From Deltaproteobacteria bacterium (lineage in GTDB: Bacteria > Desulfobacterota > Desulfovibrionia > Desulfovibrionales > Desulfovibrionaceae), in NCBI GenBank assembly GCA_031266055.1, contig JAISBT010000026.1:1-37966 (forward strand): a stretch of 37,966 nt of DNA, read 5' to 3'. The translations under genes and the position numbers were made by a program. The notes beneath the pieces were generated by a model that was not told the DNA's origin, ran no database searches, and saw only the letters and a list, made by a program, of their open reading frames with translations. This document shows positions 1 to 37,966 of the stretch, in pieces. Numbering within the stretch: position 1 is the stretch's first letter; every line of letters begins with the position of its first letter.

Positions 1-16
1 TGCAAATCCTTGCCGC

Positions 17-253
17 GAGATTGTCGCGAGGCGAACTTGCTTCAGCCGTTGCTGCGCAGCAGCTTACGGATGAAGACAGCAGCGATGCTTCGCCGTTAAG
101 CGACAATCTCAAGCGTAAAATACCATAGAGCAGTTCAACTTTAAAAAATTATACTGCTCCGCAGGGATTTATGAACAAATCCCTGCCGTGAAATGCTTGC
201 TGGCAAACGAAAACTCGCCACTAAGCAAGCATTTCAAACGTAAAATGCTTTAA
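17..253. repeat. Array of four intergenic hairpins (AGAGCA/TAAAATGCT repeat family)
   Basis: No gene is seen from the window start to about 410. The stretch holds consecutive stem-loops. A large one has an 11-bp outer stem GAGATTGTCGC (17-27) pairing with 100-110, enclosing the core found at other sites in this window (CTTCAGCCGT, then TGCTGCGCAGCA, then ACGGATGAAG). An AT-rich hairpin follows at about 127-160 with GAGCAGT/ACTGCTC arms. A perfect 9-bp hairpin CAGGGATTT/AAATCCCTG lies at 162-185. A 12-bp hairpin GAAATGCTTGCT/AGCAAGCATTTC (190-201 and 224-235) ends in the shared tail CAAACGTAAAATGCT. The core and tail recur at 9040-9173, 17330-17436, 20231-20296 and 35490-35609. Confidence 0.75.
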
Positions 254-390
254 AAAAAAATAATTCGGAATAAAACGCCGCAACAAAGCTACTGCCCGCA
301 AGCGCCTGAAAACCGGATCCGCCCGTTTTTCAAATACTTTTGCGTTCCGCATTCAACCCGGTTGAATACAATTGGAATTAGTCAATGTTG

Positions 391-412
391 AAAAGCCTGA
401 AAGCGGCTTTTT
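391..412. terminator. Bidirectional Rho-independent terminator
   Basis: The perfect 7-bp stem AAAAGCC/GGCTTTT encloses the 7-nt loop TGAAAGC. Each strand ends in a run of T (five on plus, four on minus). It probably ends a plus-strand gene lying left of the window and carD transcripts arriving from the right. Confidence 0.6.
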
Positions 413-680
413 AAAGGCATATTTTAATATAAGTATTATACAGTTTTCCAAGGTCAATACAGAACATGTTACGCCTGAGCTTGCGGAAAAGCGGTGAAGC
501 AAAGAAAGCCCTGCGGCAATCCGGTGGAGGGGATTTGCCGCGAATCCCGGCGTGGCGGTTATACTTCGGCAAAGTTAAACAGCCTTGAACGATAAAATAA
601 TGAATAATGGAGGATAAAATTTGATACCCGGCTAATCTAAACCAAAATTGTCCGAATGGCAAGTACAATGTTAAAAAAGA
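413..680. other. Gene-poor intergenic region downstream of carD
   Basis: I see no supportable gene here. An 85-codon minus-strand reading frame exists, but it has no Shine-Dalgarno signal and no recognisable protein. The one structured part is a near-perfect hairpin at 512-542 (GCGGCAATCC against GGATTTGCCGC, one bulge), which is not followed by a T run. A TATAAT hexamer occurs on the minus strand near 434 without a well-spaced -35. Confidence 0.5.
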
Positions 681-1196
681 TTATATATTTGTTTCTTCGG
701 TCTGGAGCAAATCGGCAAAAAGTTGTTCAATCCCGGCTTGTATTTCTTCCTGCCTGGAGCCCAAAACACAGGCTATTTCCATGCTTACCAGATGCATCGC
801 CTGTTCCAGAAGGCGTCTTTCTCCAAAGGACAAATCTTTTTCCGCGCTTATAAGCAGAAGTTCTTTCAGCACATGGGCGGCGCCGTCCAAAGTTCCGTTC
901 TGCAAGTATTCCAGATAGTCACGATAGCGGCGGTTCCAGTTTTGCCCGGTGTAACCGGTAAAAGAACTTCTGTCCCGCAAGCTGTCAAAAATATCCTCAC
1001 ACTGTTTTTTACTGCTTAAAGGCCGCAGTCCGGCGTTGCGAGGAGTTTTTACCGGAACCATCAAGGTGATGTTGTTGCCCAAAATCCTGACAATATAAAA
1101 ATCCGCCCTGCAACCTCCAATTTCCTGTGAAGTGACGCTTTCCACAATGCCCACGCCCTGAGCGGGATAGACCACTAACTGTTCCGGGGAAAACAC
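681..1196 (-). CDS. carD: CarD family transcriptional regulator
   Basis: CarD-type protein that binds RNA polymerase beta through an N-terminal Tudor-like domain and stabilises open promoter complexes, typically at rRNA and other growth-related promoters. The signature near the N terminus reads FSPEQLVVYPAQGVGIVESV, followed by IGGCRADFYIVRIL and LMVPVKTP. A helical C-terminal DNA-binding domain carries the usual WNRRYRDYLEYL segment. The family start (VFSPEQL) matches a GTG codon at 1194-1196 with GGAG about six bases upstream. The longer frame begins at a TTG ten codons earlier and has no such support. Length is then 171 residues, normal for the family. It is the last gene of the minus-strand run and follows pth by about 110 nt. 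Confidence 0.93.
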   Translation of the reverse strand: MFSPEQLVVYPAQGVGIVESVTSQEIGGCRADFYIVRILGNNITLMVPVKTPRNAGLRPLSSKKQCEDIFDSLRDRSSFTGYTGQNWNRRYRDYLEYLQNGTLDGAAHVLKELLLISAEKDLSFGERRLLEQAMHLVSMEIACVLGSRQEEIQAGIEQLFADLLQTEETNI

Positions 1197-1215
1197 ATTA
1201 AACTCCAGAAGCTCT

Positions 1216-1240
1216 GATAAAAGCAACCCGGCGGCTTGCT
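1216..1240 (-). terminator. Possible terminator between pth and carD
   Basis: On the minus strand AGCAAGCC pairs with GGGTTGCT with one mismatch and a short loop, followed directly by TTTTAT. It lies just upstream of the carD ribosome-binding site, so it could separate carD from the upstream operon. The stem is short. Confidence 0.35.
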
Positions 1241-1304
1241 GCAGGGGGTTGGTTACATGAATGCGCTGTTATTCAGTATAACCTGAAATCAGAAAAATGG
1301 GTAG

Positions 1305-1961
1305 CTATGCTAGGGGATAATTTTTTTCGGCATCCACCGGCAATCTGAAGCTGTTAATAAATTCTCGCGTAATTTTAAGGGCTTGCTCCTTGTTGTCGCT
1401 GTTATCATAAAAAAGTCTGAATCCACGGCAGGCTGTTTCCAGAATTTTTTGCACACTGACCAGATCTTCCCGGGAAAAATGGCCGAGAACATGCCGGATG
1501 GCCTGTTGGTCTTCCCGTTTGCCTATGCCCAGGCGCAACCGGTAAAAATCGTTGCCGCCCAAATGTTCGGCTAACGAGTCAACTCCTCTGTGCCCGGCGG
1601 ATCCCCCGGAAAATTTAAAGCGCATACGGCCCAGAGGAAGATCCAGCTCATCGTGCGCAACTATAATGTCCCGCGGCGCTATGGAATAATAATCGGCTAC
1701 CATTCCGGCGCTTTGTCCGCTGTTGTTCATGTAGGTCAAAGGTTTCAGCAAAAGCCAGGGTAGAGCGGGAGGGGGGGAAAAATATATTTTCCACAGTTCA
1801 TGGATATTTTTTCCGAGGTTTTGTTTTTCAATGCCGGCGGAGGGATTTTTTTGCTCCACACGCAATAGTTCATCAATCAGCATAAAGCCGAAATTATGCC
1901 TGGAACGCGCATATTCGCATCCGGGGTTTCCAAGTCCTATGAGCAGTCCGCCAATGGCCAT
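1305..1961 (-). CDS. pth: Peptidyl-tRNA hydrolase
   Basis: Releases tRNA from prematurely dropped peptidyl-tRNA in the cytoplasm. The N terminus has the family signature GLGNPG (Asn12) and SRHNFGF, which contains catalytic His22. Further motifs are KPLTYMNNSG, DELDLPLGRMRFK and SGGSAGHRGVDS. At 218 residues it is longer than the usual 190-200. The extra length is a segment around residues 35-65, between the catalytic His and the KPLTYMN motif. ATG start. It sits downstream of rplY, in the widespread prs-rplY-pth order. A strong hairpin in the 88-nt rplY-pth gap could lower read-through into pth. Confidence 0.97.
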   Translation of the reverse strand: MAIGGLLIGLGNPGCEYARSRHNFGFMLIDELLRVEQKNPSAGIEKQNLGKNIHELWKIYFSPPPALPWLLLKPLTYMNNSGQSAGMVADYYSIAPRDIIVAHDELDLPLGRMRFKFSGGSAGHRGVDSLAEHLGGNDFYRLRLGIGKREDQQAIRHVLGHFSREDLVSVQKILETACRGFRLFYDNSDNKEQALKITREFINSFRLPVDAEKNYPLA

Positions 1962-1991
1962 TGTTCGCGTTCACTGTAAAAATATCCGGCA

Positions 1992-2051
1992 GGCTCCGGC
2001 GGCGGTGCCCGCCGCCGGAGCCTTTCAACATTTTCAATGTTAAAATGCTCT
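1992..2051 (-). terminator. Terminator-like hairpin inside an AGAGCATTTT repeat copy
   Basis: On the minus strand the copy starts with AGAGCATTTTAACATT and its inverted arm, then forms a perfect 14-bp GC-rich stem (1992-2005 with 2009-2022, loop of 3). A T run follows about seven bases later. It begins within the rplY stop codon and should act as terminator or attenuator between rplY and pth. The same first module is found at 8983, 17269 and 35433. Confidence 0.6.
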
Positions 2052-2673
2052 AAGAAGCCGGTTTGGCGGCAACCGTAGCGGCATCCGCAGGTTCTTCCGC
2101 TTTTTCAATGTTTTTGGCCAGCACGCTTATGATTACGTAATTGGTTTTATATGCGGCGCGCGCTCCCTCGGGAATAAGCATGTCTTCAATGCGCAGGGAT
2201 TGGTTCAGATCCAGTTCGGTAACGTCCACGGTAATTTTTGCCGGCAAAGACAAAGGATTGCAGACCACATGGATGGATTCGCGGTAGATTTCAACCCTGC
2301 CGCCGAGCTTGGAGCCTTTGGCGGTACCGACAAATTCCAGCGGCACGCGGACGGTGATTTCCTTGGACAAATCCACTCCATAAATATCCACATGTTGAAT
2401 TCTTTTTTTAGTGGGGAAAAAGTCTATATCCCAGAATAAGGCGGCTGAAATTTCTTTTTTGCCATGGTCATCAATTTCCAGGTTGAAAACAGAAGTTTTT
2501 TTGATGCTCTGGTAAAGCATGGTCAGTTCTTTTTCGTTAATCTGCAAGAGTATATTCTGACCCGCGGAAGTGTAAAATATGGCGGGAATCTGAGCGAGGG
2601 CGCGCAGGCGCCGGGCAGCTCCTTTACCGGTGTTTTCGCGTTTTACGGCATGCAGGGTTGCGAATTCGGACAT
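2050..2673 (-). CDS. rplY: 50S ribosomal protein L25 / general stress protein Ctc
   Basis: Ribosomal protein of the CTC/L25 type that binds 5S rRNA. Residues 1-95 are the L25 domain (RENTGKGAARRLRALAQIPA, then YQSIKKTSVFNLEI). The C-terminal TL5/Ctc beta domain follows (RVPLEFVGTAKGSKLGG, NPLSLPAKITVDVTELDLNQ). The tail is Ala- and Glu-rich. I chose the ATG at 2671-2673 because MSEFATL matches the family start and AAGGAG lies upstream; the open frame continues 52 codons further 5' without homology. The length of 207 residues is usual for the two-domain form. The stop codon TAG is formed by the first bases of the adjoining repeat. It follows prs by 59 nt in the conserved order ispE-prs-rplY-pth. 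Confidence 0.96.
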   Translation of the reverse strand: MSEFATLHAVKRENTGKGAARRLRALAQIPAIFYTSAGQNILLQINEKELTMLYQSIKKTSVFNLEIDDHGKKEISAALFWDIDFFPTKKRIQHVDIYGVDLSKEITVRVPLEFVGTAKGSKLGGRVEIYRESIHVVCNPLSLPAKITVDVTELDLNQSLRIEDMLIPEGARAAYKTNYVIISVLAKNIEKAEEPADAATVAAKPAS

Positions 2674-2732
2674 AATGCGTTCTCCTTTTTTATCCTCAGC
2701 CATGACTTGCGCCGTTGCTGACGGGCGGCTTT

Positions 2733-3671
2733 TTATACAAAAAGCTCGCTGACGGAGGATTCTGTGTGTGTGTTCAGTATGGCCTTGGCAAGAAGGTCGG
2801 CTATGGAAAATACTTGCAGTTTGGCGCATCGGTCAAGTTTGTCGCCGATAGGAATGGTGTCGGAAACAAAAATTTTGGAAAATTTCGAGTTTTGCAGGCG
2901 ATCCAGAGCCGGCCCGGAAAGAACCGGATGCGTGGCGCAGGCGATCACTTCTTTGGCGCCATATTTCAACAAAACATCCGCCGCGACAACCATGGTTCCC
3001 GCTGTATCAATGATGTCGTCAACCACAATGGCCGTTTTACCTTCCACATCGCCGATGACGTGCGTTGCCGAGGCCAGATTGGGCTGATCGCGTCTTTTAT
3101 CAATAATGGCAAGCCCGGCGGAAAGGCGTTTGGCATAGGCCCTGGCTCTTTCAACACCGCCGGCATCCGGCGACACAATAACAATATCGCCCGGGATTTC
3201 GCGTAAATAATCCAAAGCGACTGAAGCGGCAAAAAGGTTGTCTACCGGAACGTTGAAGAATCCCTGAATTTGCCCTGCGTGCAAATCCACCGTGATTAAA
3301 CGGTGCATACCCGCCACACAAAGAAAGTCAGCCACAAGCTTTGCGCTTATAGGCGCTCTCGGGCTGACTTTGCGATCTTGTCTGGCATAACCGTAGTAAG
3401 GTATAACAGCCAGAACTCTGCGGGCGCTTGAACGTTTAAGCGCATCCATAAGCAGGCAGGTTTGCATCAGGTTGAAATTTACCGGGTTACAGATGGATTG
3501 TACAATAAAAATATCATCCCCGCGTACAGTTTCTTGTACTTCAACTCTTATTTCACCATCACTGAAAGTATCCAGCAAAACCGGCGTAAGCTTGAGATTG
3601 AGAAGTTTGCAAATGGATTGCGTAAGCGCGATACTGGAAGATCCGCTGATGATTTTCATGTCGCCGGCCAT
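2733..3671 (-). CDS. prs: Ribose-phosphate pyrophosphokinase (PRPP synthetase)
   Basis: Makes PRPP from ribose 5-phosphate and ATP for purine, pyrimidine, His, Trp and NAD synthesis. Motifs in order: FSDGEIRVEV near residue 37, IPYYGYARQDRK (ATP/catalytic flexible region), LITVDLHAGQIQGFF (metal-binding His), SPDAGGVERARAYAKRL, and the PRPP-binding loop VVDDIIDTAGTMV. At 312 residues it has the standard length of the class I enzyme. ATG start with only a weak AAGG upstream; Met5 is an alternative. It follows tRNA-Gln by 28 nt, so tRNA and mRNA probably share a transcript that RNase processing separates. The same window encodes a PRPP consumer (hpt). Confidence 0.97.
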   Translation of the reverse strand: MAGDMKIISGSSSIALTQSICKLLNLKLTPVLLDTFSDGEIRVEVQETVRGDDIFIVQSICNPVNFNLMQTCLLMDALKRSSARRVLAVIPYYGYARQDRKVSPRAPISAKLVADFLCVAGMHRLITVDLHAGQIQGFFNVPVDNLFAASVALDYLREIPGDIVIVSPDAGGVERARAYAKRLSAGLAIIDKRRDQPNLASATHVIGDVEGKTAIVVDDIIDTAGTMVVAADVLLKYGAKEVIACATHPVLSGPALDRLQNSKFSKIFVSDTIPIGDKLDRCAKLQVFSIADLLAKAILNTHTESSVSELFV

Positions 3672-3699
3672 AGTGCTGCCTTGTTAAATAATGATGAAA

Positions 3700-3776
3700 T
3701 GGCAGGGGCGGGAGGACTCGAACCTCCGGATGACGGAATCAAAATCCGTTGCCTTGGCCAACTTGGCGACGCCCCT
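3700..3776 (-). tRNA. tRNA-Gln (anticodon TTG)
   Basis: Full cloverleaf on the minus strand. Acceptor AGGGGCG pairs with CGCCCCT, then discriminator G and an encoded CCA (3700-3702). The anticodon stem is ACGGA/TCCGT with loop TTTTGAT, giving anticodon TTG at 3740-3742. The T stem-loop is GGAGG-TTCGAGT-CCTCC. The 5' 38 nt are also the last codons and stop of ispE. It sits between ispE and prs, so it is probably cut from the polycistronic transcript. Confidence 0.96.
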
Positions 3777-4647
3777 GTATAATGGCCTGGGTATAGACCC
3801 TGAAGCCGAGCCTTTTAAAAACGTTCTCCGCCGCTTTCGCCTGGGTTCGGGCGTAAAACAGCCCGAAAAGGCTGCTTCCGCTGCCGCTCATCAGAGCGTT
3901 TACTGCCCCAAGCTCAAACAGTTTTTGTTTTATTTCAACAAGTTGAGGAAAACAAGCAAATACGGTCTGTTCAAAACTGTTAAACAAATATTGCAAATTA
4001 AATTCAGTGAAGGGCAAGTTAGTATCCTGTGCCTGTTGCCTTGTCAACTGCATTTTATCCCATTCCGCATAGGCCCAGGCTGTGGATACATGAATATCGG
4101 GGCAAACCAGAACCAGATAAATTTTGTCACAGGCCAGAGCGCACGGCAGCAGTTTTTCCCCCATCCCGTAAACCCAGGCCGGTTGGTTCAAAATAAAAAA
4201 AGGCACGTCCATTCCGACCTTCGCGGCGATTTCAAGCAATTTTTCCCGTCCAAGGCCGGAGCCGGCGGTTTTTTCCAGATCTTGCTCCAAAAAAAGCAGC
4301 AGCGCGGCAGCATCAGCGCTGCCTCCGCCAAGACCGGCCCCGGCAGGCACGTTTTTTTCAAGAACAACTTTCAAATCCGGACAGGCGGCTGCTTCCGGAC
4401 GGAATAAAGCATAAGCTTTTTGCAGGGTATTATTCCGTACATCAAGGTATTTTTCCGCGCAGATCAGCGTCAGCCCGGGCTGCTTCCCCGGGCTTATCCT
4501 TAAAGTGTCAAAAGGGTTTTTCAGAGGCAGCATAAAGGATTGCAGGCTATGGTAACCATTGGCCAAGCGTCCGGTAATCCTCAAATACAAATTTATCTTG
4601 CAGCCGGAATACAGTACGGCTTCCTCTTCCGGATTTTGTCGCGGCAT
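3739..4647 (-). CDS. ispE: 4-diphosphocytidyl-2-C-methyl-D-erythritol kinase
   Basis: GHMP-superfamily kinase of the MEP isoprenoid pathway; phosphorylates CDP-ME using ATP. Visible motifs: substrate-binding Lys in GCKINLYLRI near residue 18, the glycine-rich ATP loop VPAGAGLGGGSADAAAL near residue 100, GMDVPFF carrying the catalytic Asp, and the C-terminal GHMP motif MSGSGSSLFGLF. ATG start two bases after the hslV stop, so translation is probably coupled. The 302-residue protein is slightly longer than usual because the reading frame continues into tRNA-Gln. The last eleven codons and the TGA stop lie inside the tRNA gene, and the stop falls on tRNA positions 35-37 of the anticodon loop. 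The tail (IQGRRQVGQGNGF) is thus tRNA-derived and is unlikely to be part of the fold. Confidence 0.95.
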   Translation of the reverse strand: MPRQNPEEEAVLYSGCKINLYLRITGRLANGYHSLQSFMLPLKNPFDTLRISPGKQPGLTLICAEKYLDVRNNTLQKAYALFRPEAAACPDLKVVLEKNVPAGAGLGGGSADAAALLLFLEQDLEKTAGSGLGREKLLEIAAKVGMDVPFFILNQPAWVYGMGEKLLPCALACDKIYLVLVCPDIHVSTAWAYAEWDKMQLTRQQAQDTNLPFTEFNLQYLFNSFEQTVFACFPQLVEIKQKLFELGAVNALMSGSGSSLFGLFYARTQAKAAENVFKRLGFRVYTQAIIQGRRQVGQGNGF

Positions 4648-4649
4648 GG

Positions 4650-5186
4650 TTATTCCAGAACTTCAACCGTAAGGTTGGAGTTGGTGAAAACACAAATCTC
4701 TCCGGCTATACCCATGGCTTCCCTGGTAATTTCCTCCGCGTTTAACGAACTGTGTTTCAGTAAAGCCCTGGCTGCCGCAAGGGCATAGGGGCCGCCGCTG
4801 CCGATGGCGGTTACGCCGTCGTCCGGTTCAATTACGTCGCCTGTGCCGGAAAGCACCAGGGTAATATGCGCGTCGGCCACCAGCAGCATGGCTTCCAGTC
4901 TGCGTAAATATTTGTCTGTGCGCCAGTCTTTGGCCATTTCAACTGCCGCCCGCAGCAGGTTGCCCTGATGTTCTTCAAGTTTTTTTTCAAAACGTTCAAA
5001 TAAAGTAAAAGCGTCAGCGGTTGACCCGGCGAATCCGGCCAGAATTTTTTCCTTATACAGCCTGCGCACTTTACGCGCCTTGTGTTTCATAATTATGCTC
5101 TGGCCCAAAGTAACCTGGCCGTCCCCGGCCATGGCCACCGTGGCGCCTTTGCGCACGGCCAGAATGGTGGTTCCTTTCAGTTCCAT
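4650..5186 (-). CDS. hslV: ATP-dependent protease proteolytic subunit HslV
   Basis: Peptidase ring of the HslUV (ClpYQ) proteasome-like protease, an N-terminal Thr hydrolase. The start region reads [14 protein letters not shown], so four or five residues must be removed to expose the catalytic Thr of TTILAV. Family motifs [29 protein letters not shown] and [16 protein letters not shown] are intact. I chose the ATG at 5184-5186, which has AAAGGAA about seven bases upstream and gives 178 residues. An ATG eleven codons earlier is open but has poor ribosome-binding context. No hslU ATPase gene is adjacent, unlike the common hslVU pair. The gene lies downstream of the M48 peptidase after a 156-nt gap filled with hairpins and runs into ispE. 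Confidence 0.96.
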
Positions 5187-5229
5187 ATGGATTTCCTTTT
5201 TATAATCGCTTCGCTTCATGTCTTGCTTC

Positions 5230-5315
5230 GGCGGGAATGAATCCCGCCTCGCGCCGGCGGCATAAGCCGCCGCGCCGCCAAATGGCGGCGGAGCAAGCCG
5301 GACTTCACGTCCGGC
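5230..5315. repeat. Four tandem perfect stem-loops
   Basis: Four 7-bp GC-rich stems follow one another: GGCGGGA/TCCCGCC (5230-5248), CGGCGGC/GCCGCCG (5255-5272), CGCCGCC/GGCGGCG (5273-5290) and GCCGGAC/GTCCGGC (5297-5315), with loops of 4-5 nt. No T run follows any of them on the minus strand. They fill the gap between the M48 peptidase and hslV and may stabilise upstream mRNA or block read-through. Confidence 0.7.
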
Positions 5316-5342
5316 GCAGCGATATATGGTTCAAAACACGGC

Positions 5343-6857
5343 TCAGCTCCAATAAGCGCTGCGTTCCTTAAATTTTTTGTCAAAAAGTTCCAGGAAGTTT
5401 TTGTCTTCCGGGGTTACGGCCAGTTTTTTGGCCCGTTCGTAAAACTGGGTGGTTCTCGGAGCATTGTTCATATACATGGCGCTATAGGCCAAATGCAGGT
5501 TTGCCAGGAACAGCCGGTTGTTTTTGCCCAGAGCCTGGGCATAGTACTGGTGCACTTCAGCGTCTTCCGGCACATATTGCAGGATGTTTTTATAATAATC
5601 GGCGGCTTGCACGGATTGCCCGCTGTCATCAAGCATTCTCGCATAATAGAACAGGGCCGGATAGTCATTTCTGTTCAGGCGTATGGCTTCGGCCAGCAAA
5701 ACGACAGCTTCGTCGCTGTTTCCCTTGAGATAGTGGAAGCGTCCGGCTTCCCGCAGGATAACAGGATCATGCGGGTTAACGGCTACAGCGTTACGGTAAG
5801 CCGCGGCGGCGTCTTTTATCTGATTTTTACGCTCAAACACCAAAGCCTGCCCCAGATAGGCAAAACTTTTCCCGCTGGCCTCGTTTTCGGTTTGCGCTTT
5901 GCTGTTGAAGAATTGCTGGGCTACCTCCGGCGTCGCGTAGCGCCCGCGCACCAGCGTCTGAATGCGTGCAAATTCCAGAAGCTCCCGCTGGCTTTGCGCG
6001 TCGGAGGGGATTGCGCGCAAATTTTTTATGCGCGCGTCGATATCCCGGATACGGCTTGCAATATCCGGGTGCGTGGACAGATATGACGGGAAATTGGAAC
6101 CGGTAATCCATTGCGGCCTTTGCAAAATGACGAAAGCGTCAACCAGGGCGTGCGGAGGGTATTTTGCCGCCAGCAAATAATTGAATCCCACCTGATCGGC
6201 TTCAGATTCATCGGCCCGGCTGTAATTTAAAAGCGCGGCCTGCCCGGCGGCGGCGCTGCCGAAAATAGCCGCCTGGCCAACGTCTCCGCCAAGCAAAGCT
6301 CCGGCCAGCATGCCCAGAACAGAAAGCACGTTGATGGTTTTGGCCGCTTCAATGCGCTTGGCGATGTGGCGCTGGGTGACATGGGCCATTTCATGCGCCA
6401 GTACGCCGGCGATTTCCGCCGGCGTGTTCATGGCGGTAATCAGGCCGGTATTGATAAAAACATATCCGCCCGGCACCGCAAAGGCGTTCACGGCATTGTG
6501 CTGAATGATATTAACTTTGAATTCAAAAGGTTGAGGAGGAATACTTGTGCTTAACCGCTGTACCATGGAAATGAAATAATTGATGATTTCCGGATCCTGA
6601 ACCAGAGGAAGACGGGAACGTACAAGCACGTCAAATTTTTTTCCAAGTTCTTCTTCATCCGCGGTGCTGAAAGAACTGCTCCAGACCGCGTTTGCCCGGG
6701 ACGCTGTAATAAACGGCAGGCTCAGCAGCAACACGGTGAGCAGAAAGAGGGCCGCGCGCAGCGGCCTGAAGAGGGCGCGCAGACGGGTGCATGCAAGCGT
6801 CGGCGCGGCATGCGGCGGTTGCGGAAGCCTGGTTTTATTTTTTAAAACAAATCCCAT
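5343..6857 (-). CDS. M48 family periplasmic metalloprotease with TPR repeats (BepA-like)
   Basis: Probable envelope zinc metalloprotease and chaperone of the BepA/YfgC type, which handles outer-membrane protein assembly. A basic N terminus and hydrophobic stretch (about residues 35-57) form a long signal sequence. The zinc site is HEMAH (His155, Glu156, His159), with a downstream ESEAD segment (third ligand near Glu219), 64 residues on as expected for the family. Residues about 345-490 form TPR-type helical repeats. The total of 504 residues fits BepA-like proteins. The ATG overlaps the 3' end of cysS by 16 nt, with GAAGG upstream, implying coupling. The long N terminus might in reality start at an internal codon. 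It clusters with other protein-quality genes. Confidence 0.92.
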   Translation of the reverse strand: MGFVLKNKTRLPQPPHAAPTLACTRLRALFRPLRAALFLLTVLLLSLPFITASRANAVWSSSFSTADEEELGKKFDVLVRSRLPLVQDPEIINYFISMVQRLSTSIPPQPFEFKVNIIQHNAVNAFAVPGGYVFINTGLITAMNTPAEIAGVLAHEMAHVTQRHIAKRIEAAKTINVLSVLGMLAGALLGGDVGQAAIFGSAAAGQAALLNYSRADESEADQVGFNYLLAAKYPPHALVDAFVILQRPQWITGSNFPSYLSTHPDIASRIRDIDARIKNLRAIPSDAQSQRELLEFARIQTLVRGRYATPEVAQQFFNSKAQTENEASGKSFAYLGQALVFERKNQIKDAAAAYRNAVAVNPHDPVILREAGRFHYLKGNSDEAVVLLAEAIRLNRNDYPALFYYARMLDDSGQSVQAADYYKNILQYVPEDAEVHQYYAQALGKNNRLFLANLHLAYSAMYMNNAPRTTQFYERAKKLAVTPEDKNFLELFDKKFKERSAYWS

Positions 6858-8329
6858 ACCATGCCTTCAGGGGTGTCGCGCAACTCCACCCCCAGAGCGT
6901 TAAGTTTAGCGCGTATGGCGTCGGCCTGTTCAAAATCTTTATTTTGCCTGGCCTGCTGTCTTTGGGCAATAAAACCGGCTACTTGTTCCAGGTCTATGTT
7001 TTTGCGGCGCGCTTTCAGTTGCTTGAAATCCTCCAGGAAGGATGCCGGAGCGTGCGTAAAAAGGCCGAGCACGGAACCCCATTTTTTAAAGGCAAGGTTT
7101 ATTTCCGCCAGGAGATCCCGGCCGGTGGAGGTTTTTATCAGGGCTTTGTCTTCAAGTATGCGTTTGGACAGGCGCAGCATATTGTTGGCGTGCCCCAGTG
7201 CCGCGGCGGTGTTCAGATCATCGGCCATGCTCGCGTCAAAGTCCGCGGCGATTTTTTGCAGTTCAGCCGTAAGTCCGGCGTCCGGGCCGGCCTGGCTCCA
7301 TTTGTTCTTATTCAACATGGTTTGCACGGCTTCAAGGCCCTGGTAGATGCGCTGAAGGTTTTTCTCCGCGTCTTCCATGACTGCAAAACTGAAATCGACA
7401 GGGCTTCTGTAGTGTCGGGTAAGCAAAAAAAAGCGCAGGGCTTCCGGCAGGTGTTCTTGCAGCAGGTCGCGGATGGTTTTAAAATTACCTTTGGATTTGG
7501 ACATTTTTTCGCTGTTCAGCGTTACAAAGCCGTTGTGTACCCAATAGTTGCAAAACCTGCCCTGTTCATGAGCGCAGCCGCAGCCCGGCGGTGGCAGGGC
7601 GGCTTCGGTCTGGGCGATTTCATTTTCGTGATGCGGAAAAATCAAATCCTGGCCGCCGCCATGTATATCCAGAGGCAGAGGACAGTATTTTTTACTCATG
7701 GCGGAACATTCGATGTGCCAGCCCGGACGCCCCTGGCCCCAAGGGCTTTCCCAAAAGGGTTCCCCCGGTTTGACTGCCTTCCAGAGAGCAAAATCCAGAG
7801 GATTTTCTTTTTCTTCGCCGGGCGTCACTCTTGCGCCGGCCTGCATTTCTTCCAAAGATCGGTGGGAAAGTTTGCCATAATCCTTGAAAGCGGCCACCCG
7901 GAAGTAAACATCGCCGGAGGGGGTGGCATAAGCCTTTCCCGCCTGGATGAGCGTTTGGATCAGCGCGAGCATTTCCGGGATATGTTCAGTGGCTTTCGGT
8001 TCAACATCAGCCCGCAGAACCTCAAGTTGATCCATATCCGCGTAGAAAGCCTGAATATATTTTTCGGAAAGCTCCCGGCAGGAAACGCCTTCCGTATTGG
8101 CCCGATTGATGATTTTATCGTCCACATCGGTAAAATTGCGCACAAAAGTGACCTGTAAACCAAGGCTGCGCATATAACGCACCAGTACATCAAATACAAC
8201 GGCGGCGCGGGCGTGGCCAAGGTGGCAATAATCGTAAACCGTGACCCCGCAGACGTACAAATTGACTTTTCCCGGCTGAACAGGGATGAATTTTTCTTTT
8301 TTACGGTTTAAAGTATTATATATTTGCAT
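6842..8329 (-). CDS. cysS: Cysteine--tRNA ligase
   Basis: Class Ia aminoacyl-tRNA synthetase charging tRNA-Cys. The HIGH-type motif is CHLGHARA at about residue 35 and the KMSKS loop is intact (NSEKMSKSKGNF). Zinc ligands are visible as Cys27 (YVCGVTVYD), the Cys of GWHIECSAMS, and the His and Glu of FPHHENEIAQTEA. A helical anticodon-binding domain and the C-terminal DALR-like segment (ADAIRAKLNALGVELRDTPEG) complete a protein of 495 residues, slightly above the typical 460-490. ATG start. The upstream 145-nt gap carries a four-hairpin repeat. The 3' end overlaps the M48 peptidase start. Confidence 0.98.
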   Translation of the reverse strand: MQIYNTLNRKKEKFIPVQPGKVNLYVCGVTVYDYCHLGHARAAVVFDVLVRYMRSLGLQVTFVRNFTDVDDKIINRANTEGVSCRELSEKYIQAFYADMDQLEVLRADVEPKATEHIPEMLALIQTLIQAGKAYATPSGDVYFRVAAFKDYGKLSHRSLEEMQAGARVTPGEEKENPLDFALWKAVKPGEPFWESPWGQGRPGWHIECSAMSKKYCPLPLDIHGGGQDLIFPHHENEIAQTEAALPPPGCGCAHEQGRFCNYWVHNGFVTLNSEKMSKSKGNFKTIRDLLQEHLPEALRFFLLTRHYRSPVDFSFAVMEDAEKNLQRIYQGLEAVQTMLNKNKWSQAGPDAGLTAELQKIAADFDASMADDLNTAAALGHANNMLRLSKRILEDKALIKTSTGRDLLAEINLAFKKWGSVLGLFTHAPASFLEDFKQLKARRKNIDLEQVAGFIAQRQQARQNKDFEQADAIRAKLNALGVELRDTPEGMVWDLF

Positions 8330-8361
8330 GTATGCTCCAGGTTAACATTCATATTTAATTA

Positions 8362-8467
8362 CAGATTTCCGCATGGAAATCTGAACATCAGCCGTCAGGC
8401 TGATGCCGCCGCGAAGCGGCGAGAGTCAGCCGAAAACCGCGTTTTTCGGCTGACGATCCTCCGCAGA
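8362..8467 (-). repeat. Four-hairpin intergenic element, copy 1
   Basis: Four perfect stem-loops: CAGATTTCC/GGAAATCTG (8362-8383), CATCAGCC/GGCTGATG (8386-8405), CGCCGC/GCGGCG (8407-8421) and a 12-bp stem GTCAGCCGAAAA/TTTTCGGCTGAC (8425-8454), then GATCCTCCGCA. A second copy at 33741-33846 is in the opposite absolute orientation but the same orientation relative to the flanking genes. It sits between rpiB and cysS. Confidence 0.85.
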
Positions 8468-8474
8468 GAAAAGT

Positions 8475-8963
8475 TTACTTTTCAATGCGGATATCAGTAA
8501 ATAATTCAATTAGTTCAACCCGTTTGGCGTGACGCCCCCCGGAAAAGGGAGTTTCCATAAATATTTTGAGCAGTTCCCGGGCCAGCGGCGCCGCGGTGAC
8601 GCGTTCGCCGAAGCAGATGACGTTGGCGTTGTTATGAGCGCGGCTCATGCGGGCGTGAAACTCATGCGTACAGAGAGCCGCCCGTATGCCGGGCATACGG
8701 TTCGCGGACATGGAAACGCCGATGCCGGAGCCGCAAATTAAAATACCCATGCCGGAATCCGCCAGAACCGCCCGGCACACGGCGCGGGCCGCCCTGGGGT
8801 AGTCAAAGCGTCCGGGGTCGTACGTTCCGCAATCTTCTATACCGGAATCAACGTCCAGGCTGCGCAGATATTCCAGCAAATCAGCTTTCAGGTTGAACCC
8901 GGCGTGATCGGAACCGATATGGATATTTCCGCTGAAACCGTTGTGTGTATGTTTATCCGGCAC
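8475..8963 (-). CDS. rpiB: Ribose-5-phosphate isomerase B (RpiB/LacA/LacB family)
   Basis: Interconverts ribose 5-phosphate and ribulose 5-phosphate in the pentose phosphate pathway; the product feeds the PRPP synthetase encoded downstream. Diagnostic motifs: IGSDHAGFNLK near residue 16, DYPRAARAV, the catalytic-loop segment GILICGSGIGVSMSANR with the conserved Cys, and HNNANVICFGERV. The start is GTG, with AGGAG five bases upstream; a nearby ATG is out of frame. At 162 residues it is a little longer than the usual 145-155, because of a short polar N-terminal leader (KHTHNGFSGN). The gene is bracketed by two repeat elements, so it may be transcribed somewhat independently of its neighbours. 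Confidence 0.95.
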   Translation of the reverse strand: MPDKHTHNGFSGNIHIGSDHAGFNLKADLLEYLRSLDVDSGIEDCGTYDPGRFDYPRAARAVCRAVLADSGMGILICGSGIGVSMSANRMPGIRAALCTHEFHARMSRAHNNANVICFGERVTAAPLARELLKIFMETPFSGGRHAKRVELIELFTDIRIEK

Positions 8964-8982
8964 ATGTTCTCCTGTAAGTTTT

Positions 8983-9173
8983 AGAGCATTTTAACATTGA
9001 AAATGTTAAAATGCTCTGGCGGCGGGTACCGCCGCCCGCCCCGCAGGCGTAGGCGAAACTTGCTTTAGCCGTTGCTGCGTAGCAGCTTACGGATGAAGAC
9101 AGCAGTGATGTTTCGCCGTTAAGCGCCGGAGGTGGCGTCACAAAATTAAACTGCTCTAATGTCAAAATGCTCC
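8983..9173. repeat. MITE-like element with 16-bp terminal inverted repeats
   Basis: A 191-bp element. The left end AGAGCATTTTAACATT (8983-8998) matches the right end (9158-9173, inverted) at 14 of 16 positions. Inside are a perfect 16-bp hairpin with 3-nt loop (8983-9017), a GGCGGCGG/CCGCCGCC hairpin, and the large core with TTCAGCCGT / ACGGATGAAG arms and TGCTGCGTAGCA apex. It carries no supportable reading frame. Related copies occur at 17, 1992, 17269, 20231, 20812 and 35433. Its right end overlaps the 3' end of the LolB-like gene. Confidence 0.8.
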
Positions 9174-10028
9174 GGAATCCGGATAAGCGGTTTTTATGGT
9201 GGCTGTGGACGGCAGAATCAAATCAAGCTGTTCCGGAGTGAAGGGTTTTTCCAGCCGTTGCAGGCTTCGGATCTGTATGGCCACGGAATAGCCATCCGGA
9301 TGCGCCACGCGGATGCGGCGCGGGCCAGGCAGAGTCCAGGCGTCCACTCCGGACAGGTAGTCAAATTCAAAACGCCAGCCGATATTTCTTTGATCCTGTT
9401 TCCGCTGTGCGATCCAACTGACGGGCTGGCCTTGGGAGTTGATGAGCAGTTCTCCCTTTAACGGCCCGGAAGCTATGTAATATGCGCTTTCCAGCCTGTC
9501 ATTGACGCTTGTAAGTTCCGGCCTGGCCTCGTTTTGTCCGGGCAGAAAAAAATTTTGGTAATGGCCGTTAAACAGCGCGGCCAATTCTCCCAGGCGCATG
9601 GGCAGCGGTATGCCGGCTTTCAGCATGGCGTGCGGCGAGTTGGAAGCGGCATAGGCGCTGTTGCTTTCCGGGTCATACAGTAAAAAAGTGTGTTGATCTT
9701 CAAAAATTTTGGCTTTGGCCGCCCCGAAAGCGCCTAAAATATCCAGGCGCACAGGGTAGGGCGTGGCGGGAGCAAAATTGCTCCAGAAATAGGCGTCAAA
9801 GCGGTAGCTTTTATCCGGAGTCTGGTAACGGACGGTTAATGCCGCGTTAAACGGGGCGAACAACTCCGCGTTCCGCCTGGACAAAATCGTGAAGCGCGAC
9901 CAGTTCAGTTCGCCCTGGCTCAAATTGAGGTCGGCATATTGAGGAACCTTCGGCTGGCAGGCGGAGAGAAACAGCAGCAGAGCAGCGGCGAGAAGCGGCA
10001 TCTTTCCGCGGGGCGATTCAATGTTCAT
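9162..10028 (-). CDS. Lipoprotein, possibly LolB-like
   Basis: A signal peptide of about 23 residues ends in the lipobox LSAC (Cys24), so this is a membrane-anchored lipoprotein. The rest (288 residues total) is predicted mainly beta, with segments such as FNAALTVRYQTPDKSYRFDAYFWSNF, a DILGAFGAAKAKIF strand and FLLYDPESNSAY. This resembles the LolA/LolB fold used to carry lipoproteins to the outer membrane. The assignment rests on this pattern and is tentative; no single invariant motif proves it. The ATG lies directly after the TPR-lipoprotein stop, with AAGGAT upstream, so the two lipoproteins are probably co-translated and may act in the same envelope process. The last codons (G-A-F-stop) lie in the terminal repeat of the 8983-9173 element. 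Confidence 0.75.
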   Translation of the reverse strand: MNIESPRGKMPLLAAALLLFLSACQPKVPQYADLNLSQGELNWSRFTILSRRNAELFAPFNAALTVRYQTPDKSYRFDAYFWSNFAPATPYPVRLDILGAFGAAKAKIFEDQHTFLLYDPESNSAYAASNSPHAMLKAGIPLPMRLGELAALFNGHYQNFFLPGQNEARPELTSVNDRLESAYYIASGPLKGELLINSQGQPVSWIAQRKQDQRNIGWRFEFDYLSGVDAWTLPGPRRIRVAHPDGYSVAIQIRSLQRLEKPFTPEQLDLILPSTATIKTAYPDSGAF

Positions 10029-11831
10029 TCAATTATCCTTGAGCATACGTATTTTTTTCAGCACTTCCTGCGCATCTTCATGCTCAAGTTTCAGGGCTTT
10101 GCCGTAGGCTTCCAGGGCGTCATCCCTTTTGCCGAGAGCTGAAGCTATGTCGCCGTAGTGCTCCCAGATAACCGGGTCGTTGCCGCCCATTTGTATGCAC
10201 CGGCGTATATTGTCCCAGGCTTTTTTATAATCGTGCAGGCGGTATTGCACCCAGGCCATGGAATCCACGATGTGATAACTTTTTGGTTCCAGTTCCATGG
10301 CTTTGCGCAGCATGTTCCGGGCGCGCTCAAGCTCCATGTTGTTGTCCGCCAGCATGTATCCCGCAAAATTCAACACCAGGGCGTCATTGGGGTTTTTGGC
10401 CAGTATTTGTTCCATAATGCGTAAAGATTCTTCGGTTTTTTTCAAAAAACCCAAGTTTGCGCCCAAGGCGTACAGCAGTTGGTAATCATCCGGCCACTCT
10501 TCCAGGGCTTTTTTGGCAATATCCGCCGCTTCCGCATAATTTTTGAAATTGCTGTACAGTTCGGAAAGCAGCAGCCAGTTGTTTTTAACATTGGGAAATT
10601 CTTCTACTAAAATTTCCCCGGTTTCAATCGCTTTTTCCAGATTTTTTGCTTTAACGAGCAGAGCTGTTTTCAGGCGCAATACCCTGTCCCGGTTTTGCGC
10701 GTCCGGCGAAATTTTTTCTATACGCTCCAGCGCTCCGGCGTAATTTTTTTCATTGTCATGATCCAGCAGGGCCAGCCAATAATTAACGTCGTCGGCGATA
10801 TAGGGAATATTCTCCAGGGAAAGCAATATTGTTTCAGCCTCTTCCAGACGATTGTGTTCCATAAAGACTTGAGAGGCCTGCACTTTTACATCCGGCGCAT
10901 AGTCGGAAGCCATAACTTGCCGCACGGTCGCTGTGTATTGCCCCGCCAAGATCTGGGCGTTCAGCATGAGCAGATATATTTGCGGCAGATCGTTTGTTTT
11001 CAGGGCATTTTTATAATAGTCGGCGGCCAGCGGATAATTTTTTGCCAGCTCGGCTTCCGCGGCCAGAGCCATCCATCCTTCGGTGAAGTTGGGGTGCAGC
11101 TTGACCAGGGCGGCAAGTTTCTGCAGCGCAACGTCCTGCTGCCCGGTGGATTTATATATCTGGGCTTCGTAGAATAAAAGCGTGGAAGTCCGTTCATGCG
11201 GCGGAAAGGACGCAATGACCGCCTGAGCCTTGCTATAACGCTGATCTTCCATCAGCAGCCGGATCAGCAGCATACGCAACTCATTCAAATCCTGCTGTTT
11301 TTGCTTTGCTGAAAGTCCCGGCTGGTTTTTGCCGTATCCGGCGCTGAAAGCTTTGAGCTTGTTGATGGCTTCATCCACCCGGCCTTCTTTGGCCAGCAGT
11401 TCTGAAAGCATCATATTGAGCGTTAAATCCCGGGGATAAAGCCTGGTTCCGGTTTCAGCCGTGGCCAGAGCCAGGTTTTGATCGCGGCTGAAGTCGTAAA
11501 TGCTCACCGCCTCACGAAAAAGTTCCGCTGTGGGCGCAAGGGATAACAGTTCTTGAATGGCGCGTGTGGCTGCCGGCGTATCGCCGTGAATCAGGGCGTC
11601 ATTCAGCACAAGGTAAAGGTAGATGGTTTCTCCGTCTTCGCCCAGCCAGCCCGGATTCTGTTCCGCCTGGCCGGCAGTCCGGGCATACGCGGCATCCGCT
11701 TCCGCGCTTTCCGCAGAGCGCGGGTTTTGCCGCTCCCCGGTCATGGAGCCGGAACAAGCGCTCAGGACAAGCAATGCCGTTGTTAAAAGGAATATGCCCG
11801 AACTTTTAAAAATATGTTGCAACTTAGTCAT
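10029..11831 (-). CDS. Tetratricopeptide-repeat lipoprotein
   Basis: Secreted lipoprotein (about 600 residues) with a signal peptide ending in LVLSAC and a following Ser/Gly-rich linker. The mature part is almost entirely TPR helices, for example repeats around NLMLSELLAKEGRVDEAINKL, YSKAQAVIASFP, FTEGWMALAAEAELAKNYPLAADYY and VIWEHYGDIASALGKRDDALEAYGKALKLEH. Such proteins are scaffolds in envelope assembly or secretion; no enzyme domain is visible. I took the ATG at 11829-11831 because the signal peptide starts there; an ATG ten codons upstream lies inside the sigma-factor 3' end. The gene sits between the RpoH-like factor and a second lipoprotein, with direct stop/start contact to the latter. 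Partner unknown. Confidence 0.85.
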   Translation of the reverse strand: MTKLQHIFKSSGIFLLTTALLVLSACSGSMTGERQNPRSAESAEADAAYARTAGQAEQNPGWLGEDGETIYLYLVLNDALIHGDTPAATRAIQELLSLAPTAELFREAVSIYDFSRDQNLALATAETGTRLYPRDLTLNMMLSELLAKEGRVDEAINKLKAFSAGYGKNQPGLSAKQKQQDLNELRMLLIRLLMEDQRYSKAQAVIASFPPHERTSTLLFYEAQIYKSTGQQDVALQKLAALVKLHPNFTEGWMALAAEAELAKNYPLAADYYKNALKTNDLPQIYLLMLNAQILAGQYTATVRQVMASDYAPDVKVQASQVFMEHNRLEEAETILLSLENIPYIADDVNYWLALLDHDNEKNYAGALERIEKISPDAQNRDRVLRLKTALLVKAKNLEKAIETGEILVEEFPNVKNNWLLLSELYSNFKNYAEAADIAKKALEEWPDDYQLLYALGANLGFLKKTEESLRIMEQILAKNPNDALVLNFAGYMLADNNMELERARNMLRKAMELEPKSYHIVDSMAWVQYRLHDYKKAWDNIRRCIQMGGNDPVIWEHYGDIASALGKRDDALEAYGKALKLEHEDAQEVLKKIRMLKDN

Positions 11832-11842
11832 ATGCCGGCCTG

Positions 11843-13066
11843 TTATTGCGGGTTGACCCATTCATGAGAAAAATCTTTGATATTGCTGAACAGGTGTTCG
11901 CGTATTTTTTGCAGAAGTCTTGCTTCAATCTGACGCACCCGTTCCCGGGTGATATGAAATTTTTCGCCGATTTCTCTTAAGGTTACGGGGTCGTCCGTGA
12001 GTAATCTGTGCGTGAGAATATACTCTTCCTTGGAAGAAAGCGAGGGGAGAATGGCTTGCAGCCTGTCCTGCACCATACCGGCAATTTCGTTGTGCGCAAG
12101 CATGTCTTCAATGCCCGGGCCCAAAGCCGGCAAATAATCCATATGCGTGGCTCCGGACGGTTCGTCGGAATTCATGGGCAGATTGAGCGACATGTCGGTG
12201 GCGTCCATACGTTGTTCCATTTCTATAATCTGTTCTTCGGTAACGTCCAGATTCTTGGACAGGGTGGCCGTATCCGGGTCAAACCCCTGGGATATGAGGC
12301 GCTGCCTTTCTTTGTTCAGATTATAAAAAAGTTTGCGTTGGGCCTGCGTAGTGCCGATTTTGACCATGCGCCAGTTGTCCATGATGAATTTCAAAATATA
12401 GGCTTTAATCCAGAAGGCCGCATAGTATGAAAATTTGATGCCTTTTTCCGGGTCGAATTTGCTCACGGCGCGCACCAGGCCCACATTGCCCTCCTGAATG
12501 AGATCCAGCACGCTTTGCATCCAGCGGCGCTGAAAATCCATGGCGATGCGGACAACCAGACGTAAATGCGAAGAAATAAGGGCGAACGCCGCGTCCGGGT
12601 CGCCGGTATCGCGGACTTTACGGGCCAGAGTCAGTTCTTCTTCGGGGGTGAGCATGGCAAAATGGCTTATTTCGCGCATATAGTAATGCAGGCTGTCGCG
12701 TGCGGCGGCGCTGTCCGGCAGTCTGGGCAGCAGAGTAAAGACGTCTTTTCCGGAGGGAAGGGCTTTCAGGCTCAAGTCGGCCGCGCGCTCTCCCGGCAAA
12801 CGGTCAAACATGTCCGGCATGTCCGAAACCGCATCCAGATCGGGCGCCAGCCCATCCGGGATGATCTCCGGCAAATCGTCAAGCAGTTCTTCATCATCAA
12901 GATTATCCAAAAATTCGTATTCAGCGGAACCGCCGCCGGAATTTTCTTCGTAATTCATGTCCGCGTCCGGCTCCGGGGGGCTTGAAAAAACGGATTTTCT
13001 TTCCGCCGTATGCCCGGGAGCTTTACCCGCCGTTTTGGACGTATGCTTGAGGGGTTTCATTTTCAT
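11843..13066 (-). CDS. rpoH: RpoH-like sigma-70 family sigma factor with acidic N-terminal extension
   Basis: Alternative sigma factor. From about residue 118 it has sigma region 1.2/2 (YYMREISHFAMLTPEEELTLA, VLDLIQEGNVGLVRAVSKFD, FSYYAAFWIKAYILKFIMDNW). The KLFYNL segment is the RpoH box typical of sigma-32. Region 3 follows, then a region 4 helix-turn-helix (TLREIGEKFHITRERVRQIEARLLQKI). An RpoH factor would direct heat-shock genes; targets cannot be read from this window. The first ~115 residues are unusual: low complexity, rich in Asp/Glu/Pro (DNLDDEELLDDLPEIIPDG), and absent from the compact 280-300 residue enterobacterial RpoH. No Shine-Dalgarno sequence precedes the ATG, and a good -10 lies six bases upstream. 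A start further inside (Met37) is possible. First gene of the minus-strand run. Confidence 0.88.
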   Translation of the reverse strand: MKMKPLKHTSKTAGKAPGHTAERKSVFSSPPEPDADMNYEENSGGGSAEYEFLDNLDDEELLDDLPEIIPDGLAPDLDAVSDMPDMFDRLPGERAADLSLKALPSGKDVFTLLPRLPDSAAARDSLHYYMREISHFAMLTPEEELTLARKVRDTGDPDAAFALISSHLRLVVRIAMDFQRRWMQSVLDLIQEGNVGLVRAVSKFDPEKGIKFSYYAAFWIKAYILKFIMDNWRMVKIGTTQAQRKLFYNLNKERQRLISQGFDPDTATLSKNLDVTEEQIIEMEQRMDATDMSLNLPMNSDEPSGATHMDYLPALGPGIEDMLAHNEIAGMVQDRLQAILPSLSSKEEYILTHRLLTDDPVTLREIGEKFHITRERVRQIEARLLQKIREHLFSNIKDFSHEWVNPQ

Positions 13067-13072
13067 GTTGTG

Positions 13073-13101
13073 ATCATAACATATTGCAAATTAATTACCA
13101 A
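13073..13101 (-). promoter_or_regulatory. Candidate sigma-70-type promoter of the rpoH-like gene
   Basis: On the minus strand TTGGTA (13096-13101), a 17-nt AT-rich spacer and TATGAT (13073-13078) match the -35/-10 consensus at 4/6 and 5/6. The expected start point falls on or beside the ATG at 13066, implying a leaderless or nearly leaderless mRNA. Confidence 0.45.
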
Positions 13102-13158
13102 GAGCCGGCATTGAAAAACCCTGCCGTCAATTGTCCCGGAAAACGGCATAATTTCTAT

Positions 13159-13187
13159 TTGTTTTTTCAGGAGAATTTAAGTAAGAT
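13159..13187 (+). promoter_or_regulatory. Weak candidate promoter of metH
   Basis: TTGTTT (13159-13164), a 17-nt spacer and TAAGAT (13182-13187) lie 29 nt before the metH start. The hexamers match consensus only 3/6 and 4/6. I saw no SAM or cobalamin riboswitch in the 149-nt divergent region. Confidence 0.25.
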
Positions 13188-13215
13188 AATAAGTTATCAT
13201 TCAAAGGATTTAAAT

Positions 13216-15735
13216 ATGCGCGCGAGCCCACCTTCTTTCCGGCAACTGCTGCAAGCCCTGCGGGATAATACAGGCAACCGATCCAGGCTGTTTTTTGACG
13301 GCGGTCTGGGCACCATGCTTCAACGCCGGGGGCTTCCCGCCGGCGTCAGCCCGGAGCTTTTTTGCCTGGAGCGGCCGGAGGTTTTGCTGGGCATACATAA
13401 AGACTATGTTTTGGCTGGGGCGGATGTAATCAGCACCGGCACTTTTGGCGGTAACGCCTTTAAGCTGCCGGAGGAACTGGAAGCCGTGTCCTTTAACCGG
13501 CGGATGGCCGCTCTGGCCAGACAGGCGGCGGATGAGGCCGGGCGCGTAAAAAACCGGAAAGTCTATGTGGCCGGGAGTGTCGGCCCCTGCGGACTTTTTT
13601 TGGCGCCGCTGGGTGAAGTGTCTTTCAGCGCCATGCTGCAGGCGTTTGAAGCGCAGATCCGCGGTCTGGCCCAGGGCGGAGCCGACCTTATACTGATCGA
13701 AACGCAGATTGATCTTGCCGAAACGCGCGCCGCGGTTATTGCCGCGCGGAACGTCAGCGCTTTGCCCGTTGCCGTGACCATGACCTTTGAAGAAGGCGTC
13801 ACCCTGACCGGTTCCAGCCCGGAAATTTGCGCGGCTACCCTTGCCAACCTGGGTGTGGACATTATCGGCACCAATTGCAGCCTGGGCCCGGAACAGATGC
13901 GCGCTATCGCCCTGCGTCTGCTGGAGGCTTCCCCGGTTCCGGTGCTGATACAGCCCAATGCCGGTCTGCCCGAGCTTGTGGACGGGGCGACCGTTTTTCC
14001 CCTGGAGGCCGCGCCTTTTGCCGAACTGTGCATCCCGTTCGCGGAATATGGCGCGCATTTCATCGGCGGTTGCTGCGGCACAACTCCGGAACACATTGCG
14101 GCCTTGCGCCGGAAGACTGAGCATTATCCTGTAAAAATGCGCTATAAAAGCCGCGCGGGATATATTTCCCTGACTTCACGGTTCAAGCTGGTCAACCTGG
14201 GGCAGGGTTACGACTTCGCGATCATTGGCGAAAGGATCAACCCCACAGGCAAAAAATTGCTTTCCCGGGAATTGGTGGAGGGAAAAACCGGTTTAGCCCT
14301 GCGTTTTGCCAGGGAGCAGATTGAGGCCGGGGCGTCGGTGCTGGATGTGAACGTCGGCGCGCCCATGGTGGACGAGGTCGGCACTCTGGCCGCTCTGGTA
14401 AAAGAATTATCCGGCCGGTATTTGCTGCCGCTCTCCCTTGATTCATCCAATATAGAAGCTATTAAAGCGGCGCTTGAATTTTGCGCCGCCTCTCCTCTGG
14501 TCAATTCGATCAGCGGAGAACCCGGCCGGATGGAGGTTTTGGGCCCGCTTTGCCGTGATTTCGGCGCGCCGTTTATTTTATTGCCTTTACAAGGTAAAAC
14601 CTTACCGGTGTCGGCGGAAGAGCGTATAAGCGTACTTAAAGGGTTGCTTGAACAAATGGATGCCTTGCATATACCCAGAACTTTAGCTCTGGTGGATGCG
14701 CTGGTGCTGTCTGTTTCTTCAAACGCCACCGCGGCGGCGGAGTGCCTGAAATTTATCCGTTATTGCGCCGAGGTGCTTAAAATGCCCACGGTTGCCGGTC
14801 TTTCCAATATTTCTTTCGGGCTTCCGGCCAGGGAGCTTGTTAACTCCGCTTTTTTAAATATGGCTGCCGGGGCCGGACTGAGCGCCGTCATCGCCAACCC
14901 GGGCAATCAGCGGATTGCGGAGGCTCACGCGGCATCGCGCCTGCTGCTCGGGCAGGATAAAGACGCCGCGGCGTTTATTTCCGGATATTCCGGCTGGAGC
15001 GCCGCGTCCGGATCTTCCGGCGCTGCCGGAGGGGCAAATCCGCAAACCGCACCAGTGCCGCGCTCTTCGCTCAACCCGCCGGAATCCGGCGCTCTGTCCG
15101 GCGAAGACGATTTGAAAAATGCCGTAGTTCAGGGTATACGGGATGAAATTCTGCCTCTGCTGGAAAAAGTTTTGGACAGCGGCCGGGATCCTTTCAGCAT
15201 CGTCAATGCCGGGCTTATTCCGGGCATTACGGAAGTCGGCGTCAGGTATGAACGCAAAGAATATTTTTTACCCCAGCTTTTGCGTTCGGCGGAAACCATG
15301 CAAAAGGCTTTTGCGCGTTTGAAGCCGTTGTTGGAGCAGGACAGCCGGCAGGTTGCCCGTCAAAAAATCGTCACGGCGACAGTGGAAGGCGATATTCATG
15401 ACATCGGCAAAAATATTGTTAATCTTATGCTGGGTAATCATGGTTTTGAAGTGATTGACCTGGGCAAGGACGTCGGCGCGGAAAAAATAGTGCAGGCAGC
15501 GGTGGAGCATAAAGCCGCGCTTATCGGGTTGTCCGCGCTCATGACCACGACCATGATCCGGATGCAGGACACTTTGAATTTGCTTAAGGAACGTAACTTG
15601 CACAGTATAAAAGTCATGATTGGCGGGGCGGTTGTGACGGAAGCTTTTGCCGGTAGAATCGGCGCGCACGGCTTTGCCGCGGATGCCGTGGAAGCGGTTA
15701 AAGTGGCCAAAAAACTACTTGCGGGTGAAGCGTAA
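13216..15735 (+). CDS. metH: Cobalamin-dependent methionine synthase (short form)
   Basis: Transfers a methyl group from methyltetrahydrofolate through cobalamin to homocysteine. The homocysteine domain comes first (residues 1-310) with zinc ligands Cys221 (GTNCSLGPE) and Cys286-Cys287 (GGCCGTTPEH). The pterin-binding domain follows (about 330-580: IGERINPTGKK, DVNVGAP). A Ser/Gly/Pro-rich linker (about 590-632) leads to the helical cap (634-710) and the Rossmann B12 domain with DIHDIGKN, where His728 is the lower cobalt ligand. The protein ends after the B12 domain (839 residues); the C-terminal AdoMet reactivation domain of E. coli MetH is absent. The ATG at 13216 has AAAGGA upstream; the open frame continues 44 codons earlier without homology. 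Its stop overlaps the thioredoxin start by one base. Confidence 0.96.
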   Translation: MRASPPSFRQLLQALRDNTGNRSRLFFDGGLGTMLQRRGLPAGVSPELFCLERPEVLLGIHKDYVLAGADVISTGTFGGNAFKLPEELEAVSFNRRMAALARQAADEAGRVKNRKVYVAGSVGPCGLFLAPLGEVSFSAMLQAFEAQIRGLAQGGADLILIETQIDLAETRAAVIAARNVSALPVAVTMTFEEGVTLTGSSPEICAATLANLGVDIIGTNCSLGPEQMRAIALRLLEASPVPVLIQPNAGLPELVDGATVFPLEAAPFAELCIPFAEYGAHFIGGCCGTTPEHIAALRRKTEHYPVKMRYKSRAGYISLTSRFKLVNLGQGYDFAIIGERINPTGKKLLSRELVEGKTGLALRFAREQIEAGASVLDVNVGAPMVDEVGTLAALVKELSGRYLLPLSLDSSNIEAIKAALEFCAASPLVNSISGEPGRMEVLGPLCRDFGAPFILLPLQGKTLPVSAEERISVLKGLLEQMDALHIPRTLALVDALVLSVSSNATAAAECLKFIRYCAEVLKMPTVAGLSNISFGLPARELVNSAFLNMAAGAGLSAVIANPGNQRIAEAHAASRLLLGQDKDAAAFISGYSGWSAASGSSGAAGGANPQTAPVPRSSLNPPESGALSGEDDLKNAVVQGIRDEILPLLEKVLDSGRDPFSIVNAGLIPGITEVGVRYERKEYFLPQLLRSAETMQKAFARLKPLLEQDSRQVARQKIVTATVEGDIHDIGKNIVNLMLGNHGFEVIDLGKDVGAEKIVQAAVEHKAALIGLSALMTTTMIRMQDTLNLLKERNLHSIKVMIGGAVVTEAFAGRIGAHGFAADAVEAVKVAKKLLAGEA

Positions 15736-16274
15736 TGTCAACTATATTTATAAGGCTCAAATACGGAATATCCGCCGCGCTTCTGGTTCTGGCGTATGTT
15801 TTGATATGTTTTCCGGGATGCGGGCGCGCCGCGGACGCCGCCGGGGCAGGCGCGGCCGATGATAATGTCTATCAGATTATAACCGCGCCCATGCTAAACA
15901 ACCTGATCGAGAGCCAGGGACAGGGCAAGATCGTTGTCGTGTCTTTCTTCGCTTCCTGGTGCCCGCCGTGCCGTGAAGAGATTCCGCAGCTTGCGCGTTT
16001 ACGCGCCGGAATAACGGATGATGAACTGCTGATGATTGGCATAAGCCTCGATCACAGCCTTGCCGCTTTGCACCGGTTCGCGCGGCGATCCAGGATTAAT
16101 TTTCCGGTTTTTTTGGCGGCGGATGATATTTTAGCCCGGTATGCGGTGGCGTCCATACCCAAAATGCTGGTCTTCACCGGGCAGGGCGAGCTGTTCAAGG
16201 TAATAGACGGAGTCATGCCTGAAGACGCTTTGTCCGCCATGTTGGATTACCTTGTGAGAAACGCGCGTGAATAA
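15735..16274 (+). CDS. TlpA/ResA-like thioredoxin, membrane anchored
   Basis: Periplasm-facing thiol-disulfide oxidoreductase of 179 residues. The N-terminal hydrophobic segment (about residues 8-28) ends at PGC, which could be a non-standard lipobox or simply a signal anchor. The thioredoxin fold carries the active site FASWCPPCREEIPQL (residues about 74-88) and the cis-Pro segment ASIPKMLVF. WCPPC is typical of TlpA/ResA-like reductases that keep cytochrome c or other substrate thiols reduced. The ATG overlaps the metH stop (TAATG) and its 3' end overlaps the acetyltransferase, so metH-trx-acetyltransferase-hpt form one translationally coupled operon. The functional link to MetH is unclear. 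Confidence 0.92.
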   Translation: MSTIFIRLKYGISAALLVLAYVLICFPGCGRAADAAGAGAADDNVYQIITAPMLNNLIESQGQGKIVVVSFFASWCPPCREEIPQLARLRAGITDDELLMIGISLDHSLAALHRFARRSRINFPVFLAADDILARYAVASIPKMLVFTGQGELFKVIDGVMPEDALSAMLDYLVRNARE

Positions 16275-16743
16275 TAACCTTACCTTAAGAAAAGCTGTTA
16301 TAACGGACGTCAAAACAATCCATCAGTTTTTACTTGAAGCGTCAGCGGAAGGCCTTTTGCTGCCGCGTCCTTTAAGTGATTTATATAATCATGTCCGCGA
16401 GTTTTTCGTTTTTGACGATAGAACCAACGGGTGGATAGCCGGGTGTTCCGCTCTTTCCGTAATCTGGGAAGATATCGCCGAGGTGCGCTCCCTGTTTGTG
16501 CGGAAAGACTGCCGGAAACAGGGGCTTGGCGACAAGCTGGTGGAAGCGTGCATTGAAGAAGCCGCAAGCTTTGGTTTAAATAAAATTTTTACTTTAACTT
16601 ATCAGGAAGATTTTTTCAGCCAGGCAGGTTTTAAAGTAATCAAAAAAGAGGTGCTGCCCAATAAGATATGGGCGGACTGCATAAATTGCGCCAAATTCCC
16701 CGATTGTGACGAAATCGCCATGTTGCGGGAGCTGAATAAATGA
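16267..16743 (+). CDS. GNAT N-acetyltransferase, likely short ArgA-type N-acetylglutamate synthase
   Basis: 158-residue GNAT protein. The acetyl-CoA loop is visible as VRSLFVRKDCRKQGLGDKLV (about residues 74-93). The C-terminal signature LPNKIWADCINCAKFPDCDEIAM resembles the short single-domain N-acetylglutamate synthases (Mycobacterium Rv2747 type), which make the first intermediate of arginine synthesis. That assignment is from recollection of the family pattern; a general GNAT role remains possible. Three of the Cys residues in the tail are spaced like a small metal or redox site. The start is GTG, overlapping the thioredoxin gene by 8 nt; the stop overlaps the hpt start (ATGA). Confidence 0.85.
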   Translation: MNNNLTLRKAVITDVKTIHQFLLEASAEGLLLPRPLSDLYNHVREFFVFDDRTNGWIAGCSALSVIWEDIAEVRSLFVRKDCRKQGLGDKLVEACIEEAASFGLNKIFTLTYQEDFFSQAGFKVIKKEVLPNKIWADCINCAKFPDCDEIAMLRELNK

Positions 16744-17270
16744 AAGAAAAATTTGGAAAGGTATTGTTCAGCCGGGGGGATATCAGCAGGCGCGTACAGG
16801 AAATAGCTTCGGACATAAACCGGTTTTATGCCGGGGAACCTTTGGTGGTTTTGTGCGTTTTGAAAGGCGCTTTCATGTTTTTCGCCGATTTAATCAAACA
16901 TGTCACCGTATTGCCGGAGATTGATTTTGTGCGGATTGCAAGTTACGGCAATTCCGTTTCAGCCGGCAAAGCCATAAGTTTTACCAAAGACATTGAGTTG
17001 TCATTGCAGGATAAGCATGTGCTTATTGTTGAAGATATAGTTGATACCGGACACAGCATGCAATTTTTGTTTGGCCAGATGCAGGCTCGCGGCGCAAAGA
17101 GCATGAGGCTTTGCGCTTTGATCGACAAGCAGGAACGCAGAGAAACCGACGTCAAGGTTGATTTGTCCGGTTTTAAGCTTGCTGATGGCTTCATTGTCGG
17201 GTATGGACTTGATTATGCGGAAAAATACCGGGAACTGCCTGAAATCAGGCTGCTGGAGTTTATTCATTAG
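16740..17270 (+). CDS. hpt: Hypoxanthine phosphoribosyltransferase
   Basis: Purine salvage enzyme joining hypoxanthine (or guanine) to PRPP. The type I phosphoribosyltransferase signature VLIVEDIVDTGHSMQFL lies at about residues 95-111. Other family landmarks are VVLCVLKGAFMFFADL (PPi loop), IDFVRIASYGNS and the hood segment GFIVGYGLDYAEKYRELPEI. At 176 residues it is typical. It starts at ATG within the acetyltransferase stop (four-base overlap). Its own TAG stop is the beginning of an AGAGCRNTTT-type repeat that follows immediately, so transcription of this operon probably ends or slows there. Confidence 0.96.
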   Translation: MKEKFGKVLFSRGDISRRVQEIASDINRFYAGEPLVVLCVLKGAFMFFADLIKHVTVLPEIDFVRIASYGNSVSAGKAISFTKDIELSLQDKHVLIVEDIVDTGHSMQFLFGQMQARGAKSMRLCALIDKQERRETDVKVDLSGFKLADGFIVGYGLDYAEKYRELPEIRLLEFIH

Positions 17271-17436
17271 AGCGGTTTAACATTGAAAATGTTGAAATGC
17301 TCTGGCGGCGGACACCGTCGCCCGCCCCGCAGGCGCAGGCGAAACTTGCTTCATCCGCAGCTTCCTTCGTCGCGGAAATGCTTGCAGGCGAGCGAAAGCC
17401 CACTGTTCAGGCAAGCATTTCAAGCGTAAAATGTTC
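17269..17436 (+). repeat. AGAGCATTTT-family element after hpt
   Basis: Starts in the hpt stop codon with AGAGCGGTTTAACATT and its inverted arm (17269-17303), then a GGCGGCGG/CCGTCGCC hairpin, then a truncated core. In place of the second core half there is an 11-bp hairpin GAAATGCTTGC/GCAAGCATTTC (17375-17385, 17411-17421) and the tail CAAGCGTAAAATGTTCT. The last hairpin is the one seen at 190-235. The copy is a mosaic of modules from the family. Confidence 0.8.
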
Positions 17437-17474
17437 TGCTTGACGCTGAATAACTCAAAGGGATGAATGACTTA

Positions 17475-18863
17475 ATGAATGTACTTTGCCCGAATTGCGG
17501 AACAGAATTCAACATTCCTGATCAGATTTACAAAGCTGGCCGGAAGGCGCGTTGCGCCGTGTGCGCATGCATCTTTCTGCTGCCGGACATTCCGGAACCG
17601 GACGCCGCCTGGGATGAACAGCCCGCTCCGGAGGTTTCCGAGCCGCCCCGGCCGCCTTTACCGGAAGGGCCGCCGGAGCCGAGTCCTCCCGCATACGCCA
17701 CAGCTCGGGACACCGCTTTTCAAACCCGCCCGGCGGCGGTGCAGACCGAAGCTTCCGCTACGCGGCAGCTTTCCGGAGAACAGCTTCCTCCGCCGGAACC
17801 TCAACCGGCGCATGCTCCCATGCCTCAGCCAATGCCGGCGCCTCAGCAGGAAGCCGTCCGGGAGCTGCCGCAGACGCCTTCCCGGCAGATGCCTTCGCAG
17901 GGCGCGCCTGTTTTCAAGTCCGACAACCCTGATTTGGACGCGTTTGTGAATGATTCCGCCGTAGCTCCGGCAGCGCAGGCCCCGCCCGCGCCTCCGCCGG
18001 ATCAATCCAGTCTGCCGGTGGATTTTGCGGAATTTGACGAGTTCATCAAATCCGTTGATCAGGATGCCGCCGCTCCGGCAACGCCTCACGTCCCGGAGAA
18101 GCCGCAAATTTCCCCCCAGGCCCAAAATGCGCAAAATGCCCAAAATACTGTGGACGACTGGTCAAACGAACAGGCGCAAGGCCCTGTCGGCCAGGCAAGT
18201 TTTGAGCGGGAAATGGAAGCTGTGTTAAGTCATGCCGCTCCAGGCGCCGGGCTTGAAGAGCTTGAAGAGAAAGATACCGCCTCCCCTAAAAGAAGCAAAA
18301 AAAAGTTTGTTCTGCTGGGCCTGGCGCTGTTGTTCATTGCAGGCGCCGGTATTGGCGCGTATTCCTTGTTTTTTTCCGGTCAGGATGCCGATGAGGAGCT
18401 GCCGGTCAAAACAGTGGATATTCCTCCCGAGACTTTGGCTAAAGTGAATAAAATGGATATACGGACCAGCGGCATCAAATACGATTATATAAGAAACAAA
18501 AAACTTGGCCCGATCCTTGTGCTGGAAGGGCGCGTCACCAACTATTTCGAGACGCCCAAGGATTATATCACGGTTGAGGCCAGGCTTTTAAATTCCAAGG
18601 GCGAAGTGATCAAAACACGTAAACAGGTTTGCGGTGTGGTGCTCACCCCCTTGCAGCTTTCCGATCTTGGACAGAGGGAGCTGGACAGGGCCCTGAGCAA
18701 CCGTATTGAAATAATGGCCAATAATGTCAATGTGATGCCAGGCGCGGACGTTCCGTTTATGGTGGTTATTGTTTACCCGCCGAGCGATGCGGTGGAACTG
18801 GAAGTCAGCGTGGTGGACGCGGCGGATCCGCCTGCCGCGGGATCGAGGGGAACCGGAAACTAG
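17475..18863 (+). CDS. Zinc-ribbon, proline-rich membrane protein with C-terminal DUF3426-like domain
   Basis: The N terminus is an MJ0042-type zinc ribbon: CPNC followed by CAVC in MNVLCPNCGTEFNIPD...ARCAVC. A long Pro/Ala/Gln-rich, low-complexity region (about residues 45-270) follows, then a single transmembrane helix (KKFVLLGLALLFIAGAGIGAY, about 277-300). The C-terminal beta domain of about 160 residues (ILVLEGRVTNYFETPKDYITVEARLL, PFMVVIVYPP) matches the DUF3426 pattern. Function is unknown; the layout suggests a cytoplasmic ribbon linked to a periplasmic sensor domain. The chosen ATG (17475) matches the family start and is 12 nt after AAAGGG. The ATG at 17463 directly touches that sequence, so it is less likely. 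It precedes radA by 8 nt. Confidence 0.85.
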   Translation: MNVLCPNCGTEFNIPDQIYKAGRKARCAVCACIFLLPDIPEPDAAWDEQPAPEVSEPPRPPLPEGPPEPSPPAYATARDTAFQTRPAAVQTEASATRQLSGEQLPPPEPQPAHAPMPQPMPAPQQEAVRELPQTPSRQMPSQGAPVFKSDNPDLDAFVNDSAVAPAAQAPPAPPPDQSSLPVDFAEFDEFIKSVDQDAAAPATPHVPEKPQISPQAQNAQNAQNTVDDWSNEQAQGPVGQASFEREMEAVLSHAAPGAGLEELEEKDTASPKRSKKKFVLLGLALLFIAGAGIGAYSLFFSGQDADEELPVKTVDIPPETLAKVNKMDIRTSGIKYDYIRNKKLGPILVLEGRVTNYFETPKDYITVEARLLNSKGEVIKTRKQVCGVVLTPLQLSDLGQRELDRALSNRIEIMANNVNVMPGADVPFMVVIVYPPSDAVELEVSVVDAADPPAAGSRGTGN

Positions 18864-18871
18864 CTTAATCT

Positions 18872-20224
18872 ATGGCTAAAACCAGAGAAGTATATATATG
18901 TTCCGCCTGCGGAGGACAATCTTTACAGTGGAAAGGCCAGTGCGCGCAATGCGGCGCCTGGAATACGCTGGCGGCAAAAAATCTGCCTGACGGCAAAAAA
19001 AACCTTTCCGCTTCCGCTTTACAGAGCCTCACGCGGTTGTCCGAGGTTCGGGATGTTGTCTCCTCGGCTTTCAGCACAGGCCTGGACGCGCTGGACAGAG
19101 TACTGGGAAACGGTCTTGTGCCCGGAGCGGCGGTTCTTGTGGGGGGAGAGCCGGGCATCGGAAAATCTACCTTGCTGCTGCAACTTGCCGGAGCGGTAGC
19201 CGCTTCCGGCCGCAAGGCGGTTTATCTTTCCGGCGAAGAATCTCTCGGGCAAATCAAAGCCAGGGCGGAGCGCCTGAAGGTGTTGCACGAAAACTTGCTG
19301 GCCATGTCTTCCAATCATATAGACGATATTTTGCCCCATCTTGCCGCCCCTGACGCTCCAAATCTGCTTATCGTCGATTCCGTCCAGACCCTGGCTTCGT
19401 CCCGCGCCGGGGGTCTGCCCGGCAATGTAAGCCAGGTAAGGGCCGTGGCCGGCGAACTTATGGAACACTGCAAAAAAAACGACATTACCCTGCTTATTGT
19501 CGGGCATGTTACCAAAGATGGAACACTGGCCGGCCCCAAGCTGCTTGAACATATGGTCGATACGGTTATTTCCCTGGAGGGCGACCGGGAGCAGATTTTC
19601 AGAATCCTGCGGGTGCTGAAAAACCGTTTTGGCCCGAACCAGGAGTTGTTGCTTTTCCAAATGCTGGGGCAGGGCATGGAACTTATTGGAGATCCCTCGA
19701 CATATTTTCTGGGGGCGCGCGATCCTACGCTTTCCGGCACGGCGGTGGTTATGGCGGTGGACGGACAGCGCACCTTCGCGGTGGAAGTACAGGCGTTGGC
19801 GGCGCGCAGTTATCTGACCATACCCAGACGAACCGCTCTGGGTCTCGACGTAAACCGTTTGTATCTTATTTTGGCGGTGTTGGAAAAACGTCTCAAACTG
19901 AATTTTGGCCAGTCGGATATTTATGCCAAAATAGGCGGCGGGATGCGTTTACAGGAACCTGGTCTGGATTTGGCTCTGGTAGCCGGAATTCTTTCTTCTT
20001 TTTATGATGTGCCCCTCCCCGAGCGCAGCGTTTTTTGGGGTGAAGTTGATTTGAACGGCCAGATCCGCCCGGTAGCCTCCCAGTCTTTACGTAAAGACCA
20101 GGCTGCGCGCCTTGGGTATACCCCGGTTTTTTATCCCAAGGTAGATGCGGAAAGCGGCGGCATCCGCAGTTTGAACGAATTGCTGGAAGCTTTGTTCAGC
20201 AGAAAAGCGTCCGGGAAAAAATAA
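18872..20224 (+). CDS. radA: DNA repair protein RadA
   Basis: RecA-like ATPase that promotes branch migration and processing of recombination intermediates. The zinc finger has Cys10, Cys13, Cys24 and Cys27. The Walker A motif GGEPGIGKST holds Lys98. The RadA-specific motif KNRFG is present (VLKNRFGPNQE). The C-terminal third is the Lon-protease-like domain (LGLDVNRLYLILAVLEKRLKLNF, KIGGGMRLQEPGLDLALV, GEVDLNGQIRPV). At 450 residues it is standard. The ATG follows the DUF3426 gene by 8 nt and has no clear Shine-Dalgarno sequence, which suggests translational coupling. Confidence 0.97.
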   Translation: MAKTREVYICSACGGQSLQWKGQCAQCGAWNTLAAKNLPDGKKNLSASALQSLTRLSEVRDVVSSAFSTGLDALDRVLGNGLVPGAAVLVGGEPGIGKSTLLLQLAGAVAASGRKAVYLSGEESLGQIKARAERLKVLHENLLAMSSNHIDDILPHLAAPDAPNLLIVDSVQTLASSRAGGLPGNVSQVRAVAGELMEHCKKNDITLLIVGHVTKDGTLAGPKLLEHMVDTVISLEGDREQIFRILRVLKNRFGPNQELLLFQMLGQGMELIGDPSTYFLGARDPTLSGTAVVMAVDGQRTFAVEVQALAARSYLTIPRRTALGLDVNRLYLILAVLEKRLKLNFGQSDIYAKIGGGMRLQEPGLDLALVAGILSSFYDVPLPERSVFWGEVDLNGQIRPVASQSLRKDQAARLGYTPVFYPKVDAESGGIRSLNELLEALFSRKASGKK

Positions 20225-20230
20225 TTCTGA

Positions 20231-20296
20231 GGAAGCTACGGCTGAAGACAGCGGCGATGCTCCGCCGTAAAGCGATAATTTCAAGCGCAAAATGCT
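20231..20296 (+). repeat. Partial repeat copy between radA and clpS
   Basis: Only the 3' half of the AGAGCATTTT-family element is present: GGAAGCTACGGCTGAAGACAGC, GGCGATGCTCCGCCGTAAAGC, and the tail TTTCAAGCGCAAAATGCT. It matches the 3' half of the copy at 35433-35609. Confidence 0.7.
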
Positions 20297-20320
20297 ATTA
20301 TTAATGATGCCGGAGAAAAT

Positions 20321-20623
20321 ATGGGTGGTTCGCAAGGCGAAACTTTGGTCACGGTTGAACATAAAGTCAAGGAACCCAGGCAAGCCAAGGTAATTTTACT
20401 GAACGACGATTACACGTCCATGGAATTTGTGGTGCGCGTGCTCATGGAAATATTTCGCAAAACCGGGGCTGAAGCTGAAAGGATCATGCTGCTTGTTCAC
20501 GAAAAAGGCCGCGGAGAATGCGGTACGTATCCGGTTGAAGTGGCTGAGACAAAGGCTGTCCAGGTACACAGCAAAGCCAGAGAGGAAGGGTTTCCCTTGC
20601 GTTGTTTGCTGGAGTATATTTAG
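20321..20623 (+). CDS. clpS: ATP-dependent Clp protease adaptor ClpS
   Basis: N-recognin that binds proteins with N-terminal Leu, Phe, Tyr or Trp and delivers them to ClpA. The 100-residue protein has a flexible N-terminal arm (residues 1-20) and the folded core KVILLNDDYTSMEFVVRVL. The pocket residues Asn28, Asp29 and His60 (LLVHEKGRG) and the gate Met34 can all be seen, so it should bind N-degrons. ATG start with CGGAGA upstream. It is followed by a large inverted-repeat element and then clpA; the aat gene for N-terminal tagging lies next. Confidence 0.97.
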   Translation: MGGSQGETLVTVEHKVKEPRQAKVILLNDDYTSMEFVVRVLMEIFRKTGAEAERIMLLVHEKGRGECGTYPVEVAETKAVQVHSKAREEGFPLRCLLEYI

Positions 20624-20797
20624 GGAAACGCTGATTTATTTCCTTGAGGGGGCTTTGCCCTCCGCAGACTCCCCCGGCAGGGGAATGATTCTTCCTGCAC
20701 TCTCATTGTTATTTCAATGAGATATAATGAGGGGGTTCGGGGGAAATCATTTCCCCCGGCGGGGTTTGGGGCGGAGCCCCAATTAATCAGTGTATCC
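20623..20797. repeat. Long imperfect inverted-repeat element between clpS and clpA
   Basis: The left end GGAAACGCTGATTTAT pairs with the right end ATTAATCAGTGTATCC, and GC-rich inner arms (GGGGCTTTGCCC..., CCCCCGGCAGGGGAATGATT against AAATCATTTCCCCCGGCGGGG) continue the symmetry around a central AT-rich segment with CAATGAGATATAATGAG. It starts in the clpS stop codon. Directly after it the 11-mer GTGTATCCTTA is repeated in tandem. It may be a MITE or a strong terminator separating clpS from clpA. Confidence 0.7.
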
Positions 20798-20811
20798 TTA
20801 AGTGTATCCTT

Positions 20812-20846
20812 AGCATTTTAACATATTGAAAATATTGGAATGCTCT
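20812..20846 (+). repeat. Degenerate AGAGCATTTT hairpin upstream of clpA
   Basis: AGCATTTTAACATATT pairs imperfectly with AATATTGGAATGCT. It is the first module of the AGAGCATTTT repeat family alone, 69 nt before clpA. Confidence 0.6.
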
Positions 20847-20914
20847 AACTTCCCGCAACGGCTGAACTTTGAAAAAACGCAACTTCCCGTCGGGATAAGG
20901 AAATTGAATAAATC

Positions 20915-23365
20915 ATGCTGAATAAAGATTTGGAGAAGATCATCAGCGTGGCGGTTGAACTGGTACGCAACAAACGCCATGAATATCTGACTCTTGAACA
21001 TATACTGCTCGCTTCCATCAGGGTGGGCAGCGGCAGGGAAATTATTGAAGGATGCGGCGGAAATGCCGGGGAAATCGAAAAACAGCTGCTCTCTTTTTTG
21101 AATACGGCGCTTGAGTCCATGCCCGAGGGCGTGGAGCATGTTCTGGTTCAGACCGTGGCGGTGCAGCGGGTTATGCAAACCGCCCTGCAGCATGTGGAAT
21201 CTTCCGGCCGGGACACGATGAATACCGGGGATGTTTTTGCCGCCATACTGGAAGAAGAGGATTGCCCGGCAGCTTACCTCCTGATCCGGCAAGGCATTAC
21301 CCGGCTTGAAGTTTTGGATTATACCGCACACTCCATGCTGAAGGGCGTAATTGAAGGAGAAAATCAGCCGGATGAAGGGGAACAGCGTGAAGGCGACTTT
21401 CAGGGTAAAGCGCTGGGGCGTTTTACCACCAATCTGACCGAGGCGGCCTCCAGGGGGCGCATTGACCCTTTAATCGGCCGCGAAGCCGAATTGGAACGGG
21501 CTATTCAGGTTCTGGCGCGCAGGCGTAAAAATAATCCCCTGCTGGTGGGCGACCCTGGGGTGGGTAAAACCGCCATAGTTGAAGGTTTGGCCCTGCGCAT
21601 AAGCAAAGGGCATGTTCCGCAGGAATTTCTTGATGTAAACATTTTTTTGCTGGACTTGGGGGCTCTGCTCGCAGGCAGTAAATACCGGGGGGATTTTGAA
21701 GCCAGACTCAAGGCGGTGGTTGCAGAGCTTGGCAATATACCCAAATCCGTCTTATTTATTGATGAAATTCACACCATTGTCGGGGCGGGCTCAACCTCCG
21801 GCGGCTCCATGGACGCTTCCAATCTGCTTAAGCCCGCGCTTTCCGCCGGTAACATCCGTTTTATCGGTTCCACGACCCATGACGAATTTCGTAATTTATT
21901 TGATAAAGATCGCGCACTTTCCAGGCGCTTTCAAAAAATTGATATCGCTGAACCCAGCCAGGAAGAATGCGTGGAAATTTTAAAGGGCCTGCGCGCGCAA
22001 TACGAAAAATACCATAACATCCGCTATTCCCTGCCCGCCCTGAAAGCGGCTGTCAGCTTGTCGGCAAGGCATTTGCCCGACCGGCTTCTGCCGGATAAAG
22101 CCATTGACGTAATAGATGAAGCTGGAGCCTATCACCGTTTGCACCACCGGAAGCAGGGGAATGCCGGGTTGTTTCGTTTGGGCGGCCTTTCCGGCGCGCC
22201 GGATAAAAATATGCCGGCGCGGCGGAAAACTGAACATAAACATATGGTCATCGGCTCCACGGATATTGAAAAAATTGTGGCGCGCATGGCGCGTATTCCT
22301 TCCGCCCGGGTCGCCTCTTCCGACCGGGACAAGCTCAAAGGTTTGGAAAGCGAACTTAAAACGCAAATATTCGGGCAGGACAAGGCCGTGGAACTTTTGG
22401 CCAGATCTGTTTTACGGGCCAGAGCGGGTTTCCGTCCGGACAACCGGCCGCAGGGAGCTTTTTTATTTTACGGGCCGACCGGCGTGGGTAAAACGGAACT
22501 TGCCAAGCAGCTTGCGGCGCTTCTGGATATAAGCTTCCTGCGGTATGATATGTCCGAATATATGGAAAAACATTCGGTTGCCCGTCTTATCGGCTCTCCT
22601 CCCGGTTACGTCGGTTTTGATCAGGGCGGTTTACTGACCGAGGCTGTGCGCAAAACGCCGCATGCGGTATTGCTCTTGGATGAAATGGAAAAAGCGCATC
22701 CGGACGTCATGAATATTTTGCTGCAAATCATGGATTATGCCACCTTGACCGACAATACCGGGCGTAAGGCCGATTTTCGTAATGTGGTGGTTATTATGAC
22801 TTCCAACGCCGGAGCCTTTGAGATGGCGGGCCGGGATATCGGATTTGGCCTTGGCGCCGGCGACAGGCCGAATTCGGCGGAAAAAGCCCGTAAAGCGGTG
22901 GAAAAATTATTTTCGCCGGAGTTCCGGAATCGTCTGGATGCGATGATTCCCTTTGCCAATCTTTCCCCGGAAAGCATGGGCGGCATTGTGGACAAATTTG
23001 TCGCCGAACTTGCGAAAAGTCTGAAAGAACGCCGGGTTAAATTAATTCTCACCGCCGGAGCCAGGGAATATCTTGCTGCGCAGGGTTATGACCGCGATTT
23101 TGGCGCAAGACCCCTGGCGCGTATTGTACGTGAAAAAATTGAAGATCCCCTGGCCGGCGAAATTCTTTTCGGCAGGCTTGTCCAAGGCGGCACGGTAACC
23201 ATTGAAGCGGCGGCAAAATCCGGCCATACGGAACAAGAGCTTTTATTCCGTTACGCGCCGGACTTTTTCACCGGTTCCGGCTTGAGCGCCGCCGGGCAAG
23301 GGGAGGCGGCGCAACCCGCCGACGGCGAAAACGCCAAGGTTCGCCGCTGCGCAACCGTATCATAG
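20915..23365 (+). CDS. clpA: ATP-dependent Clp protease ATP-binding subunit ClpA
   Basis: AAA+ unfoldase that feeds substrates, including ClpS-delivered N-degron proteins, to ClpP. The Clp N domain spans about residues 1-145. The first AAA module has Walker A GDPGVGKTA and Walker B LFIDEIHTIVGAG. The second has GPTGVGKTEL and LLLDEMEKAHPD. The ClpP-docking loop reads DIGFG. The arginine-finger region FSPEFRNRLDAMI and C-terminal D2 small domain are intact. At 816 residues it exceeds the E. coli protein (758). Part of the surplus is a polar insert at about 405-435 between the modules, and part is a Gly/Ala-rich tail of about 25 residues at the C terminus. The Shine-Dalgarno-like AAGGA is 13 nt before the ATG, rather far. 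Confidence 0.97.
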   Translation: MLNKDLEKIISVAVELVRNKRHEYLTLEHILLASIRVGSGREIIEGCGGNAGEIEKQLLSFLNTALESMPEGVEHVLVQTVAVQRVMQTALQHVESSGRDTMNTGDVFAAILEEEDCPAAYLLIRQGITRLEVLDYTAHSMLKGVIEGENQPDEGEQREGDFQGKALGRFTTNLTEAASRGRIDPLIGREAELERAIQVLARRRKNNPLLVGDPGVGKTAIVEGLALRISKGHVPQEFLDVNIFLLDLGALLAGSKYRGDFEARLKAVVAELGNIPKSVLFIDEIHTIVGAGSTSGGSMDASNLLKPALSAGNIRFIGSTTHDEFRNLFDKDRALSRRFQKIDIAEPSQEECVEILKGLRAQYEKYHNIRYSLPALKAAVSLSARHLPDRLLPDKAIDVIDEAGAYHRLHHRKQGNAGLFRLGGLSGAPDKNMPARRKTEHKHMVIGSTDIEKIVARMARIPSARVASSDRDKLKGLESELKTQIFGQDKAVELLARSVLRARAGFRPDNRPQGAFLFYGPTGVGKTELAKQLAALLDISFLRYDMSEYMEKHSVARLIGSPPGYVGFDQGGLLTEAVRKTPHAVLLLDEMEKAHPDVMNILLQIMDYATLTDNTGRKADFRNVVVIMTSNAGAFEMAGRDIGFGLGAGDRPNSAEKARKAVEKLFSPEFRNRLDAMIPFANLSPESMGGIVDKFVAELAKSLKERRVKLILTAGAREYLAAQGYDRDFGARPLARIVREKIEDPLAGEILFGRLVQGGTVTIEAAAKSGHTEQELLFRYAPDFFTGSGLSAAGQGEAAQPADGENAKVRRCATVS

Positions 23366-23435
23366 TCAATGCTGAAAAACTCGGTAAACGACTTTTTCAG
23401 AAAGGCACGCTGGCTCCAGGCGCCGCTACGCGGAC

Positions 23436-23492
23436 GCCGCAAGTAAATTGCGGCTCGCCTTTTGCCGCGCCCGGTCGATGCAATCGACCGGG
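23436..23492 (+). terminator. Two hairpins downstream of clpA
   Basis: GCCGCAA/TTGCGGC (23436-23454, loop 5) and the perfect 10-bp CCCGGTCGAT/ATCGACCGGG (23470-23492, loop 3). A TTTT tract follows about ten bases after the second. They probably end or attenuate clpA transcription. Confidence 0.5.
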
Positions 23493-23493
23493 G

Positions 23494-23594
23494 TAGTCGG
23501 CCCTTTTGGTGTATTTTTGGTCGAAAAAACACATAAAATTTAGCACGTATATTTAATGGTATAAATGTATTATATGCTTTTTAAGGGCCGACTA
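23494..23594. repeat. 12-bp inverted repeat bracketing the aat leader
   Basis: TAGTCGGCCCTT (23494-23505) is repeated exactly in inverse at 23583-23594, five nt before the aat start codon. The 77 bp between are AT-rich and include TATAAATG and TATTATATG, possible -10 sequences. The ends TA...TA could be a target duplication of a 101-bp MITE. As RNA the right arm would be paired over the AAGGG before the aat ATG. Confidence 0.6.
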
Positions 23595-23599
23595 TCATA

Positions 23600-24286
23600 A
23601 TGGGTATCTTCAGGTTAACTGAAGACGGCAATACTTTTCCTCCGCTCCGTTGCGCGAGCGCCGACGGGCTGCTGGCTTTCGGAGGAGATCTGACGGAAGC
23701 AAGGCTCACGGCCGCCTACAGCCAGGGCATCTTTCCCTGGTATAACCGGGACACGCCCATTTTATGGTGGTCTCCTGATCCCAGATGCGCGCTTTTTCCC
23801 GACAAGCTGCATATCCCGGCTTCCCTGAAAAAAATTATGCGGGCGGGAAAATTTTCATTCAGCGTCAATAACAATTTCGCCGCGGTTATACGGAACTGTT
23901 CCCGAAGTTTCCGGCCGGGACAGGAAGGAACCTGGATTTTACCGGAAATGGTTGACGCCTATATCTCCCTGCATCATGCCGGAAAAGCCCATTCAGTGGA
24001 AGTGTGGGAAGAGGGCGTTCTGGTTGGCGGTCTGTATGGGGTGGCTTTGGGCAGGGCATTTTTCGGAGAATCCATGTTTTACCTTCGTCCGAACGCTTCC
24101 AAATGCGCTTTGGTCTGGCTGGCGCAACGCCTTGCGGAGCTGAACTTCAAACTTATCGACTGCCAGCAGCATACCCGGCATATGTCGCGCTTTGGCGCGC
24201 AAATGCTGGACAGATTATTTTTTTTGAAAATAATCCGTAAAGCGGTTGAAGAAGAGGACGCCGTTGAGTTCTGGCGGCGCGGGTGA
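23600..24286 (+). CDS. aat: Leucyl/phenylalanyl-tRNA--protein transferase
   Basis: Adds Leu or Phe from aminoacyl-tRNA to proteins with N-terminal Lys or Arg, creating primary N-degrons for ClpS. Family motifs are all visible: FPPLRCASADGLLAFGGDL, QGIFPWYNRDTPILWWSPDPR, GTWILPEMVDAYISLHHAGKAHSVEVW, GLYGVALGRAFFGESMFY, and LIDCQQHTRHMSRFGA near the C terminus. At 228 residues it is standard. The ribosome-binding site is poor and lies within an inverted-repeat arm, so translation may be limited by RNA folding. It precedes uvrB by three nt. Confidence 0.97.
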   Translation: MGIFRLTEDGNTFPPLRCASADGLLAFGGDLTEARLTAAYSQGIFPWYNRDTPILWWSPDPRCALFPDKLHIPASLKKIMRAGKFSFSVNNNFAAVIRNCSRSFRPGQEGTWILPEMVDAYISLHHAGKAHSVEVWEEGVLVGGLYGVALGRAFFGESMFYLRPNASKCALVWLAQRLAELNFKLIDCQQHTRHMSRFGAQMLDRLFFLKIIRKAVEEEDAVEFWRRG

Positions 24287-24289
24287 GCG

Positions 24290-26344
24290 ATGCGTCTTTT
24301 TCAATTGTCCACAGAATATGCCCCGGCGGGGGATCAACCCGAAGCCATTGAGCAAATAACTTCCAACATAGAATCCGGCGTTCAAAATCAGGTTCTTCTT
24401 GGGGTAACCGGTTCGGGTAAAACCTTTACCATGGCCCAGGTTATAGCCCGCTGCGACAGGCCCGCCCTGATTCTGGCGCATAATAAAACGCTCGCGGCCC
24501 AGTTGTATAATGAATTTCGCCAGCTTTTTCCCCAGAATGCCGTGGAATATTTTGTAAGCTACTATGATTACTACCAGCCGGAAGCCTATGTGCCTTCGGC
24601 GGATTTATACATAGAAAAAGATTCCGCCATCAACGACAACATAGAAAAATTGCGCCATGCCGCCACCCATGCCTTGTTTACCAGGCGGGACGTAGTTATT
24701 GTGGCTTCGGTTTCCTGTATTTACGGTCTGGGTTCTCCGGAATTTTACCAGAAAATGATGCTTCCGCTGGAAGCGGGACAACCCTGCCTTATGGACAAGG
24801 TCATGCGCAAATTGGTGGAAATTCAGTATACCCGCAATGATTACGATTTTCACCGCGGCACGTTCAGAGTGCGCGGCGATATTCTGGAAATTATTCCCGC
24901 TTATCAGAACGAGGTGGCCATACGCCTGGAATTTTTCGCCGACGAACTTGAAAAGATCAGCGAAGTGGATGCGCTTACCGGACAAATTCTCAGAACCATG
25001 CTTAAAACCGTCATTTATCCGGCCAGCCACTACGTTTCCGACAAAGACAACCTTGACCGGGCCGCTTCGGACATCCGGGACGAACTGCGCGGGCAGCTGG
25101 TTTTTTTTAAACGGGAAAACAAACTGTTGGAAGCGCAGCGCCTGGAGCAGCGCACTTCGCTGGATCTGGAAATGATGGAGGAACTGGGTTACTGCCCCGG
25201 CATCGAAAACTATTCGCGGCATCTGGATAACCGGGCTGCCGGCGTGCCGCCCTATTGTCTGCTGGACTATTTTCCCGGCGATTTTTTGCTGTTCGCCGAT
25301 GAATCGCACATCAGCATTCCCCAGGTGGGGGCGATGTTCAAAGGCGACCGTTCCCGCAAACAAACTCTGGTTGACTACGGGTTTCGCCTGCCTTCGGCTT
25401 TGGACAACCGCCCTTTGAATTTTGACGAATTTCTCAAACGCGTCGGGCAGGTGGTATATGTTTCCGCTACGCCCGGGCCGTGGGAAATCAACCGCTCGGA
25501 GGGTATTGTCATAGAACAGGTGATCCGGCCGACCGGTCTGGTTGACCCTGTGGTGGAGGTGCGCGCAAGCAAGGGGCAGATGGATGACCTGATGGCGGAG
25601 TGCAGGGCCAGAATCAAGCAAAACCAGAGGGTGCTGGTGACAACCCTGACCAAGCGCATGGCCGAAGACCTTACCGAATATTTAAACGGTCTGGGCGTTG
25701 CTTCCCGTTATCTGCATTCCGATATAGATACCCTTGAGCGTATGGCTATTATCCGGTCTTTGCGGCATAAAGAATTTGACGTTCTGGTGGGGATCAATCT
25801 TTTGCGTGAAGGGCTTGACATTCCGGAGGTATCTCTGGTGGCGGTTCTGGATGCGGACAAAGAAGGCTTTTTACGTTCCCGGGGCTCGCTTATTCAAACT
25901 TTCGGACGGGCCGCCCGCAACAGTTCCGGCAAGGTTATTCTTTACGCCGACCGCATAACCGGCTCCATGCGCGAAGCCATGGCGGAAACCGACCGCAGGC
26001 GCGACAAACAGCTTAAATTCAATCTGGATAACGGCATTACCCCTGTATCCATTGTCAAAGAACTGGAAACTCCTTTTGACAATTTGTTTTACGTGCATGA
26101 AAACGACCGGATCGTGAACAGGAAAGGCGGCCACAAGTTCAAGGATTCCGGCCCGGACGCTTATCTGGCCAACCCGGAATTGAAGGCTTCGCCCAAAGAA
26201 CTGGGAAAGCTCATCCAGACTTTGGAACGTGAAATGCGCGAGGCCGCCAAAGCTCTTGAGTTTGAACAGGCTGCGTCGATCCGGGATCGCCTGGTTTTTT
26301 TACGTCAAAAACTGGTTCTGTCCGGCCGCGAGGAGATGGTTTGA
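24290..26344 (+). CDS. uvrB: Excinuclease ABC subunit UvrB
   Basis: Central damage-verification helicase of nucleotide excision repair. Walker A is [12 protein letters not shown]. The DNA-gripping beta-hairpin region is [20 protein letters not shown] with [16 protein letters not shown]. The helicase motifs [37 protein letters not shown] and [19 protein letters not shown] are intact. The C-terminal UVR domain ([20 protein letters not shown]) binds UvrC. At 684 residues it is typical. The start follows the aat stop by three nt and the next gene (ligA) begins right after the stop, so aat-uvrB-ligA is one tight operon. Confidence 0.98.
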
Positions 26345-28441
<2,097 letters not shown>

Positions 28442-28465
28442 CCCATTGCCGAAGGGAGAAAAATT

Positions 28466-29254
28466 ATGGGCATCAATGTTGTAATCACCGGAGCGGAAGG
28501 ACGGATGGGTAAAACCCTGCAAACTGTGCTGAAACAATATAATGAACTGCAACTTGCCGCTCTGGTGGAGCGTGAAGATAAGTATGTGGAATGTTTAAAA
28601 ACATCCGCCGTGCCTGTGCATGTCGACTTAAAAGAGGCGCTGGAGGCGGCTCCCGGAGCGGTGGTGCTGGATTTTACGGCTCCGGCGGCCACTTTGCAGT
28701 TTGCGCGTATTGTGGCGCAAAACGGCGCTAAAATGATTACCGGCACTACCGGCTTGACCGTCGAGCAAAAAAGGGAATTGAGCGCTCTGGCGCAAAAGGC
28801 CGCTATATTCTGGTCGCCGAACATGAGCATAGGCGTTAACGTGCTGCTGCAATTTTTACCCGGACTGGCCAGGGCGCTGGGGGGGGATTATGACGTGGAA
28901 GTGATGGAAATGCACCATAAGCTTAAAAAAGATTCTCCCAGCGGCACGGCCGTGCGTTTGGGCGAAGCGCTGGCGGAGGCGAAAAACTGGAATTATAAGG
29001 ACGTGGCCTGTTGCTGCCGCGAAGGTATTATCGGCGAGCGGCCGGACGAGCAAATCGGCATGCAGACCATACGGGGGGGCGATGTCGTGGGAGTGCATAC
29101 GGTTTATTTCATGGGGCCGGGAGAGCGTATTGAAGTAATCCATCAGGCGCATTCCAGGGAGAATTTTGCGAATGGCGCCATGCGGGCGGCAAAATGGATT
29201 TATGGGCAAAAACCCGGCAAATTGTATTCCATGCTGGATCTTTTGCAGGAATAA
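28466..29254 (+). CDS. dapB: 4-hydroxy-tetrahydrodipicolinate reductase
   Basis: Reduces hydroxy-tetrahydrodipicolinate with NAD(P)H in lysine and meso-diaminopimelate synthesis. The Rossmann motif is VVITGAEGRMGK near residue 5. LDFTAPAAT, GTTGL and WSPNMSIGVNVLLQ are conserved. The catalytic and substrate-binding segment is MEMHHKLKKDSPSGTA with active-site His and Lys. At 262 residues it is typical. ATG start with AAGGGAG eight bases upstream; 24 nt after ligA, followed by a hairpin terminator. Confidence 0.97.
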   Translation: MGINVVITGAEGRMGKTLQTVLKQYNELQLAALVEREDKYVECLKTSAVPVHVDLKEALEAAPGAVVLDFTAPAATLQFARIVAQNGAKMITGTTGLTVEQKRELSALAQKAAIFWSPNMSIGVNVLLQFLPGLARALGGDYDVEVMEMHHKLKKDSPSGTAVRLGEALAEAKNWNYKDVACCCREGIIGERPDEQIGMQTIRGGDVVGVHTVYFMGPGERIEVIHQAHSRENFANGAMRAAKWIYGQKPGKLYSMLDLLQE

Positions 29255-29256
29255 TG

Positions 29257-29288
29257 CCGTTTCCGGATCAACTTTGTTCCGGAAACGG
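29257..29288 (+). terminator. Hairpin terminator after dapB
   Basis: Perfect 11-bp stem CCGTTTCCGGA/TCCGGAAACGG with a 10-nt loop, starting two bases after the dapB stop. The T-rich tract (GGTTTTGGTTTT) comes about ten bases later, so intrinsic termination may be partial. Confidence 0.6.
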
Positions 29289-29366
29289 GGAGATGCGGTT
29301 TTGGTTTTACATTTGAATAAAATCGTGTGGAGGCCTTCGTAATACAATACTGTACTGGAGGTTCGG

Positions 29367-31019
29367 ATGAAAGTCGGCTTGCTGCAATGCAATTTTATCA
29401 GCAATGATGTCGCGCGCAATATTGAAATTCTTTATTCGGCCATTGAGCGGGCTGCCGGAGCGGGAGCCGGATTGTGCGTCAGCTCTGAACTGGCTTTGTG
29501 CGGATGTCCGGCCAACCGCCAGTTTATCCGGAAATCCTTTATTGAAATGTGCCGGATAAAATTGCAGGCCTTTGCCGCTCTTTTGTCGGAAAAAAAGCTT
29601 CCGCCGCTGCTTTTGGGGGCGCCGGTCATAAACCTGGAACCGCAGGGCAAACCTTTGCACAACAGCGCGGTGTTTTTGCGTGACGGAAAGGTTATGGTCA
29701 TTGCGCGCAAAGTTTTGCCCAACCGTGAAGACAACTATTATTTTGAACCCGGAGCGGCTTTGGGCGTTTTGCAGTATAACGGCTGGCGTTTTGCCGTGGC
29801 TGTGGGCGAAGATATCTGGAATGACCGGGGTTTTTGGCATGGGCACAGGCAGTTCCGCTTTGATCCGGTGGAAGAATTTATGGCCGGCGGCGCGGACACC
29901 CTGCTTAATCTGACCGGCCTTCCTTTTTCCATAGGCATCCATGACGCGCATAAAAAAGTGCTCGCCTGGTTTTCATCCAAATACCGGACTCCGGTAGTTT
30001 CCGTCAATCAGGCCGGCGGCATGGATAATCATATTTATCATGGCGGCAGTATGGTTTTTGACGCTTGCGGTTCTTTGCGCGCCCAGTCTCCGCTATTTAA
30101 AGAAGATGTTCTGGTGGTGGATTTGAATGGTCTGTCCGGCGACAGCGCGGAAGGGCGTCTTGTGGAAAATGAGGCGGACGCCATGGAAGAAATATGGCAG
30201 GCTCTGGCGCTTGGACTGCACGATTTTGTCGTAAAATGCGGTTTTACCTCGGTTGTGCTCGGGCTTTCCGGCGGAGTGGATTCCGCGTTGGTTGCGGCCA
30301 TTGCCGCCGAGGCTCTGGGGAAAGAAAATGTTCTGGGCATGCTTATGCCTTCGCCCGATTCCCTGCCGGGCAGTCTGGATGATGCGGCCAGGTTTGCCGG
30401 GAACCTCGGCATAGACACAATGGTTATACCCATTGACAAGGCCATGGAAACTTTTGCGGATGTCTTGCGGCCGGGCTTTACGGATCTGTCGCTTGGCGCT
30501 GCCGGAGAAAATATTCAAGCGCGTATACGCAGCACAATTTTAATGGCCTGTGCAAATAAATTCAAACGCTTGCTTCTGAACACAGGGAATAAATCCGAAG
30601 CCGCTCTGGGGCATTGCACGTTGTATGGCGATTCCGCCGGAGCAGTGGGGGTAATTGCCGACCTGTATAAAACCCAGGTTTGCGAACTGGCCGGGTGGCT
30701 TAATCAAACCAGGGGATTTGAACTTATTCCGCCGGAAATTCCCGGCAAACCGCCTTCAGCGGAATTGCACAACGGACAGGAAGACATGGCGGCGTTTCCG
30801 GAATATAAAGTTCTGGACGCCTTGCTCAGCGCTTATCTGGAGGATGGAAATGACGAAGCCGAACTTGTGGAGCGCGGTTTTGAAGCGCAAACGGTCAAAC
30901 AGGTGTTGCGCGCGTTGCGGCTGTCCGAGTTCAAACGCCGGCAGGCGCCGCCGGTTTTGCGTATAAATACGCACAGTTTCGGGCAAAGCGGCCATATACC
31001 CATTGCGACGTCGTTTTAG
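29367..31019 (+). CDS. nadE: NAD+ synthetase with degenerate glutaminase (nitrilase-like) domain
   Basis: Amidates deamido-NAD to NAD. Two domains: an N-terminal nitrilase-like domain (about residues 1-265) and a synthetase domain with the P-loop SGGVDS (301-306), a QARIRSTILMACANK segment and the TGNKSEAALGHCTLYGDSAG motif. In glutamine-dependent NadE the first domain uses a Glu-Lys-Cys triad. Here Glu41 is present, but the usual Cys of C-E-D is Gly147 (VGEDIW). The usual Lys of K-x-x-L-P-N aligns with Arg114 (RKVLPN), after a nearby three-residue deletion. The glutaminase is therefore probably inactive, and the enzyme may depend on free ammonia or another amidotransferase. At 550 residues it keeps the full length. 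ATG start with TGGAGG upstream. Confidence 0.93.
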   Translation: MKVGLLQCNFISNDVARNIEILYSAIERAAGAGAGLCVSSELALCGCPANRQFIRKSFIEMCRIKLQAFAALLSEKKLPPLLLGAPVINLEPQGKPLHNSAVFLRDGKVMVIARKVLPNREDNYYFEPGAALGVLQYNGWRFAVAVGEDIWNDRGFWHGHRQFRFDPVEEFMAGGADTLLNLTGLPFSIGIHDAHKKVLAWFSSKYRTPVVSVNQAGGMDNHIYHGGSMVFDACGSLRAQSPLFKEDVLVVDLNGLSGDSAEGRLVENEADAMEEIWQALALGLHDFVVKCGFTSVVLGLSGGVDSALVAAIAAEALGKENVLGMLMPSPDSLPGSLDDAARFAGNLGIDTMVIPIDKAMETFADVLRPGFTDLSLGAAGENIQARIRSTILMACANKFKRLLLNTGNKSEAALGHCTLYGDSAGAVGVIADLYKTQVCELAGWLNQTRGFELIPPEIPGKPPSAELHNGQEDMAAFPEYKVLDALLSAYLEDGNDEAELVERGFEAQTVKQVLRALRLSEFKRRQAPPVLRINTHSFGQSGHIPIATSF

Positions 31020-31040
31020 CGCGCTGTAACACTCCGGCCG

Positions 31041-31058
31041 CCGGGCGGACAAGCCCGG
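31041..31058 (+). terminator. Weak hairpin after nadE
   Basis: CCGGGC/GCCCGG stem with 6-nt loop, 20 nt after the nadE stop. No T run follows, so it is only a possible terminator. Confidence 0.3.
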
Positions 31059-31117
31059 CCGATATATAACCCGCTCTGGTATAAAGCATTTTTATATTTG
31101 CGTTGCGTATTTTTCGC

Positions 31118-31146
31118 TTGAGATTGTCTAAAAGCAGGCATATGCT
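31118..31146 (+). promoter_or_regulatory. Candidate promoter of the first chemoreceptor
   Basis: TTGAGA (31118-31123; 5/6), a 17-nt spacer and TATGCT (31141-31146; 4/6). It implies a leader of about 140 nt that contains the 31220-31246 palindrome. Confidence 0.4.
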
Positions 31147-31219
31147 GTTTAGCCTCGCGGCAGTATATTGCCCCGTGAAAACAAGGTGGAACTTCAGGCT
31201 TCCGCCGCAGCCGCCGGAT

Positions 31220-31246
31220 ATGCAAATTGCAGGACGCAATTTGCAT
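31220..31246. promoter_or_regulatory. Perfect 11-bp inverted repeat upstream of the chemoreceptor
   Basis: ATGCAAATTGC-AGGAC-GCAATTTGCAT. The AT-rich arms and lack of a T run speak more for a dimeric regulator site or leader structure than for a terminator. It lies 46 nt before the start codon. Confidence 0.5.
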
Positions 31247-31292
31247 CCGGAATTCGAATGAGGACTGAAAACACGCAAAAAGGAGCGTTTTT

Positions 31293-33677
31293 ATGAACCT
31301 TCGTTTGAAAATACAGTTGCCGATCATCGCGCTCATCATACTGATAATGGGCGTCAGCGGTTATCTGTCTTATCAGCGATCCGCAACGGCGCTCAAAGAA
31401 GCCCTTGTGGACACCATGCGCGGCGAGGCCAATGCTCTGGTCAGGTCGTTCAATGTCCTGACGACTACAGTTCTTGAAGCGGCCTACCGCATTTCCATCG
31501 AAGAGGAGGTGGATGCTTTTTACAGAACATCCCGCAACATTCCGGGGGAAAAAGAAAGCTTCAGCGAGAGGTTGAAGACCATTGAGCAGACATACGGGAA
31601 TTTCGATCGCATCGCCCTGCTTGACGACAAGGGCATTATCCTGGCCTCGACAGCTCCGGAGAGCATCGGGCAGAATTTCGGCGACCGGGACTATTTCAAG
31701 GCCGCCATACAGGGAAAGACGTTTATTTCCCAGCCGATGTTGAGCAGGGTTTCCGGCAAGGGCGTCATTATAGCGGCCGCGCCCATAAAACTGGACGGCA
31801 GGATCTCCGGCATCGTGTATTGCTCCATCCCCTGCGACAAGATTTTTGACGTCTCGATCAGGGAAATTTCCGTGGGTAAAAAAGGATATGCCTTTGTGCT
31901 GGGGCAAAACGGACAGATTGTGATGCACCGGAACCCGGATTATATGTTCAAGGATTTGCCGACCACGCCTTATTACAAGGAAATGATCGCCGGTGCGGAT
32001 GAGTCCGGCGTAAGGGAATACACGGGGCTCAACGGGGCTCTTGTGTACAACTATTTCTGGAAGAACAAGGAGTCCGGCCTGATTGTGATCGTCCAGGCCG
32101 AAAGCGACGATGTTTTTTCGTCTCTTGGCCTCATCCGCAATACGACGCTCATAGTAAGCGCGGTGTCGGTGCTTGTGGGCGCAATTCTGCTCTTTTTCCT
32201 GCTCAGCCCGCTGTTGAACACCCTGAAGGCGAGTATCGCATTTGCCGGGCGCATTGCCGCGGGCGATCTTTCCGGAACGCTTTCCGTCAAGCGCAAAGAC
32301 GAGCTTGGCCGGCTGGCCGACGCCCTCCGGGCCATTCCGTCCCTGCTCCGGCAGATTATTCAGGAATACCAGACTCTGGAAAAAGAAATTATCCACGGCG
32401 CGTTGCATTCCGAGGCTGACGCGGGGAAATTCCCGGGAGAATTCGCCGTATTGGTTGAGAAAACCAATGCCGTTCTGGGGCGTTTCCGCCGGATTGTGGA
32501 TTCCATTCCTTCTCCCGTCGTCATGATGGATCAGAATGTCCGGGTCACCTTCGCCAACGCGGCGGCCCGCGAACTTGTGGGTACCGACTACAAAGGCAAA
32601 ACCTGCAAAGAACTGATGAACCGCGAGGACTCGGACTCTCCGGCGGACGCCCTGAAGCGGGCGGCGGAAGAACAGCGCAGCGTTTCGGCCGAAACCCGCG
32701 CGCATCCGCGGGGCAAGGTCATAGATGTGGCATACTCGGTCATTCCTATGCCGGATGCTGAGGGCAAGGTGGCGTCTTTTCTGGATCTGTACACCGATCT
32801 TACCGATATAAAAAACGCTCAGCGCATGTTGCGCAATGCGGCCGATCAGGCTTTGGCGGTGTCGGAGCGCGTGACCAGGGCTTCTGAAGGGTTGGCCGCG
32901 CAGGTGGAGCAGGTGGCCAAAGGAGCCGGGGTACAGCGCACCCGTGTGGAAAGCACGGCATCGGCCATGACGGAAATGAGTTCCGCCGCGCTGGAAGTGG
33001 CGCGAAGCGCCGGTCAGGCTTCGGAGCAGAGCGAGACGACGAAGGGCAAGGCAAAAGACGGGGAGGAACTGGTGAACAGGGTGGTGGCCGCCATTCATTC
33101 GGTGAACAAAATGGCGGACGCTCTGCAAACCAACATGCAGGAGCTCGGCGACCGGGCTGAAAACATAGGCGGAGTAATGAACGTCATTTCCGACATTGCC
33201 GATCAGACGAACCTGCTGGCGCTTAACGCGGCCATTGAAGCGGCCCGCGCCGGAGAAGCCGGACGGGGCTTCGCGGTTGTGGCGGACGAGGTGCGCAAGC
33301 TCGCGGAAAAAACCATGCACGCCACGCAGGAAGTCGGCGGGAACATTACGGCCATTCAGCGCTCCGCCAAAACGAACCAGCAGGAAGTGGGCGAAGCGGT
33401 TGCGGCGGTTGCGGAAGCCACCGCGCTGGCCAACAATTCCGGTCTGGCTCTGACCGAAATCGTGAACCTTGCGGCATCCAATTCCGCGCTTGTCGCTTCC
33501 ATCGCGTCGGCGGCGGAAGAGCAACGGGCCACATCGGAGGAGATCAACTCCGCTATTGAAGAGGTCAACCGAATTGTCGGGGAAACTTCGGAAGGCATGG
33601 TGCAGGCGTCTTCCTCCGTTCAGGATCTGTCGCGCATGGCGCATGAATTGAACCGCATTATGGAAGAATTGAAATAG
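31293..33677 (+). CDS. Methyl-accepting chemotaxis protein (dCache-HAMP-like-PAS-signal domain)
   Basis: Chemoreceptor of 794 residues. A first transmembrane helix (about 8-28) and a second (about 283-308) enclose a periplasmic double-Cache-type sensor ([49 protein letters not shown]). A HAMP-like linker follows. A cytoplasmic PAS domain occupies about 399-510 ([21 protein letters not shown], with [13 protein letters not shown]). The signalling domain contains the kinase-contact tip [20 protein letters not shown]. Ligand unknown. A C-terminal CheR-docking pentapeptide is absent (ends MEELK). ATG start with AAGGAG upstream. The cytoplasmic half is a close paralogue of the receptor at 35892. 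Confidence 0.95.
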
Positions 33678-33702
33678 GCCGGGAACCCTGTCTTCTCCCT
33701 TT

Positions 33703-33732
33703 GGCGGGACGGGCTTTGTCGCCCGCCCCGCC
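33703..33732 (+). terminator. GC-rich terminator after the chemoreceptor
   Basis: GGCGGGACGGGC pairs with GCCCGCCCCGCC (one mismatch, loop TTTGTC), 25 nt after the stop. The following AAGCATTTT provides a short T tract. Confidence 0.55.
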
Positions 33733-33740
33733 AAGCATTT

Positions 33741-33846
33741 TGCGGAGGATCGTCAACCGAAAAACGTGGTTTCCGGTTGACTCTCGCCGCGAAGCGGCGA
33801 CATCAGCCGGACGGCTGATGTTCAGATTTCCATGCGGAAATCTGAA
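33741..33846 (+). repeat. Four-hairpin intergenic element, copy 2
   Basis: Reverse complement, by coordinate, of the copy at 8362-8467, hence the same sense relative to genes. Stems: GTCAACCGAAAA with TTTCCGGTTGAC (33752-33781), CGCCGC/GCGGCG (33785-33799), CATCAGCC/GGCTGATG (33801-33820) and CAGATTTCC/GGAAATCTG (33823-33844). In the first stem a G-C pair of copy 1 is an A-T pair here, a compensatory change. The rest of the 33678-33973 gap holds no gene. Confidence 0.85.
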
Positions 33847-33876
33847 TCTTGTTTTTCAAAAAAACCGCACAGGGTA

Positions 33877-33915
33877 TTGACAAGTTTTTGAGTTTATGCA
33901 AAGTTGCGCTAAATT
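33877..33915 (+). promoter_or_regulatory. Candidate porin promoter region
   Basis: A perfect TTGACA lies at 33877-33882 but has no -10 at good spacing. The better-spaced pair is TTGAGT (33888-33893), 16 nt, TAAATT (33910-33915). The exact promoter is uncertain. An AT-rich leader leads to the porin ribosome-binding site AAGGAAGAAG. Confidence 0.3.
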
Positions 33916-33973
33916 GATATTGATAATTAAATTCATTTGTTTAACCCTGTAAACTTCATCAAGGAAGAAGACT

Positions 33974-35326
33974 ATGAAAAAACTTGCTGCGTTGCTGCTT
34001 GCCGCGGGCATGACTATGAGCGTCGCCGTCCAGGCTTCGGCCATAGAAGTGCAGGTAGGCGGTGAAATGGATTATGTTTTGGGATGGAATAAAAATACCA
34101 ATTTCACGGATACCGAATCTGAAGACAGCATCGTGGCCCAACAGCGCGCGCGCCTGTCGGTGGAATTTATTGCCAGTGAAAACCTGCGCGGGGTCATCCA
34201 GTTCCAGTTCGGCACTCTGGAATGGGGCGGCGAGGGAGCGGGCCTGGATACCACCAGTTCCAGCGGTTTGACCCGCCGCGCCTACCTGGATTGGAGCATA
34301 CCGGACAGCACCATCAACCTGAAAATAGGCTTGCAGGAGCTTGCCCTGCCCAGCGCCGTGGCCGGCAACCCGGCTTTCGCTTCCAACGTGGCCGGCATAG
34401 TCGCTTCGGTGCAGCCCACCGACCCCTTTACTCTGACCGGTTTTTGGGCACGTCCCTTTAACCGCGCCACCTCTGACTTGCACACCAAGACTAAAACCGA
34501 TCTGTTCGGCGTGGTTGCCGATGTGAACCTGGAAAGCGTCCGCATTTCTCCCTGGGGCCTGGTGGCTTTTATCGGTGGAAATTCCATTCCCGATGATGAC
34601 AGCGGCGCCGGTTGGAACTATAGCGACACTTTCACTTCAAATATAAACGACAGTTCCGTCATGTATAATGTGGGTATTGCCGTAAGCGCGCAGGTTACTC
34701 CTGAACTTACGATCAATTTTGACGGCATGTACGGCAAGCTGACCTCCGACAAAGGTGTGAACAACGGCGGACAGGAAGAAGGCGACGGCTGGTTTGTATC
34801 TTTGGGCGTGGATTATAAGCTTGACTTCGGCACCCCCGGCATAATCCTGTGGTACGGCTCGGGCAACGAAGACAATGACAAAGATTTCGGCCAGATGCCG
34901 ATTCTGGGCGTGGACGGCGGATTCAACCCCCTGCGTCTGGCTTTCATGGGCGCTTATTCCTGCGGCGTGGATACCCTGATCGGCGCTAACGGCAACGGTA
35001 CCGCCGGCATCGTGCTGCAGATCGCGGACATGTCCTTTGTGGAAGACCTCAGCCACACGCTGCGCTTTGGCTACATAGTCGGCACCAACGAAAAACGCAG
35101 CGACGCCCACCCCAACTTCAACCAGATAATCGCTTTAAATGAAAAAGATTACGCTTTTGAAGTGGATTTTGACAGCATTTACGAAGTGAACAAAAACCTG
35201 GATCTGGTGCTTGAGCTTGGCTGGCTCTATCTGAAGGCGGACAAGGACTACTATAACTACACCGACGAGAACTTGAATGACGAAAACGCGTTCAACGCTT
35301 CAATAACCGCCAGTTTCCATTTCTGA
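33974..35326 (+). CDS. Desulfovibrio-type outer-membrane homotrimeric porin
   Basis: 450-residue beta-barrel protein. A clear signal peptide (MKKLAALLLAAGMTMSVAVQASA) precedes a mature start IEVQVGGEMDYVLGW. Alternating hydrophobic strands run throughout (RGVIQFQFGTLEW, GLTRRAYLDWSI, LVLELGWLYLKAD), and the protein ends with Phe (ASITASFHF), the usual C-terminal signal for outer-membrane insertion. The sequence resembles the abundant general porins of Desulfovibrio; substrate range is unknown. It has its own leader and a strong terminator, so it is monocistronic and probably highly expressed. It lies between two chemoreceptor genes. Confidence 0.93.
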   Translation: MKKLAALLLAAGMTMSVAVQASAIEVQVGGEMDYVLGWNKNTNFTDTESEDSIVAQQRARLSVEFIASENLRGVIQFQFGTLEWGGEGAGLDTTSSSGLTRRAYLDWSIPDSTINLKIGLQELALPSAVAGNPAFASNVAGIVASVQPTDPFTLTGFWARPFNRATSDLHTKTKTDLFGVVADVNLESVRISPWGLVAFIGGNSIPDDDSGAGWNYSDTFTSNINDSSVMYNVGIAVSAQVTPELTINFDGMYGKLTSDKGVNNGGQEEGDGWFVSLGVDYKLDFGTPGIILWYGSGNEDNDKDFGQMPILGVDGGFNPLRLAFMGAYSCGVDTLIGANGNGTAGIVLQIADMSFVEDLSHTLRFGYIVGTNEKRSDAHPNFNQIIALNEKDYAFEVDFDSIYEVNKNLDLVLELGWLYLKADKDYYNYTDENLNDENAFNASITASFHF

Positions 35327-35353
35327 TTGCCTTTATATTTCCGGACTTGAACA

Positions 35354-35395
35354 AATTAAAACCGCTCCGTGCAGGGGCGGTTTTAATTTTATTTT
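35354..35395 (+). terminator. Strong terminator after the porin gene
   Basis: Perfect 12-bp stem AATTAAAACCGC/GCGGTTTTAATT (35354-35365 and 35377-35388) with partly paired 11-nt loop, ending in TTTTAATTTTATTTTT. It is a textbook intrinsic terminator and could act on both strands. Confidence 0.85.
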
Positions 35396-35402
35396 TGGAG
35401 GC

Positions 35403-35432
35403 TTGACACTCAAAATTGGAATTGCCGATATT
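35403..35432 (+). promoter_or_regulatory. Candidate promoter upstream of the second chemoreceptor
   Basis: TTGACA (35403-35408; 6/6), an 18-nt spacer and GATATT (35427-35432; 4/6). If used, transcription would run through the adjoining repeat copy and give the second chemoreceptor a leader of roughly 450 nt. Confidence 0.35.
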
Positions 35433-35609
35433 AGAGCATTTTAACATTGAAAATGTTGAAATGCTCTGGCGGCGGGTACCGCCGCCCGCCCCGCAGGCGT
35501 AGACGAAACTTGCTTCAGCCGTTGCGACGAAGGAAGCTACGGATGAAGACAGCAGCGATGTTTCGCCGTAAAGCGCCGGAGGGAGCGTCTCAAAGTTAAA
35601 TTGCCTTAG
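35433..35609 (+). repeat. AGAGCATTTT-family element, near-complete copy
   Basis: Same module order as the copy at 8983: AT hairpin (35433-35467), GGCGGCGG/CCGCCGCC hairpin, then the core with CTTCAGCCGT / ACGGATGAAG arms. In the AT hairpin, substitutions relative to the 8983 copy retain pairing through G-T pairs. The apex differs (GCGACGAAGGAAGC in place of TGCTGCGTAGCAGC). The right terminal repeat is degenerate. Confidence 0.8.
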
Positions 35610-35891
35610 TCAATATTAATTGTAGTTAAATAAGAAGTTGTGTATAGGAGAGGTGAAACGGCTTGTTATCTTGTTATTTGGGGAACAGAAGGCCGTATGC
35701 CTGTTAATCACAGTCTGGGGGCTGTCGGACAAAAAGACGCTAAAATACATAACATACTGCAATAATTTATATAGACCTATTCTGCTTGAAAATTTATAAT
35801 TAAATATTTCGATATGTTATCTTTGAGGCATTGATTTGCCCTACAGGTTCGCAGCGGAAAAATTTCTATATTCTGGAAAGGAGCATTCTCT
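35610..35891 (+). other. Intergenic leader of the second chemoreceptor
   Basis: AT-rich stretch without a supportable gene. It contains TTTATAATTAAATATTT near 35795, which could hold a -10, but no well-spaced -35 was found. A strong ribosome-binding site (GGAAAGGAG) lies eight bases before the next start codon. Confidence 0.5.
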
Positions 35892-37966
35892 ATGACCACA
35901 AAATGGAAAATTATCACAGGATTCGTCGTCATGATCCTGTTGATGAGCACTGTATCCGCCATCGGCTACATCAGCCTCGCCAATATATCAAGTTCCTTGA
36001 CGGAATATCGCCGTCTGGCCCGACTCAACGTGCGCTATTCCGATCTGCTCGCCAATCAGTTCGCCTCATCGGCCAGCATACGTTTGTTCCGCATTACCGC
36101 AAATCCCCAACTGATGGAAGACGCCCGCGGCTTTATCAAAAGCAATCTGGACATCGCCAAGGAAGCCGAAGCCTATGCCGAGCGCCAGGATGTCAAGGAT
36201 GTGCTGGCCAATGTGGAGAAAAGCGCCAACGAACAGATGCGGGCGGCCACCGAACTGGAAAAAAATGTTTTGCTGACCTTTGCCTTGTATAAAGACCGTC
36301 TGCAACCAGCCGTGGGGAATTTCGGCGCGGCCATGACCGCGCTGGCTGAAGCCTTCGACGCTGTCGGCAACCACAGGGCTTCTCTTGAACTCATCCCGTT
36401 TATGAATGATTTTTCCGCCGCCACCGCCGCTTTCAGCACGGCCACTTACTCCCGCACATCACAGAATGCGATACAGGCGATGGAAGACCTGAACGTCCTG
36501 AACAAACACATGGAAAAATTACGCGGAATGCTGATTTCCGACCAGGGACGCGCAGCCTTCGCCATACTTGAAAAAAACTACGCCGATATGGTGAATATAG
36601 TCAAGGAGATGAACACGGCTGTCACTGCGGCGGTGAAACAGAATGATCTTCTTCTGATCATGTACTCCGACCTTGGAAAAGCCATTCAAGCCGCCAGCAA
36701 GAGCGTTGACGGACAGATGAACCAGGCGGGCGCGTACTCGGGACAGGTGAACGACAACGCCCGGACTTCAATGCTCGCCGTCACCACCGCCGGCCTGATC
36801 ATCGGCATTTTGCTGGCCGTGTTCATCATTTTCGGTCTTGTCCGGATGCTGCACGCCATGAGTTCCTTTGTCGATTCCGTAGCCGGGGGCGACTTCAATG
36901 CCAAGATGTCCCGCCACGAAAAAGGGGAAATCGGCCATACCCTTGAAAGCATGCGGCAGATTCCCGTGGTTCTGCAAGCCATTCTCGGCGAATACCATGC
37001 GCTGGGAAAGCGCATCGAGAACGGAGAACTGGACGCCAAGGGCAACCCGGCCGCGTACAAAGGGGGCTTCGCCACGCTGCTTGAGGGCACCAACGCTATT
37101 TTGAACCACTTCCTCCTGCTTGTGGAAAACATTCCCTCTTCCGTGGTGATGCTGGGCGGCAAAGACCTCAAGGCTTCTTACGTGAACGCCGCCTGCCGCG
37201 AAGTCGCCGGTACGGAGTGCAAGGGCAAGACCTGCAAGCAGCTCATGGAACGCGAAGACTATGGCAGTCCCGCCGATGCCCTGATAAAAGCCGTGGAAAC
37301 CATGAAGTCCTCCACCGCCGAAACCCGTGCCCACCCGCAGGGCAAAAACCTGGACGTCCGTTATACCGCCATTCCCATGCTGAACGGTGAAGGCAAGCTC
37401 GCCGCCGTACTCCAGTTTATCACGGATTTGACCGCAATCAAGCAGACCCAGCGCACCATCCGCACTGTGGCCGACAAGGCGGCAGGCATTTCCAGCCGGG
37501 TAGCCGCAGCCTCCGAAGAACTTTCAGCCCAGGTGGAACAGGTCACGCGTGGGGCGGAAATGCAACGTTCCCGCATAGACAGCACGGCCTCGGCCATGTC
37601 GGAAATGAATTCCACCGTGCTGGAGGTGGCCCGTAACGCCGGGCAGGCATCGGAACAATCCAAACTGACCAAGGACAAGGCCAATGACGGCTCTGCCCTG
37701 GTGGGCAAGGTGGTGCAGGCGATCAATCAGGTGAACAAGGTGGCGGCCGCGCTCCAGACCAACATGCGGGAATTGGGAACCCAGGCGGAAAGCATCGGCG
37801 GAGTGATGAACGTCATCTCCGACATCGCGGATCAGACCAATCTGCTGGCGCTGAACGCCGCCATTGAAGCGGCCCGCGCCGGAGAAGCCGGGCGCGGTTT
37901 CGCCGTGGTGGCCGACGAGGTGAGGAAGCTGGCGGAAAAGACCATGACCGCCACGCATGAAGTGGG
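35892..37966 (+). CDS. Methyl-accepting chemotaxis protein, 3' end beyond the window
   Basis: Open from ATG 35892 to the window end (691 codons), so partial. A first transmembrane helix (about 7-29) and a second (about 294-316) enclose a periplasmic region of about 265 residues that is rich in helix with heptad-like patterns. It is a four-helix-bundle type of sensor, not Cache. A HAMP-like stretch, a PAS domain (about 410-520, with [13 protein letters not shown]) and the signalling domain with [20 protein letters not shown] follow. From the PAS domain onward it is a close paralogue of the receptor at 31293, while the sensor differs. AAAGGAG is placed ideally before the ATG. Ligand unknown. 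Confidence 0.94.

Follow-up and report, generated by a model that had tools for sequence, protein, structure and literature searches.

The unit and its two copies

How should two strongly folding non-coding blocks with compensatory changes between them be explained, by selection on an RNA at each site or by the spread of mobile DNA? The window, meaning the whole stretch of 37,966 nucleotides analysed here, carries the blocks as an inverted pair of 104 nt (8362-8465 and 33741-33844, 91% complementary). As the first-pass annotation had described, both contain the same four stem-loops in unchanged order, and the paired replacement of GTCAGCC/GGCTGAC by GTCAACC/GGTTGAC is genuine. Folding of both blocks is far above that of dinucleotide shuffles (z −5.7 and −7.7). 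The extent of about 105 bp given for the unit did not hold, however, as the block sits within a 140-bp repeat with five hairpins. This repeat is very likely a miniature inverted-repeat transposable element (MITE), that is, mobile DNA that inserts at TA, is present in about 95-100 copies and probably depends for its movement on a transposase that targets TA and acts in trans. We consider it to be mobile DNA because of its TA-flanked ends, its empty sites and its patchy distribution.

Aligned copies define the element as 140 bp of non-coding DNA from TA to TA (TA-CTGATATCCGCA...TGCGGAAATCTG-TA; in full TA-CTGATATCCGCATTGAAAAGTAAACTTTTCCCTGCGGAGGATCGTCAACCGAAAAACGTGGTTTTCGGTTGACTCTCGCCGCTTCGCGGCGACATCAGCCGGACGGCTGATGTTCAGATTTCCATGCGGAAATCTG-TA), with a stop codon in every sense frame. 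The termini are imperfect inverted repeats of the form TACwGATwTCCGCA with a TA on each side, and they are short, TACTGATATCCGCA and TACAGATTTCCGCA being identical at 12 of 14 positions with 2 mismatches. The full-length copy of the window lies on the minus strand (8360-8499) and matches the 57-copy consensus from end to end, with both the left end TACTGATATCC and the right end GGAAATCTGTA in place. Its left terminal repeat with the flanking TA (8486-8499, minus strand) pairs imperfectly with the right one (8360-8373, plus strand). The fold of the full unit has a predicted energy of −74.8 kcal/mol (z −8.7) and includes a 5′ hairpin that had been missed (hairpin 1, GATATCCGCATTGAAAAG/CTTTTCTCTGCGGAGGATC, 8455-8495). 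On the same minus strand follow hairpin 2 (GTCAGCCGAAAA-ACGCGG-TTTTCGGCTGAC, 8425-8454), in which the compensated pair is G-C, as well as hairpin 3 (CGCCGC-TTC-GCGGCG, 8407-8421) and hairpin 4 (GCATCAGCC-TGAC-GGCTGATGT, 8385-8406). Hairpin 5 (CAGATTTCC-ATGC-GGAAATCTG, 8362-8383) also exists as a stand-alone 26-bp form at other sites of the genome.

The second copy (33741-33846, plus strand) is 5′-truncated and decayed. Hairpin 1 is gone except for its end (33741-33751), followed by hairpins 2 (33752-33781), 3 (33785-33799), 4 (33800-33821) and 5 (33823-33844). Its right TA is mutated to AA, a stem change at 33773 is uncompensated and leaves an A-C mismatch, and the loop of hairpin 3 is inverted (GAA instead of TTC). 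Shorter forms in the genome make up a series of internal deletions of about 26, 48, 71, 90, 103 and 118 bp. Back-to-back end repeats were also observed as lone palindromes of 24-26 bp (TACAGATTTCCGCATGGAAATCTGTA) in several species (L079, L159, L163, L261, L180, L196); these may be deletion products or independent units.

Copy number and genomic placement

Only two copies had been known from the window. Pattern searches of the host genome (2.75 Mb in 202 contigs, 91% complete) returned 94 left ends, 76 right ends and 89 terminal palindromes, corresponding to about 95-100 copies. With genes called from open reading frames and codon bias only, none of the predicted genes carries an internal copy, and placement is intergenic and dispersed. 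That the element has the same sense as the neighbouring genes is correct for both window copies but is not a rule: a weak bias exists at tandem sites, 32 of 47 being in sense (p 0.02), and orientation relative to the left neighbour is random (42:39).

The full-length copy overlaps the end of a ribose-5-phosphate isomerase B-like gene (rpiB, 8475-8963, minus strand), to which it contributes the last codons (TDIRIEK) and the stop codon TAA. The encoded C-terminus reads ...VELIELF-TDIRIEK, whereas RpiB of relatives, which lack the element there, ends near ...VELIE-x-stop. Nine genes were observed to stop within the first 26 bp of the element and to gain short tails of this kind (window 8475-8499, L055, L071, L074, L083, L089, L097, L099 and L114). 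Copies that are co-transcribed would equip the transcripts of host genes with strong hairpins and, in some cases, a stop codon, effects that look incidental. Elsewhere in the window, two adjoining genes that look like chemoreceptors share 300-nt stretches of 71% identity (32880-33179 and 37509-37808).

Insertion at TA dinucleotides

Among 56 full copies, the left T is present in 50 and the left A in 53, and the right TA in 55. A T before and an A after the dinucleotide are favoured in these copies, (T)TA(A). Copies have TA at both ends, where paralogous empty sites have it once, as in a target-site duplication. When the flanks of a copy were joined and the doubled TA was reduced to one, an intact other repeat or paralogous sequence was rebuilt at TA; this was clear in seven cases (L048, L079, L087, L106, L116, L119, L144), mostly with one duplicated TA. 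The rebuilt junctions include ACACT-TA-AAACTTCGCT (L106, L119) and GCGTTTTTA-ATTTGGAATTGG (L048, L116), as well as that of L087. At L079 it is the 26-bp form that has inserted into otherwise intact sequence, and at L144, from a second species, the junction is clean and the right-hand TA is not preserved. As a screen this approach is noisy: with self loci excluded, deliberately mispaired flanks yielded 5 spanning matches compared to 8 for real pairs, one of the 5 control matches being two insertions into one repeat type. Because re-paired flanks also gave matches, the case for empty sites rests on inspection of each junction. In ten relatives rpiB and cysS are adjacent without the element; these species are diverged, so this comparison is not base-exact. 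Several copies occupy one and the same TA within a further palindromic repeat (AATTAAAAATTAACGCGTTTTTA^ATTTGGAATTGGAAT; L048, with the copy at 12641 on the minus strand, L116, L102 and L084), as if the hairpin loop of that repeat were a preferred target.

These boundaries bear on a different type of mobile repeat. A repeat of the REP/BIME type, mobilised by a RAYT (Y1) transposase and perhaps belonging to the REPs with a CGTC tag, would account for the high copy number, the palindromes and the stand-alone 26-bp hairpins, and CGTC does precede hairpin 2; a CGTC-tagged REP superfamily without a known transposase has been described (PMC3733652). The mobile boundary found here, however, consists of TA, inverted ends and a TA duplication and not of a single 20-40-bp palindrome with a GTAG or CGTC tag, and the CGTC is internal. 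In addition, neither the host (G000) nor another copy-rich genome (G147), which are 91-92% complete, contains a Y1 transposase. We regard the REP explanation as highly improbable.

Distribution across genomes

Of 288 family genomes, 5 contain exact ends, and these come from two genera: the host, and four species from another genus (g37). Six congeners of the host contain no full copy, one of them having a 40-bp core fragment. Named carriers are the Desulfovibrio sp. metagenome-assembled genomes (MAGs) Nc350_bin1 (JAISWB) and Nc350_bin8 (JAISZH). With relaxed ends, further g37 species showed divergent copies of unchanged plan. Searches of plasmid, phage and viral collections returned no copy. 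As far as the few loci that could be compared show, species do not have element sites in common. With one assembly per species, the data give no insertion polymorphism within a species. At the DNA level, matched genes of the host and the two bins are about 70% identical and the elements 85-89%. Since the elements are more alike than the genes, this suggests horizontal spread, although the element being under strong constraint could also play a part in the difference. In the two named MAGs, many contigs (L122-L158) end within the element, from which it follows that the element breaks short-read assemblies.

Test for selection on the RNA fold

The first-pass annotation had taken the paired changes as selection on RNA structure, i.e. 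an mRNA-stabilising or 3′-end element or a small-RNA family. Such a cis-acting RNA, selected at each site, is in keeping with the stable fold, the modest sense bias at tandem sites and the covariation across subfamilies and species. Indeed, the hairpin architecture has been kept over deep divergence, and the paired changes between subfamilies and species are genuine. In a between-species set of 35 sequences, 97.1% of cells are paired, 41 cells show two-sided changes compared to 15.4 in shuffles, and the covariation score of 0.093 (0.059 in shuffles) is far above slid controls. The number of pairs showing two-sided change is unexceptional (6 versus 3.9, with 6 reached in 33 of 500 shuffles). 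In the second species, the hairpin 4 pairs 97-112 and 99-110 change jointly.

Selection at individual sites is not borne out by the copies within the host, where uncompensated stem changes are common, an outcome that the first-pass annotation had itself set as counter-evidence. In the 57 full host copies we counted 64 one-sided pair breaks, 47 changes of the G-U kind and 11 that are compensated. The single pair of the first-pass annotation, a marker of one subfamily, makes up 8 of these 11. This pair is G-C in all 16 copies from other species, its A-T state marks a host subfamily, and one-sided intermediates exist (A-C in 3 copies, G-T in 2, C-T in 1). Stems have taken private mutations at 0.49 per site and unpaired positions at 0.34 (p 0.32), so that stems show no depletion. 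Private mutations in stems break pairs more often than not (36:14, i.e. 36 of 50), and private transitions show no excess of G-U-forming over A-C-forming changes (13:12). Because stems are as mutated as loops, pairs are mostly broken and G-U and A-C changes are even, single copies show no sign of RNA-level constraint, within the limited power of 63 private mutations. The compensatory changes separate subfamilies and species, and single copies decay without keeping the fold. Also speaking against an RNA element are the site differences between species, few as those comparisons are, and the random orientation towards the left neighbour. Searching Rfam 15 at gathering and relaxed thresholds gave no family match, the window yielding only a tRNA and otherwise chance-level hits, and 53 of 56 full copies have no T tract. 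Taken together, it is very improbable that the repeat is an RNA element maintained at each site.

A role as a rho-independent terminator was considered separately and rejected, as a T tract follows hairpin 5 in only 3 of 56 full copies. The copy at 33741 does have such a T tract and might, judged from its sequence, act as a terminator there by chance. No promoter-like match was found in the element.

If the repeat is a MITE, the paired stem changes call for another origin. They may have arisen by template switching in DNA replication, with arm-to-arm copying and loop inversion, and not by selection. Compensatory changes and inverted loops are among the known products of template switching at palindromes (PMC8794818). 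In our copies, loops are inverted as a whole into exact reverse complements (TTC in 48 and GAA in 5; GGAC in 26 and GTCC in 12), and the deletions look as if joined at short direct repeats at the bases of hairpins, so that the loop inversions and the shorter forms both fit this process. On the other hand, the one-sided intermediates of the compensated pair speak against it, and the persistence of the structure across several species is also explained by selection on mobility. We give template switching an even chance; it would not exclude the alternative, selection acting on the lineage that transposes. For the MITE, hairpins would persist in lineages that transpose, either by aiding transposition as DNA hairpins or by being recopied arm from arm, and individual copies would decay near-neutrally after insertion.

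Search for the transposase and related repeat families

The MITE would be moved in trans by a DDE transposase that targets TA and recognises TACwGATwTCCGCA, most probably one of the IS630/mariner kind; only the TA target and the neighbouring families point to an IS630-like mover. Beside the element ends examined, we found no transposase or autonomous parent with matching ends, which speaks against the MITE reading, as do the short and imperfect inverted repeats. The IS630-type transposases of six genomes carry other ends, agreeing in the TA target only; those of a relic in the host (L121) are TAGTGCAGTGTAACATTTAA. A search of 19 relatives with a relaxed end pattern for a long element gave only MITE copies, 24-26-bp forms and chance matches in the 18 stretches inspected out of about 120 places listed. 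Draft assemblies commonly lose copies of insertion sequences.

The same genomes contain other small repeats. That the element shares no sequence with the AGAGCATTTT family, as noted earlier, is true of the ends. Repeats of this family (window 1998-2053, 8981-9154, 17267-17362 and 35431-35604) are probably IS630-derived MITEs, as in a relative (L198; G156:C41) an IS630-type transposase gene lies between inverted ends of 20 bp, TAGAGCATTTTAACTTTGAA, which match perfectly and are separated by 998 bp. The IS630-linked families (AGAGCATTTT and AGTACGCTGTAACACTT) resemble our element in TA target, small size and palindromic build, and the AGTACGCTGTAACACTT family shares the core of hairpins 2 and 3 with it. 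Both differ from it by other terminal repeats and by having recognisable IS630 relatives (L198, L121).

A second repeat family of about 170 bp (ends TACCATGTCACACTT... and ...AAGTGTTACAGCGTACTA; copies at L059, L063, L064, L070, L090 and L121) has five hairpins and the same module order as the MITE, and its ends resemble those of the IS630-type relic in the host genome. Over 58 columns its core is homologous to that of the MITE, with a local score of 41, which the best of 1000 shuffles (27) does not reach. The stem of hairpin 2 differs on both sides and the loop AAAAACGTGGTTTT is unchanged; within the core, stems change, while loops, linkers and order stay. At L100 and L086 the left half of the MITE is joined to sequence resembling the second family. 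A form of roughly 58 bp of this family's end unit was also seen. It is conceivable, if rather unlikely, that the core of three hairpins (GATCG linker, hairpin with the AAAAACGTGGTTTT loop, CGCCGC hairpin and GC hairpin) is an exchangeable cassette which two or more MITE families of one genome, differing in their ends, have in common, and that the core has an effect of its own, for instance by shielding from the host or the transposition machinery or by offering it a handle.

Comparison with known systems

The element adds an abundant, highly structured MITE family for relatives of Desulfovibrio, and it is a worked case in which compensatory changes between repeats need not mean RNA function at each site. 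A common hairpin core with different ends further offers a system for studying how modular MITEs arise and whether template switching keeps their hairpins. An open-access literature search gave no description of this family.

BOX of Streptococcus pneumoniae (PMC3049150) is likewise a modular small repeat with inverted ends, target duplication, extensive RNA-foldable structure and variable internal modules that inserts into other repeats and is intergenic. The two are unrelated in sequence and are compared by architecture only; our element has a TA target and five hairpins, and it loses internal modules by deletion, no amplified modules having been seen. RUP (S. pneumoniae, 107 bp, IS630-Spn1; PMC2229807, PMC3049150) agrees with it in size, TA termini, about 100 copies, intergenic position and stop codons, but has an IS630 relative with matching ends, which was not found here. 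Correia/NEMIS elements (Neisseria, about 107/155 bp; PMC2229807) are also TA-flanked and occur in a long and an internally shortened form, with about 100 copies and a highly structured transcript, the latter being predicted for our element. Their inverted repeats are longer (about 24 bp), and they carry promoters and an IHF site, whereas ours has short ends. ERIC/IRU (enterobacteria, 127 bp; PMC2229807, PMC10969869) is similarly TA-flanked and foldable, inserts at the 3′ ends of genes and can extend open reading frames. Its sequence is unrelated, and our element is a chain of five hairpins. ERIC folds mainly as one long stem-loop. The MITE described here, apparently a family without previous description, is therefore BOX-like in construction and Correia-, RUP- and ERIC-like in target.
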